The notes below the pieces were generated by a model. It worked only from the letters and a program-made list of their open reading frames with translations. It made no database searches and had not been told where the DNA came from. A program made the translations under genes and the position numbers. From contig NC_079238.1 of assembly GCF_027921745.1 (NCBI RefSeq), positions 62,001-126,000 on the forward strand: 64,000 nt of DNA, read 5' to 3'. Shown here one piece after another: positions 1-64,000 of the stretch (positions are counted from its first letter, which is position 1; each line of letters begins with the position of its first letter). Source of the DNA: Schizosaccharomyces osmophilus. Its lineage: Eukaryota > Ascomycota > Schizosaccharomycetes > Schizosaccharomycetales > Schizosaccharomycetaceae.

Positions 1-677
1 TTCTCTTTTCTTCTATGTTGACCATGTTTTTTTATAAGCTCATTCTTTCTACTTTGTAAGGCTGATCTCGTAAGATATATACATTTTGAATCATAAATAC
101 ATTTTTAACTTTCTACCTTTGTTTTCTGATAGGAAAATGTTGTTGGATATACAGCAAGTCGTCATGTCATTCATAGTTATCGAAAAGTATGGTCATTTAT
201 GGCATTGCTAAAGTAGTTTTCTGATTTCTTTCTTTTTTTTTTTCCGTCCGTTGAATGTACTACTAGATGCATTGTTTCAAATGAAGCCGCTACAATTTGG
301 GCATCCATGATGATACTTTTACAGTGAATGTTTAGCAACGAACACACTTCATCTAGTTCTCTTAACAAAGAAACGACACATAAGATTTACAGCCCAACCC
401 AAGTATACCCTTTAATTATATCTACTGTGCTGTATAGCATTTTGCTACATATTTACTTGCACGACCTAAGAAACCGACCAATTTGGATGCTGTATTGCAG
501 CTAAATAATGACATAATTGATACAGTTTTGCTTACTAAACATAACGAGATATCCAGCCACTATTTTAAATCGTTTTCTTTCCGACTTGATAAGCACAACC
601 TCCCTTCGTAGTGCATACTTATAAAAGTCGTTTACTGCAGACTTACCTACTACCAAACAGTTGCGCTCTCTTTCAAT
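1..677. other. Upstream region, no supported gene
   Basis: No reading frame here is convincing. A 63-codon open stretch on the minus strand (177-368) lacks an ATG at its start and matches no family I recognise. The last ~150 bases should hold the promoter of the aldo/keto reductase. Confidence 0.5.
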
Positions 678-1718
678 ATGGCCACTAACCAAGAGACAGT
701 TCACTTTGATCCCAAAAACATGCAGTTTCGCTTTCTTGGTCCTTCTGGATTGCGAGTTTCTGCCTTCTCTTTAGGAGGTTGGTTGACCTATGGTAACACC
801 GGATACGATATTGAACATACCAAAAAGTGCCTCAAGCAAGCATGGGATTTGGGAATTAACACGTTTGACACTGCCGAGGTTTACAGTCAAGGAAACTCGG
901 AACTTGTTATGGGGAAAGCTATCAAGGATTTGGAATGGAAGCGTTCTGAATATGTTTTGATCACCAAAGTGTTCTTTGGTGCCGGTCCTAAGCTCCCCAA
1001 TACTACGGGCTTGTCAAGAAAACATATCCTTGAAGGTGTTAACAATTCTCTAAAGAGACTCGACACGGAGTATGTGGATGTGATCATGGCCCATCGTTAT
1101 GACCCTTCCGTACCTATGGAAGAGATCGTTCGTGCCTTTACACATCTTATTCATGAAGGCAAAGCATTTTATTGGGGCACCTCTGAATGGAGTGCTTTCG
1201 AAATCGAGCATGCTCACCACATTGCTACGAAGTACAACTTGATTGCCCCCATTGCTGACCAACCCCAGTACAACTATGTGACGCGTGACCATCTTGAAAA
1301 GGACTTGCTGCCTCTCCAACAAATCTATGGTTACGGCTCTACCGTTTGGAGTCCTTTGAAATTCGGTATTTTGACCGGAAAGTACAACGATGGAATCCCG
1401 GAAGATTCTCGTTTGAATACAACATATTCACAGTACGCAGATCACCTTAAATCACCTGAAGGAAAAAAGACCCTTCAACAAGTTCGTCAAGTGAGTCAAA
1501 TTGCCGAGAAATTAGGTGCGTCACCCGCTCAACTTGCCCTTGCTTGGACGTTGAAGAACCCCCATGTGTCTACAACAATTTTGGGTGCTAGTAAGCCCGA
1601 GCAGATTGTGGAGAATGCCAAGGCCTTGGATTTTGTCGATAAGTTGACTCCCGAAATCCTAAAGGAAATGGATGATATTTTAGAGTTTAAACCTTTGGAT
1701 GTCCAATACCGCCATTAG
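678..1718 (+). CDS. Aldo/keto reductase, voltage-gated K+ channel beta-subunit type
   Basis: This predicts a cytosolic NADPH-dependent aldo/keto reductase of 346 residues, the usual length of the Kv-beta (AKR6) branch found in fungi. The opening resembles that branch (FRFLGPSGLRVSAFSLGGW, residues 17-35). The catalytic tetrad is visible as Asp64, Tyr69, Lys97 and His139, in FDTAEVYSQG, LITKVFFG and IMAHRYDP. C-terminal cofactor-binding sequence is present as TTILGASKPEQIVENAKAL. The start is the ATG at 678. S. pombe has an annotated 'potassium channel subunit/aldo-keto reductase' of this kind. The natural substrate is unknown, and a channel partner is not expected in yeast. The reading frame is intact and intronless, and it is transcribed toward the iron genes. 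Confidence 0.93.
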   Translation: MATNQETVHFDPKNMQFRFLGPSGLRVSAFSLGGWLTYGNTGYDIEHTKKCLKQAWDLGINTFDTAEVYSQGNSELVMGKAIKDLEWKRSEYVLITKVFFGAGPKLPNTTGLSRKHILEGVNNSLKRLDTEYVDVIMAHRYDPSVPMEEIVRAFTHLIHEGKAFYWGTSEWSAFEIEHAHHIATKYNLIAPIADQPQYNYVTRDHLEKDLLPLQQIYGYGSTVWSPLKFGILTGKYNDGIPEDSRLNTTYSQYADHLKSPEGKKTLQQVRQVSQIAEKLGASPAQLALAWTLKNPHVSTTILGASKPEQIVENAKALDFVDKLTPEILKEMDDILEFKPLDVQYRH

Positions 1719-2697
1719 GTTTGTTCATTATGGCTAAGATGAGATTGGTAATGCCCTTACATTTGATTAGTTTTAAATATAAGATTTTGAAGATTCTTTT
1801 CTAATAAAGCGGGCGATGCCCCCTATTAGGCGTAATCCAAAGGTTTCCTTTGTTTTCGAAAGGTTTAGAATTTTGCGATATATGTAATGTTTTCCAATCA
1901 CCAAGAAAGAAGTCCTTACCTATGTCAACAACAACTAGTAGATAATATTCTCACTCTTTTCATATACTTGCTATCGTGATTTTCAAATGAAATCTTCTTT
2001 TTGGAAATTGGAAAGCGAGAACAACTACAAGTCATATACACATCATCACTTCGTTTTCCTTGTGCTGCAAATCGTACCTCCAAAACAAGCAAGTATGAAC
2101 TCTCATAAAACGATCAGTTTGCCTTTTCTTACTCTCAAGTTATATCTATGCGAACTTCAGCACAATATCTGTAGATTATCAAAACTCCTGATATAAAACC
2201 AAGACTTTAATCTGATTTGATAAATCTCCACATTTGTTTATTAGAAACGAGGTTCGTTTAATTCAATTTTTACTTACAATCCTTTGCTAAAACTATCCTT
2301 TTCTTTAAGTACTTCTGGTTTCTTCAAGTGTATCTTCACAAATGAAACGGAACCAAGAGCCCTGTGAAAATGAGAAAGTAAATAAAATGCTGTCTAGTGA
2401 TCAAAGATAAATCCAAGAGCAAATCTAAATTTTTATTCTTTTTTAAATTGTCCTTAAACTGTTTATTAAAACCAGACAAGCTTTATTGTTTAGTGTTATG
2501 ATTTGTGAAACTGTAGATCACGTTTAGCGAATTCGAGATAAAATACTTTGAGTAGTCAGAAATCCGTTAAGTCAGTGAGGAACAATCGCAGCACTTTCTG
2601 AAACTTATCCTCCGTTCTAATCAAATGTTTTAATGATTAAATAATTACAAATAAAAAAAAAAAGCACATTACTCTACGGTTATTCCGAAAACCTATG
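1719..2697. other. Intergenic, AT-rich
   Basis: About 1 kb between two plus-strand genes. Small open stretches such as 1987-2196 show no recognisable protein features. It contains an A-run near 2652-2663. I see no RNA gene. Confidence 0.55.
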
Positions 2698-2740
2698 ATC
2701 AGATAAATGATAGACCATGGTTGATAAAATTTTATCAGAT
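2698..2740. promoter_or_regulatory. Two Fep1-type GATA sites upstream of the siderophore transporter
   Basis: Two perfect copies of the extended Fep1 consensus ATC(A/T)GATAA lie 39-81 bases before the ATG at 2779: ATCAGATAA at 2698-2706 (plus) and TTATCAGAT at 2732-2740 (the minus-strand form ATCTGATAA). Fep1 is the fission-yeast GATA repressor of iron-uptake genes in iron-replete cells. Iron-starvation induction is therefore the expected behaviour of this gene. Confidence 0.8.
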
Positions 2741-2778
2741 CATTATATTTAAGACAGTTATTGCCAGTTTGTTTTGCA

Positions 2779-4692
2779 ATGAATAAAATACATTCAGAAG
2801 AAGCTATTAAGATGGAGAGTTCTATCAAAAATGAAAAAGAACAGGAGACAGTGATTGAGAAATCTTCGGATGGGTTTGCAACTTTTTATGGTGAAGGTCC
2901 TAAAGATGGCAAGGAAACTTATTTTGAAAATCGTGGTGTAACCAAAATTGAAGAATCTAGACTATTTATAAATCGTAATAGAAAAGGAAAGTTTCTGGCT
3001 TATGCTTTTGGCTTCTCAATCTTGGTATGCGCGTGGGCTTATGCGATTCAGGAATCGACTACGTACAGCTATCAGGTATATGCAACTTCCTCTTTTAATC
3101 GACAGTCTTTATTGTCTACTCTTGAGATTGCAACATCCATTATTTCTGCAGTCTGCAGACCAATTTTGGCCAAAATTTCTGATGTTACGTCTCGACCCGT
3201 GACCTATGCTATCGTTTTGATTCTATATGTGATAGGATTTAGTGTTGTTGCTGCCAGCTCAACGATCTCTGCTTATGTTATTGGTGCTGTGTTCATTGCC
3301 GTAGGTGGTTCAGGATTGGACTTCTTAAACAGTGTAATCATTGGCGATTTAACCCCTCTGAAATGGAGAGGATTTGCAAATGGAATTTTATCTACTCCCT
3401 TCATCTTTACTGTATGGTTTTCCGGACTCATTGTTCAAGGTATTTTGGACCGTAATTGGAGATGGGGCTACGGGATGTTTGCTATCATTATGCCATTTGT
3501 CCTTGTTCCAGGAATTATTATTCTTATTTACCTAGAAAAATCTGCCGACTCCCAACGCTCTGCTGAGCCTGGTTCGGTGGAGCCCAACTCTGGAAAAGAT
3601 GAACGTTTTGTTTACTCAAAGTCTGAGTCAAAATCAGCCAACGAAGGTCAGTCTCCTGAATATTCAAAGCAATCTTCAAAACTTAGAGATATTTACCAGG
3701 CAACTCTTGAAGTAGACGCCTTCGGTTTGATTCTTCTTGGTTTTGGTTGGTCTTTATTACTTCTACCATTTTCATTAACTAGCTATGCAGAACATGGGTG
3801 GAGAAATCCAAGTATGATTGCAATGATGGTCGTTGGTGGAATCAACTTACTTCTTTATGGCTTATACGAGATGTTTTTGGCTCCTTATCCCTCGTGCCCT
3901 CGTCGCATTATGTTCAATAAAACATTCATGATGGCAATTATTATCGATTTCTTTTACTACTTTGCTGGCTACATCCAATCCTTATACCAAACATCTTACA
4001 CGTGGATAATCAAAGATTGGTCATATAGAAACTGGTCTTACTTTTCCAACATAACTACAGTTGCATTATGCTTTTTCGGTTTAATTGCTGGCTTCATTCA
4101 AAGAATAACACACCGTTATAAGTATTTACAGGTAATCGGGCTAGCTATCAAAATTGTCGGCTATGGAATTCTATTAAAACCTGGGGTTGGAACCACCAAT
4201 ACCGTGAGCTTGGCGTTCTCAGAAACATTAATTGGTATGGGCGGGTCTTTCAGTGTTGTTGGATCTAGTGTTGCTGCACAAGCTTGTGTTCCCCATCAAG
4301 ACCTAGCTACCGTCACTTCCATGCTTTCTTTATGGACAAAAATTGGTGGTGCGATTGGATCTGCTATTGCTGCCCCTATTTACTCCAGCAAGGTGAAAAA
4401 ATATTTATATGAATACATGCCTTCCAACGTTACTCAGGCTAATATCACATCGTTTTACAGCGACACGAATCTCATACGCAACTATCCCATGCAGACTAAT
4501 ATTCGTCAAGCTGCTGTGAAAGCTTACTCTAAGTCTATGTTTTACTTATATGCTCCGAGCTTAGGATTGTCATTTATTCCTTTCATCGCAGCGTTTTTTC
4601 AAACCAATTACTTCCTTGGTGACCAGCAAAATGCTTATGATCAAGAAAAGCCGAGAAAAAAGGACCAGACGGATGAGCAGACGCAGATTTAA
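2779..4692 (+). CDS. Siderophore-iron transporter, Str/ARN family (MFS)
   Basis: This encodes a 637-residue major-facilitator permease of the siderophore-iron (ARN/Str) family, expected in the plasma membrane and importing ferri-siderophores. A polar N-terminus of about 70 residues, including the family-typical VTKIEESR stretch, precedes roughly 14 hydrophobic segments. A charged cytoplasmic loop rich in Ser, Glu and Lys lies mid-protein (about residues 255-310). A conserved region GSSVAAQACVPHQDLATVTS lies near residue 500, and the C-terminus is short and charged. The frame is open from a TTG at 2761, but the first ATG is 2779, which I take as the start. It is followed by a ferric reductase on the same strand, and both have Fep1 sites. 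Closest S. pombe relatives are Str1-Str3; I cannot assign which. Confidence 0.9.
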   Translation: MNKIHSEEAIKMESSIKNEKEQETVIEKSSDGFATFYGEGPKDGKETYFENRGVTKIEESRLFINRNRKGKFLAYAFGFSILVCAWAYAIQESTTYSYQVYATSSFNRQSLLSTLEIATSIISAVCRPILAKISDVTSRPVTYAIVLILYVIGFSVVAASSTISAYVIGAVFIAVGGSGLDFLNSVIIGDLTPLKWRGFANGILSTPFIFTVWFSGLIVQGILDRNWRWGYGMFAIIMPFVLVPGIIILIYLEKSADSQRSAEPGSVEPNSGKDERFVYSKSESKSANEGQSPEYSKQSSKLRDIYQATLEVDAFGLILLGFGWSLLLLPFSLTSYAEHGWRNPSMIAMMVVGGINLLLYGLYEMFLAPYPSCPRRIMFNKTFMMAIIIDFFYYFAGYIQSLYQTSYTWIIKDWSYRNWSYFSNITTVALCFFGLIAGFIQRITHRYKYLQVIGLAIKIVGYGILLKPGVGTTNTVSLAFSETLIGMGGSFSVVGSSVAAQACVPHQDLATVTSMLSLWTKIGGAIGSAIAAPIYSSKVKKYLYEYMPSNVTQANITSFYSDTNLIRNYPMQTNIRQAAVKAYSKSMFYLYAPSLGLSFIPFIAAFFQTNYFLGDQQNAYDQEKPRKKDQTDEQTQI

Positions 4693-4956
4693 TTGTTGTT
4701 TACAAAGGGGTGAAGTTTATATAGTCCTAACAAATTCAATTTAATCTAGATACTTAAACTACCATAATGTGACTTAATAAATTATTTTGTAACGGAAATC
4801 ACATATCTCAAATCTATATCGAGACTAGAAAATACAAGGATCTTAATTTATTAGGTTTCAGACAACTCCTGTTCATTTTTATTTTAAATTTCGAGCGTCA
4901 ACTGACGAAACATCATGGTGTTTTGTTTATTAGACATTGATCAGGTAACGCTTTGA

Positions 4957-5005
4957 ATCAGATAAAATTTCTAAGTAGCATGCGTTATCTGATGGCTTAT
5001 CTGAT
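4957..5005. promoter_or_regulatory. Cluster of three Fep1-type GATA sites upstream of the ferric reductase
   Basis: Three perfect ATCAGATAA motifs occur within 49 bases: plus strand at 4957-4965, and as TTATCTGAT on the complementary strand at 4985-4993 and 4997-5005. They lie about 180-228 bases before the reductase ATG. Fep1 binds this sequence and represses iron-acquisition genes, so this is a strong predicted iron-responsive promoter. The rest of the 4693-5184 spacer is AT-rich and holds no gene. Confidence 0.85.
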
Positions 5006-5171
5006 CGGACCAACAATACGAATAGTCAAGTATATAAACATCACAAGCTGTCCTTTTCATTACAGAGTAAATTCCAAAAATATATAAGCATCAACTTACC
5101 ATCGTGACATACAAATTTCTTGATAAATATATACCGAAAGCATCTTTCCTTGTATATTTACATTGAATTCT

Positions 5172-5183
5172 ATGAAGATCTAA
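5172..5183 (+). promoter_or_regulatory. Three-codon upstream ORF before the ferric reductase start
   Basis: ATG AAG ATC TAA (Met-Lys-Ile-stop) ends one base before the main ATG at 5185. If the transcript leader includes it, ribosomes would have to leak past it or reinitiate immediately. Whether it is transcribed is not visible. Confidence 0.45.
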
Positions 5184-5184
5184 G

Positions 5185-6870
5185 ATGAGTATTACCATTC
5201 ATGATAAATGGGCGATCGCAGCCATCATTGTAATCCTTTCAGTTTACTCTATATTCATATTTTTCTTTTCAGTTGAATATTTGAGAGCGTATCGGAAGTC
5301 TAAATATTATCAAAAAACCTCAAACCGTGGAAACACTAACAATGTTTGCGACAATATATATCTATCGATCCGAAGTGTTTACGGCTACCTAGTTACCCAC
5401 AAGTTGTTTTTAAACTTTCTTTTATATGTGATTTTTATTTTGGCTTCTATTCCTTTTGTTGGGTTACAAACAAGAAACGTGATATGTCCAAAAGACTGGA
5501 ATTTAGTCGGCATAGCCGCTCGACTGGGATTTCTGGCATCAGGTTTATTTTTCATATCATTCTTTTTCAGCTTAAAGAATAATCCTTTTACCTTAATGCT
5601 TTTTTCCTCTCATGAAAAGATGAATTATCTGCATCGACAATTGTCTATTATCGCTCTCTTTATCGGCATAATCCATGGTTTTTGTTTTGTATTATGGTCA
5701 GCTCAAAACCACAAGTCTTTACTTACAGATAGGATTACTTTATACGGATATGCGATTGGGTGCTTAATTATCACTATCTTTGTTAGCAGTCTTCCTTATT
5801 ATAGAAAGCGATATTATGAGGTTTTTTTTGCTATCCATCATTTATGCAGCGCGGGCTTCTTAATTTTGATTTGGAAACATCACCCAACGTCAATCAAATA
5901 CATGAAAATCTGTATGTTTATGTACCTGTTTGACCGATGCTGTCGAATTTTTCGTAGCATATTGAATCGGTGTCAATTTCATTGTTCTATACTAGATGAT
6001 GATTTAATCTACATGAAAGCGCGAAAACCAAAACACTCTTTTTTCTCCTTACCTTGGGCCGCTGGAAATCATATATATGTCAACATCCCTTTTTTAAGTT
6101 ACTGGCAAGTACATCCTTTTACCATGCTCAATGTCCCTACAGATGATTGTATCGAGCTTATTGTGGTTGTTCGTTCAGGTTTTACTAAACGCTTGGATGA
6201 TTATCTTCGATCGAACAACCCTGTTGGACACGAACCTCGCCAGGATCGTTTGCTTCTACCGATCAACAAATTCCAAAACTATTCTACAATAATCGAGCAA
6301 GCAAATGAAACCAGTACGGAACTCACTGTTCCGTCACCGATAAACAATTTCCTTATGTGTTTTAATGTTTTGGTCGACGGGCCTTATGGACCGATTAGCA
6401 ATCCTTGTACAATATATTCTTATGTTCTGCTAATATCTGGAGGCGTTGGTGTATCATATACTATGCCAATCTTAAGAGACTTACTGATTCGAAAATCAAA
6501 AGTGATATCGATTGAATTTGTTTGGACTTGTCGTTCGCCTAAATTATTGAAACTCCTATATAAGATATTTGAATACTCTTTGCATCAAAGCCATATCAAA
6601 TTGAAAATAATCTGTCACTTAACATCTAGCATTCCTTATCATGAGGTTTTAGCATTACCCTCGAAACAAATTGGTCACTCCAGGATCGAAATTGTTGACG
6701 GAAGACCCGATTTTAACTGGACCATTAAGAGGTTTGCAGAAGAAGCAAAAGATCAGACATCTTCCTTGGCTGCATGCGGGTCAAATACCTTATTAAGAAC
6801 ATTAAAAAATTGTGTCACTGCCAACACATCCTCGACAAGTGATTTATTTCAGCATTATGAAGAGTTATAG
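5185..6870 (+). CDS. frp1: Ferric-chelate reductase, Frp1 type
   Basis: A plasma-membrane FRE/NOX-type reductase of 561 residues that would move electrons from NADPH through FAD and two hemes to extracellular ferric iron. The N-terminal half has about seven hydrophobic segments. Two histidine pairs spaced 14 apart, His150/His164 and His218/His232 (His219/His233 alongside), fit the bis-heme motif. The cytosolic half shows the FAD motif HPFT (310-313), a VDGPYG segment (397-402), a glycine-rich SGGVG nucleotide motif (about 418-422) and the terminal Cys-Gly pair (531-532). Length and layout match S. pombe Frp1 closely. It sits downstream of a siderophore transporter and behind three Fep1 sites. 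A minimal upstream ORF abuts its start. Frp1 versus Frp2 orthology is inferred. Confidence 0.92.
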   Translation: MSITIHDKWAIAAIIVILSVYSIFIFFFSVEYLRAYRKSKYYQKTSNRGNTNNVCDNIYLSIRSVYGYLVTHKLFLNFLLYVIFILASIPFVGLQTRNVICPKDWNLVGIAARLGFLASGLFFISFFFSLKNNPFTLMLFSSHEKMNYLHRQLSIIALFIGIIHGFCFVLWSAQNHKSLLTDRITLYGYAIGCLIITIFVSSLPYYRKRYYEVFFAIHHLCSAGFLILIWKHHPTSIKYMKICMFMYLFDRCCRIFRSILNRCQFHCSILDDDLIYMKARKPKHSFFSLPWAAGNHIYVNIPFLSYWQVHPFTMLNVPTDDCIELIVVVRSGFTKRLDDYLRSNNPVGHEPRQDRLLLPINKFQNYSTIIEQANETSTELTVPSPINNFLMCFNVLVDGPYGPISNPCTIYSYVLLISGGVGVSYTMPILRDLLIRKSKVISIEFVWTCRSPKLLKLLYKIFEYSLHQSHIKLKIICHLTSSIPYHEVLALPSKQIGHSRIEIVDGRPDFNWTIKRFAEEAKDQTSSLAACGSNTLLRTLKNCVTANTSSTSDLFQHYEEL

Positions 6871-7338
6871 CTTGTTCACGGGAAGCAGTTTTAATGTATT
6901 TATTTTTAACGAAAATTGTATTTTTCTGGTTTTTACTTACTTTATGACGAGATATTCTCCACATCAAGATCATGCTATACGATACATGCATTTTAATATT
7001 TTATTAATAGAAAAATTTACGATAATTACAATGAATTTCGGGCCATACATACATTCAATCTCAAAGTCAATAGGAGTCAAGCATTAAATTCATTGATTGA
7101 ATATAACGTACCATATAAAATAAGAAAATTTCTACCTAAAGTGCTAGTCTAATGCATTTAGCGCAAGTTGTCATAGAAATAAGCATCTAAGTTATGAACA
7201 ATTTCGACAGGTTAATTATTTTAGTCAACGCCATTATTAAATATGACATTAAAAACAAGTATATAGAAGAGAGAATAAAAGTGATTATCAGATTTAATTA
7301 AATGGGTCATGTCGATGATATGATAGTTCCAAGGAAAC
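6871..7338. other. Convergent intergenic region with one Fep1-like site
   Basis: Terminator region shared by the ferric reductase and the minus-strand DHA1 transporter. A perfect TTATCAGAT motif (Fep1 consensus on the minus strand) lies at 7285-7293, just beyond the transporter stop codon. Its position argues against a promoter role. No gene seen. Confidence 0.5.
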
Positions 7339-8790
7339 TTAGTATCTGGCTAAATCAAAAGTTTTCAATTTGCGAATTTTCTCTCCGTGAAGGAATAAAA
7401 GTGGAATACTTACGCTACAAGCTAAAAAAATGAAAGCAAGTAGCGTACAGCCCCATCCATATCCAAGACGAAGGAATAAAGATTCTGCGAACAATGGGAA
7501 TGTGCCGCCAAATGCGAGCTGTAAAACTTTCACTGCTGCTGATGCGCTAGCAGAGTAAATACCATAAGTATCCACGATATACATGTTTAAGGGATTTGAA
7601 GTCATAACAGATCCAGCGCCAAGGAGCGTTGAGCCTATCAAAGGTACAAACCAAAATACTTTGTAATTTGCAGTCCAGCCAAAAATCAATATACCAATTT
7701 CAAAAAGAAGGCATCCAAGAATGCCCATTGGTAATCGGAATTCGGGTTCACTTTCACCGCCATGCTGTTTTAGTAAGTAAATATAAAACTTTTGGTTTAT
7801 TGGTAAGGCTATAAATACAGCGATTAAAAGGCCCACAGATATAGAAACATACATTAGTCCACTGATACCCACGTTGAAGTTGTATAATCTTTCCCATGCT
7901 TGAGAAAAAGCCATGAAGACCAGTTGTAAAATCCCGAAAACGGTGCCTACCGTGAATGCAACACAGATTAGGATTGGTTGTGTTACAAGCATATGAAGCG
8001 GCTTCCTCATGCTTAATAATACAACCCATTTTTTCAAGAGTTCAGTACCAGTAAGGCGTTTCGCAACTATTTCATTCTCTCCAAGTTTACCAGTCCGTTC
8101 GAGCTTTTTACGATTGAGTATAGGTGGAAAGGTCTCTTTCAAAAAAAGGAAAGCGGACAGCACTACAACAGCTGAAAGCATCAACAAAATCCAAAATTCC
8201 CAGCGCCAACCAATTGAGCTTTGGGTAATAAATCCAGAAATAATTGGTGCAACGCCCGGTCCTAATGAAAGGAGCGTAAAGTAAATAATCATATATTTAC
8301 CCCGATCTTTCTTTTCGAAAAGATCTGCAAGGGATCCTGATCCGTTGGAAATACCCACCGAACCAAACATACCAGAAAAAAATCGAAAAATTAAAAACAT
8401 TTCTATGTTAACCGACAATGCAATAGGAATTTGCATTAATGCGAACAAGGAATATCCTAATAAGTAAATCGGTCTTCTTCCAAATTGTTCACTAAATGGT
8501 GCAAAAATCAATGTTCCAAATAAGATGCCGATAGAATAAAGGGTTGAACCAAGCGTAACAACCGTAGTTGAAGAAAGAAATTGTTCTGCAATTCTGGGGA
8601 TACTGGGTGCGAAAATACTTGATCCAAATTGGTTCAGAAAAGTCATTGTTGAAATAACAATCACGTTCCTAACCTTGATTTTTAACGGCCATTCTTTTGG
8701 GTTGTATGGATCCCACGATTGTAAATCCGCAATAGCGTCTCTATGGTAATCGGACACGTCTGAGTGAAAGGACAAGAATTTTTTTACCAT
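7339..8790 (-). CDS. MFS transporter, DHA1 (drug/polyamine:H+ antiporter) family
   Basis: A predicted 12-helix plasma-membrane or vacuolar permease of 483 residues. The cytosolic N-terminus carries the family-typical WDPYNPKEWPLK segment just before helix 1. Helix 2-3 loop motif A appears as SEQFGRRPIYL, followed by the DHA1-typical NGSGSLADLFEKKDRGKY and PGVAPIISGFI around helices 4-5. The open frame reaches a GTG at 8838, but the first ATG is at 8790. Family members export drugs, spermidine or dicarboxylates; the substrate cannot be told. Two perfect TCCGCGGA palindromes about 215-235 bases upstream suggest control by a Pdr-like zinc-cluster factor, which favours a multidrug role. It converges with the ferric reductase. 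Confidence 0.88.
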   Translation of the reverse strand: MVKKFLSFHSDVSDYHRDAIADLQSWDPYNPKEWPLKIKVRNVIVISTMTFLNQFGSSIFAPSIPRIAEQFLSSTTVVTLGSTLYSIGILFGTLIFAPFSEQFGRRPIYLLGYSLFALMQIPIALSVNIEMFLIFRFFSGMFGSVGISNGSGSLADLFEKKDRGKYMIIYFTLLSLGPGVAPIISGFITQSSIGWRWEFWILLMLSAVVVLSAFLFLKETFPPILNRKKLERTGKLGENEIVAKRLTGTELLKKWVVLLSMRKPLHMLVTQPILICVAFTVGTVFGILQLVFMAFSQAWERLYNFNVGISGLMYVSISVGLLIAVFIALPINQKFYIYLLKQHGGESEPEFRLPMGILGCLLFEIGILIFGWTANYKVFWFVPLIGSTLLGAGSVMTSNPLNMYIVDTYGIYSASASAAVKVLQLAFGGTFPLFAESLFLRLGYGWGCTLLAFIFLACSVSIPLLFLHGEKIRKLKTFDLARY

Positions 8791-9002
8791 GACAGTATAA
8801 AGTAATGATCCGTAATCAGGTACTACTAAAAATTTCACTAACTTGACAGATGTTGGTTACCTATTGTTCATAGAAAAAATAAACGCTTGCAAGACAATCC
8901 AGGTATTTATTAGAATATATTTATACTTTTCAAAAGTAACTTCTAATGAAAGTAAAGACGCCGTCTTTTAAAGAATCGAATTTTATTACCATGATGATGC
9001 CT

Positions 9003-9024
9003 CCGCGGACCCTTCTCCGCGGAT
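9003..9024. promoter_or_regulatory. Two PDRE-like palindromes (TCCGCGGA) upstream of the DHA1 transporter
   Basis: Perfect 8-bp palindromes at 9003-9010 and 9017-9024, centres 14 bp apart. TCCGCGGA is the budding-yeast pleiotropic drug response element bound by Pdr1/Pdr3 zinc-cluster factors. Use of the same sequence by a fission-yeast factor is inferred from the drug-transporter context. Confidence 0.6.
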
Positions 9025-10445
9025 CACAGGAAACGTTTACGAGGTAATAGATATAGCTTTATGCCTTTGATTGTTAATCGTATTTAAGGGCTGGACATGT
9101 ACCTTAAGCTTTTAAGATCATCCCGCAAACATCCTGGTTATACTCGTTTCAAAGTGGAGCCTTAAAGAATGATGACCTACCAACATATGCAGTTGGAGAA
9201 ATAGAAAAAAGCACTATTTGGCTCCTCTTCTCTTAGCTTAATTTAGGTAGATAATTGGCGCACATGATATGATAGACGCTTGTTACTGTGGTTTTTATCA
9301 CTTACATTTAAAAACCAAACTCCTTGAATTCTGTAATGCAAAAAAAAAAAAAAAAAAAAAAAAAAAACAACTTGGAAAGACTGTTATATTGGAAAGAATA
9401 GAAGATAAAGGGAAGAAAGTCATGAAGCAAGCATCGTCATGCCAAAGGGTTTTGGTCGTAATTGCTCCATTGACTTTTGGTGGATTTGTTAGAAAAACGA
9501 TTCCCCGTTACTAGACCTCTGAAAATCACGAAAGTCTTTCGATAATTCCACCCCTGTACATGCAACGAAGATTTGCTGTTGTTGATACATTCAACTCGGC
9601 TCAGTATGGCTGGATGAAGTATCCGAGGGTTTCGACACAAAAGAAGCTAGCTACGTTCTGTTCATCCTTCGATAGAGTTAAAAAATGAAAAATTCGAAAA
9701 GTATAAATGTCGTTTAAAGCAGGTCGCAGCAACTGGTGAATCCTGCCTTATTTCCCATATATCGTCAAGAACATGCATCTTAAGAAAGACATACAATTAG
9801 AAACCTAAAAACCCAAAGAGGAACATCCCTAATCAGCCATATAGGATTCCATGGAAACAAATCAGTTGCACACATACTTATACCGAAGGTTACTCAACCC
9901 AGGATGAACTTGTGAATGAAAAAGATTACCACTGGTAAGGATTGATAATTGACAAATCCGTATAGCTTGGCAATTCATCAAAACGGTACGAATCTTAGAA
10001 TAAAAGACACAAGGAACAAAAAGTACAAATATGATTCACCAAAAAACACCCAATATTCCTCTTGTATGTGTCGCTTTGTACCACAAAGCCCATCGTTCAA
10101 CGTGAGAATGTTGAGGTGAACAAAGGAAGGATCACCTGCCAACATGTACTACGGAAGAAAGAAACTAGACAATACCAGAAAGGGTTTCTCGTTTGCTATA
10201 AAATTGAATGAATGTATTCAATCTTCTTGATTCCCACTCTATCATCAAGCATGGAAAGTAATCGTTTGTAGAAACAGGCATAGGATAGTACTTTTATAAA
10301 AGATAAATTTTCAATTCAAAGGTTTCATAAGCCGACATCAAAATATTTCTTTCTCCATGCTTCTATTCTTACCGTTCAACTTTTGTTATCAAAGAGAATC
10401 CCCACGACTAGCACCCTGCTAGATCAAAGGAGGGCAGTAACTCCT
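9025..10445. other. Long gene-poor gap
   Basis: Part of a 2.8-kb space between the DHA1 and hexose transporters. It contains a 27-base A-run (9340-9366). Short open stretches, for example about 9520-9690 on plus and 9437-9640 on minus, match no family I know. A non-coding transcript or decayed gene is possible but not shown. Confidence 0.45.
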
Positions 10446-10496
10446 TCCTATGGAAACGTTCCTTTCACACAACTAGCTTTTGTGTGAGCCATAGGA
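10446..10496 (+). other. Nested perfect inverted repeats, possible structured RNA
   Basis: Outer arms TCCTATGG (10446-10453) and CCATAGGA (10489-10496) enclose inner arms TCACACAA (10465-10472) and TTGTGTGA (10480-10487). Each stem is 8 perfect base pairs; the inner loop is 7 bases, with an 11-base bulge on one side and one base on the other. Two coaxial perfect stems in 51 bases are unlikely in unconstrained AT-rich DNA. The function is unknown; a terminator-like element, part of a non-coding RNA, or a protein-binding palindrome are all possible. Confidence 0.5.
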
Positions 10497-10732
10497 GCAT
10501 ACTCTTAACATATTAGCATATGCTTTTCCAACTCATTCGATATGCTTTACACCAAGCCATAAGGAAGAAAGAACAAACTCGGCAATTGTTTCTCCACCAT
10601 TTTAGACGTTCAGCATTTCGTAATCGGGTAACTTTATTTTGGTGAAAAGACGTAGAAACAATCTGCTACTAGCAAGTGAGTGAATCTTCAAATTAGGGGA
10701 AAAGAAAAAACGAGCTTTATGAATTACCATCT

Positions 10733-10779
10733 CAGCAAATTGCTGCCACTTAATTTGCTGCAAAGTTCGTTCTACGAAC
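10733..10779 (+). repeat. Two adjacent inverted repeats
   Basis: CAGCAAATT (10733-10741) pairs perfectly with AATTTGCTG (10752-10760) over a 10-base loop. Directly after it GTTCG (10765-10769) pairs with CGAAC (10775-10779). They lie 240 bases past the nested hairpin and inside a weak 113-codon open stretch (10680-11018) with no recognisable protein features. Confidence 0.4.
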
Positions 10780-11580
10780 CTATTTCCAGTCATCCACGTC
10801 AGACATGCAAAGTCCGACCTTCACTTAAGGTCGCTCCCTCCCTTGGGAAACGAGTAATCAATGTAGACCCAACAGAAACGAATATACCAAGTATTTACAG
10901 GTTTCTTTCACAGTGCTCAATAATGCAACCATCCATTTTGGGCTGTAAACTTCCTCCGGAAACTACCAAAATCAACATCTCAAGATTGCTAAATATAAGA
11001 ATTTTTGGAGTTCAATGAAGCTCTATGTTTGAGGCATTTCTTCTCCCATAAACACCAATCACAAATCTTTTGATTTAATCATGTTCACTGTTTGTTCGTC
11101 TTCTCCTCCGCTTTTTAAACTTTGCGAAAATGAAGGTGGAGATTTGGGATATACTCGATACGGGTTGGATCGTATTTTGAGTTTAGCATTATTCATTGTT
11201 TCGTACTAGAAAAAACTGGATTTTATTGGCAAAGAAAGTCCTCTTTTAATAACCTTTTTTCGCTACGGAATTCATTACGTGTATATCTAAATAACGGCTT
11301 ATGAAAAGTTTACTATTTATTAAGAGTCTTTTCCTTCTATTTATTTTCAATGATATCTGTACCATAACTAAATTCGTTCTTTCTTTTGATTTATGTTCCA
11401 CTGGTCCAAACAATCTCTTTTTGTTCTTTATCACCTCGCTTGTTGATTTTTATTGTTTACCCCATTTATATATGGAATTACACCTTCTTTATCTATTTCA
11501 TCCAAGTTTGAAAGCCCATTCATATTTTTTGACTTTTATTCTTTCATTTTTTTCCTAAGCTCCACAGCTTGAATTTCGAC
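10780..11580. other. Remainder of the gene-poor gap and hexose-transporter promoter
   Basis: No supported gene. The final few hundred bases are T-rich and contain a TTATATATGG TATA-like element near 11465, suitable as the hexose-transporter promoter. Confidence 0.45.
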
Positions 11581-13191
11581 ATGGCAAAGATTATTGTTAT
11601 CGTAATGCTAGTTTTTGTGTCAATGGCCGGCTGGATGAACGGTGCTGACACTGGCTCTATTTCTGGTGTTACTCATATGCGTGATTTTCAATCCAAATTT
11701 GCCGATCACTATGATCAAAAGACAGATAGCTATTCTTACTCTTCGGCTCGCCAGAGTCTCATTACTGGCATGATCAACGTTGGGTCGTTTACTGGTTGCT
11801 TCCTGTCGGCTCCGTTAGCAGACGCTGTTGGAAAACGTTATTCGATATTTATTTGGTGCATTGTTTACCTTATTGGAGTCATTGTGCAAATGACTGCTTC
11901 TTCCTCATGGATTCAGATTGTCATTGCTAAAGTTTGGACTGGCTTTGCAGTCGGCGCTACGTCGGTGATTGCCCCAGGATACCAATCTGAAGTTGCTCCA
12001 GCTTCCATGCGTGGAGCTATTGTTACAACTTACCAATTGTTTATTACGGCTGGTATTTTCGTTGCTGCTTGTATCAACATGGGTACGCATAATTACAAGC
12101 ATCACAAGTCAGCTTCATGGAGAGTTTCCATGGGAATGAATTTGTTGTGGGGTCTCATCACCTTGATTGGAATTACTTTTCTCCCCGAGTCTCCCCGGTA
12201 TTTGATAGCTATTGGTAAGGATCAAGAGGCTTTAAAAATTATGAGTAAAAATAACGATCTTCCATCAGACCATGAAGCAATTCAAGCTGAATATCATTTG
12301 ATTAAATCCGATTGCCAAGTCGAATTGGCTGGTGGACCAGTGAAATGGCATGAGATTTTTGGAAAAGACATTCGTTTTCGTACGTCCCTCGGATTTGCTG
12401 TCATGTCTTTTCAGCAACTCACAGGCGCCAACTATTATTTTTATTATTGCACCCAAGTCTTTAAAAACAGTGGAATAAGTTCACCCTACTCTGCGGCTTG
12501 TATCTTAGATGGGGTTAATCTTTTCTGTACTTTTTTTGCTATGTTTGTACTTGACCATTTCGGACGCCGTTTGCCTTTGATAGTGGGAGGTATTTGGCAG
12601 TCTGTTTGTTTCTTTATTTATTCTGCAGTCGGTGATAAGGCTTTGACCCGTGACGATGGAAGTTCCAACCAACACGCAGGTGCGGTACTAATTGCATTTT
12701 CTTGCTTTTTTGTTGCCAGTTTTGCTGTAACATGGGCTCCGGCTGCATACGTTATTGTTGGTGAGTCCTATCCTGTGCGTTACCGCTCAAAGTGCGCCGC
12801 ACTTGCTACCTCTGGAAACTGGCTTTTTGACTTCTTAGTTTCATTTTTCACTCCATACATTACCAATATAATTGGCTTTAAATATGGATACGTCTTTGCA
12901 GTTTCTAATTTGATCGGTTCAGTTATCATCTTTCTCTTTGCCCATGAGACAAAAGGTCTCACTTTAGAAGAAGTCAATCTTGTTTACTCTTCAAACTTGA
13001 AGCCATGGCGCTCACGTCCAAAAGAGCTTGGTGGTTACTCAAAGGACCAGCAAGAAGCAATGGAAAAAGCAAATACTGGTGTATGTGGGGAATCCTTCGA
13101 CCACTATGAGTATACTCCTAATACTATATCTCCTACCGAGTCTTCTTTATTTCATAAAAAAGATGAGCAATTGAACAACGAGAAAGAATAG
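11581..13191 (+). CDS. Hexose transporter, Ght family (MFS sugar porter)
   Basis: A 12-helix plasma-membrane sugar:H+ symporter or facilitator of 536 residues, close to the fission-yeast Ght proteins. Sugar-porter signatures are visible in order: [18 protein letters not shown] in helix 1, PESPRYL after helix 6, [12 protein letters not shown] in helix 7, DHFGRRLPL after helix 8, and [11 protein letters not shown] after helix 12. The frame is open from a TTG at 11569, but the family N-terminus (MAK...VFVSMAGW) fits the ATG at 11581. The long charged C-terminal tail is typical of Ght proteins. Which hexose it prefers, and which S. pombe ght it matches, cannot be read from the sequence. Confidence 0.93.
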
Positions 13192-14039
13192 TTATTTGAC
13201 GCTATGAAAACTTAGAACCACCAAAAAAAAGAAAAAAACTAAAAATAAAAATAAAACCAAAACCAAAAAAAATAAGTACCTTTGAAATGGGGTAGTAAAA
13301 TCGATGATTTTAACGACCTTTTTTGCACGAAATTTACGATAGGATCCTAAGGTTTTATGAATATGGTAAGTATAATGAAAATTGGCTACGATTTAAAGCT
13401 GGTAAGATATTCACATACGTATTCTTGACCGAATTGGGGTAGCCCTGTTTTGCTTACATATAAAATGTTTATACATAAATTTACTTTTGTTGACTACTTT
13501 GCCAAGTGACTAAATTATATTGCTCGTATACAAAATCTGAGACGTTTAATCGTCTATGAACGAGCCTTTGTTTTCTAAAGAGTTTTATTGTTATTGAATA
13601 TCTTTATTTTCTTGCGCTAATGATGTAAATTTATAGTTTGTATTTCAATTGTTTGTGACAATCGTTTCAGCTTGCGCTTCCTGAAACCAGATGAGCAGAT
13701 GAGCTTACAAAATAGAAATGATTTAGTGGCATAAAATATTGTTAATTTCAAGGCTCAAATGCAACATCACTCTCTATTTGTGTGATAGACTTTTCATGTC
13801 TACCATAAGTGGGAGTCATCATCTTTTCTGATAGTCAGCTTTTCGACTTTATAACAAAAAAGAAGCAAATGGATGCAAAGAAAATTTAGCAATCTAAAAA
13901 AAAAGAAAAAAAATATTGTTTCTTTTTTTTTTCAGCATTTAGTTATATACGATCGTGTGCAGGTCAATCGTAAAATAAAAAGGATATAAGTATAAAACTC
14001 TTAAATATATTTGTAGGCTATTATGTATTAGTAAAAAAA
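13192..14039. other. Intergenic, AT-rich
   Basis: Begins with an A-rich tract (about 13218-13275) that may serve as terminator or replication-prone AT DNA. No coding potential recognised. Confidence 0.55.
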
Positions 14040-15688
14040 AGACTGAAAGGGCGAGCTATACTTGCGCAACATAATTCCATTAGGATCAGTAATTTTCTTA
14101 ATAGTCTTCATCAAAGAAATCATTTAAGGTGTTTTGGAGTACCCAATATACGCTCTTTTCAGAAAACCAAGCCCTTGCTCAGATGAAATTGAACCTTGAA
14201 GAGCAGCAACCCGTTCAAATACCCAAAGTTCAAAATCTTTTTCGACGTTCTTATCAAGCTGCTTTGTAGCAACGTTCAAATGCAAGTTTCCATTACCTAT
14301 ATGGCCGAACCCTACGACGTGATGACTGACTGCCCAGAAGCTTGGTCAATTAAATTTAAATCAACCAATCTTCCCTTTGTTGCTTTTAATAAATCAAAAA
14401 GAACTTGCAGGTAAGGAAACGTCGTACTTGTATATACCGGAACCAACTTTCGGTAAACATCCTGCGGTGCCCTCTCGACGTGTCACGTACTCATCGTTTT
14501 GCTTGTCATTTTGGCAATTGCACCTTCGTTAATTATCTTCTCTTCAGTTAGGCTGTGGACTACCTATTTGAGCTTCTCAAAATCATGTCCTTTACTGGAT
14601 CTTTGAGTTTCAACGAGAACATAAAACGGGTGTTCTCCTTTCAGAGAATGAGACAGCGAACTGTGAGCATCCACAAACCGTTGCGAAGTTTCGTCCATTA
14701 ATTCAAATGCAGAAAGGATTTCTGAGAGATGGTATTTAGCGATATAATAGGATTTCAAACCATCTTCATGGCACGGTAGATCCAATAAGGCAACGTTCCT
14801 TGAACGGGACCTTTAAGGACAAACGACAATTTAATCAGGTGATGATTCCCAAGTACCCTTCACCTCCGGTGAAAAGCTGCTTAATATTTAAGCCAGTCTT
14901 ATCTTTACGTACATGAACCAGATTGTTTAATATGGTACCATCGGGTAGTACAGCCTCCATACCAATAATATTTCCATGGAGGCTACCATATCGCATCAGA
15001 TGAAGACCACCTGCTGAAGTGGTAGCACAACGCCGACTTGAAAAGTTTTCTTTGCTCCAATATCAAGTGGAAAAATATGTTCTCTTTTAATGAAAGATTT
15101 ATCCGTATCTTCCAAAATGATACCAGCATCCAAGGTGAGGATAGAAGAAAGTTCGTCGAAACTGTGAATTTTATTCATCAGAACCAAATTTATGACGATC
15201 TCATCAATAACAGGGACAGGGCCACCAACAAAACCCGTGTTTCCTCCTTGGCGTACAACAGCAAGTCGACGAGAATACAGTATTTGGCGATTTGGCTGGC
15301 CTGTTCTGTAGTTTTGGGCTTGATAGCTAGCCGTAACTTTCCTCGGTAATTTTTGGTCCAGTCAATTTGAAAGCATCGAATTCAGAAGGATCGCTAGATT
15401 CATCAAGGTCGGTAACAATGGATCCTCCATCCTTTGCAAGGACGCTTTTGAAGTAGTCAACATCTTCTTGACTTAAAGTAGTATAACGGCAATCCCGCTG
15501 TGAAGAAGGATAAGCATCTGAGGTGAAAGACGGTTTGGACAAAGGCTGTGAGTCATTCTCTTTACAATTCTTACATTTATTTCCATCAGCCATGAACTCT
15601 GGATTGCCTTTGTCAACTTCACAATGGCATGATTACTCTGATGAGTGCAAGAATGCTTAGTACTGCATTTACAATCTTTGTTTCCCAT
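14040..15688 (-). pseudogene. D-lactate / D-2-hydroxyglutarate dehydrogenase (Dld2/Dld3-like) pseudogene
   Basis: Fragments in all three minus-strand frames line up in order with an FAD-linked D-2-hydroxyacid dehydrogenase. Recognisable pieces are an N-terminal TTLSQEDVDYFKSVL, the FAD-binding QGGNTGFVGGPVPV (about 15210-15250), DAGIILED and [26 protein letters not shown], the GGEG.LGIIT loop, YHLSEILSAFELMDE, EHPFYVLVET (about 14620-14650), IYKYDVSLP, HHVVGFGHIGNGNLHLNV (about 14270-14325) and the terminal IGYSKTP and DPNGIM. At least six frameshifts or stops interrupt it, so a functional product is not expected. Nearly the full length remains readable, so inactivation is probably fairly recent. 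The opening frame (ATG at 15688) is unusually cysteine-rich (CKC, then CKNCKEN in the next frame), unlike usual family N-termini. Confidence 0.88.
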
Positions 15689-16630
15689 GGTGAAAATTCT
15701 TCGGTATCTAATTCAATTAGTATGCTCCTTTTTTTCTTCTTAAGAAATGCTTTTTATTAAGTACTCGAGAAATCTTTGAACAGAGTATGCTTGATTGATT
15801 GTTTTTACGTATGTATAGCCAGTCAATCATCCTTTCGTTTTCACTTTGAGATGTTTATCATTACAAATACTGAAATAAACGAATTTTGATGACTTTATAA
15901 CCAAGACGCAAACCCGATAGCGACGTCAATATTCCAGTACCATTTCTAGCAGACTTTTGGTTTTTTTTTTTTAAAACGCTTCTAATTTTTTACCTTTATC
16001 GAAAGTAAACGTGATTAAACAAATCGAAACTAAACCATTCCCCCTTTTTTGGGTAAGAATCCATGGATCGGCAAAAGTTTGGTAAATTCAAAAATGATAT
16101 TTATGTACATTGTGCTCGACCGACAACGTGATTTGACCTATCCCAGTTGAGATATGAAGTTTGTTACGAAGTAGGGTTGTTTTCTTCATACCAGTAGAAC
16201 GCGGTCCTTAGTATTCTCCTCCAGTACTTCTATTGTGTTATAAGACAGCACTTAATAGCATCCACTTTCGGCGAATTCGAAATCGCAAAAACAAAATGTC
16301 AAACCATGAGGTTGTCTAAAGAAGTTTAGCAAGTATGATGATGACCTGAATTCAATAAGTACAACCGTCGTATTATTTCGAAGTTATACGGTAAAGTTCT
16401 ACCTGTAAAACTGATATGTTTGTGTCCAGACATATGCTCAAATAAGTTATCAATTAGACTGAAGAAGTAAATGATATATCTTTTTTTCCTTTCAATAGCG
16501 TTTTGGATGAGTGTATACACCAGGCATAACGAAAATACATAGATTAAGAGTTCTATTTTCATAATACCCCTGAATCAATATAGGATTAACTGGTGAAGCT
16601 GTAGAATTAATTCGTACAATACGACTTCAA
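15689..16630. other. Intergenic
   Basis: Former promoter of the dehydrogenase pseudogene plus the 3' region of the DHA2 transporter. A 78-codon minus-strand open stretch (16326-16562) starts with ATG and has a hydrophobic N-terminus, but shows no family features; I do not call it a gene. Confidence 0.5.
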
Positions 16631-18172
16631 TCAAACCGAAAAATCACTTTTCTTATCGTCATTCGTTACACCCAAGTTTTCAACATCGGGTCCTCGTCGA
16701 CTAGCTTTTGTGAAAATAAAGACAGCTGCAATCAAGGATACTCCGACACCAAGGCCACCAAATCCAATTCCCATGTACCAAGCACTTCGGTATCCCCTCA
16801 AAATATTCGTTCCTTTATGGTTAAGATGTACTTCAATGGTGCCAGCAATACCGAGGCCTATCGAGATAGAATAATTTACAACGGTACTCACAAGAGACGC
16901 AGCAATGCCTTGATTTTCCTTTGAAACAAAATCACTAATTACCAAAGTTGCGGCTGGAAAACTCATATCCATACCCCAAGGAGTTACGATAGTAGCAACA
17001 AAGGTTTGTGCCCAGTAGGTTTGATGGATAGGGGCCGTCGCTAGCAAAATTGAACCAACGGTAAACGCAACCATAGAGATAATCATACAAACAATAGGTC
17101 TAAACCGAGACATTAACTTCCCTGTTGTGGCTGCAGCAACACAGCCACTTATACCAACGGGCGCCATTTGAGCGACAGTTAACAAAGGAGTACTATTTCG
17201 CATCACTTCGAAAAAGTTCCACAAGTAGTAAATCCATATTCCAAAACAAGCCCAACCGGCGGCTATACATACAAGGATAAATCCAATCTCCCCGTTTAAC
17301 GCATCAGGAGGTAGAAGGGGTTGGATCGTTTTATGTTCAACATATAAAAAAACAAGGAGTGATAAAAACCCAACAATCAACAAAACATACACGTATGGTA
17401 TTTGCCAACCAACGACTGGGCCCTGATTCCATGCAAAATTAATAAGTACCAAACCGGCAATACCAAAGAACGACCCAAGATAATCGAAGTGCTGCTTTTC
17501 TGAAGCTTTCTCTTGATTTGTATCTTCTTGAATATCTGGAATAATGAAATAGCTTGCTAAACAGAAAAAAAAGCAGACAATACATGTGCACCAATAGGCC
17601 CAGGGCCACCAAGCCAACTGTGCAAAAATTCCAGAGAAAACAGCACCTAAAAGAAATCCATTCGGTGCTGTAGCTCCAAACATACAAAAAGCCCATTGCT
17701 TTCGTTTTCCAGGAGGATAAACCCTACCAAGGATGGCCAATGCATTGGGTAGCAAAAACGCAGGAGCAATTCCCGTAAGTGCACGACAAACGTCGTACAT
17801 AATTGCAGACTTGGCGTAGACACTAAATCCAGATATCAACGACCATAAGCTATACCATGCATACCCGAACATAAACATATTCTTATGACCGTACATATCA
17901 CCAAGTCTTCCGGCAATAAGAATAAACGTGCCCACTGTCAAGCTGTAAGAAGCCGGAAACCAACTCAATTGACCGCCATTAGTTGTCCCAAATGCTTTTC
18001 CGATAATGTGACTTGGTGCGATTGTTTGGCCCAAACCAGCTTGAGTCATGAGCTGAGCACTGGCAGTCATAAATACAAATAGTAACTCATGAACTAACGA
18101 CATTGGCGGGTTGCTAACCGGTGGTTTCCCACCTGCTTTGAGAGAAGGCACCTCAGCGCTTGGACTATTCAT
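16631..18172 (-). CDS. MFS transporter, DHA2 family, ATR1-like
   Basis: A predicted 14-helix plasma-membrane drug:H+ antiporter of 513 residues, resembling budding-yeast Atr1 and its fungal relatives, which export aminotriazole or borate. The segment QAGLGQTIAPSHIIGKAF and the helix 2 region LSWFPASYSLTVGTFILIAG are typical, as is motif A (GRLGDMYGHKNMF). RALTGIAPAFLLPNALAIL and the GATAPNGFLLGAVFSG loop follow. A charged loop with a run of Glu, Asp and Lys residues lies around residue 225. The ATG at 18172 gives the family N-terminus. The substrate is inferred only from family membership. It is oriented away from the gap at 18.2-20 kb. Confidence 0.9.
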   Translation of the reverse strand: MNSPSAEVPSLKAGGKPPVSNPPMSLVHELLFVFMTASAQLMTQAGLGQTIAPSHIIGKAFGTTNGGQLSWFPASYSLTVGTFILIAGRLGDMYGHKNMFMFGYAWYSLWSLISGFSVYAKSAIMYDVCRALTGIAPAFLLPNALAILGRVYPPGKRKQWAFCMFGATAPNGFLLGAVFSGIFAQLAWWPWAYWCTCIVCFFFCLASYFIIPDIQEDTNQEKASEKQHFDYLGSFFGIAGLVLINFAWNQGPVVGWQIPYVYVLLIVGFLSLLVFLYVEHKTIQPLLPPDALNGEIGFILVCIAAGWACFGIWIYYLWNFFEVMRNSTPLLTVAQMAPVGISGCVAAATTGKLMSRFRPIVCMIISMVAFTVGSILLATAPIHQTYWAQTFVATIVTPWGMDMSFPAATLVISDFVSKENQGIAASLVSTVVNYSISIGLGIAGTIEVHLNHKGTNILRGYRSAWYMGIGFGGLGVGVSLIAAVFIFTKASRRGPDVENLGVTNDDKKSDFSV

Positions 18173-19967
18173 TCTTAAAGCAAATGTGTACCTTTAAAAT
18201 CACAGATAACTGCTTTTTTCTTCTATCTATACAAAGTAATTCAAAATATATGAATAGTAGTCACCATGAAAGGAAATTGGTTGAAATGAAATAGCCACTA
18301 GATTTATATAGTCCTACTACATTTGGCAGGTCAATTAGTCGTCTTCAAATTAGTAAGCGTCGACGAAACTCAGGCTCATTATTGGTTAATATTTTTCCCA
18401 TTAATAATCATTGAATTTATTTTTTTATTTTTTTTCTTTAGCATGACTTTTTCGGGATAAGCGTTCATCTTCATGGCACATCGTGATAGATTTAGTTCGA
18501 AAGCAAATGTTAGCAGAACGGCATCAAGAATGATTTCCGTGATAAATCGATTTGTTTTTTAAATGGCGTTGACACATTAGTATGGATAATGGATGGAAAA
18601 AATACGACTTTTTACCCAGGTTTCTCTTGTACACCTTTTAAGGTAGGCCGCATAGTGAGAGCTAGCATATTTCTGTGTTCGAAAAGGATTTTCACAATGA
18701 TTCATAAAATGAGCCGAGCAATCCCAGTTGGAAAAGCAGTAATTTGGGAAGCCCCAAACTAAGATGGTGACTAATTACTCCGGAAACTATGACTGATAAT
18801 ACCTGGTGCTGAAAAGCGTTTTAAAAATTATATGAATTCCAATTCGAAAGTTGGATTCTTTAGACTGAAAGACCTGGCTGTTCCGGTTCCATCCGTATTT
18901 TGTCTTTGACTTAGAAACGTGAAACCGTAACAAAAACTCAAATACAAAATTGCACATATTGTTTGATATGTTTACTGATCCTAATATATTAATGATCATA
19001 TTGGATGCAAATAAAAATTAGCTCGTCCATGAAAAACAATTCATTTTCACGAGGGTGGGCCGGAACTATGACTCAACAAGAAAATGCGATTGAAATTTGA
19101 TGCTCCATGTTTTGAATGTAACAATCTATACTGTCACAAAGCGAGACAAAGTGAATGAAAACTTTTTAGCTGGCAGCGTGAGGGATAAACATTTCTGGCA
19201 TAGAGCTGTCTGGCGTATTTCTTGATATAACTGAATCTTTTGTCGAAACTCACAAATGGAAGGGATCTTTACAAAAATAAGAAGTTTCCTCTTCGTTTGT
19301 ACCATGAGTTTGACACCTTACGAAATAAGCAAGAAGGTGTAAACGCTAACTGGCATGCTTATACTGACTGTATATTATTTACATAAAAGATAATTGGGCC
19401 TTGTTTATGTCTATAAAGGTTTACGAACGATCTAATGACGATACGGTACAAAAGGTGAAGAATTTCCCGATCAGGCAAGGTGCTGAAGATGAGATGAGAA
19501 AGTGTCTCAGAGTAAGCCATTGGGCCAGAGCGTTGAGTGCTCGTACTTTTATTTTATCTTTTAACACTTTTTGTTTATAATATGGCATTTTCTTCTCCAG
19601 GTATCTCTTATTTCGTTTCATAGTAAATCACATTCATCATTAGCTGTGTCGGCGTCCTCGAATATTGAGTTCCTCTCCATCGTCAAAGTTCTTTGGAAGA
19701 AGAGCGTTCTTATCAATTTTAAATTGTTAGCTGCTAGTGAAAACATTAATTTGCTTGCACGAGGATTCGTAACCGCAAGACAACGAATTCATTAGCAATA
19801 CAAATACTGAAATTGATTTAAAGGTGCACAACAGCAATATCTTTATGTTTTGTTAAAGAAGGACGAATGAAAAGAAGATCAGGAACGCTCAACTAATTGA
19901 TGGCATAGGAGAGGAATTCAATCAACAAACAAAAGCTAACTACTACATCGGCAGGCCAATTCAATTT
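18173..19967. other. 1.8-kb gap, possible unidentified gene relic
   Basis: No intact gene. On the minus strand between about 19150 and 19800 several protein-like stretches occur in different frames, for example SETLSHLIFSTLPDREILHL near 19500, suggesting a decayed gene that I cannot name. The first 200 bases are the DHA2 promoter. Confidence 0.35.
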
Positions 19968-20783
19968 TTACAGGATTGTAGAAAAAGTCGTGACAAGGGC
20001 CAAGAAAATGTATAGGAACTTGCCGGCTCTGATGAAGGATGCGGAGGATTTGTGGCTTACAGGAGTCTTTAGATTTGGTGCTTTATAAGGTAAGTTGGAA
20101 CGCTTCCTGCTTGCGTTCACTTGCGCATTTAAAGACCTTAAGAAGTTGTCTTCATTATATATTTCTGGATCAAGAAATTGCCAAAATTCATCCTGTAGAT
20201 TTTGGTCATTTTGCCATAGTTCATCTTTCTGGTACCTCAATTGACAGGTTTGATTACCGTCGCAAGGATAAAGATAGTAATCGTATTTCGAAAGTGTTCC
20301 GTTCGCATCTAATCCATAAGTGTAATTGGAATATGCATATGTCATATTTGGGGTCAGCATATAGTAAGATTGGGAGATTCCTGAGGCGTTGATATGTTTA
20401 TGAGAAGAATCTCTCATAAATACGGAAACAGTCGCATTGAAATTTGGTATCTTGGTACATTTCCGAGCAGTACCTTTGTAGCATTTTTTCCTCTTTGCAT
20501 TAATCTGTGTGCATGTAATACTGGAACGATTGTAGGGAACTGTCAAAATAGAGCCGGCATAATCTGTAGACAAGCTGAAACTCTCTCCGCCAGCCGTAGG
20601 AGGATTCATAATGAACGAAACATTCCCACGACAATTTTTACTATACGGGAACTTCTGGACGTAGAACGGGTAATCGACCGTTTCCACATTGTTAACGTTG
20701 TCATTTGTGGATAAAAACTTGGAAGGAATAGCCCATCCCAACGAAAACCAGACAAAGTAGATCAAGAAAATGGAAGTCTTCAT
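19968..20783 (-). CDS. Secreted glycoprotein with signal peptide and probable GPI anchor, function unknown
   Basis: I do not recognise this 271-residue protein. Residues 1-18 form a typical signal peptide ending near GWA. The mature part has nine N-glycosylation sequons (NVS, NRS, NAT, NAS, NMT, NYT, NGT, NQT, NAS) and six cysteines that could form three disulfides. A polar region follows, then a Ser/Ala-rich SSASF cleavage-like site and a hydrophobic tail of about 17 residues ending at the last amino acid, which fits GPI attachment or a single membrane anchor. It is Tyr- and Asn-rich and lacks Ser/Thr-rich repeats of flocculins. It is most likely a cell-surface or cell-wall protein. The frame is intact from the ATG at 20783. 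It could be lineage-specific. Confidence 0.75.
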   Translation of the reverse strand: MKTSIFLIYFVWFSLGWAIPSKFLSTNDNVNNVETVDYPFYVQKFPYSKNCRGNVSFIMNPPTAGGESFSLSTDYAGSILTVPYNRSSITCTQINAKRKKCYKGTARKCTKIPNFNATVSVFMRDSSHKHINASGISQSYYMLTPNMTYAYSNYTYGLDANGTLSKYDYYLYPCDGNQTCQLRYQKDELWQNDQNLQDEFWQFLDPEIYNEDNFLRSLNAQVNASRKRSNLPYKAPNLKTPVSHKSSASFIRAGKFLYIFLALVTTFSTIL

Positions 20784-22368
20784 TTTCTGTTTTTGTTTAT
20801 TATATTAAGAGCGACACAAGTCAACGTCTAGTAGAAATCTCTAATCTTCGTTACAGAATGCAACGGAGCTTGGTGGTTTCAGCGTCCACTAACTGACAGT
20901 ATTTATGTATGTTGTTAATAAAACCAGGCACACCGTACTTTTCGTTCTCACTCGCCGACGAAGTGAAAGAGCTGAGCTGAGACGAAGCTTTCTGCTGTTT
21001 CCAACAAATGAATTATTTCGCTTTTAAGAGTCGTACAACTATTAACGGTCACATTAGTATCGTAAGTGACTATTTAAGGGATGAACTCCGCTTAATTTCC
21101 GGCTTCCAGTTCAGTGGAAGTAGTAGTGCAAGGCATATTCCGATCGCTAGTTGATAACGCAAATTTTTCCAAACGTCTATACATAGTTGTATCAAAAGAC
21201 GTTGACAAGATTACTGTTCAGATCCCTAGATATATCCATTTTCATTTCTTAAACAAAGAGATCTGATATTGATTGACACCTTTTTTTCATAGTCAATCCA
21301 TCCCATTTGAGGATTATTGACATATTTTTTCTTGCATAGTCTTTCATAGAAAAATAAATTGGGTTTTAATCATTCTGTATGATGTGTCTTGTCTTGTTTT
21401 TCTTGCTGACGAAGGGTATGGCTTGCTCTTTCTGAAAAGCGAACACAAGCACATTTCGCTTTGCTATATCAGGAAATCCATAGGCGTGCTAATGAATGCG
21501 ACTACTAGAAATAATAAAGGATGAGTTTTTTTTTTCGGTGGGTAATTTTGCAAAGAAAAAGACATAATTGGACAAATGGTCGGTTTTAAGGATAGATAGT
21601 AAATGCCATTATCATTTCTCAAATGTTTTATGAATGTCCTTGGAAACAACGGAAGAATTGAAGCTTTTATATTCAAAATACACGCTCCTCAAGCACACCC
21701 ATTTGGATGAAGCTACTATTGAAACGAGCTGAGCTTCAAGTAGCTTCGGAAGCGTATGTCAAAATAATGATCAATATTTGGCGATCAATAGAAAACCTCC
21801 AGGTAGGGTTTTCTTTGCCGAACAGCAATTTCAAATACGTCAATCCCACACGGTTCATTTTTGTGCGTGTTGCTGCACCAAGCAAGCTATGCGTGACAAT
21901 AAGCAAATTCATATTTATGCCTGTATGAAGTTCTCTATGTAGAAACACCTTCTGATGGACACCAGAGTTTCCCTCAGTTTCATCCTTTATAATCAAAACT
22001 GCCGTTCCATTAAAAAAGGAATGAAAATTCTAGCCACTTTTACTACAATCTAAAACTATTTGGACTGAAATACTTATACCTGAAACTTCAAAAAAAAAGA
22101 AAAAAAATAAAAAAAAAACCATGTCCTCCTTACCCAAACTATGTCAATAATCATGTATCAGCGCCTTTACTGTATTCTCGTGAATCGTACTACGTACAAC
22201 AATTACAACCCAACGTTAGAGCTATAGTGTGTCATTAAGACAACTAGTTAGTGGATTCATTCATATAACATATTCAGATGATTTCGATCGCATAACGTGT
22301 TTATAATTTTAAATTCTCGTAACAAATGTATCATCATTAAACATAAATATCGTAGTTGTTTCCAGCGT
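20784..22368. other. 1.6-kb intergenic region
   Basis: No supported gene. A 48-codon ORF from the ATG at 21008 and overlapping open stretches on both strands at 21707-21996 show no family features. A small inverted repeat CTTCCA/TGGAAG occurs near 21103-21120. A/T-rich tracts lie at about 22088-22120. Confidence 0.45.
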
Positions 22369-22800
22369 TTAATTAATAGTAATTTGCTTTTTGGAGCGAG
22401 ATTCCTCAATCTTGGGCAAGACAACGCTTAAAATACCGTGGTTGAATTGAGCTTCAATACGATCGGCATCTACCTTGTTTGGAATGGTGATTGTTCGGGA
22501 GAAGGAACCAAAGCGACGTTCCGACCATCTTTGGTTTCCCTTGTCGCTTTCACTCTTGCGCTCATTCACAGATTCACCAGAAATGGTAAGTTTTCCTTCG
22601 TCGTAATGAACTTGTACGTCTTGCTTTTTGACACCAGGAAGTTCTACATCCACTTCGACGGTATCTTTGCCTTCGTGAACATCAATGGCAGGTGACAAGT
22701 CACCAACACGATTCTGGCGTTGGACACGAGGAGAATAACTCAAAAAGTCAGAAAGACCGTCTTGAAATGGGTATAAATCGAAGAAAGGTTGAAGAGACAT
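22369..22800 (-). CDS. hsp16: Small heat shock protein Hsp16 (Hsp20/alpha-crystallin family)
   Basis: A 143-residue small heat shock chaperone nearly collinear with S. pombe Hsp16. It would form oligomers that hold unfolding proteins during heat stress. The N-terminal MSLQPFFDLYPF opens the hydrophobic arm. The alpha-crystallin domain spans about residues 37-135, including SPAIDVHEGKDTVEVDVELP and a GVKKQDVQVHYDEGKLTISG core. The conserved NQRWSERRFGSFSRTITIP and the family-typical GILSVVLPK follow. It ends in KKQITIN, which carries the C-terminal I-x-I type anchor. A TATA-like element (minus strand TATAAG) lies near 22840. The start is the ATG at 22800. Confidence 0.97.
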   Translation of the reverse strand: MSLQPFFDLYPFQDGLSDFLSYSPRVQRQNRVGDLSPAIDVHEGKDTVEVDVELPGVKKQDVQVHYDEGKLTISGESVNERKSESDKGNQRWSERRFGSFSRTITIPNKVDADRIEAQFNHGILSVVLPKIEESRSKKQITIN

Positions 22801-23715
22801 TGTAAATAGCGCTTGCTGATTTCAAATAACAATCAAAGGATCCTTATATGCTTTTTCTTTTTTGTCAATGTTGTTGAACTGCCTCTATTGCACTCTAATT
22901 TATACTTGAACACAAGGATGGGTCGATCATTTCTTAAGAGCCCTAGTACTTTCTAGATGCTGCTGGCCTGGCCACTTGGCCACCACCAGGATTCCACGAA
23001 TTTCCGTGCAATTCATTCATCGCTCCTGTCATTTTTTAGTTTTTTTTTTCAATCTGAATAAGAAAAAGGAATTTTCTTTGCTTTTGTTTGCTTCTTTTTT
23101 CCATGAATCCTTTTGTTTACTACTACAGCTTCCCTCGTCATTCTCGATACCTCTAGAAAAATCATCTATTCCTCTTTTGTATGATGAAAAGTAACGAACG
23201 TTCTCGCATATTCCAAAATATAAAATTTCATGTTCTTTGCACAATACAGCCTTAGTAGCCTTGACAAAATTGACAAGAAACAAGCAATAAATGATAGATC
23301 AATATTTATAGGGCTTTGAGTGTACGTGGTGGTTGGTATCCACTATTGTTGCAGTCAATGAAAACAATGTCAATTGTAAACTCGTAAAAGGTACAAATTC
23401 AAACATATAAATGTGGCATTAAAGAATTATGGATGAAAAAAATTTAACTCCCAAGTTGATTATCTTTTGGTTAATTTGCTTGTTATTTGGATTATGCTCA
23501 GGCAACTACAGCTAGTGTCCATTTTCTATAAATCCATGGCTTGCAAATACAAAAAATTATATTAATAAAAGATAGAAAACTTTTATTCATAACTCTCATA
23601 ACACTTGTATCATTATATTTTTCCTTAGTTCATGGACTAGTTGGTTTGAAAGCTTGATTATGCTGGTAATTCAAGGACCGGAACCATCAAAGAAAGCGGA
23701 AAATAAAGAAATTCA
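22801..23715. other. Intergenic (hsp16 promoter and downstream)
   Basis: The first 150-200 bases are the hsp16 promoter. Partial TTC/GAA heat-shock-element-like blocks occur near 22952 and 22990, but none is a clean three-block element. Beyond that I see no gene; open stretches at 22976-23283 on both strands lack protein features. Confidence 0.45.
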
Positions 23716-24264
23716 TCAAGGCCACTTTCTCAACAAATCTCTCAAAGTGTCAATAGGTGTTGCAAAAAGTCCGACGATTGTTTCAAATGGGGGTTTGTTC
23801 GGAGCCGATGGATGACTGTAAGTAGGTACTAGCATCTTTGTTCTCTCGAAAGTCTTGGCTAAATGATGAGACTTTTCAGCTCCCATTTCATTTTCAAGTT
23901 GAGGATATTCAACATTTTCCTCCTCTTCAATATGCTTCTGAAGATGGATCATGATAGTATCCAGCGTCGGAACGAACTCTTGCTCGGCTGGCTTCATTGA
24001 CTGCAACTTGTATAGGTGTTCCTTTATTAATTGATGCTCTTTTCGATTCTTTTCCGCCATCGCATGTCCAGATTCCCCAAGGTATTTAGTGAGTTTAGGA
24101 TAAACGACTATTTCCTCTCCTACTAAGTATCGGGCCAGCTCCCATACAAATTGATTTCGCCAGCGTATTGCGCTGTCAGCATCCTTTGATGATCTTATAT
24201 AATTGTAATAATTCTGCAATTCTGTATGATCGTTGAAAACAACCTTTGATATCGTTGTAGACAT
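23716..24264 (-). CDS. Hemerythrin-like (HHE) cation-binding protein
   Basis: A 182-residue protein with a hemerythrin/HHE four-helix fold, probably binding non-heme iron through His and Glu ligands. Likely ligands lie in FNDHTELQNYY (N-terminal helix), LVGEEIVVYPKL, RKEHQLIKEHL, and HLQKHIEEEENVEYPQL, the order usual for fungal HHE proteins. S. pombe carries a similar subtelomeric HHE-domain gene. A conserved-looking C-terminal tail contains YSHPSAPNKPP. The open frame begins at a TTG (24276), but the first ATG is at 24264. The role is not established; oxygen, NO or iron handling are the family options. It converges on the M-factor side of the map without overlap. Confidence 0.88.
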   Translation of the reverse strand: MSTTISKVVFNDHTELQNYYNYIRSSKDADSAIRWRNQFVWELARYLVGEEIVVYPKLTKYLGESGHAMAEKNRKEHQLIKEHLYKLQSMKPAEQEFVPTLDTIMIHLQKHIEEEENVEYPQLENEMGAEKSHHLAKTFERTKMLVPTYSHPSAPNKPPFETIVGLFATPIDTLRDLLRKWP

Positions 24265-25097
24265 ATTGATCGTCAAGCCGTTTTCCCGCTCTTTTTAAAT
24301 TTTGGTAATAGGTATTAGAGGGTCTGTTTAGCTTCTAAGCAGGAAACTAAATCTACTACGATGTGCTATAGTTAGGTTGACATTAGCACATGCTCATGAT
24401 TTCTATTAATTAAGTCACGTCTGGTTTTCTTTCGAAATTATCAATATGATATACAAGCTGACGTCACTTTTATGTAACTATTATAGGTTCATTTCGCGTA
24501 TGTTACTTTTAGGAGGTATCAAGGACTCACATTGAAAATAGGATAGTACTAGCGCGTATATTCTTACCCGCTACGTAAACAAATAAACAATAACGAAAAC
24601 AAAAACAAAAAATATATACTGAGATTATTCTCTTTGGTATTAACGAATCGAAATCTTCATTAACCGAAGCAACTTCAATATGATAGCGTATTTGACATGA
24701 TTAAGTTTGCTCTGCAGATGAAAAAAGTAGAAATACTTGTAACTTTTGGTTTTTTAAGAAAGTTTAGTGAAGTGTAGGCACGTCAAATCTATCTTACAAT
24801 TATACTAGGAAATTTTTCTTTCCAATAATCAAAATTAAGAAAACAGCACAAGTTGTGAGCTCAAAAGAAATTCGAAATGTTCACTAACTTTTACGACAAT
24901 AGTACCTCATTATTCTTTGATATATCTCAGCCATGTAAGCTAAAAAATAAAATGGAATCAAAAAATTTGGATTTGAGGTGATATATATGAAAGTTTTGTA
25001 ATTATAAGTATTAAAATTAAAATTAAATTGGCAAAATTATAAAGCAAAAACGTAGCCTCATAAAAGGCATAAAAAAGTCATAAATGCTGACTTGCTC
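24265..25097. other. Intergenic, AT-rich
   Basis: Promoter of the hemerythrin-like gene and 3' region of M-factor gene copy 1. Contains an A-rich stretch near 24580-24620. No gene seen. Confidence 0.55.
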
Positions 25098-25278
25098 CTA
25101 AGCGATGACACTAAAGAAAGGAAAGTTAGTACAGAATGGTATTGAAGAAGAAATTGCCATACCACATTCCAGGAGGTTTGGGTTGGTACCACTGAGCGGC
25201 GCTAACGGTAACAGCAGGCTTGGAAGGTGCGTTGTTGGCAAGAGTAGAGTTGTTGGAAGTGTTGTTCATAGCGTCCAT
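25098..25278 (-). CDS. mfm: M-factor mating-pheromone precursor, copy 1 (two exons)
   Basis: A 42-residue precursor encoded by exons 25278-25163 and 25110-25098, joined across a 52-base intron. It starts MDAMNNTSNNS and ends PPGMCVIA. The C-terminal CVIA is a farnesylation CaaX box, and the predicted mature pheromone is the nonapeptide YQPKPPGMC with a farnesylated, methylated cysteine. It parallels S. pombe M-factor, YTPKVPYMC, from a precursor of 41-44 residues also ending in CVIA. The leader is rich in Asn, Ser and Ala as in the S. pombe family. M cells secrete M-factor through the Mam1 ABC transporter, and P cells sense it. The intron splits the Cys codon, so no single reading frame shows the gene. 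It lies in a 0.58-kb duplication shared with copy 2. Confidence 0.9.
25111..25162 (-). other. Intron of M-factor gene copy 1
   Basis: Begins GTATGG at 25162, has a perfect TACTAAC branch site (complement of 25125-25131) and ends CTTTAG at 25111. Length is 52 bases. Splicing joins TG to T, making the prenylated Cys codon; unspliced RNA would instead read on to a stop without a CaaX box. Confidence 0.88.
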
Positions 25279-25407
25279 TGTTGTTGTTTGTTGAAAGGTA
25301 GGAGAGCAAAAAAAAAAGGTGTCAAAAAGTCAAAAAGAGAAAAGAGTAGTGATCAAAGAGATGAAAACCAAGCTTTGGATGATGATTTCTTGTTCCATTT
25401 CAGCCTG

Positions 25408-25415
25408 TATTTATA
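25408..25415 (-). promoter_or_regulatory. TATA box of M-factor copy 1
   Basis: TATAAATA on the minus strand, about 130 bases before the ATG; conserved in copy 2 (62174-62181). Confidence 0.6.
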
Positions 25416-25453
25416 CCTGAAATCAAGACTTCCGAACGAACCGACCATGTCCT

Positions 25454-25463
25454 CCCTTTGTTC
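25454..25463 (+). promoter_or_regulatory. TR-box-like element in the M-factor promoter
   Basis: CCCTTTGTTC matches 8 of 10 positions of the Ste11 TR-box TTCTTTGTTY. Two 9-of-10 matches follow farther upstream, on the minus strand of 25788-25797 and 25867-25876, outside the duplicated block. Ste11 drives mating genes including mfm genes in S. pombe; binding here is inferred. Confidence 0.45.
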
Positions 25464-25676
25464 AAGGTCCCATTCTTCGCTACGAAATTTTCCATTGTCC
25501 CAAAATTGGCTATCGCTTTGGTCCAAGATGAAGAGTCACGAACAATGTGGAGATGACAAGAAGAATCAAAACTTCATCAAAGATACATTGCATTTTTAGA
25601 TCCGTCGCGGAGGGGTTTGTGTACGACTTGTAATCGCTATTCGACTCGGACAATAGATGTTCAAACAAAACGAATA

Positions 25677-26585
25677 AAAGAGCGGGACTTACGGTAATAA
25701 ACAGGAGATAGAAAGAAAAATAAAAACAAGCGGTCTCACTCTTATAAGAGTTTCCGATTGTGTGGTAATCGTTTCAATGCTGTTGAGAAACAAAGGAAAG
25801 GACCGGTTTTTTTTTCGCTCGAACATCTGGTGTATCTTAACATTGTGCCGATTTGTTCGCTTTTTGAAACAAAGAGGTAAAAAGCCGACAAATGATGACA
25901 AAAGCAAGGCATTCCTTATGGGGTAGTTTCATCCACTTTTGTCTGAACTAAAGTAGTCATTTTCAGTTAACAGATGTATATAAAGCAAAAAAACGGTTTT
26001 CAGTGGAACTAAAATCAAAGCAAGAAAGCGTCTTTCAACCGAAACCCATCAACGTGAAGAGCTGATCTCCTATGTTCCCATCAATCGATTTTCCAGCAAC
26101 AGTTTCAAGTGTTGATGAATAATTCTAGGTTACAAATCTTCATTAATCAAATTTAAAGTTGATTCTAGTCTACTATTCGAATTTGCATTTGACACCTTAA
26201 CCGTACTAAGACTGGAATATTTCACGACTACTACACAGACACACTTTTTCACTTGAACGAACGGATGGAACCATTTTCTAAATTACTCCGGTGGATGAAT
26301 AATAGGCAACGACCTTTTAATTACTGAAATTTTTTGTCGAATAGAGTACTTCTTACCGCTTGGAGGACCGAGAAAAGTCTCGTATAAAACTGCTACTGAC
26401 AAACATAAGTAAGTATTAGTCTGTTTACATCTGCTATTTATTAGATGAAGTGCTCTACAGGTCTTATAACTCACGATTGCAAGCGTTCAAAATCTGTTAC
26501 GTAAGGTCTGCATAACTAGCGAAAAAAATCTTTTGCTATATAAACCACTAAAGAACATTTTTTTAGCTTAAACTTTTATATCAAA
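25677..26585. other. Intergenic
   Basis: Distal promoter of M-factor copy 1 and promoter of the esterase gene. Contains the two stronger TR-box-like sequences. Open stretches on the minus strand (25689-25907, 26283-26474) are unrecognised. Confidence 0.45.
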
Positions 26586-27745
26586 ATGATGTCTTTTCCA
26601 TTCTTTTTGCGGTTGATTACCCTTCCGTTTGTATGGATTTGGACAGCTATTTTGTATGTAACCGTGGGGACAAGATTTCGAGAACAAGAAGCATTTCAAA
26701 AAAGCTTTTCTCTGAATTTGTTTGCTATGAGCTATACGCATCTAAGTAGTGGGGCGACGTTGAAAGATTTTAAATACATCGATGGGGGAAAGAGTTTGTT
26801 TGGTATACTAGAAAAAAAGGAGAACAAATTCAATCCTTCTAAAAGTCTTCCTAGCTATGGAGAAGTATTCACTCGAAAAGATACTGAAAAAAATATCCCC
26901 GATTCCGCATGGCTTGCTAAACATCCTCAAGAAATGGGTAAAGAGGACTCCGTTATTGTCTATCTTCATGGCGGAATGTTGTGCCATTCTATTTCACCGG
27001 TTCAGGTTTTTGCGTTTAGTAATATGTATACTTTGCTTCAAAAAAAACATCAAAGCCTCCTTCTATATTGCTTATTGATTATTCTTTGGTACCTGAAGGA
27101 ACGACCTATCCAACACCAACTTTAGAATGCTTTAATGTTTATGACAAGTTGGTTTCCCTTGGATACAAGAAAATACTTCTAGTCGGTGATTCTGCTGGTG
27201 GTTATCTCTCGTTGTCATTACTTCACCAATTAAGCGAAAGGTCCAAAACAAGCAAAGTAGTCTGGCCTCATGGTGTAGCGTTAGTTTCGCCTTGGTTGGA
27301 TTTGACCAGTGCCAAAAAAATAAAGTCCTATATAAGTAACGCTGATAAAGATGTGATTACCTTTGAAAATTTGCAAAGATTTGGAAAAGCATATACGCGA
27401 CGAAATGAGAAATTATACTCCCTGCCTCTGACGAATATAAACTTGAATTCTGATGATTTTTGGTCAGAACTTCCACCTTTTAAAAAAGGCAACTTTTTGA
27501 TAGTGGTTGGTAAGGACGAGATTTTAAGAGACAGTATTTTGGAATGGTGCCTCGAAAACTCATCGCTAGGTAAAAAGTTTCCTGAAAGGATAATGATCGA
27601 AAACAAGGGCATTCATGACGGTTTGTTCGTTACAGAAACTTCTATGCTCTTGAGGAAATATATAACTTTTGAGGAATGGTCTCAAAAGTTTGGAGTGAAT
27701 GCACTGTATAATTTTATAAAAGAAATGGACGATAACCTAAGTTAA
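26586..27745 (+). pseudogene. Say1-like steryl acetyl hydrolase / esterase, one frameshift
   Basis: Encodes an alpha/beta-hydrolase of the hormone-sensitive-lipase-like group, resembling Say1 sterol deacetylase relatives in fungi. An N-terminal membrane anchor (about residues 5-27) suggests an ER-lumen enzyme. The oxyanion motif appears as YLHGGM, the nucleophile as GDSAGG, the acid as VVGKDE and the histidine as GIHDG. The frame changes once, in an A8 run at 27040-27047: upstream protein ends its homologous part at YTLLQKK and downstream resumes as TSKPPSILLIDYSLVPEG in another frame. One extra A would make a single frame of about 386 codons, the usual family length. It is therefore a very recent pseudogene, a sequencing error, or a slippage site. 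Confidence 0.85.
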
Positions 27746-28118
27746 ACATGATTTTATGATTTTTATCTTTAAAAAAATTTGTGTTTTCGGACTAGCGTCG
27801 TCAAATTTCCACATTAGTAACTGGAAATTGACTCTTGATATGCTGGTCTCCATATTTCGCTTCTAGTTTTTCTTCTGTACCTACTCTTACGATTTGGATG
27901 ATGTTAGATTTCGGTCACCTCAGGTAATGTGTAATGTGGGCAATTTACCAAGTTTCGGATTGATTTGAGATGGGCAAATAAACAATTTTTGATATAAATT
28001 TCAGCAATTGATTCGGCCTACAAACTTCACTTGTGAGTAAAATGACCTTAAACAATACCAAGAAAGTGCTGTTGGGTACCACTAGTTAGTATGGCCCTTT
28101 TTATTTTAAATGGCATGA
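27746..28118. other. Intergenic
   Basis: No coding potential recognised between the esterase and the small gene remnant. Confidence 0.5.
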
Positions 28119-28361
28119 AAACAGGAGCCTTTTTTTTCTGAAACGCTTGTTCCATACAAAGTATTCAAAAAAGCTGTGTACGAGGTACAAATAGTATCGG
28201 AGACAGGGCAGTGCATGTTTGATGATCTTTCCATGACGAATATGGCATTAGGAAAGTTGGAGAAGCAAGTTCTCGATGATAAGGATGATGACTTTTGGAC
28301 TTGCTTGAAAAATGCTAAAGCTGCTAAAGAGGTCAACCCTAACGAGTTAACTATTAATTAA
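28119..28361 (+). pseudogene. C-terminal remnant of an unidentified gene
   Basis: An 80-codon open stretch directly after an in-frame TGA reads like the end of a globular protein: ETLVPYKVFKKAVYEVQIVS, then MTNMALGKLEKQVLDDKDDD and a KEVNPNELTIN tail before TAA. It has no ATG upstream. Codon use and residue mix look coding, unlike neighbouring AT-rich DNA. I cannot name the family. A last exon of a spliced gene is the alternative, though no upstream exon was found. Confidence 0.4.
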
Positions 28362-30006
28362 AGTTGCATTTGCATAATAACGGAAAGTATTACTATGTTC
28401 TATTAAAATACGTCACTACGACCTCTGCATTAATTCATGGTCATTTCAATCTACCCTGGAACATAAATCTACTCAATGCAATCATTTTAGACTTAGAAAC
28501 ATAGTTGGAATATCTACTAAGAAAATGATTAGTATAACATAATAAAAAACTACCCGTCATAATTCGTCACGAACGAAACAAGCAACAAAACATATCTCTT
28601 GATTGACACCGGTTTACGGCTGCTACTCATCAAAAATGTTTTATTTGCCTGAGTTTTGCTGGCAAAATATGTAAACATTTGGAAGCCGTAAACTTATAGT
28701 TCTATTTTATTTTGATCCTTTTTAATGGTTGCTTATTGTATTTTTATAATTCGTAAACTTAGCATTCTCAGACAAATATAATAATTAACCCGCAACTTTG
28801 CAATCTTGAACCTTTGTAAATCTTACTATTTTGTAACTTTTTTTTTTCTGTAAATCTTTCTTTAAATTTGTAAATGAAGCTTTCTACGGGTAAATATATT
28901 TAGCTACGCTTTCATCCTCATCCTCATCTTTATCCTTATTTTTATTCTTGAGTAGAAATTAATATACAAATTTAAAAAGGAATTATACAAAATTGGATAC
29001 TTGAAGTACTATTAGAATGAATAGTAATAGGTTCCAGGAATCTGGTCCGCTAGGTAAGTTGTAAGGACAATTTATTTAGCTAGATCAGTCAAATCTTCTA
29101 ATCTAATGATTTGAACGTTCAACTAGAGGTATACAAATTTCTAAAATAGATAGCATTGTTCCTTCTGATAAATTTCTTTTTTGTTTCTTCGTTATAAACT
29201 TCCGTTGTTTACAAATTGTAATAAAGGGATTCTTTTGTATTTTTTCTACCGCAATCTGGAATTGTATGAAGACTTTAGTACTATCGTGTATGGATTATGA
29301 CACTACAAGTCAATATCATTAATTTGCAGTCAATGATCGCAAAGGTCAATTGCTACTTAAAGGAATACCAAAATAATCACAATCTTATATTCAAAGTTTC
29401 AACAACAAATATTGAAGAAAAAATCATTCGAATAGCTCTTTTTCGTTTTCTAAAACGGCTCCTGGATAACTGTCTGTTATATCAAAAATAGAGAACAAAG
29501 CTTACACAACGCGAATCGTAAGATTCCTGTAATCAACTATAGTTCTACTGTTCGTTTACAAAAACATATACCGAACAAGGCGAAATTGCACGGCTCCTTT
29601 ACTCACTATCAGTGATCCTTTCATCGTGCCTTACAATAAGAGGTGGCAAACATATGAAACAATTCGAGACGTAAAAGTCGCAGCTGAGAGAAAAAAATTT
29701 ATAAATTTCTGATGAATAGGGTGAAAGTATTATGTTTTCTGTGAGTGAGGCGCCCTGTTTACATATACGACTTTGACGGTTTGAATTTAGAACCTAAACA
29801 AAAAAAGTAGTCGTAGGCGAATGGACATGATGTTCGCTGATCAGAGACCACGGATGTCAATAGAATAAGAGTTTTTGCCCTACAAATCAGGCGAATGCTT
29901 ACATATCATCATAACTTAGTCTGAATGTTTTATAACGTCATTTGTATTTACGAAATAAATAAACAGGACGTACATAGCAGAGTCTCAAAGATTCTGCACC
30001 TAAAAT
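28362..30006. other. 1.6-kb intergenic region
   Basis: AT-rich, with a short imperfect CATCCT/CTTTATC-type repeat near 28911-28948. No gene or RNA recognised. The last 200 bases should be the promoter of the MDR reductase. Confidence 0.5.
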
Positions 30007-31047
30007 ATGCCGTTGCAATATGTTATTAGAGACAAAAAGAGCGGATTTGAACAATTAAAAGCTGAAGAAGTCGAACAAATTGAAGCTCTTAAGCCTAACG
30101 AAGTTCGAGTAAAACTAAAGGCTGCTTCGCTCAACTATAGGGATCTGACTATAGCCAAGGGTGAATATCCCCAAGCTTATAACATACCAGTGGTTCCTGG
30201 GTCTGATGGAGTAGGCATTATTGAAAAGGTTGGCGATGACGTTGAAGGATTTAAGCCTGGGGATACCGTAATCGGCAATTTTTTTACTGATTATATTGAC
30301 GGAGGACCGACTAAACATGGTTTGTATGGAGCATTAGGTGGCACTCATGATGGTACGTTCCGTCAAGTTGGTGTCTTCCCTGCTCGTATATTGGTTCATG
30401 CCCCTAAGAATTTAAGCTATGAAGAGGCATCCACTTTACCTTGTGCCGCCGTGACCGCATGGAACGCTTTGTTTGGATCCAAGGAGCATCAGTTGAAGCC
30501 TGGTCAAAATGTCTTGATCCAAGGCACTGGTGGTGTTTCCATTTTTGCACTCCAGTTCGCTGTCGCAGCTGGTGCTCGTGCCACCGTCATTTCTTCTTCA
30601 GATGAAAAGCTACAAATTGCCAAGAAGTTGGGCGCTAGATATTTGGTCAATTATAAAAAGAACCCTGATTGGGCCAAGCCCACTTTGGAAGCCACCAACG
30701 GTGTTGGTTATCATCACGTCGTTGAAGTTGGCGGTGAAAAGACCATGGGTCAATCTTTAGAGGCTGCAATTGTTGGTGGAGTCATCAGCTCTATAGGATT
30801 CGTAGCTAAACAAGGTGGTAGTTCTGATCTTACCTCTGTAATTGTGCAATTACTCAACAAAAATATCCATATTCGCGGTATTTATGTCGGTCCTGTAAAT
30901 ATGTTCGCAGATATGATTGCTTGCATTGAGGAGAATGACATTCATCCAGTCGTTGATAAGGTATTCCCCTTTGACCAACTTAAGGAAGCCTACAACTACC
31001 AACAGAGTCAGCAACACGTTGGTAAAGTTGTCCTAAATATCTACTAA
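30007..31047 (+). CDS. Zinc-independent alcohol dehydrogenase / quinone oxidoreductase-like (MDR superfamily)
   Basis: A cytosolic NAD(P)H-dependent medium-chain reductase of 346 residues. The GroES-like N-terminal half shows ASLNYRDL and VPGSDGVGII in place of the cysteine and histidine ligands of zinc alcohol dehydrogenases, so catalysis is probably zinc-independent. The Rossmann half carries the GTGGVS nucleotide motif (about residues 173-178) and an SSSDEKLQIAKKLGA segment consistent with NADP preference. The C-terminus YQQSQQHVGKVVLNI is the common fungal ending. S. pombe has similar predicted alcohol dehydrogenases of this length. The substrate is unknown. Confidence 0.9.
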   Translation: MPLQYVIRDKKSGFEQLKAEEVEQIEALKPNEVRVKLKAASLNYRDLTIAKGEYPQAYNIPVVPGSDGVGIIEKVGDDVEGFKPGDTVIGNFFTDYIDGGPTKHGLYGALGGTHDGTFRQVGVFPARILVHAPKNLSYEEASTLPCAAVTAWNALFGSKEHQLKPGQNVLIQGTGGVSIFALQFAVAAGARATVISSSDEKLQIAKKLGARYLVNYKKNPDWAKPTLEATNGVGYHHVVEVGGEKTMGQSLEAAIVGGVISSIGFVAKQGGSSDLTSVIVQLLNKNIHIRGIYVGPVNMFADMIACIEENDIHPVVDKVFPFDQLKEAYNYQQSQQHVGKVVLNIY

Positions 31048-32984
31048 TTAATATAAATATATTAAAAATAACCAAGAGTAAGAAACAACTCCGTTGAAGG
31101 AAACTTTCATCAGCGGCTGTGTCAACCTGGGAAAGCTTCAAATCCTACAACATGGATATTTGATTTAGTTTTCGATCCCTTAGAGTGTATAAATCTGTTT
31201 TCAATCCATATTAGCTATTATGTAGGTGATTTCTGTAAAAAGTGTTTATTCCTTGCAGCCTTATTCTCATTTTTAGAGTGGACTACTATCTTCCTTTAGA
31301 CATTCGATCCCCTAAGTAAACAAAAGCACGATACTTCGAATTTATTTTCAATATACAACTTGCTCTTTAGACTCTTGAACTGGCAGTGTGGTAATAAAAT
31401 TGTTTGCAATAAATTACTTTGCATAATCGTCCAAACTTGTAGGGCCCATAGCTTCTAATTATTGCATCTCTATTTCTTAATCGCTGGCAGAATCTACCTA
31501 AACCTTTTGTGAAGGTTTTGCTGTCTCTTCAGCAAGTTTTGGTTGTCTATTCTCGCTTTTCATTCATAAACAGACCTAAACTTTTACACTTTAATCTCTT
31601 TCTTTTCCTATGAATTTGGGCTTTCTTGCTCAAATGCAGCTTTCTTCTGTGCGTGCGAAAGAAAAAACCTTTATGAATTGGAAAATGATTCATTTTGTTT
31701 GTTTGCGAGCCATTAAAAAAAAAACCGTAAAATGCATTATCTCCTTTAACGTTATCATATACATCCTTACTCTACTTTAGTCGTCTGCGTTTCCATTCGT
31801 TAATAAGTAAACAAGTCATGAGATGTGTCATTTTAGTTTATTGCTGAAGTTTCAAGGCTTGATGAGTCTTAATTAATCACAGCTGTGATCGAAAGCAACA
31901 CTAGTAATGTAAGGGATGGCAGAAGAACTTCCCATTTTTATCATGTCTTAATCTTTTAATGCTTTTACCTTAGCTGAACTATTGTTACGCCGCCATAGTG
32001 AAAACGTTCGAACTTCATTTCGGTGCATGTGAAACGAAAAATTAGTAGTTGGCCTTTAAAAATAAGAAAGTAGTAAGAGCGGGGAGGAAACCAAATGAAC
32101 GATGCGACATTTCTAATAATGCAAGTAAATTATTCTTGCTTTAGTACCTACCTATGAGTAGTACTCTTTTAGTAGACATTGTATTAGCTTGGCAATAGGA
32201 AGCTCACCAGAATGAAAGGAGCAAGAGGACCCTTTGAAGGAAGCAAAGCAAGTAAAAGTAATAAAATGGTGATTAATCATATTTAAAAAGGATAGGCCCA
32301 CAGCATCTCGGATTCCCATGTTGCCTGCTACCATAAACTAATCTGAGAGTAGGCAAGCTTCATTGCGGTAATCGAACTTATTATAGATTGCAAGCGGAAA
32401 TTCTTACTTGCTTTGTTAACGTTTATTAGCCATAGCAAAGGTCCTCGCCCATCAATAAATGGGAGTGACTCTGTTTCTTTGAAAACAGCTCTGTTTATAA
32501 AGTTTTCAGATCTCTTTGCCGAGGTTTTTGTTTACCTTGAATTCATTTCCGTCAATCTATTTTAATAACATGCACATTACCTCGAAAAACAAATTTAAAA
32601 AACCCAACTTTCTCCTTTAACCTCTACAGGGAAGCTATTTTGTCAGAAGAAAGTAAGCAACTCATCCCTCTATAACCTTATGTTGTTCCGTACAAATATT
32701 CTCCTACCAAGTACTCCGTATTACAAATTGTAAACAAAGCAAAGTAACAAAACATGAAGCAATTCGAAACGAAAATTGTGCAACTTGAAGAAGAAATTTG
32801 TGATGTTCTTTTTTCTAATCAGTAGATAAGCGCATCTTTTTAGTGCTATATATTCCACCAGGCGACTCACTCAGCAGTAGAACACGCAGAGATCCTTGTA
32901 AACAAAAGGTACCGCTTAACTTGATCCTTCTTTTTGTTTCTTTCCTTTTTTTTGAACTTTCAATTTTCCTTTTTAGCAGACAAC
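31048..32984. other. 1.9-kb intergenic region
   Basis: No supported gene. A 60-codon ATG-started minus-strand ORF (32152-32334) has a hydrophobic segment but no family match I recognise. The last 100 bases are T-rich and end TTTTAG just before the sulfatase ATG, compatible with a 5' leader intron but without a clear 5' splice site. Confidence 0.45.
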
Positions 32985-34670
32985 ATGACAAAATCTCCAA
33001 ACTTTCTCATTATTGTTGCAGATGACTTGGGTTGGTCAGATGTTGGAGCGTTTGGATCAGAAATCAACACACCCAATTTAGACGCCTTGGCCAAGGAGGG
33101 CCTTCGCTTTACTGACTTTCATACAGCATCAGCTTGTTCACCGACAAGGTCTATGCTCTTGTCTGGAACCGACAACCATCTTGCCGGTCTGGGTCAAATG
33201 GCAGAGTTTGCATCACGGATCCATCAATGGGATGGCTATCCTGGATACGAAGGCTATTTGAACTGGCGGGTAGCAGCTTTGCCTGAGATTTTGAAGGAAA
33301 AATATGATACCATAATTTCCGGAAAATGGCACTTGGGATTAACCAAAGAAACTTCTCCTTCAGCTCGTGGATTTGAAAAAGTATTTTCCTTACTCCCTGG
33401 TGCTGGCCATCATTTTAAAGATTACAAACCTTCAGATGAAAATTACAAAGAGAGTTCAGATGAACTAAAGAAATTACTTCCCCCTCTCTATATGTCTGGA
33501 AGCGAATTCGTCGACGCAGATAAAGAGCTCCCTGAAGATTTCTATTCTTCAGATTATTTCGCTTCCAAGCTCATAAATTATCTTGATGAACATTATAGAA
33601 AAGACAAAGATAAACCTTTCTTTGCGTACCTTCCATTTACCGCTCCTCACTGGCCTCTACAAGCACCTCGTCATCTCATCGAAAAGTACAAAGGGAAATA
33701 TAATAAAGGCCCAGATGCTTTGCGGTTATCCAGGCTAGCAAAGCAGGAGACGCTTGGAGTCTATAACAGCACAACAGACGGTCCTCCAGCAGAAGTATCT
33801 ACCGATGAAGAAAAACAGTGGTCAGATATGAGTGAAGAAGAACAAAAAACTAGTTCAAGGACGATGGAAGTTTACGCAGCAATGGTCGAACAACTCGATC
33901 GGAATGTTGGAAACGTGATTCAATATTTAAAGGAAAAAGGAGAATACGACAACACATTTGTTTTGTTTATGTCGGACAATGGTGCTGAAGGTGCTATTCT
34001 TGAGAATAAACTTTTAAATGGAGAGAAAGTTTCTGACCTCATTCGTCAAAGATATAATAACACATTTGATAATCTAGGAAATAGAAACTCATTCGTATGG
34101 TACGGCCCAAGATGGGCGTTGGCTGCCACGGCTCCTTCAAAAGATAGCAAATTTTACATTTCAGAAGGTGGAATCCGTTGTCCACTTATTGTTCGATTCC
34201 CTCCAATCATTAAGAACCCAGGAGGCATCTCGCATGACTTTACTACAGTTATGGATATCACTCCAACTGTCCTTGAGCTAGCGGGCATTCGACACCCATA
34301 TCCTCGATACAATGAAAGGGATGTTTTACCATTGAGAGGGAAATCTTGGGTAAATCATCTTGCTAACGGGGAACCTGTCTATGATGAAGAAGTAGACTTT
34401 ACTGGATGGGAATTATTTGGCCAGCGCGCAGTAAGACGTGGACCTTGGAAGGCCATTTACGTTCCCAAATCAAACGCCTTTTCTGTTGTAACTCAAAAGT
34501 ATAAGAGCGGGCGAGGTGGTGATTCGAAATGGAGGCTTTACAACGTAAAAGAAGATTGTGCTGAATCCAAGGACCTTTCTGAGGAGAGGCCAGATATACT
34601 CCGTGATCTGGTCAATTATTGGACTTTGTATGTCAGCGAGACAGGCTTAGTTCCTGTCGTTGAAGATTAA
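32985..34670 (+). CDS. Arylsulfatase (type I sulfatase)
   Basis: A 561-residue sulfatase predicted to hydrolyse aryl or alkyl sulfate esters and release sulfate. Metal-binding ADDLGWSD is at residues 12-19. The active-site signature is CSPTR with Cys51, the residue normally converted to formylglycine. SGKWHLG, the MSDNGAEG metal ligands and the late GGIRCP and GPWKAIY segments are typical of bacterial-type arylsulfatases retained in some fungi. No signal peptide follows the ATG at 32985, so a cytosolic enzyme is likely. The open frame extends upstream to a TTG at 32934, but the first ATG fits family N-termini. A sulfonate dioxygenase follows on the same strand, pointing to sulfur scavenging. 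Confidence 0.94.
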   Translation: MTKSPNFLIIVADDLGWSDVGAFGSEINTPNLDALAKEGLRFTDFHTASACSPTRSMLLSGTDNHLAGLGQMAEFASRIHQWDGYPGYEGYLNWRVAALPEILKEKYDTIISGKWHLGLTKETSPSARGFEKVFSLLPGAGHHFKDYKPSDENYKESSDELKKLLPPLYMSGSEFVDADKELPEDFYSSDYFASKLINYLDEHYRKDKDKPFFAYLPFTAPHWPLQAPRHLIEKYKGKYNKGPDALRLSRLAKQETLGVYNSTTDGPPAEVSTDEEKQWSDMSEEEQKTSSRTMEVYAAMVEQLDRNVGNVIQYLKEKGEYDNTFVLFMSDNGAEGAILENKLLNGEKVSDLIRQRYNNTFDNLGNRNSFVWYGPRWALAATAPSKDSKFYISEGGIRCPLIVRFPPIIKNPGGISHDFTTVMDITPTVLELAGIRHPYPRYNERDVLPLRGKSWVNHLANGEPVYDEEVDFTGWELFGQRAVRRGPWKAIYVPKSNAFSVVTQKYKSGRGGDSKWRLYNVKEDCAESKDLSEERPDILRDLVNYWTLYVSETGLVPVVED

Positions 34671-35555
34671 ATTGGAAGTTTGGTAGATAATTTCTAATCC
34701 TATTTTCTCTTTTCTATATTTAGTTTGTTCAAAAATTTTGTTAGTTCCTTAAATAATATATCATTATTTACAAGTTAGAAAAGAAAAAACGTTACTTTCT
34801 TAGGCATCTACTATGCGTAGCTTACTGATATGGAGTTGCCTGAATCAAGGAAAGCAAATGTCGGCAAAATAATTATGTGTGATGTAGAGTATAGCTATTT
34901 AAAAGTAATATCCCGTTATTTTTTATTATTTACCTACTTGAGGTAGAGAAAAGCTGTTATGAGAATCTTTCAATTTTCTAGATATACTAGTAAACATAGC
35001 GTAAAATGTAAATAACCGTTCAATTGCACTAATGATTATACACTCCCAGTGCATGATAGTTACAGTACCAGAATTTTAAAAATTATTGAAATATAAAGTG
35101 TTTATGAACTTGATCATGCGTAGTTCTCAAGCAAGGCAAACTTTGAGATAGCAGAAAGGTGTCTCCTTGCATCATACTTTTAGTGGATGGTTTTACAACT
35201 TTAGTCGTTAAAAACAAATTTATAGTACTTTTTCGCGAACTCGGTTTCTCCCTTTCGTAGATTAACGTATACTCTTTAGTATTGTTACTTCAACGAATGT
35301 TGAATAATATAAAACGACGTATGACGGGGTGGTGGATTGTTATTGCGACCATTCGTCTTACGTTGTGCCCTTCAATGGTAACTTTGCGAATATAGCAAAT
35401 CTAGACGAATATAAGGCCAAGGATTAGCAATTCTTCGCAATTGCCTACAAACTTTAGAAAATGAATAAAGGATATCTCATCCGGTTCAGGTATATAAATA
35501 CTCGCAGATGCACAGCAAGAATCTTTATCCATAGCCATAAGACAGACTGTACCTA
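34671..35555. other. Intergenic between sulfatase and sulfonate dioxygenase
   Basis: AT-rich spacer of about 0.9 kb, serving as the promoter of the dioxygenase. No CACGTG-type site was noticed and no gene is seen. Confidence 0.5.
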
Positions 35556-36776
35556 ATGACAAGCACACTTTCCACCCCAGCTGCGACTGTTTCGCTCTCC
35601 GACGATGTTCAGCATTTGCGTTTAAATAGTGAAGCGTCGGGTAGTAATTCTTCTGAATTTTCACGAGCAATCTTTAATGGATATAATGATACAACAGAGG
35701 AGAAGCAAGAAGAGACTTACACTGAGCTTGATCTAGATGGAAGAGGCCTTAAGCGGTTTGTCCTTCCCAAAGATTACAAATTCGCCGACGTGTTACCCTC
35801 CTATCCTAAATCGCACGACCAAACTTTGAGGGATATAGAATTCAAGGACAAAGGACTGTTGGCTAACCCTAGCTTTACTAATTTACTTCGTGATGTTTCC
35901 AAGGTAGAGCATCTTTCTCGTGACCTTGGCACAGTTCTACATGGAATTCGACTCAATCAACTGGATGAAGAACAAAAGAATGAACTCGCAAGGCTCATTG
36001 CAGAACGAGGTGTTGTATATTTTCCAGACCAGAGGGAGATGACCAATGATCAATTTCAGCAACTTGGTCGTTATTATGGCGTAACGCACGTACATGGCGC
36101 AAATGCTCGTCCTAATGATCCTGCCAAGTCTGACTTTCATGTGGTTTACTCGGATCGATACTCTGCTTTTGACATTGAAGACAACCGTACGAGTTTAGAG
36201 AGATTTCATTCGGACGTGAGTTACGAAAAACAGCCACTTGCCACAACATTCTTTCGGGGATTAACCGTTCCTAAATATGGAGGGGATACTATTTTTGTTT
36301 CTGGATACGCAGCTTATGAAGCTCTTTCCGACCCATTGAAGCGTTATTTGGAAGGACTCACAGCAGTTCATTCAGGTGTACAACAAGCAGATGCAAAGAA
36401 AGAGCTTGGCTTAAACTTGCGAAGAGAAGGTATTGAGACTGCCCATCCTGTTGTGCGCACACACCCAGTGACCGGATGGAAAGCACTATATGTTAACCCT
36501 GGTTTTACAAGATACATTGTCGGAATTCCACGTGCGGAATCAGATGCTGTTCTTGGTTATTTGTTTCAACTTCTCTCAACCCTTTCGGCAAGTACCCTCC
36601 GTGTACGGTGGTCTCCATATGGTGTTGCAGCTTGGGATAACAGAATCATTATTGCTCATTCAGCTACTTACGATCATTATCCTCAGACGCGTCACTTTGT
36701 AAGAATCGGCGTTCATGGCGAAAAACCTTTTTACGATCCAAACTCCAAAGAACGGGCCAAGGACTTACGGAAATGA
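35556..36776 (+). CDS. Fe(II)/2-oxoglutarate-dependent sulfonate dioxygenase (TauD/Jlp1 type)
   Basis: A 406-residue TauD-family oxygenase, like budding-yeast Jlp1, which oxidises sulfonates or taurine and frees sulfite for assimilation. The iron triad is visible as His218-x-Asp220 in RFHSDVSY and His368 in IIIAHSATYDHY. The 2-oxoglutarate-binding arginine is in the QTRHFVRIGVHG region (Arg379 or Arg383). Conserved TFFRGLTVPKYGGDTIFVS and HPVVRTHPVTGWKALYVNPG are present. An N-terminal extension of about 60 residues is Ser/Glu-rich. The start is the ATG at 35556. Its position after an arylsulfatase suggests co-use under sulfur limitation; that is inference from function. Confidence 0.94.
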   Translation: MTSTLSTPAATVSLSDDVQHLRLNSEASGSNSSEFSRAIFNGYNDTTEEKQEETYTELDLDGRGLKRFVLPKDYKFADVLPSYPKSHDQTLRDIEFKDKGLLANPSFTNLLRDVSKVEHLSRDLGTVLHGIRLNQLDEEQKNELARLIAERGVVYFPDQREMTNDQFQQLGRYYGVTHVHGANARPNDPAKSDFHVVYSDRYSAFDIEDNRTSLERFHSDVSYEKQPLATTFFRGLTVPKYGGDTIFVSGYAAYEALSDPLKRYLEGLTAVHSGVQQADAKKELGLNLRREGIETAHPVVRTHPVTGWKALYVNPGFTRYIVGIPRAESDAVLGYLFQLLSTLSASTLRVRWSPYGVAAWDNRIIIAHSATYDHYPQTRHFVRIGVHGEKPFYDPNSKERAKDLRK

Positions 36777-37699
36777 ATTCTCGAATTTTTTTTTCACAGA
36801 CACTAGTTTTTTTAACATACATGATTCACAATATCTTTTGCTTTTACTTATGCTTATGCTTATGCTTTGCTTTATTTTTCTAATCTTTCACTTCACATCC
36901 TTAATAATACAATTTTCTAATATTTTTCGTATTGCAAGTTCATTTTTAATATGTTTTGTGGTTAGTACATTGTTTTCTCAGATAAATAAATAGTCGACTC
37001 TTTTATAATGGGGTATTTCCGATTTGGTTCTTTAAGAAAAAAATAATTGAATAATCAAAGAAAATGATGTTGATATCTTAACTTACAATAAATGGAAATT
37101 TTGACTACGCAAGCTTTTGAGAGCAAATGTCTTATAGAATCAACAATCAAACACGATACAGTCTGTGCATCTGATACTTTGTTTTATTTGCTTTACTTAC
37201 CAAAGCACTTTAAACTAAGTAGAGAACTGTGTTTTGGTTGTTTTATCAGTAACGTGACATGTCTCGATGTCTCAACTTATAAGAAAAATCAAGTAGTAAT
37301 ACATTAGCACCTCAATAACTTGGCTAAGTGCTTTTCATTATATAATTTGTATGAATGGCTAAAGTTAGCGAGACTGAGATTCGTTTGTAAATACATATGC
37401 TGTACAAACTATACGAGCAAATGCTAGAGTACCAAAATAAAAAAAAAAATTATTTATACAAAACTTAAAGTCTGCCGTCGACTCTTGGGCTAAAGCTTGC
37501 TGGTATTTGCAATCACATGAGATCTATCAATTCGGAACAATCAACCATTTTCTACTCTATGAGATGAACCGAAATAAAAATTTTAAACAACTATTAGTAA
37601 AATGTCGAATCAGTCTACATCCAAAACAAACCTTCATCATCGAGTCTAAATTATAAAAAAATCATCTCGCGCAAACAAACTCTTATCATGTACGTATTA
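36777..37699. other. Convergent intergenic region
   Basis: 3' ends of the dioxygenase and aminotransferase. Contains a short tandem CTTATG repeat (about 36846-36867). Open stretches are hydrophobic low-complexity and not convincing genes. Confidence 0.5.
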
Positions 37700-39181
37700 C
37701 TATGATATAGCTTGTAATTCTTTTTCATCAAATTTAAAATAGTCTTTTAGAGTTGAAGCGAACCTTTGCAGTCCCATTTCAAATTTATCAACAGGGGCAA
37801 TGGAATAGGCAAACCGAAAAAAAATTTGATCGTTTTTATCGGGATAAGCCATAAATAACTGTCCACAAATGGGTTTCACTCCCTTTTGCAAAAGTGCCTC
37901 GAAGATTTCCAATTCAATATCAGAAACAGACTTGTTTTTACTGTCAAAAAGATAACGATCTTTATTAATCTCAACCCATAAGAACAGACCAGCCTTTGGA
38001 GCTTTATAAGAGCATATACTTTTTGGAAGGTGTTTATTTGCGGATTCAAGCAAAGCATTTCGGCGGATAGTGTAAGTACGTTGTAACTCTTGCAACCACA
38101 GGAAGAATCCTTCTTGTTTCCAATGATTTAAGATGGCAAACAAAGTGACTTGAGAGATACCTGAAGGGCTTTCCGTCGATACCTCCGCAGCTCGTGTAAT
38201 GCGGTCAATGAAAAGTTGGTTACCAGTAATCCATCCTAATCGGCTTCCTGGAGCAATCAGTTTTGAAAAAGAATCAATTCGCAAAACCCGACCTTCCACG
38301 TCAAGTTTCAAAAAGGATGGTACTAGTTTCTTTACGAACGAGGACAAAACAGTAGAGTTTTGCATACTATCTTGCTTTTGGTTTCCTTCTTCCAAAGTAC
38401 TTCCATTATAACTGTCCATTTGCAAAAAGTAATACGGCTCATCTTCAATAATGATGATGTCGTATTTTTGAGCTAATACCATGATTTTTTTTCTCCGATC
38501 AATGGATAAAGTGCTGCCAGTTGGGTTTTGGCCAGTTGGAATCGTATACAATATACGAGGACGTGACCCTTTTGAAGGGTCCCAATTTTCCATAATTTCT
38601 TGTAAGCTTTCGGGAAGCATGCCCTCTCCATCCATGTCAATCGAAATGAAATTTACCCCAAGAGGAGACATTGCAGTTATAGCAGCAGGGTATGTATATT
38701 TCTCTATAAGAACGGGATCTCCATAGTTAATAAGTAGCCTCAGACAGTATTCGAGACCGATTGTGTTTCCGTTCGTCAATTTAATTTCCCATTCCTTGTA
38801 AGGTGGAGAATGGGCTAGTTTGACATGCTCCTTTATGAAGTTGACTAGCTCTGGAATACCTTGGCATTGTCCATATTGTAAAGCTCCCTCAAAATCTAAC
38901 CCATTTTCATTCTCATCTCTTCCTAAGTCATATGAGACATCAGCTTCTTTAGGGTAACTATTTCCGGCGCCCTCATGAAAGCAGCCGAGCTCTGGGAAAC
39001 GCACTGAAAGCCTTCGAAGAGCAAATTTACTAGGATGGGGAATCCCACCAGAAAACGATATTAAATCGATATCTGTGTTGCACTTTATGCGATCCAACAT
39101 TTGAAAGGGTCCTTTTCCACGAGCTCTGGCTTCTCGTGACAAATGATGTTGAAACTTGTCATTAAAAATAGAAGGAGACAT
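37700..39181 (-). CDS. Aromatic / 2-aminoadipate aminotransferase (class I, Aro8-like)
   Basis: A 493-residue PLP-dependent aminotransferase of the Aro8/KAT-II group that would interconvert aromatic amino acids or 2-aminoadipate and their 2-oxoacids. The N-terminal FSGGIPHPSKFALRRLSV loop and LQYGQCQGIPELVNFIKEH are characteristic. NTIGLEYCL, YTIPTGQNPTGSTLS and IIIEDEPYYFLQMD mark the cofactor pocket. The Schiff-base lysine is Lys307 in RIDSFSKLIAPGSRLGW. The C-terminal RFAYSIAPVDKFEMGLQR fits the family. The ATG at 39181 is the natural start. A rearranged relic of a related gene lies at 46.4-46.75 kb. Confidence 0.93.
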   Translation of the reverse strand: MSPSIFNDKFQHHLSREARARGKGPFQMLDRIKCNTDIDLISFSGGIPHPSKFALRRLSVRFPELGCFHEGAGNSYPKEADVSYDLGRDENENGLDFEGALQYGQCQGIPELVNFIKEHVKLAHSPPYKEWEIKLTNGNTIGLEYCLRLLINYGDPVLIEKYTYPAAITAMSPLGVNFISIDMDGEGMLPESLQEIMENWDPSKGSRPRILYTIPTGQNPTGSTLSIDRRKKIMVLAQKYDIIIIEDEPYYFLQMDSYNGSTLEEGNQKQDSMQNSTVLSSFVKKLVPSFLKLDVEGRVLRIDSFSKLIAPGSRLGWITGNQLFIDRITRAAEVSTESPSGISQVTLFAILNHWKQEGFFLWLQELQRTYTIRRNALLESANKHLPKSICSYKAPKAGLFLWVEINKDRYLFDSKNKSVSDIELEIFEALLQKGVKPICGQLFMAYPDKNDQIFFRFAYSIAPVDKFEMGLQRFASTLKDYFKFDEKELQAIS

Positions 39182-39928
39182 GGAAAATTGCTTGGTTTAT
39201 ACCCTAAGAATGCAAACTTGTATGCTTTATGGCTCTAAATTCCAAATGAAAGCAGATTAACACAGTTCTATCCGAAGATCCTTTTCTTTACATATAAAAA
39301 CTACCAAATTATATAAAGAAGTATCTATGATTTCGACATGGAAGCAAAAACGAGTTTTTTTTGAAGCATAGGACTTATGCGAGGAGTGCCAACTGGTGGT
39401 CCTTGTAGATCAGATTTTTAAGATCTGTATCTATGGAGATAAGAAGGAATAGGATTGATTACTTATAGGAAACAAGCAACACCAATAATAATAATAAATA
39501 AATTAAAATAAAATAAAAACACAGAAATAAACAGACTGAGAGTAGTTCTTGTACTAACAAATATTCTGTTTTTATTAATTCTAGATAGATTCTAACAGTT
39601 TGTTAAAACATTTATAGATCACAATAGTCGCAAGTTGATTGAAAAAAATGTATTGAAGCCTGCAAAAGAAGGACATGTATTATTGCATTTCTGATGCACT
39701 ATTGTGCACTAGTTTAGACCTTTGTCATAACGTCCGATTATCGCTTTTACCTCTTAGACAAATTCCCTGTACTTTTTAGAGCTTATCCTTAAGGTGTATT
39801 TTAGGATATCTGGTTTTTGGCAGTAAGACGTAGTACAATACAAATCCATTTCATATAGAAAAAGAAATATCATTGTCTAAATCATTATCATTGCATCATA
39901 GATTTTGGTAGTTTCATCAGTTCAGCGA
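39182..39928. other. Intergenic
   Basis: Promoter of the aminotransferase and 3' region of the GST-like gene. Contains an AATAAT/AAATA-rich tract near 39482-39525. No gene recognised. Confidence 0.5.
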
Positions 39929-40615
39929 TTACTCCCGCTTACTTAAAATCGGACTTGGTGGTGCTTTAGGGATAGGAACTGGTTCACTTAAAAGCTGTAA
40001 GGGACCACAGAGTTGATCGAACTTTACCTTCGGATAAGCATTCTTGTAGTATCGTTGAGTTTCTGGAAACTTTGCTAAATCATCTTTGGTCATAACAGAT
40101 GACAATATAAAGTACAAGTGGGCCACAGCGGCAGCATCTGCAACCGTTGGATCTTCTCCAACAAGAAACTCCTTGTCTTTTACTTGACGCTCAAACACTG
40201 TAAGGACAGAAAATGTCTTTTTCTTAGAATTCTCCTCAGTCTTCGGATCATACGGAATGGAGCGCATTCTGCCAGCTACCCAGGGAATACAAGCATCATA
40301 AAACTCCTGATTGAAGAAACAAGCCCATAACAAGACTTCTGCCCTGGCAAGTGCATTAGCACCGCCTACCGTTCCCACTGGGTCAAAGCTCGCAAAGTAA
40401 CTAGCGATGGAAATAGATTGCCATAGACTAGTCCCGTCAGCACCCACGAAAACAGGAATTTTTTGTATGGGAAATTTATCAGCCAAATGTTTAGGAAAAG
40501 AACCAGGTAACGTATTTGAAGCATTCTCTACACCCAAGCCCAGCATCGCAGCTGTACTAAGGACCAAACCAACACGAGGGGATTTGACAGAACCGTAGAC
40601 AGTACCGAAAGCCAT
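39929..40615 (-). CDS. GST-domain protein resembling the N-terminus of eEF1B-gamma
   Basis: A 228-residue protein with a thioredoxin-like plus helical glutathione-S-transferase fold, closest in layout to the GST half of elongation factor eEF1B-gamma. MAFGTVYGSVKSPRVGLVLSTAAMLGL opens the thioredoxin subdomain, FPIQKIPVFVGADGTSLWQS carries the cis-proline and substrate loop, and DKEFLVGEDPTVADAAAVAHL the helical subdomain. The C-terminal EF1G domain of true gamma subunits (about 160 residues) is absent; the protein ends in a Pro/Lys tail. It may be a free GST or a regulatory paralogue. The open frame reaches a TTG at 40651; the first ATG, 40615, matches the family start. Confidence 0.85.
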   Translation of the reverse strand: MAFGTVYGSVKSPRVGLVLSTAAMLGLGVENASNTLPGSFPKHLADKFPIQKIPVFVGADGTSLWQSISIASYFASFDPVGTVGGANALARAEVLLWACFFNQEFYDACIPWVAGRMRSIPYDPKTEENSKKKTFSVLTVFERQVKDKEFLVGEDPTVADAAAVAHLYFILSSVMTKDDLAKFPETQRYYKNAYPKVKFDQLCGPLQLLSEPVPIPKAPPSPILSKRE

Positions 40616-42076
40616 ATTTGAAATTTCACTTGTTTCCTCTAAAACGCTCAAGAACTGACTATATATTATTACGATGGTAGTGGCTAGAAGACGTAAATGG
40701 AAAGGGAAGAATACTGGTTCCGTCCGTAATATGCATGTGATGCTGTACTTACATCACGGAGGGGAGAAATTACGCTTCCACTTTACTTGAATCCTCTACG
40801 TGAAGAAATTCATAGAAAGTATTTAGATCCGTCTCTTCATTGAGGCTCTTTCAACACTTTGTTTGTAGCTTTAGGATGAATAAATCCTAGAAATACGTCA
40901 ATTCGAGGTCTATTACTGAAACTAATTTGCTAGAAAAGAGTTTTGCCAAAGATATCTCTACCGTCGTAAAAACAATTGATAAGTACCAATAAGGGTACAA
41001 AAATGCGGGTAATGTATATAAGCGTTCATAATAAGTATAGGACGTCTTCGTCAAATTGACTTTTACCATGCCTTTTCAGAAGAGTGCTACAAGTATACAG
41101 GTACTATTGTTCTGTTCTAATCTTTCTGTTAACATTTTCCGCAAACAACTTGTAAGCAAAAGTGGTTTGAACTGAAACCATAAATAATGTCACATCCCAT
41201 CATGTAAACAAAACCCAGAAATCCTTTTCAGGAATTACAAATGCAAATTGAAAAAATTTGGTATTTTTTAGGTAGAAAATTTCCAAATAGTACTGGATAG
41301 TTTTTAACCCGGTGTAATTAAGACCGCTTTCGGTACATCAGGAGTTTATGCACATTTGCCTGCATATGCAGTCTTATTCACTTTAAAAAAAAAAGAAATG
41401 TTATAACCTTTATTTCTTTCATTCATACGCTTTTCATTAAGAATGAAGTTCGTCTTGGGACGATCAATTCAGCTTCGATTTTTTTGTTTATTGTTACTTC
41501 ATTAGTAACAGTCATGCGCGGCGGTAGATATATCAATATCATACTGTCGATTCACGAAATAGGTTTAGTGTTTCAGAAATGGTCCTCCTAGGCCATAACC
41601 ATTCGGCTTTAGGTTGATTATAAGTCGCGTTGCCGAAAGTATTAGGCATGGAGAAAGGCTATAATGAATTATAAATATCGATTCCTATTTATACTATGTT
41701 ATACAGTTAGAAGAGGATGATCATTTGTTGTATAGAAAGTGGAAATGTTGTTCTTTTCTAGATCATCCCGTGAATTCCCTTCATTGTTTTGGGTTAGGGA
41801 TTTATTTAAAATAGAGTTCTAGTAATGAAACAAAAAGCTTTTCTTCGAGAAATAAAGTGGGTTATGAGTAACTGTTTGATGATATCGTATTGTTATAAAG
41901 ATCATACAGCGTACTCGCACAAATAGGTCAACAGCATTGTAATTAATTCCTTTTATTATTACCTACCTTCATCAATAACTCGGTTCGATAATCATTAGCT
42001 TCATAAAGTTTAGATAAGTATATACAAGACAGCTTAGTTTTCGGCCTTCTATTTTCTTCCCCGGATGGGAGCTTAT
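40616..42076. other. 1.5-kb intergenic region
   Basis: AT-rich; a 60-codon minus-strand stretch at 40887-41069 is not convincing. No RNA gene or repeat recognised. Confidence 0.5.
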
Positions 42077-43708
42077 TTATTTCATGCTCTTTTCATCGTC
42101 TGCCATCCAAGAATCTAGCTGAGAGCTTGGATCTGAGCGGTTTGTTCCGAGGTCAATTTCAGAAAGTCTCCAAAACCGTGTCTTCGCAAAGAATTTGTAC
42201 GTAAAATAAATAATAGGAAAAAGTGGCAACAAAATATACGAATCAACGAAACTAGCTGCATTAAATGGACTTAGTGAGGTCCAACCTTGAATTAGTGCCA
42301 AAAAAACAGTAGCTGCTAAACCAAAATAAGCATTCCATGGAAACAAAAACGATTTGTATAACAGCTCGTCAGTATGGTGTCCTTGTACTTTCCATGCACG
42401 TCGAAACCGGATATGAATAAATGAGATAGATCCCCAAACCAGGAAGGTTGAAACACCGCTCAAATTTACAATATAGTTATAGGCTTTTTGTGCTCCGGTG
42501 CTGACGTTCATCAATGATAGGGCGCCAAATAGATTGGTAAAAACAACGGCATAGATAGGTACGCCTCGCTTATTTACTCTACCCAATATGCGAGGTGCTT
42601 TTCGTTCACGAGCCATAAAGAGGATTGTACGTGACCCAATGTAAATAGAACTGTTTACACTAGAAAGGCTTGTTATAAAAATAAAAGCGTTGATTAAATG
42701 ACCACCTCCTTCCCAGCCCGCAATTTGGATTGCTATTGTCATGGGACTTTTTAGAGTACCACTAGAACCACCAGACAACTCTGGTGAATTGGAAGGACAA
42801 GTAAGTCCAAAGAAAAATGCAGATCCAACATAAACGAAAAGAATTCGCCAAAATACTTGCCGGATAGCACGGGGTACTGCGACTTGAGGGTTCTTTGTTT
42901 CTGTGGCAGCTACGCCAACGGATTCACATCCAGAATAAAAGGAAGAGCAGTATGTAAAAACGGATGCAACTCCTCTAAATCCGTGCACAAATGGGCCAGG
43001 GTTGTGCCAATACCGAAAGCCCAATGCGCCCTTCTGATGTACCAGGCCTCCTGCCGCATAAATGATGGAAAACATAAAGTAGGCGACAAGTCCCAACAGT
43101 TTTATTAGAGCAAGCCAAAATTCTGCTTCGCCAAATGCCTCTACCCCTAAAAGTTGAAATGAAAGGAAAAAAACCCAAAAGAGGAGAAAATAGCCCCAAA
43201 CTGGCACTTTATCACTCCAGAATAAAAATATACTTGTTAATGTGTTGTATTCATTGGACAAAACGGCTACCCAGTTGATAAAATAGTACCAGCCGACGAC
43301 GACCCCAAATGCTTTATCGACCATTCGGTCTGAAAGTTCTGTGAAAGCTCCTCCAGTTGGATACATGGTGGTGATTTCTCCTAATGACTGCATTACACTA
43401 AATGCTATGATCCCAACACCAGAAAATCCAATTAAAAGAGACGCAGGACCTCCATTTGCGAGTGCACCGCCCGATCCAACAAGCAATCCAGGACCGATGA
43501 TACCAGCCAAAGCCATCATACTGAGATGCCTCGACTTTAGTTTTCGTTTCACGCCATGTTTATATTCTTCCAATTGCTCGGCTACGACTTCAACGGACGG
43601 CTCGGTTTCCGAACTTTTCTTTTCGATGTCTGATTCAGATTCCTATTCATTTTGAGTTAATATAAAATCACCTGAGGTAGTACAAATCTAAAATAACAAT
43701 ACCTGCAT
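42077..43708 (-). CDS. Amino-acid permease (YAT/AAP family), probable two-exon gene
   Basis: A 12-helix plasma-membrane amino-acid:H+ symporter. The characteristic start of the transport domain is KRKLKSRHLSMMALAGIIGPG, then VMQSLGEITTMYPTGGAF, GWYYFINWVAVLSNE, FRYWHNPGPF and ATETKNPQVAVPRAI. The main open frame has no ATG near its beginning and is open to 43642. A good splice model adds a 6-base coding exon ATGCAG (43708-43703) and a 60-base intron (43702-43643; GTATTG, TTAAC branch, AATAG). That gives MQESESDIEKK and a 523-residue protein with the acidic tail-like N-terminus usual in this family. Substrate is unknown. The coding region after residue 30 is certain; the first exon is inferred. 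Confidence 0.88.
43643..43702 (-). other. Predicted intron near the start of the amino-acid permease
   Basis: 5' GTATTG at 43702, TTAAC branch-like sequence and AATAG at 43643. It is needed because the permease frame lacks an upstream ATG and hits a stop at 43643-43645. Confidence 0.6.
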
Positions 43709-44739
43709 ATATTAGACTTAATTATAAAAGGAAAGGAGAAGAATCTTCACAAATAAGTAATTTTCATTCATCCTACACATAGTATTACGACAGGCTCAAA
43801 ATGGCCTTTCTCCTAGATAATAATATGAGCAAATCTTCATCCAACAGACTTTCTTATCGCTGTCATATTGATACTGCAATAGATTAGATTACAGCTACTG
43901 GGTCTTATTACCAGTAGCAATGAGCCAGGACAATGAAAATTTTGTATATGCTTATACCAATTAAAGGTTTACATAGCGATACCCTTATAAGGGAAATGGA
44001 AGAATTGATCGCAGCTTTCTTTATTTCTATTGGTAACATTTATAATTCAAAATTATAAAACTATGAAGATGAGACGAATATCCCTCCTCGCTTTTTAAAG
44101 TCGCTAGTTGTATCCATCCAGTAATTGTTTACAACCATTTCTTCTGAAAATTTAAAACATACAAAAGCAGAAAAACTCAAAGTTGGTAGACATTATGATC
44201 CTATTTTTGTCGCATTTTGAAGGATGACTATAGGCTCTGATAGCAAAACTCCAAAAAGACACTTGCAAGATAAACTTCGTACTTTTACAATTCAGGCTTT
44301 GTCCTCGATTTATTATGCAGTGTTTCTTTCAGCGAGAACTGTTACGATAGGTACTCGAATTCATTTGGATTGATATTTATATCTATATAGTTTTCTCAGG
44401 TACTAAGTGCTCAGCTTGCCACCTTCTATTTTACTATTTGTTGATGTATGAAATCACTGCATTCCTACCATTGATCATCTTGTAAACAAACAGTTTTATG
44501 AATCCCTTCATTATGGATACGCTAACTGTTTGAATAAAAGAAAAAATTATGCCAATGATATATTTTCGTTGCCTCCGGTCATGCAGCAATGTTGATAAAA
44601 CGATTTGCGTCACTTGACGAACGACAAATAAAAGATTGGGATATCCATATATTTTGAATTCTATAATCAGTTTTTTACTTTTATCTAGTCAATTTTTCAT
44701 ATTATATCAGACAAGGACTCTTCCTATTTAGTAATAGCG
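43709..44739. other. Divergent intergenic region
   Basis: Promoters of the permease and the enolase pseudogene lie here, on opposite strands. No gene seen. Confidence 0.5.
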
Positions 44740-46067
44740 ATGTCGACAATCCAAAATGTTTACGCTAGAAGCATTTATGATTCAAGAGGAGAGGAAGCCC
44801 GACCATTGAAATCGAGCTTACCACAGAGTTAGGAATGTTCCCAGCACTGGTACCTTCGGGAGCATCCACCGGGAAATGGGAAGCAAAAGAGCTTCGTGAT
44901 GGAGACAAACAAAAATGGGGAGGCAAAGGTGTTTTGAAGGCTGTAGAGAATGTTAACAAGGTGCTTGGACCTGCCCTAGTAAAGTCAGGAATTGACATTA
45001 CGGACCAAGGAAAAGTCGACAAGTTCATGATAGATTTAGATGGCACAGAAGATAAGTCCAAGCTGGGAGCAAATAGTATTGTTGGCATTTCAATGGCAGT
45101 AGCTCGTGCTGCATCTGCCTATTTAAAGATTCCCTTGTACAAACACATAGCCGAACTGGCTGGTTCAAAAGCAAGTAACTGCCTTCCAGTGCCTTCGTTT
45201 AACGTCTTGAACGGTGGAACACATGCCGGTGGAGATCTTGCCTTTCAAGAAAAAATGGTAATGCCAATTAAAGTTCCCACTTTTTCGGAGGGACTTCGTT
45301 GGTGCAGTGAAGTTTACCATAGTCTGAAATCGCTGGCCAAGCAAAAGTACGGTGCTTCGACAGGAAACGTAGGAGATGAAGGAGGAATTGCTCCTGATTT
45401 AGCAACCGCAGAAGAGGCATTAGATTTGATTAGCGAGGCAATCGTAAAGGGCGGATACGAAGGAAAGGTGAGAATTGGTTTTGATGTTGCTGCCTCAGAA
45501 CTATACGATGGAAAGATTTATGATTTGGATTTTAAGAGCGCAAAGCCGAATCCTGCGAATCAACTTGATTACAAAAAACTTTACCAAAAATACAACCAGC
45601 TGATTGAAAAATACAAGATTGTAAATATTGAGGATCCTTTTTCGGAGGAAGACTGGGAGGCATTTTCGTTTATATCGAGCAACACCAAAGTACAAATCGT
45701 GGCAGATGATTTGACAGTGACAAATACAAAGAGACTATCAAAAGCCATTCAAGAGAAATGTGCGAATGCTCTTCTGGTAAAGATCAACCAAATTGGCTCG
45801 TTATCGGAAACCATTCATGCTGCCAATATGGCAAAGAAAGCCGGCTGGGGTCTGATGGTCTCGCACCGCTCTGGCGAAACTGACGATGTTTTTATTTCCC
45901 ATTTAACAATCGGCTTAGAAGCTGGTCAGATGAAGTCCGGAGCACCGTGCCGATCGGAACGACTAGCCAAGTATAATGAATTGTTGCGGATAGAGGACCG
46001 TCTTGGATCGAATGCAGTATATGCTGGCACCAATGCCCCCAAATATATTAAGTCCAACGCGCTTTAA
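44740..46067 (+). pseudogene. Enolase, disrupted by a 5-bp tandem duplication near its N-terminus
   Basis: A glycolytic enolase paralogue (2-phosphoglycerate to phosphoenolpyruvate). From the ATG at 44740 the protein reads [17 protein letters not shown] and then shifts frame, because GAGGA is tandemly duplicated (44786-44790 and 44791-44795). Without five of these bases the frame would run about 440 codons, the standard enolase length. The remaining 410 codons from Met 44835 are fully open. All key residues are there: THAG and QEK near the catalytic loop, [36 protein letters not shown], the lysine in LLVKINQIG, and [10 protein letters not shown]. Ser replaces the usual Asn of SRGNPT. It is a very young pseudogene, or makes an N-terminally shortened protein by internal initiation. 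Confidence 0.88.
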
Positions 46068-46409
46068 GTTGGAGGATAATTCAAACTCGAGCATATTGAA
46101 TCAAACACTTTGTACAACATCGAAAGTTATCAGTTGTCATGAAATTTTTCTTTAACTCATTCCTTAAAAGTTCTAAATGAATGGTGGAAGTAATACCATT
46201 GCGAAAGGTAACTAGAACTTTTCTTGTATGACAACTTCTACAGACATAACGAGATAGTGTAGAGTTTTCTTTTCCGCCTTCGTCTTACTCCTTATTCACT
46301 GTTCCTTTGCTGGTTATTGTTCATGGTGTAAAGCCCAAATGGAAAATGTTTGCCCTTATCATTCATATCAAACAACAATGTCAGTCGAAGTGAAATTTGT
46401 AAGACAATG
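46068..46409. other. Intergenic
   Basis: 3' region of the enolase; possibly contains further unrecognisable pieces of the aminotransferase relic. Confidence 0.45.
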
Positions 46410-46750
46410 ACATTTCATATAGTTTAGAAAGAGACAGGAATTGATAAGGGTGTAGAGTTTGGGAAAATGCCAAGGTATTCCGGAATTAGTTAACTTCATA
46501 AAGGAGCAAACTCAAACTAGCCCATTCTCTACCTTGCAGGGAATGGGAGATTAAATAGATAGAAGGTTAAAAATAATCTCGTGTACTGTTTCAGGTTGCT
46601 CGTTAATTATGGGGATTCTGTTCTTACGAATATCTGGAAAATGCACTGAAAACTTTTGAATATGAAATTTACTTGGAAACGATACAAGATGATAATTGTG
46701 TTGCACCTGATTTAAACCATTAAAGAAAAAAAAGGTGCCCTGTACGCAAT
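46410..46750. pseudogene. Rearranged relic of an Aro8-like aminotransferase
   Basis: Two pieces match the aminotransferase gene at 37.7-39.2 kb but in opposite orientations. On plus, 46410-46552 corresponds to the stretch coding SYDLGRDEN through GQCQGIPELVNFIKEH and PPYKEWEIK (about residues 85-135). On minus, about 46730-46600 corresponds to the N-terminal CNTDIDLISFSGG through PSKFALRRLSVRFPEL (about residues 34-65), now reading HNYHLVSF, PSKF, FSVHFPDI. The nucleotide matches are clear while reading frames are broken. The N-terminal part is therefore inverted relative to what follows it. Only a few hundred bases survive, so this is an old fragment of a paralogue or of a former copy. Confidence 0.75.
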
Positions 46751-47179
46751 GCATCCGTCCTTATTAAGCCTAATACTATGCGAGCTATAACGACAGTTCA
46801 CTCTTTAAAAAAAGGTTTGTTTCTTTTTAGTATATCTTCGTTAATGCATAAGTCTCTACTTCTTCACGAATATGTTACACTGTTTGGTCAAAATTTCCAT
46901 CCCAACCGCAGGTAGAGTTCGCTGTTTCTTGGTTTTCACAAACAACTGTTGATTCGGATTGTAGGTGTGTAGTAAATACACATTTTTGGCTTTTTGCCGC
47001 CTCAAAGACTACATAAAATAAATATAGAAAAAATAAACAAAATTCCTTGTGCTTCTGCTGGCATTTACGATCGATATTGCGATACTGAATTTTTTTTGAT
47101 ATATTGCATTACTTTACCCAATTTGGTTATTTTAGTTACTATAAAGTTTCTATTTAAGTTATTTGATGCATAGAAAGGG
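46751..47179. other. Intergenic, promoter of the fluoride exporter
   Basis: AT-rich; no gene recognised. Confidence 0.5.
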
Positions 47180-48115
47180 ATGCTTCTTACAGAGTCTTAC
47201 TTTTGTATCACGTCCATGTTGGGCAGCCTAGCTCGACTTGGTTTAGCCTCATTGAATACATACCCTAATACCCCATTTAATGGTATCGTTTGGGCTCAAG
47301 TCATTGGATGTATAATAATGGGTTTTGCACAGACGGAAACCGTCTTTTTTCCTCGACCCAAACACAATGCAGCACTGCTACTAGCAATCACAACAGGATT
47401 TTGTGGTTCTTTGACTACTTTTTCTTCATGGATGTTGGAGATGTTTACGGCTATGGCTAATCTGGGACCTTTTATACCTAGAGGACGAGGAGACTCGTTT
47501 TTGGCCGTTGTTTCCACGTTTACGTTAACAATATCAATGGCATTTTCTGGGTTATTATTTGGAAAACAATTGGGAAGGTCAACAACGTATTGGAAGATTG
47601 GCGAGTTTTCATTTGCTCGAGCAATCCCAATGAACACTCACTTATTCGTAAGAGGGATAATCTTTCTCTTGGCGGTTGGTTTTTTTTTGGGGAGCTCTCT
47701 TTACACGGCTTACACAAAAGATATTACACATCGAGGTATTGGTTTTAGCTTAATTTTTTCGCCGTTTGGTGCAGTCTTGCGGCTGTACCTTTCTCGCTGG
47801 TTTAACTCTCCAAAATACTATATGCCATATGGAACACTGATTGCAAATTTATTGGGTACTCTAATCATTGCTATTATGTATATGCTTCCTCTTATCACAC
47901 ACTGCAGCCCGGTTTCCAGAAGTGTCATCTACGGAATTCAAAATGGATTTTGTGGTTGCTTAACCACTTTATCTACATTTTTGAATGAACTTCATACTAT
48001 GCCAACGAAAAGGGCATATAGTTACTGTATTTTAAGTGTTGCCGTTGGATTTTCATTTTGTGTCATTATAGATGGCGCTACTGCTTGGGGACATGGCTAC
48101 AATATGCAGTCTTGA
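47180..48115 (+). CDS. Fluoride export protein, FEX/CrcB (Fluc) family
   Basis: A 311-residue plasma-membrane fluoride channel or exporter that protects cells from environmental fluoride. Like other eukaryotic FEX proteins it is a tandem fusion of two CrcB halves joined by an extra helix. The pore motifs occur once per half: GFCGSLTTFSSW at residues 73-84 and GFCGCLTTLSTF at 256-267, with aromatic and threonine pore residues kept in both. Each half also shows a Gly-x-x-x-Arg segment (MLGSLARL and PFGAVLRL). About nine hydrophobic segments are visible. The start is the ATG at 47180. S. pombe has a subtelomeric homologue. Frame intact. Confidence 0.95.
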   Translation: MLLTESYFCITSMLGSLARLGLASLNTYPNTPFNGIVWAQVIGCIIMGFAQTETVFFPRPKHNAALLLAITTGFCGSLTTFSSWMLEMFTAMANLGPFIPRGRGDSFLAVVSTFTLTISMAFSGLLFGKQLGRSTTYWKIGEFSFARAIPMNTHLFVRGIIFLLAVGFFLGSSLYTAYTKDITHRGIGFSLIFSPFGAVLRLYLSRWFNSPKYYMPYGTLIANLLGTLIIAIMYMLPLITHCSPVSRSVIYGIQNGFCGCLTTLSTFLNELHTMPTKRAYSYCILSVAVGFSFCVIIDGATAWGHGYNMQS

Positions 48116-48657
48116 TTGTGTTTATGTAAATTACATTTCTTTTCTCCTTTAATTTTGTTGACGTAATTGGTTTCTCTATAATAATTGCTGTATTATTGGA
48201 AATCTTTCCGCTTGCAGCGTGCAGTTTGTGATCGTTTGGGATTAGGTATGGATTCTCTCTTTTGGAGTGTTGTTACGGGGAAAACTCCTATTAGGGTTGG
48301 ATTCCTATGAAATAGAAACTATTGGTGCAAATAGAATATTGGAATTGGCTCCATTTTTCCTTCTCTATATATTTATGACATTCAAAGGTTGCAAGGTATA
48401 CTGCATGAATTACAAAAGATGATATGTGGGTTGCTGGTTCCTTCTTATGATGATAGCTTTTAATTAATATTCCCTTTTATTTTTTATCAATATATCATAC
48501 TTAAATTGGCTTGGTGTTGATTCCTCATGATTCACATTGACGAGTTTTGTGTTTGTAAAGTAGAGCAATACGCTTCTGCAGGACTTTCGATGCTAGTAGT
48601 ATGGAATGTACTTTTAATTATGACCCACAGAAAACACCGATTTGCGATGGCAATGTC
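48116..48657. other. Convergent intergenic region
   Basis: 3' ends of the fluoride exporter and the small stress-type protein. No gene recognised. Confidence 0.5.
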
Positions 48658-48955
48658 TTACTGCCCCTTCATGGTTTTTCCCTTTTCCCAAATAGTTCCA
48701 TCTCGAATGACTTTACCCACTGCTTCTTCTACATCACCTTTGAAATGTTTAGCTGTTTTGAAAACTTCAGCAGGGCCTTTTTGGTCGTTGGGGTCCTTTG
48801 ATTCGGGGTCGGAAGAATATCCTTCAGGAGCATTTGCCATGTATCCATAAGTTGAGTCTGTTCCTGCAGATGCTTCGAATTGTTGGGCATCTTTTGTATG
48901 GTTTGAATCCACCTGATGGAATGAAACTCTGTTAACAACGAATGAATTGTACCAT
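48658..48955 (-). CDS. Small conserved-looking fungal protein, CsbD-like tail, probable two-exon gene
   Basis: A hydrophilic protein of about 85 residues. The main exon (48912-48658) reads VDSNHTKDAQQFEASAGT, a Tyr/Gly segment TYGYMANAPEGYSSD, then a KDPNDQKGPAEVFKTAKHFK stretch and GDVEEAVGKVIRDG with an EKGKTMKGQ end, reminiscent of small stress-linked CsbD-like proteins. The frame lacks an ATG at its start. A 40-base intron (48952-48913; GTACAA, GTTAAC branch, ATCAG) would attach it to an ATG at 48955-48953, giving MVDSNHTKDAQ. The one-codon coding exon is inferred. Function unknown; alternatively translation starts at an internal Met within TYGYMANAPEG. Confidence 0.65.
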
Positions 48956-49437
48956 CGTGACAACGTTTCGTAAAGAAATAAAAACCAATTGAAATGAAAA
49001 AAAAAATGGTAAAGATGAAAATTATGAATTGTTATAAAAGAGAATTAAGCAATGTTATTTAAAAGTTGATGTATGCGTACTTTTTCTTACAAAAGTCACC
49101 TCGAAACGAGCAAGGTCTATTCGTCACATGAACGCATGAAAACAAAGGTTAAGAAATGACATATGAACCTCGATCATGAAAAAGGGAGTTCAAAGTATGT
49201 ACTGTAGTGACTGATTGATAAAAATGAAAGCTGGATGTATCATTAAATAGTGTATAGGATGCGCGATGTACGACAATAGAAACCAATCGTGAGTGGTAGG
49301 AGTATTGTTTTCTCCATTAGCCTGTAATCATTATTAATACTATTATTATTTATTCCTTCCTCATACATGAATTGCTGCAGGTTAAGGTAGTGATACAAAC
49401 AAGTAGGAAAATGATCATTGCTTCTAGTGGCAGCTGC
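48956..49437. other. Intergenic
   Basis: Promoter of the small protein and 3' region of the FMN reductase. No gene recognised. Confidence 0.5.
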
Positions 49438-50055
49438 TTACGGTTTAGGACTTGAGTTCAAGTTTTCCAAAATTTCTGCAAACATTTTGTGGATTGCTTC
49501 GACGCAGCCCCCCTCTAGCCATAATTGCTTCAAGCCATCGTCTAGCCGGCCATTCCTCATGCAATCTTCTAAAGTCTTCAAGGTGATGGTTAAGGAAGGG
49601 GTCGTAGAAACACATTTCATCCTCAGTCCACGAGTGACATCTTGCAAGTGAGCAGCCGCTTTTGAGCCACCATGGCCTCCGTACGAAACGATACCAACAG
49701 GTTTTCCAGTCCATTCATGGAAGAGATAATCAATAGCATTTTTTAGAGATGCAGGTAGACTCCAATTATATTGAGGAGTGACAAATATATAAGCATCGTA
49801 TTTTCGAATTTCATACGACCACTTGCGGGTAGTCTCGTGTTGGTAATGGCAAGTGGGATCTTCTTTTGGTAAGGTAGCTGGAATTCGAGGCTCATTATAT
49901 ATGGGAAGATTATAATTCGTAATGTCCACAGAATGAAGAGATATTCCATTTGGTAAACTTGATGCTATGACAGAACGTACATAGTCTGTAATGAAAGGGT
50001 TCAGACGTGGACTACGAGTACTACTTGTTATAAAAGCTATTGTTTTTTCGTGCAT
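49438..50055 (-). CDS. NADPH-dependent FMN reductase / quinone reductase, flavodoxin-like (Lot6 type)
   Basis: A 205-residue cytosolic flavoprotein of the NADPH-dependent FMN reductase family, which reduces quinones or flavins and protects against redox stress. FMN phosphate-binding residues sit in ITSSTRSPRLNPF after strand 1 (about residues 9-21). The isoalloxazine-contacting TPQYNWSLPASLKNAIDYL (about 92-110) and the SYGGHGGSKAAAHLQ loop (about 123-137) are diagnostic. The start is the ATG at 50055. A perfect TCCGCGGA palindrome lies 55 bases upstream, the same box found before the DHA1 transporter, suggesting shared stress or drug control. Confidence 0.92.
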   Translation of the reverse strand: MHEKTIAFITSSTRSPRLNPFITDYVRSVIASSLPNGISLHSVDITNYNLPIYNEPRIPATLPKEDPTCHYQHETTRKWSYEIRKYDAYIFVTPQYNWSLPASLKNAIDYLFHEWTGKPVGIVSYGGHGGSKAAAHLQDVTRGLRMKCVSTTPSLTITLKTLEDCMRNGRLDDGLKQLWLEGGCVEAIHKMFAEILENLNSSPKP

Positions 50056-50109
50056 TCTTATGATATCGCTTTACTTGCCATTCACTTTAGGTTTTTTAAG
50101 TCGTACCTT

Positions 50110-50117
50110 TCCGCGGA
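50110..50117. promoter_or_regulatory. PDRE-like palindrome (TCCGCGGA) upstream of the FMN reductase
   Basis: One perfect TCCGCGGA, 55 bases before the ATG of the reductase, followed by an ATCCGG half-site about ten bases away. Same core as the pair at 9003-9024. Confidence 0.55.
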
Positions 50118-51208
50118 TACCACGAAATCCGGTCTCTAAGGCCGAGGTCTACCCTTAGGTCCCTTGGTGTGTGTAGTCGTAGTAGATCGTTCTACCATTT
50201 TGCAGTTTGCAACACGTATACCACCGATCCTGTTGTTGTCTGCTAAATGTAGATAAAGACCACTGGAGTTGAGTTGTTTCTCTGAATGAAATGCAGTTTC
50301 CACAGCAGAATAGTTGGAACGTTGCAGAGTCCTCCAAACGACTTGAAAATCAAAATCAAAAGTGGAAACTTTTTAAAATAGAAATCAATAAATAAGTAGA
50401 CATATGAAAAAAAAAAAAAAAAAAAAAAACTCTGAAAACGATTTAGAACACCAACAGCATCAATAACGATTCATCTTAATCCCCCACCATCAAACAGGCT
50501 AAAAAGTTGTGCAAAGCAAAAGGTGCGCCTATTTCTAGGCCAACTATTTTCGGTTTCTTCACCATAAACATGAGATCAAAAGGCGAATATTCCGCTGCAT
50601 CCTTTGCTACATTTTTTACGAAAAATAAACAGAAAAACATGTTATAATTTATTTATTTTTCACTTTATTTTTATTTGTTTGTTTATTTATTTTTTCGCCC
50701 ATCCTTTTCTACCTCATCTACCACTACCCGTTACCCGCTACCAGGCGTTTTCTTATCTAAAGGTTCTCTTAGGAACGAATCACCATGGACGCGAATCCCA
50801 ACGTAAGTTACAGATTAGAGATGAGCTAAGCGTGATCCAAAGATACAAATTCCTAATTGTCCCCGCATATTTACCATTTGAAATGATCAATATGACTAGG
50901 TATATTGAACATTTCAACCAAAAAAAAGGCAATGCCTAACTCAAGTAATTGGATATCTGTAGATGACAAAAAGGATTGAAAGCAAAAAGATATCCGACAA
51001 AAGATGTAGGCCAAGTATATATACTTGGGTAAAATGCGATTTCTTTGGCATCTTGTTTATTTTCTTGTGTAAATCACAAAACGATCGCGATTGTCTGTCT
51101 CTGGAAATTGCAATTCTACTTAACTCTGTCTTGACTTTGTGGAAGTCTCCTATTCAGAAAAAACCTAGTTAGACGTATTGACAGAAAGGACGCTGACACT
51201 CTTTTATT
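50118..51208. other. 1.1-kb intergenic region
   Basis: Contains a 61-codon minus-strand open stretch at 50155-50337 (Cys- and aromatic-rich, no ATG), a 23-base A-run (50407-50429), T-rich DNA and a 69-codon stretch at 50963-51172. None is recognised as a gene. The last part is the promoter of the ACS transporter. Confidence 0.45.
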
Positions 51209-52981
51209 ATGAGCAACGAGGAAGCAGACAATCATCTTACCTATACATACGGAAGGCGTAGTTCAGAGTCCTCTGACACGGAGAAAGACAAAAAAGGAGT
51301 ACATACCTTTACTCTCAAGTCTGGGGAAAGCGAAAAGGATACCAATGGTGAAAAAGCTAAACCCGATGACTTGGGACCACCTCTTCCTCAAAGGACTTTA
51401 TACTCTTTGTTCTTTGGACCAAGGACAAAAATACCCAACGATGCGATAGCCACTCAGTATTCCGTGTACGATGATCCCAATGTACGAGAAGCGTATTACC
51501 CTATTGATACCTATGAAAATATACATAGATTCGACCCATTTTTTCGATGGAGCTGGGGAGAAGAAAAATGGCTTGTTAGAAAAATGGATTTGTTTATTAT
51601 GCTCTGGACATGTATTATGTTTTTCGCACTTGAGCTGGATCGTGCCAATATCAAACAAGCGCTGAGTGATACCCTTTTGGGTGATTTAGGCATGACCACA
51701 AATGATTATAATAACGGAATGATTGTTTTTTATTGTTCCTTTTTACTTGCAGAATTGCCATCACAACTCATTAGTAAACGTGTTGGTCCTGATCGCTGGA
51801 TCCCCACTCAAATCACGCTTTGGAGTATTGTGACAATATTTCAATTTTTCTTAAAAAATAAAGCTTCCTTTTATGTGACCCGAGCCTTGCTTGGTATTTT
51901 AGAAGGAGGATTCATTCCGGATGTTGTTTTGTATTTGTCTTATTACTACACAGGTTCTGAGTTGAACCTTCGCTTTTCCTTCTTTTGGATTTCCAATTCC
52001 CTTGCTGATATTTTCGCTGCTTTTTCTGCCGTCGGCATTCTCAAACTAGGTGGTCACCATGGGTATGCTGGTTGGCGCTACCTCTTTTTGATTCAAGGTA
52101 TTATTACCCTGTGTATTGGTGTATTGTCCTACGGTATGATGCCTTCTGGACCCACTGCCACTGCCTCTTGGTTCCGCGGGAAAAAAGGTTGGTTTAGTGA
52201 ACGACAAGAGAAAATCATTGTCAATCGAGCATTACGAAACGATCCTTCGAAAGGTACTATGCACAATAGACAAGCATTAACTCCCAAGCTTTTCTGGAAA
52301 GCCCTCTGCGATTACCATTTGTGGCCTCTGTATGCAATTGGAATTTGCTTCAATATTCCATATCTTCCACCAAACTCCTATTTAACATTAAGCTTGAAAA
52401 GCCTTGGATTCTCAACTGTCAAAACCAATTTACTCGTCCTTCCCTCCATATTTCTAACCATCATCAATTTGTTGGGAATTACCTTTTTTAGTGAATTGAT
52501 TGGAGAGAAATCAATTGTTTGCATGGGTCCTCAGTTTTATGTACTACCTTTGCTGATCGCTTTGTATGTCTTACCAGGGTCTACCAGCAAGTGGGTATTG
52601 TATGTACTCTCTACTTTAATTGTTGGTACACCATATGCGCATGCCTTGCAGGTGGGATGGAATTCTCAAAATTCAAATTCTGTTCGTACCCGAACCGTGT
52701 CTGCTTCACTGTATAACGTTTCAGTTCAAATCGGTAGCATTGTGTCTTCCATGATTTATCGGGCAGATGATGCCCCTCGCTACAGACGAGGAAACCGCGA
52801 TCTCATTGGCATTACTTGCCTTAACGTTGTTATTTATTTATTTACAAAATTCTTCTATGTCTACATAAACAAAAAGAGAGACAAAGTATGGAACGACATG
52901 ACGGAGGAGGAGAAAAAATATTATGTGGAGAATACTACAGACGAAGGAAACAAAAGATTGGATTTCCGGTTTGTGCACTAA
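51209..52981 (+). CDS. MFS transporter, anion:cation symporter (ACS) family, Yct1/Dal5-like
   Basis: A 590-residue, 12-helix plasma-membrane permease of the ACS family, which takes up organic anions and vitamins such as allantoate, nicotinate, biotin, cysteine or sulfonates. A long charged N-terminus (about 130 residues) precedes helix 1. FALELDRANIKQALSDTLLG, MTTNDYNNGM and YCSFLLAELPSQLISKRVGP are the family hallmarks, followed by RALLGILEGGFIPDVVLYLS and AGWRYLFLIQGI. The sequence reminds me most of the Yct1 cysteine-transporter subgroup, which would suit the sulfur genes nearby, but that assignment is tentative. The start is the ATG at 51209. Confidence 0.88.
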   Translation: MSNEEADNHLTYTYGRRSSESSDTEKDKKGVHTFTLKSGESEKDTNGEKAKPDDLGPPLPQRTLYSLFFGPRTKIPNDAIATQYSVYDDPNVREAYYPIDTYENIHRFDPFFRWSWGEEKWLVRKMDLFIMLWTCIMFFALELDRANIKQALSDTLLGDLGMTTNDYNNGMIVFYCSFLLAELPSQLISKRVGPDRWIPTQITLWSIVTIFQFFLKNKASFYVTRALLGILEGGFIPDVVLYLSYYYTGSELNLRFSFFWISNSLADIFAAFSAVGILKLGGHHGYAGWRYLFLIQGIITLCIGVLSYGMMPSGPTATASWFRGKKGWFSERQEKIIVNRALRNDPSKGTMHNRQALTPKLFWKALCDYHLWPLYAIGICFNIPYLPPNSYLTLSLKSLGFSTVKTNLLVLPSIFLTIINLLGITFFSELIGEKSIVCMGPQFYVLPLLIALYVLPGSTSKWVLYVLSTLIVGTPYAHALQVGWNSQNSNSVRTRTVSASLYNVSVQIGSIVSSMIYRADDAPRYRRGNRDLIGITCLNVVIYLFTKFFYVYINKKRDKVWNDMTEEEKKYYVENTTDEGNKRLDFRFVH

Positions 52982-53573
52982 ACCTTTTCAATTAAGGAGT
53001 GAATTTTTTGAGACTTTTTTGGTATATTTTGATAGTTGTTTTAATGAATTGGCTCAAAACTATGGGGTTTTTTTTTATATTTAAACAAGTGGAAATATAA
53101 GAGTATATGTATTGTTTACGCCAACGTAGGATGAAAGTAAATTTGAAGTTTTGAATTTCTTGAATTGATGACAAAAAATTTATAATTTCTTTCTTTTTTT
53201 TAAAAAAAAAAATACATATACACTTTTCAGAAGTTTTAGCTATAGGGTTTATTTGCAAGTTGACAAGCTTGTATATATAGCAGCAGCCCTTTCCACGGAC
53301 TCAATACATTTTGAAGAAATCAATTATAAAATTTACAATACCCCAAAACAATACTCAAAAAATGATCACTTATTTCCCGTCCAAAAATTTGTCGACCACC
53401 TCCAGTTTAAACTTCTTTACTTACAAGGTATCATCAATGCTAACAGAGATTACAATGATAAACACAACCAATATCGAGTGCCTAAAGGTGTTCATTGATA
53501 GGGTATAAATTCTTTTGGTATTATTCCTATAATTAATTCTATATCTTCTAGAAAAAACTTCTTTCAAGGAAAA
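52982..53573. other. Convergent intergenic region
   Basis: 3' regions of the ACS and OPT transporters. Contains T- and A-runs near 53067 and 53195-53212. Short open stretches are not convincing genes. Confidence 0.5.
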
Positions 53574-55880
53574 TTAGGTTGCAAAACATCTCTCAACAGA
53601 ATCAGAATTATTTCCCCACCAGCTTGGCATTGCAACTTGTTTTCCAGCGCTGAAAAAAATAAATATTAATAGCATGGCAAGATTAAACGCTGTGTCAAAT
53701 GCAGCACCAAGGATGTAGTTGTACTTTCTCCAAAGATTGTGTCTGTAACGATAAAAGTAAAAGTTGGTAATCGTTCCTCCAATAAAACTTGAAAAGTAAC
53801 CTGTGGAAAGGTTACCATAGAAGTGGGACATGGTGGAGCAAAAGATCGTAATATTCCACAAGTGAAACTTTCCCTTAGGGAAAAGCCTAAAGAGGATATA
53901 AATTATTGCAGGTGCCAAAGCGCCTGCCAAAAAACCATAAGGTAGAGGACGGTACATAGCTTCCGCAAATAGTCTCTTTGGTCCAATTAAAACATACTGA
54001 ATTGCCATTGTATTATAGCTGACCAAAGATTGACCTGTCCACTGATGCAGTGGATCCTTTTTTTCACCTGAAAGGAATTCTCGCTTGGTGTTTAAGACCC
54101 ATCGAAGACATCCATAATTGACGGGTACACCCAAAAGTTCACCAAAAATTTGAGAGAAAAATACCGCTCTCGGAGGTATGTGCATGTAATGACCAATCTT
54201 TTGATCTTGAAGCATATATTGGGCTCGATACCATGCGTCACCAGCTATAGCACCGTAACTTGATGCACCAGCAGGATGCTTAAAACCAGAAACCGCATGG
54301 ATCATATAACCATATATGAGTTCATTAAAGGTACCAATGGCAAGTTGGAAGTTACTGAGGGCATACAACCAGGACATCGGGGTTACGATAATAGCACCAA
54401 AGCCTAGGGCCACTATGTATGCCCACCATGGAATAAACATATTACCAGTAGCAAAGATGGTGATTAATATGACAAAAGAGATGAGAAATAAAACGAGAAA
54501 CCACCACAAGGGAACATCATCATAAGAGCTCTGAATTTTGTTGAGACGATCGGTATATTCGTTACTAATATTTCCTCCGCTTCGTATACGACGGAAAAGT
54601 TTTTTTCCTGTGGAAATAATTTGTTTGTGTCCAAAAAAGAGAATCCAAGTAATAGCCGATATGTACGAAGCGTAGTCAAAAAACATATTCCAAATCTTTT
54701 GGGTTCCCATATAGCCAGGGCCTATTTCCTGATATGCTGTTTCATTGAATTGAAAGTTTGCTGTCATCAATCTTGTTGCTGGATATACAGTACCATTTTT
54801 CAAAAATAGACTGTTGGACATCAAACCATGCTTAAAAGATCCTAAATTTCCCCATTTGGCAGCAGGAAGAAGAATCCAAGCACCAACAACAAAAGCAATA
54901 AATTTAATGACTTGAGTCCAATAAGGCATGATCATGATACTGGAGGTGATGTTACTCCAGTCGAGAGTAATATTAAGAAATCCCATTCCAGACATACCTG
55001 ATCCAAGAAAATTGGCAACCTGGTTCCTAGGAGCTACCCAACACAAAAATGCCAAGGATCCGGTCATGGGAAAGATATATTCTGGAAAGAATTGCCAAAC
55101 CGTCAGTCCAACCAGGCCAATAAAAAACACTCGCATTTGTTTGGAAGCTAACTTTGAATTGTTGTCGCTTTTACGGAAGGCCTCAAAAAGCGATGTTTGC
55201 ATAAGAGCCTGAGGCCATTGATATTGGGGATCATATAGTAAAAAGTTTCTTGCAATAGCAGCAAACGAATATCCCGTCCATACAATGGCCCACATAAAGA
55301 AGATTGCAACTGCAGGATTCACCTTTTGATTGTAAAACAGCTCTGCGACGGAAATACTGGTAGTACCCTGACTGCCCGTAGCACCCGATGCAGCTGAAAG
55401 TGTGACCAGGACGCATTCTTTAACGGAAAAGGGACCAGGGTTTAAACTGAAACTAAATTTCCAGATCCGGATTGTTTTTGAGGGTAAAATTTTTGCGAGC
55501 CATTTTCCTAACCAGTAACTGGCGATTTGAACAAAGAAGACACTATACGCTGCCGAACTTGTTCGATAACTGCTCATGGTATCAAGGAATGCACCAGGAG
55601 GAATAAAGATTAAAGTCATCAAAAAGTACCGAAATGTCAATGTTGGTTCTTTAGGGTCATCTTCCAAACTCACGGTTTCTCGAACCTCTATTGGCAACTC
55701 TTTTAAATCATCTTCTAATTCCTGTTCTTTTTCTTCGTTCTCCCACACGTCTTCTTCCTTGACATCTGTCAAGGAAGAATATAATTTCTTTTCATCATTC
55801 TTTTTGGATGCATCGTCCAGCTCTGAGTCTAGCGAAAACGATGTATTCGCAACCTCCAATTTGGATCCCGCTTTATACAT
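53574..55880 (-). CDS. Oligopeptide transporter, OPT family (Isp4/Pgt1-like)
   Basis: A 768-residue proton-coupled transporter of small peptides, possibly glutathione, in the plasma membrane. The N-terminal 80 residues are acidic. Hallmark OPT sequences follow in order: FIPPGAFLDTMSSYRTSS, the NPGPFSVKECVLVT signature, the NPAVAIFFMWA stretch, YDPQYQWPQALMQTSLFEAF, and late in the protein the KIGHYMHIPPRAVFFSQIFG signature with a GVPVNYG sequence. About 14-16 hydrophobic segments are present. The frame continues upstream of the ATG at 55880 to a stop at 55965, but without another Met. S. pombe relatives are Isp4 and the glutathione transporter Pgt1; which one it matches is not resolved. Confidence 0.93.
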   Translation of the reverse strand: MYKAGSKLEVANTSFSLDSELDDASKKNDEKKLYSSLTDVKEEDVWENEEKEQELEDDLKELPIEVRETVSLEDDPKEPTLTFRYFLMTLIFIPPGAFLDTMSSYRTSSAAYSVFFVQIASYWLGKWLAKILPSKTIRIWKFSFSLNPGPFSVKECVLVTLSAASGATGSQGTTSISVAELFYNQKVNPAVAIFFMWAIVWTGYSFAAIARNFLLYDPQYQWPQALMQTSLFEAFRKSDNNSKLASKQMRVFFIGLVGLTVWQFFPEYIFPMTGSLAFLCWVAPRNQVANFLGSGMSGMGFLNITLDWSNITSSIMIMPYWTQVIKFIAFVVGAWILLPAAKWGNLGSFKHGLMSNSLFLKNGTVYPATRLMTANFQFNETAYQEIGPGYMGTQKIWNMFFDYASYISAITWILFFGHKQIISTGKKLFRRIRSGGNISNEYTDRLNKIQSSYDDVPLWWFLVLFLISFVILITIFATGNMFIPWWAYIVALGFGAIIVTPMSWLYALSNFQLAIGTFNELIYGYMIHAVSGFKHPAGASSYGAIAGDAWYRAQYMLQDQKIGHYMHIPPRAVFFSQIFGELLGVPVNYGCLRWVLNTKREFLSGEKKDPLHQWTGQSLVSYNTMAIQYVLIGPKRLFAEAMYRPLPYGFLAGALAPAIIYILFRLFPKGKFHLWNITIFCSTMSHFYGNLSTGYFSSFIGGTITNFYFYRYRHNLWRKYNYILGAAFDTAFNLAMLLIFIFFSAGKQVAMPSWWGNNSDSVERCFAT

Positions 55881-56836
55881 CTCCTTGGCAAAAGAAAGTA
55901 TTTCTAAATGTATAGCAACATGCTTCCATTCACGTTCTTTTATACAAATCGCTGGATGTATTGATTAACGCGTCGAATTTTGTGATTTTGATGGTGAAGT
56001 AACCAATGCGAATTTTGTTACTTTATCGCGTGTTTTCATTTTCAAATTGGGTGATACCTGCCTGCCGAGGAGATACATAGCCATGGTTATCGCGTGTCGC
56101 GTGTAATTTATCGCTGCTTATCGAAAGTCAAATGGAGGGGTTGATTAAGATAAGGTGGGGGTAGCCAAGAGGAAAATGTAGTAGGACAGAGTAAGGGTGG
56201 ATCGAGACGAACGGCATAAAAATGAAAAGAGAAAAGAAAAAGGAAGTGGGATAGAGAGAGAGAAGATGTCTGAGGTACGGAGGATGTTTTTTTGTTTTGT
56301 TTTTGTTTTTTGTTTTTGTGAATGCTGCTCTATGATTGCAATGGCTCCTCTCTGGATGACTTTACTATTCGGCAGTCTTTCTCACTTATGGATGCTGAAA
56401 GAACCAAACGAGTAACGTAGAGTACAGTAGTTGAGTATAGAGTTGGAAGGGTTTTGTATGGAAGGAGACAGCGAGCATGGACTTTTTTAATATTTACTTT
56501 ACGAATATACTTAAAAAAAAAAGAAAAAGAGGGATTATAAGATTCATAAACAACTAGCATACAACTCGGACTTGCAATTCAAAAAAACGTCTATCAAGGG
56601 AGCTACCATTTGTGTAAAAGTAAAGCTGGACGGTGCTCCAAGGCTTTTTCTATTTCGTTCCGATGAGATGCAGCTAGCTCATATATTTCGTAATTCATTC
56701 GACATCAGTTCTTGACCATTGAGATTTGAAATTCATAAAAGGGACACCACTGGTAGAAAAACCTGTTTCATATACCATCTCGTCAAGCATAACCGTTGGA
56801 CGTCGTAAAAGAATTCAGGAATCATTTTAACTAGCA
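55881..56836. other. Intergenic
   Basis: Promoter of the OPT transporter and 3' region of the Ecl1-like gene. A G/A-rich stretch (about 56200-56270) and a TTTTG-rich stretch (about 56286-56322) are low complexity. No gene recognised. Confidence 0.5.
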
Positions 56837-57052
56837 TTAAATTGCGGCATGGACCAACTGACAAACATTTGTTGGTCGTTTAGAAAAATAACTCAAGTGT
56901 TCCATAGAGAGCATCTGGAAGTTTTGTTCCACCGACATCCTTTGATCTGTTGACCTTCTGTACTCTGTAGAGTCATTGGATTTACATTGATCGCAACAAT
57001 ACAAATGGTCATCGGTATCATTTCCACAGACAATGCAATAGTCAAAGTTCAT
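56837..57052 (-). CDS. Ecl1-family small zinc-binding protein
   Basis: A 71-residue protein beginning MNFDYCIVCGNDTDDHLYC, with Cys6, Cys9, Cys19, Cys20 and Cys23 forming a CxxC...CCxxC zinc-site candidate. Length and the N-terminal D-Y-C-x-x-C pattern fit the fission-yeast Ecl1/Ecl2/Ecl3 proteins (about 80-90 residues), which extend chronological lifespan and are induced by starvation for sulfur, zinc or amino acids. The remainder is polar, with an RRSTDQRMSVEQNFQML stretch. The ATG at 57052 starts the frame. It lies between an OPT transporter and a bZIP factor related to sulfur regulators, which suits a nutrient-stress role. Assignment rests on the cysteine pattern and size. Confidence 0.68.
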   Translation of the reverse strand: MNFDYCIVCGNDTDDHLYCCDQCKSNDSTEYRRSTDQRMSVEQNFQMLSMEHLSYFSKRPTNVCQLVHAAI

Positions 57053-57898
57053 AAAATAAGTGAAATAAAAATGAAATAAATCAATAAAGCGTGAGAGACT
57101 ACGGATTGATGAAACCGTAATTGTGCAATGACCAAAGAAAGAAATCGGGATTCGATTTCAAGTTTCTCTTCCTTGGTTTCAACTGGATGGATATTCTTAC
57201 TTTTTTTTTTTCTTCAACGATTCCAAATATATATATATATATATATATCTACATTGCTGTTGTTTTTGTATGACATGCTTGCGACTAGGAAAGAAAGCGA
57301 CATATTACGCGATGGTAGGAAATGGAGCACGTAAGCTGTGAGGAAAGCAGATATCCATGAGGGAGATTGGTAAATTATTTGTTGAAAATAAACCATTATT
57401 GCGCTACGTCTTTGCAAGAGCAAGTGAACGTAGACAATAATTGAAAAGTCGTATAAATGACTTGTTGATTTCTTGCTAAACATTTTTGAGTCATGAAGAT
57501 ATATTCTTTTTTGGGTCATCCAAGCATCTATTCAAAGGGTGGAGAAAACTAAAAAGTTTTGTTTTCGCTTTGTACATTGGATACAAACATTTGAACTATT
57601 GAATCAAAAGGTTGAATAGTTCAAAGGTTCCATAGGAATGAAAACGACAAAAGTCTTGTCTACCTTTGTTTGCACATTCTACCTATACAACTTTACAGCT
57701 AGAGCAACATACGAACCATGAATCCAACTGTTTCATCGTTTTCTACTTGTAGCTTTCTCAGCATATGCGTAAACAAGTCATAAGATTAACATAGAATATA
57801 CATAACAGGATAGTTAATCATAAAAAAAATAAAAAAAAATAAAAATTCCGCGAAACTATTGTTTGCGACACAAAGAATGCAGAATGAAGAATGCGTAA
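57053..57898. other. Intergenic with (TA)n microsatellite
   Basis: Leader and promoter of the Ecl1-like gene and 3' region of the bZIP gene. A TA dinucleotide run occupies about 57227-57248. No other gene recognised. Confidence 0.55.
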
Positions 57899-58501
57899 TT
57901 AATACTTTGGTTTTGTCTTTGCAGCATCTGCAACTCGAACAGGACGAATTAAATCTTTAAACCATTTTGTTTCCAATTCCAATTCATAGATCCTATGTTC
58001 CAATTGCTTGATTTTCTTTTCGTATTCCTGGACCGTCTGTTCGAGGTATTGCTCTTTGGCTTTTCTTCGTTGTCGAAATCGAGCACTCGCCAAAGTGTTT
58101 CTTCTACGCCGTTCTTTGTCTTCGACAACACCGACCATTCCTTCAAAGGGACTTGTCATTGACGATTCGTTGCCAGAAAAGTCCGCCGTAGGAGCGTTTT
58201 CTTCTCCCGCACTTTCTTTTGCATGCTTTTGCTCTAGTTCTAGCTCTAGGGCGTTCATGGGTGGTAAGTCATCATCATTCGTGTTGGGGGGAAACGTCGT
58301 TGCATGCCCATTTCTGCCATAGGCGATTTGGAACCCATTCTCCTGAGCAGACTTGATGTATTGCAACGTGGAATATTCCTTGGAATCTAAATATTCTCGA
58401 TACGACTTGTTACTCTTTGGTGACACTGGTTGCTCTTGAGGAATGTACTCGGTGGCATTAGGAATTACTGCTCGAGTCGGTAGTGTAGAATTCGATTCCA
58501 T
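57899..58501 (-). CDS. bZIP transcription factor, CYS3/Zip1/Met4-like
   Basis: A 200-residue nuclear DNA-binding protein. The basic region spans residues 129-150 (KERRRRNTLASARFRQRRKA, then KE), containing the N-x-x-A-S-A-R-F-R signature typical of CYS3/Zip1-type bZIPs. The leucine zipper follows to about residue 185, with heptad positions in YLEQTVQEYEKKIKQLEHRI and YELELETKWFKDLI. The N-terminal 125 residues are disordered, rich in Ser, Pro and acidic residues, and probably activate transcription. In Neurospora CYS3, and through S. pombe Zip1 and budding-yeast Met4, this group controls sulfur acquisition. S. pombe Zip1 is longer, so this is likely a paralogue. The start is the ATG at 58501. 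Confidence 0.85.
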   Translation of the reverse strand: MESNSTLPTRAVIPNATEYIPQEQPVSPKSNKSYREYLDSKEYSTLQYIKSAQENGFQIAYGRNGHATTFPPNTNDDDLPPMNALELELEQKHAKESAGEENAPTADFSGNESSMTSPFEGMVGVVEDKERRRRNTLASARFRQRRKAKEQYLEQTVQEYEKKIKQLEHRIYELELETKWFKDLIRPVRVADAAKTKPKY

Positions 58502-59561
58502 ACTTCATCGATAATTGAATTAGGATTCACAAAACCCTCGCTTGCTTGAAAATCTTGTCAATTTGTTGGGAAAAGAAGAAATTAATACTACCAACTTTTC
58601 CATTTCATTGACAAATTCACAATACCTAGTTCATTAAAGTTTGAATCGAGGATAGCAACAACTATCAACAACGATGCGGGTTTGTCTTGTTTTTTTCCCC
58701 AAGCTTGTACCTCATTTTACGTGATCTTTGCAAAAATTGAGTCAGCCTTGTTCTTGACTTACGAGCGATGATCCATCGTTGTACACTTACTACTAACCAA
58801 GCCTTTGGATTCGTACATATAGCTACTAATCACGCAAACGCCCTCGTTCCTCTTCTTAGTGTCACTGTCACTGTCACTGTCACTATTCGCCAAGAAATTC
58901 TCGTTCCCCTTGTATGATATTAAACGCTTCAAATTAATAATATAATGCAAACAAGTGTTTCCTAATTCACTGTTGGACATCAAGCAACAGCATCACAACC
59001 TCTTGGTAACCCAAGCTACTACAGGTAGCTGCAGGCAAACTTTGAAAGTTCTCTAGCAAACTACGACAGGTACTGCATCCTATTCATAAAAACATTAGAT
59101 AAAATAGAAATGCTACTCATTTTGTAACAAGGATTTCCGCCTACTTTTTAATACAAAACTCAGCGGAAAGATCCCCAAGAGATTCACTTTTTTTATTTTT
59201 TATTTTATTTTATTTTTATTTTTGTTCATTCATCGAAAGACCGCCTGCGACCGCCGAATACAAGATGAAGCCATGATAACACTACGATGCATCACAGAAA
59301 ATTTCATTGGCGTTACCAACACTTACAAGTCGTTTCGACTACGAAAATTATATTAAAGCGTTAATACAATATATTGATAGCCACAAGCATCTATTACGTG
59401 ATAGAAGGAATTTGGATGCAAAATTTTCAATTGGGTGAAGATCTGGCATCATGGGCGAGATACTGATAAATACAAAATTGAACGAGTCCCCCGGTTTGTG
59501 AACAGAACCGTGGAGTTAACCAAAACCTACGTTAATCGTATCTTGGTGTCTTTGAAGAGAC
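58502..59561. other. 1.1-kb divergent intergenic region with small repeat-containing ORF
   Basis: Promoters of the bZIP gene and the amino-acid permease. A 73-codon minus-strand ORF (ATG at 58980, stop at 58759) contains four tandem Ser-Asp units encoded by a 6-bp repeat. It may be a leader ORF of the bZIP transcript or chance. A T/A-rich tract lies at 59192-59224. Confidence 0.45.
58858..58884. repeat. Hexanucleotide microsatellite (GTCACT)n
   Basis: Four tandem units of GTCACT, inside the 73-codon minus-strand ORF where they encode a Ser-Asp repeat. Confidence 0.85.
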
Positions 59562-61250
59562 ATGGAATCCGCCACCTCATGGAATGATAAAGACTTAGAG
59601 TCAAAGGTCGTTGATCCCGAAAAGACGCTTCCAACGCTGGAGCGCCGGGTGTCGGCGAGCACTCAGTCGAGCGAACCTGGAGTCGAAACTGACTATGGCG
59701 CTGATTCGGGATTGAAACGAAAATTAAGCTCTCGACACTTGTATATGATTTCGCTGGGTACCGCCATTGGTACAGCTCTTTGGTTAGGTTCAGGTGCTAA
59801 TCTCACAACTGCTGGACCAGTTGGTATGTGGATTGGATTTTGGATTGCTGCTTCCATTGCTTGGGCTTTGATGCAATCCGTCGGTGAACTCACCGTCATG
59901 TATCCTGTTCCTTCTGCTTTTCCGCGTTGGAGTCAGAATCTGGTCGATCACTCCATCGGGATTTCCCATGGTTGGGCCTTTTGGTTGTTGTACACTTTGA
60001 GTATTCCAACAGAACTCGCCGGTCTCGTTACCGTAATGCAATTTTGGACCGATAAAGTGCCACCAGCGGGTTGGATTTCTATTTTCCTCTTCATCTTGGT
60101 CCTTTTAAATGCTTTCCCCGTCCGTGTTTACGCGGAAACCGAAAGTATCATGTCCTTCATCAAGTTTGCGTGGATTTTTGTCATCATCATCACTTCCATT
60201 ATTATTTCGGCTGGTGGTGCTCCCAAAGGTGATAGTATCGGTTTCCGATATTGGCGCCAAGCTCCCTTCACTCATGGCTTCAAGGGTTTTTTGAATGTCA
60301 TGCCCAATGCCGTCTTCTCCATGTCAGGTATCGAATTGGTCGGTATCGCTGCCGCAGAGGCAAAAAATCCCAAAAAGTCTGTTCCCAAGTCCGTTGGTTC
60401 TATTTGGCTTCGTCTTGGTTTGTTTTATATCGTCGGTATCTTGATGGTCACCCTCATTATTTCACCTTATTCCCCCGATATTTTTGGCGGAAAAGGTGCT
60501 AACGCTTCCCCTTTTGTGATTGCCTTCCGTAATGCCGGTATTCCTGGTTTGAGTCATGCCATGAATGCCATCATTCTCATTTCTGTCTTTTCTGCTGCCA
60601 ATTCCGAAGTTTATACGGCTCCAAGAATCCTCGTTGGTCTTGCTGAAGTGAAAATGGCACCCAAATGGTTTTTACGTTGCGACCGACAAGGTCGACCCCT
60701 CTATGGTTTTGCATTCACAATTTTGATTTCCGGTGGTTTAGCCTATTTAAATGTAAATCAAACTGGTTCCACCGTTTTCCAATGGTTTGAAAGTTTGGTG
60801 TCCCTTTGCGTGTTGTATTCATGGAGTTGCATCTTTTTGGCTCACCTTCGTTTCCGGAAAGCATGGAAAGCTCAAGGCTTTTCAGCAAATCAGCTTCCCT
60901 GGAAGTCCAAATTTTACCCTTATAGTGCAATTTGGGGGATTTCTTGGTGTATTTTGATTTGTATTGTCGAGTTTTATCTCGCTGTCTGGCCGCTTGGTCA
61001 ACGAAGCAGTGCCAAGAATTTCTTTGCTACTTACTTGTCCATCGTCCTTATCTTAATTTTTTATATCGTAGCGAAGATTTATTACCGTGGACCTTTTTGG
61101 AAGAAACCTTCCTCGGTAGATTTAAATCATGGTCGAAGGTTTTATTCGAACCGAGCAACAAACAATGACAATGACAAAGACGAAGATGAAGATGAACTCT
61201 ATACTTTCGCCAAGTCTACAATAGCAAAGGTTATCCCCAAGAAAAGCTGA
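59562..61250 (+). CDS. Amino-acid permease (YAT/AAP family)
   Basis: A 562-residue, 12-helix plasma-membrane amino-acid:H+ symporter. After a polar N-terminus of about 50 residues, the transport core begins LKRKLSSRHLYMISLGTAIG, followed by MQSVGELTVMYPVPSAF, AFWLLYTLSIPTELAGLV, IGFRYWRQAPF and AAAEAKNPKKSVPKSV. It differs from the permease at 42-43.7 kb in many helices, so the two are separate family members rather than a recent duplicate. The C-terminus has an unusual run of Asp, Asn, Lys and Glu. The codon use is richer in C-ending codons than most neighbours, which may reflect high expression. Frame intact from the ATG at 59562. Substrate unknown. Confidence 0.92.
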   Translation: MESATSWNDKDLESKVVDPEKTLPTLERRVSASTQSSEPGVETDYGADSGLKRKLSSRHLYMISLGTAIGTALWLGSGANLTTAGPVGMWIGFWIAASIAWALMQSVGELTVMYPVPSAFPRWSQNLVDHSIGISHGWAFWLLYTLSIPTELAGLVTVMQFWTDKVPPAGWISIFLFILVLLNAFPVRVYAETESIMSFIKFAWIFVIIITSIIISAGGAPKGDSIGFRYWRQAPFTHGFKGFLNVMPNAVFSMSGIELVGIAAAEAKNPKKSVPKSVGSIWLRLGLFYIVGILMVTLIISPYSPDIFGGKGANASPFVIAFRNAGIPGLSHAMNAIILISVFSAANSEVYTAPRILVGLAEVKMAPKWFLRCDRQGRPLYGFAFTILISGGLAYLNVNQTGSTVFQWFESLVSLCVLYSWSCIFLAHLRFRKAWKAQGFSANQLPWKSKFYPYSAIWGISWCILICIVEFYLAVWPLGQRSSAKNFFATYLSIVLILIFYIVAKIYYRGPFWKKPSSVDLNHGRRFYSNRATNNDNDKDEDEDELYTFAKSTIAKVIPKKS

Positions 61251-61861
61251 TGAAGCGAATAAAATAAAAATAAAAAAATAAGGAAAGCGTTTGACGTCGC
61301 AGGCAGACGTAGGGATTCGTTTTCCTTTCTTCTCCTTTATTGTTTTATCGAATTTGTTTTTGGATTTTTTGGATATAATACGTGTTTAATGTTATACATG
61401 AGCTTGCTCTTTCTCTTCTTCAACAGAATTGTTACTAAATATTGAATGAATAATGCACGTACAAGAAATGAGCACAATAAAATATAAATAAAATGGAATT
61501 GCAGATATGACACATTGATTATCTAGTGCAGAATGTATTAAAATCTCCAATGAAGCTGGATGAATGAAATTCAAAATGTGTCAGTCACCCACGACACACA
61601 CTGACCACAGTCCATAGTTAGGTGGAGAATTCTGCGGTTCACGTCTTACCGTTCTGCAGTAGCTACTTTTTTTTTCTCAATTCAATAGTGAAAAGAAACT
61701 TTGTTATTCAAACTCAGTTATAAATTTAAATTAAGGGAAATTACTATCAAATACTTTAGGCCACCTTGAATCCGAGGAAAAATTCATGAGCAAGCGTCTT
61801 AAAGAACTATTGTAGTTTTCAAAAAAGGACAAATAAATATCGAATAATCAATTCATGTCGC
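61251..61861. other. Convergent intergenic region
   Basis: 3' regions of the permease and of M-factor copy 2. The sequence immediately after the copy 2 stop codon has no resemblance to that after copy 1. No gene recognised. Confidence 0.55.
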
Positions 61862-62042
61862 TTAAGCGATGACACTAAAGAAAGGAAAGTTAGTACAGAA
61901 TGGTATTGAAGAAGAAATTGCCATACCACATTCCAGGAGGTTTGGGTTGGTACCACTGAGCGGCGCTAACGGTAACAGCAGGCTTGGAAGGTGCGTTGTT
62001 GGCAAGAGTAGAGTTGTTGGAAGTGTTGTTCATAGCGTCCAT
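61862..62042 (-). CDS. mfm: M-factor mating-pheromone precursor, copy 2 (two exons)
   Basis: Encodes the same 42-residue precursor as copy 1 from exons 62042-61927 and 61874-61862. The predicted mature nonapeptide is YQPKPPGMC, farnesylated through the CVIA box. The stop codon is TAA, whereas copy 1 uses TAG; otherwise coding sequence and intron are identical. Having several genes for one M-factor is known in S. pombe (mfm1, mfm2, mfm3). The gene lies on the same strand as copy 1, 36.8 kb away, with its own TATA box (62174-62181) and TR-box-like element (62220-62229). Confidence 0.9.
61875..61926 (-). other. Intron of M-factor gene copy 2
   Basis: 52 bases, sequence-identical to the copy 1 intron (GTATGG, TACTAAC, CTTTAG), interrupting the prenylated Cys codon. 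Confidence 0.88.
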
Positions 62043-62173
62043 TGTTGTTGTTTGTTGAAAGGTAGGAGAGCAAAAAAAAAAAAGGTGTCAAAAAGTCAAA
62101 AAGAGAAAAGAGTAGTGATCAAAGAGATGAAAACCAAGCTTTGGATGATGATTTCTTGTTCCATTTCAGCCTG

Positions 62174-62229
62174 TATTTATACCTGAAATCAAGACTTCCG
62201 AACGAACCGACCATGTCCTCCCTTTGTTC
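62174..62229. promoter_or_regulatory. TATA box and TR-box-like element of M-factor copy 2
   Basis: TATAAATA on the minus strand (62174-62181) and CCCTTTGTTC on plus (62220-62229), the same spacing from the ATG as in copy 1 apart from the A-run difference. Confidence 0.5.
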
Positions 62230-62443
62230 AAGGTCCCATTATTCGCTACGAAATTTTCCATTGTCCCAAAATTGGCTATCGCTTTGGTCCAAGATGAAGA
62301 GTCACGAACAATGTGGAGATGGCAAGAAGAATCAAAACTTCATCAAAGATACAATGCTTTTTTAGATCCGTCGCGGAGGGGTTTGTTTACGACTTGTAAT
62401 CGCCATACGACTCGGACAATAGATGTTCAAAACAAAATGAATA

Positions 62444-64000
62444 GCTTCAAGCACATCAAAGAAATAATCTACATACGATGCATGGTGTTGGGTTCTGATA
62501 AACAGTTGTTCAGCTCTTCTTTCGTGATCCATTTATGATCGATATTTTGATGCGAGAATTGATGGCAAGAAACACCTTTCTGCTGATTTCTTGGTAAATT
62601 AACCAAGCAACACTTTACATCTCTTATGGAAATGAACAAATACCAGCGATATTATACCATTCGTCAAAACTTGTTCTATTACGACAAAGCCTCAAGGATT
62701 TACAACTGTAGTTTCTCAGATTATTAGTGGCAAGTTACTGATCAACGGATTATCAGTAAAATACCTCAGGACATTGATATGAATTACCTTGGTAATAAAG
62801 CAAAGCATTTCCCGAATTCTATAATTGCACTTGATAGTCAGTGGCATTTGGGCTGACTCAAAAGTAAATAACGAAGCAGTATTCAACTAACTAATATAGC
62901 GCTTTTTAAGACAAGGTATATTGGCTCATTATGATACTTGCAATAAATGGATAACTTTGTAACCCCAAAAGAAGCAAATACCTTTTTGTTTTCGGATCTT
63001 TTGCAACTTCAGCCAAGTTTGTCTATCAAAAGAACAAACCTTTACTAGATTTTGTTTTAAGAAACATTTTTTTATTTTCTAAAATTATTTATTTCAAATC
63101 GAAGAATAATGTTTCAATTCAGTTGCTAATCCATCCGTCCATCTTGCTTTACCATAGGTCGTCTTGACAAAATCTTTGGCTACCAAAAGCACCTTCAATA
63201 TGAAGATTTTCGCATAAACTGTAGTCTTATACAAAAGTGAATAGTATGCCTTATTACGGGTAAAAAAGGTCGTAAGGAATGACAGTTGCAATAATTTTGA
63301 AGCATTATTTTCATGAAAGGAGCCGTTTTTCGTAAGTAACAAAAACAAGTCAATTTTAAAGTAAATAATACCTTGATTTCTTGCTATATACCTATTTTTA
63401 ACTTACCCATGCAATATTACTGATGTATTATGGATTACTGTCGATTTAGATACACAAAATACCACACTGGGCACAATATAGCTTAACCTTGAATCACTTT
63501 TTTCTCGTTATATGTACTTTTCGTTTGAAGCATGTTTCACATTACCTTGAGTAAATGCCTCCATTCAATTGCCCTCTACTATTTAATTCCTATTGCTGCA
63601 TGTTCAAGTAAAGCAGAGAATCATAATGCGAAGAAATAAATGTGATAGGTGCAGGCAGATGATTATGTTGTAGGAGGTTAGTGGTATTTATTATTTGTGT
63701 ACGGGTATTTATAGATGACAACAGAGCGATGTTTTTTATGTTTTAGCAATAAATTATTGCAAGATTTTATTTATTTCTACATTTACCAACAATGTTGTTT
63801 CTGTTGTCTTACTTTATGTATTTATTTTTAATCTTTATATTTCATTGCTTTGTCTAAACAGGAACTCAAATAAATGACTGGCGTAGCTTATTTGCATTTT
63901 GTTACGCTTGTGTTATATGGACCTTTTGTATGAAGCCCTTTAGTCTAGTCTTTCAATGAATGATTTGTATGCTCAGGTAAACGATATTAACTTCTTCTGT
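62444..64000. other. End of window, no supported gene
   Basis: 1.6 kb of AT-rich sequence. An 84-codon minus-strand open stretch (63094-63348) lacks an ATG at its start; its end, GKARWTDGLATELKHYSSI, looks slightly protein-like, but I recognise no family. Possibly the edge of a gene relic. Confidence 0.4.

Follow-up and report, generated by a model that had tools for sequence, protein, structure and literature searches.

The closest described relatives of the locus studied here are the M-factor genes of other fission yeasts. In Schizosaccharomyces pombe, M-factor is YTPKVPYMC, and this single mature peptide was found in all 151 strains (PMC6342294). S. octosporus makes YQPKPPAMC-farnesyl-OCH3 from six genes, So-mfm1 to So-mfm6 (PMC6342294). 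Within each species several M-factor genes encode a single mature peptide, three genes in S. pombe and six in S. octosporus (PMC6342294). In S. cryophilus, five M-factor genes encode an identical mature peptide (PMC6444559), the sequence of which is absent from the text of that paper.

Recognition of M-factor by Map3 is described as stringent, and S. pombe making only the S. octosporus peptide (So-M-factor) was sterile (PMC6342294). A sensitive S. pombe strain elongated with 100 nM Sp-M-factor and did not elongate with So-M-factor, for which slight elongation was seen at 1,000 nM (PMC6342294). In S. pombe M-factor, T2Q partly rescued changes at positions 5 and 7, with Y7A among the variants named (PMC13099959). 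T2Q combined with V5P reached about 70% of wild type, and several other double mutants reached 3-9% (PMC13099959). T2Q was proposed by those authors as an early change; the T2Q-rescue section of that paper makes no mention of Gly at position 7 (PMC13099959).

Gene structure and product

We analysed a 64,000-nt window of S. osmophilus contig NC_079238.1. We observed an M-factor gene (mfm copy 1) at positions 25098-25278 of the minus strand, with a 116-nt exon 1, a 52-nt intron and a 13-nt exon 2 (Table 1). A preliminary description had proposed a two-exon M-factor gene here, with junctions at 25163/25110, a 42-residue precursor ending GMCVIA and an intron inside the Cys codon. The coordinates, junctions and precursor were exact, and the Cys codon is indeed split after its second base (TG/T). 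GTATGG, TACTAAC and TTTAG are the intron signals expected from the fission-yeast consensus.

The spliced 42-residue precursor is MDAMNNTSNNSTLANNAPSKPAVTVSAAQWYQPKPPGMCVIA. It ends in ...YQPKPPGMCVIA, a CaaX box that would give the Cys-terminated nonapeptide YQPKPPGMC; we infer that the precursor is farnesylated and cut on the N-terminal side. Without splicing, the frame enters the intron (...GMWYGNFFFNTILY, then stop) and the CaaX end is lost. This unspliced continuation reads WYGNFFFNTILY and then meets a stop, so it takes splicing to form the CaaX end.

Table 1. Features of the two mfm copies in the window. Single positions mark where a promoter motif begins.
Feature	Position	Strand	Remarks
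mfm copy 1 exon 1	25163..25278	-	ATG to first 2 bases of Cys codon; Pfam PF03855 on spliced product
YQPKPPGM coding part of mfm copy 1 exon 1	25165-25188	-	
mfm copy 1 intron	25111..25162	-	52 nt; GTATGG donor, TACTAAC, TTTAG acceptor
mfm copy 1 exon 2	25098..25110	-	last Cys base, then V-I-A-stop TAG
copy 1 5' leader and promoter	25279..25676	-	common with copy 2
TATAAA	from 25415	-	-137 in copy 1; -139 in copy 2
imperfect Ste11 core AACAAAG	from 25462	-	-184 in copy 1; -186 in copy 2
M-box position AGAAT	from 25476	-	copy 2 has ATAAT
perfect ACAAT	from 25498	-	-220 in copy 1
mfm copy 2 exon 1	61927..62042	-	identical to copy 1
mfm copy 2 intron	61875..61926	-	identical to copy 1
mfm copy 2 exon 2	61862..61874	-	identical to copy 1 except stop TAA
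copy 2 5' leader and promoter	62043..62443	-	homologous to 25279-25676

We assessed family membership with hmmscan. The precursor matched the Pfam M-factor family PF03855 with E = 1.2e-15 and a score of 57.8 bits, above the curated cut-off of 25, and its residues 1-42 aligned to profile positions 1-43 of 43, the full length of the model. Searched against the PDB, the precursor returned three matches, all at chance level (best E = 2). We also scanned both strands for short two-exon open reading frames that carry GTANG/CTRAY/YAG signals and encode 25-75 residues finishing in a CaaX-like motif. The real window yielded one distinct peptide, the M-factor precursor. The same scan of 50 dinucleotide-preserving shuffles yielded a mean of 0.06 CaaX peptides (maximum 1), and a YxPKxPxMC end occurred in none of the 50.

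A second copy within a sharply bounded unit

A six-frame search for Y.PK.P.M found two sites in the window. The second belongs to another M-factor gene (mfm copy 2) at 61862-62042 on the minus strand, 36.8 kb from copy 1. Its precursor and intron are identical to those of copy 1, and the coding parts differ in the stop codon alone (TAG in copy 1, TAA in copy 2). The gene described at 25098-25278 is real, but it is not the only one: the window holds two redundant genes with identical precursors and one mature peptide.

The homology extends beyond the genes. BLASTN aligned 25099-25676 with 61863-62443 at 98.1% identity over 581 columns, a common unit of ~580 nt. This shared unit had an alignment score of 1104, which was reached by 0 of 200 shuffles. 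The 300-nt downstream flank scored 25 (reached by 24 of 200 shuffles) and the 300-nt upstream flank scored 17 (reached by 165 of 200). As the flanks align no better than shuffles, the homology is limited to the ~580-nt unit, with one boundary within the stop codon and the other roughly 400 nt before the ATG.

When the whole stop codon is counted, the copies differ in 12 columns, comprising nine substitutions and three gap columns. Eight of the nine substitutions are upstream, in the distal ~200 nt of the unit and no closer than 197 nt to the ATG, and the ninth is the stop-codon base. The stretch 25101-25474, 374 nt that take in the gene and its proximal promoter, has none (P about 2e-4 if substitutions were uniform, for an interval chosen after the data were seen). 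The intron and leader are likewise free of substitutions, with the leader differing by 2 nt in length in a T run.

Two open frames in the ATG-to-stop list run antisense to the M-factor genes, at 25105-25599 (+; 164 aa) and 61869-62186 (+; 105 aa). These frames reflect the duplicated unit on the opposite strand and probably do not represent genuine genes.

Promoter sequences of the two copies

In S. pombe, the imperfect Ste11 box AACAAAG is present in all M-specific genes except mam4, and the Ste11 box is preceded, at 14-26 bp (1.5 or 2.5 helical turns), by an M-box (PMC1693924). The corresponding block of S. pombe mfm1 is at -191 to -152 (PMC1693924, Table 3). We observed the imperfect Ste11 box in both copies, and its distance from the ATG resembles that in S. 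pombe (Table 1). The candidate M-box here is less canonical in sequence or spacing than that of S. pombe. The sequence 14 bp upstream of the Ste11 core is AGAATGGG in copy 1 and ATAATGGG in copy 2, so that one of the nine inter-copy substitutions hits the M-box position. A perfect ACAAT was absent from the S. pombe range of 14-26 bp; one is present 36 bp upstream of the Ste11 core. M-specific control of both mfm copies is likely, with the M-box as a candidate site.

Comparison with known M-factors

The mature peptide had been described as divergent, differing from YTPKVPYMC at three of nine residues. Compared to S. pombe this was confirmed: residues 2, 5 and 7 are T, V and Y there and Q, P and G here. 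Most of this divergence was already known, however, from S. octosporus YQPKPPAMC, which differs only at residue 7 (A7G). Eight of nine mature residues are the same in these two peptides, in a comparison confined to the mature part. The S. osmophilus genes share with S. pombe mfm1, mfm2 and mfm3 a nonapeptide ending in Cys, the presence of introns and the use of several genes for one mature peptide. The last of these also holds for S. octosporus and S. cryophilus.

That the gene is hidden, as had been suggested, is doubtful in general, given that a Pfam model exists and multiple genes have been reported from S. octosporus and S. cryophilus. The string YQPKPPGMC was not found in open PMC full text, a search that leaves figures, supplements and most subscription journals outside its scope. 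Open PMC literature likewise returned nothing for M-factor together with osmophilus, and the terms 'pheromone', 'M-factor' and 'mfm' do not occur in the main text of the genome paper on S. osmophilus. The gene pair is a new member of a well-known family, one residue from the nearest published relative found. What it usefully adds is a second copy that had been overlooked, a common unit with sharp limits and one more residue, the third, for position 7; the surprise is small.

Proposed function and alternative explanations

The gene structure, family membership, second copy and common promoter established here make it very probable that these are two redundant mfm-type M-factor precursor genes. 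Their pheromone would be closest to that of S. octosporus, with expression, processing, export and receptor as in S. pombe. Under this model, Mat1-Mc and Ste11 would switch both copies on in M cells, and splicing of the intron would create the CVIA farnesylation motif. By the S. pombe precedent, the 42-residue precursor would then yield YQPKPPGMC in farnesylated and methylated form. The ABC transporter Mam1 would export this peptide, and Map3 would sense it on P cells.

A short peptide with an exon 2 of 13 nt might be a chance reading frame with M-factor likeness. The PF03855 match (E = 1.2e-15) speaks strongly against this, as do the lack of the motif in all 50 shuffles and the occurrence of the gene twice in the window, and we regard coincidence as having practically no chance of being correct. 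Alternatively, one copy or both could be silent relics within the M-factor family, with the pheromone supplied from another locus. The case for activity is drawn from sequence, and loss among the S. pombe genes is reported to bring no marked defect (PMC6444559), so a single copy may be dispensable. Against this, the reading frames and introns of both copies are intact and identical, and all nine substitutions fall outside 25101-25474 (eight upstream, one in the stop codon). We consider silent relics very unlikely; the mfm pair is real, redundant and probably working.

How the copies came to be the same is less clear-cut. Because the intron is identical as well as the coding sequence, the data suggest either a recent duplication or ectopic gene conversion over the ~580-nt unit. 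A single recent duplication with no continuing gene conversion would account for 98% identity across the entire unit and for two sharp ends. It fits less well with the uneven substitutions (0 in the 374-nt stretch of 25101-25474 vs 8 in the distal ~200 nt), although some of this unevenness could stem from constraint on gene and promoter. We give duplication alone somewhat less than an even chance. Since the intron is retained in each gene, an origin through spliced mRNA is unlikely. A check for a mobile-element origin found 0 direct-repeat families in 20000-30000 and 58000-64000 (separate runs, seed 12, minimum length 25).

With similar reserve, at a little under an even chance, we propose that YQPKPPGMC is a distinct, species-specific M-factor of the octosporus group. 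Position 7 would be the site that changes repeatedly between species, being Tyr in S. pombe, Ala in S. octosporus and Gly in the present peptide, against a background of Gln2 and Pro5 held in common. Gene conversion, acting on the ~580-nt unit of gene plus promoter, would meanwhile keep the copies alike and allow a new pheromone to spread across the gene family. A third natural variant in which Gln2 and Pro5 are kept and residue 7 alone is altered fits the order in which T2Q comes early. The use of the peptide as a species marker, put forward in the preliminary description, is plausible because So-M-factor failed to support S. pombe mating. Ala7 and Gly7 offer a simple pair for asking whether one residue isolates close species, and the paired copies bear on the joint change of multi-copy pheromone genes.

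Other features of the window

Some further features of the window were noted. ARAGORN found no tRNA genes in the window, and there were no Rfam matches at gathering thresholds. An Hsp20 gene at 22369-22800 closely matches heat shock protein 16 (PDB 3w1z, E = 6.3e-65, best of 21 matches), which we take to be the S. pombe protein. Combined with the M-factor match, this assigns the window to Schizosaccharomyces, while Gly7 argues against an origin in S. pombe or in the reference genome of S. octosporus, where all six genes are said to encode Ala7. A gene at 26586-27745 (+) opens with a frame (26586-27125) that aligns with the beginning of the Pfam profile Say1_Mug180 (steryl acetyl hydrolase; positions 3-154 of 374). 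Judged by eye, the gene appears to continue in another frame at 27023-27745, through an intron, a frameshift or a sequence error. A 271-aa frame at 19968-20783 (-) is hydrophobic at both termini and matched nothing in Pfam at E 0.001; it is perhaps a surface protein.

Downstream of the enolase gene, 46462-46626 (+) is an inverted match to 38707-38872 (168 columns, 79% identical), within the aminotransferase gene 37700-39181 (-). Just two short protein fragments align with the aminotransferase, and the stretch looks like a decayed gene remnant. Many of the 19 non-mfm open reading frames scanned against Pfam, spanning 678-61250, had functions in transport or catabolism (MFS, amino acid permeases, OPT, sulfatase, TauD, CrcB). 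Such a combination could fit a location near the end of a chromosome.
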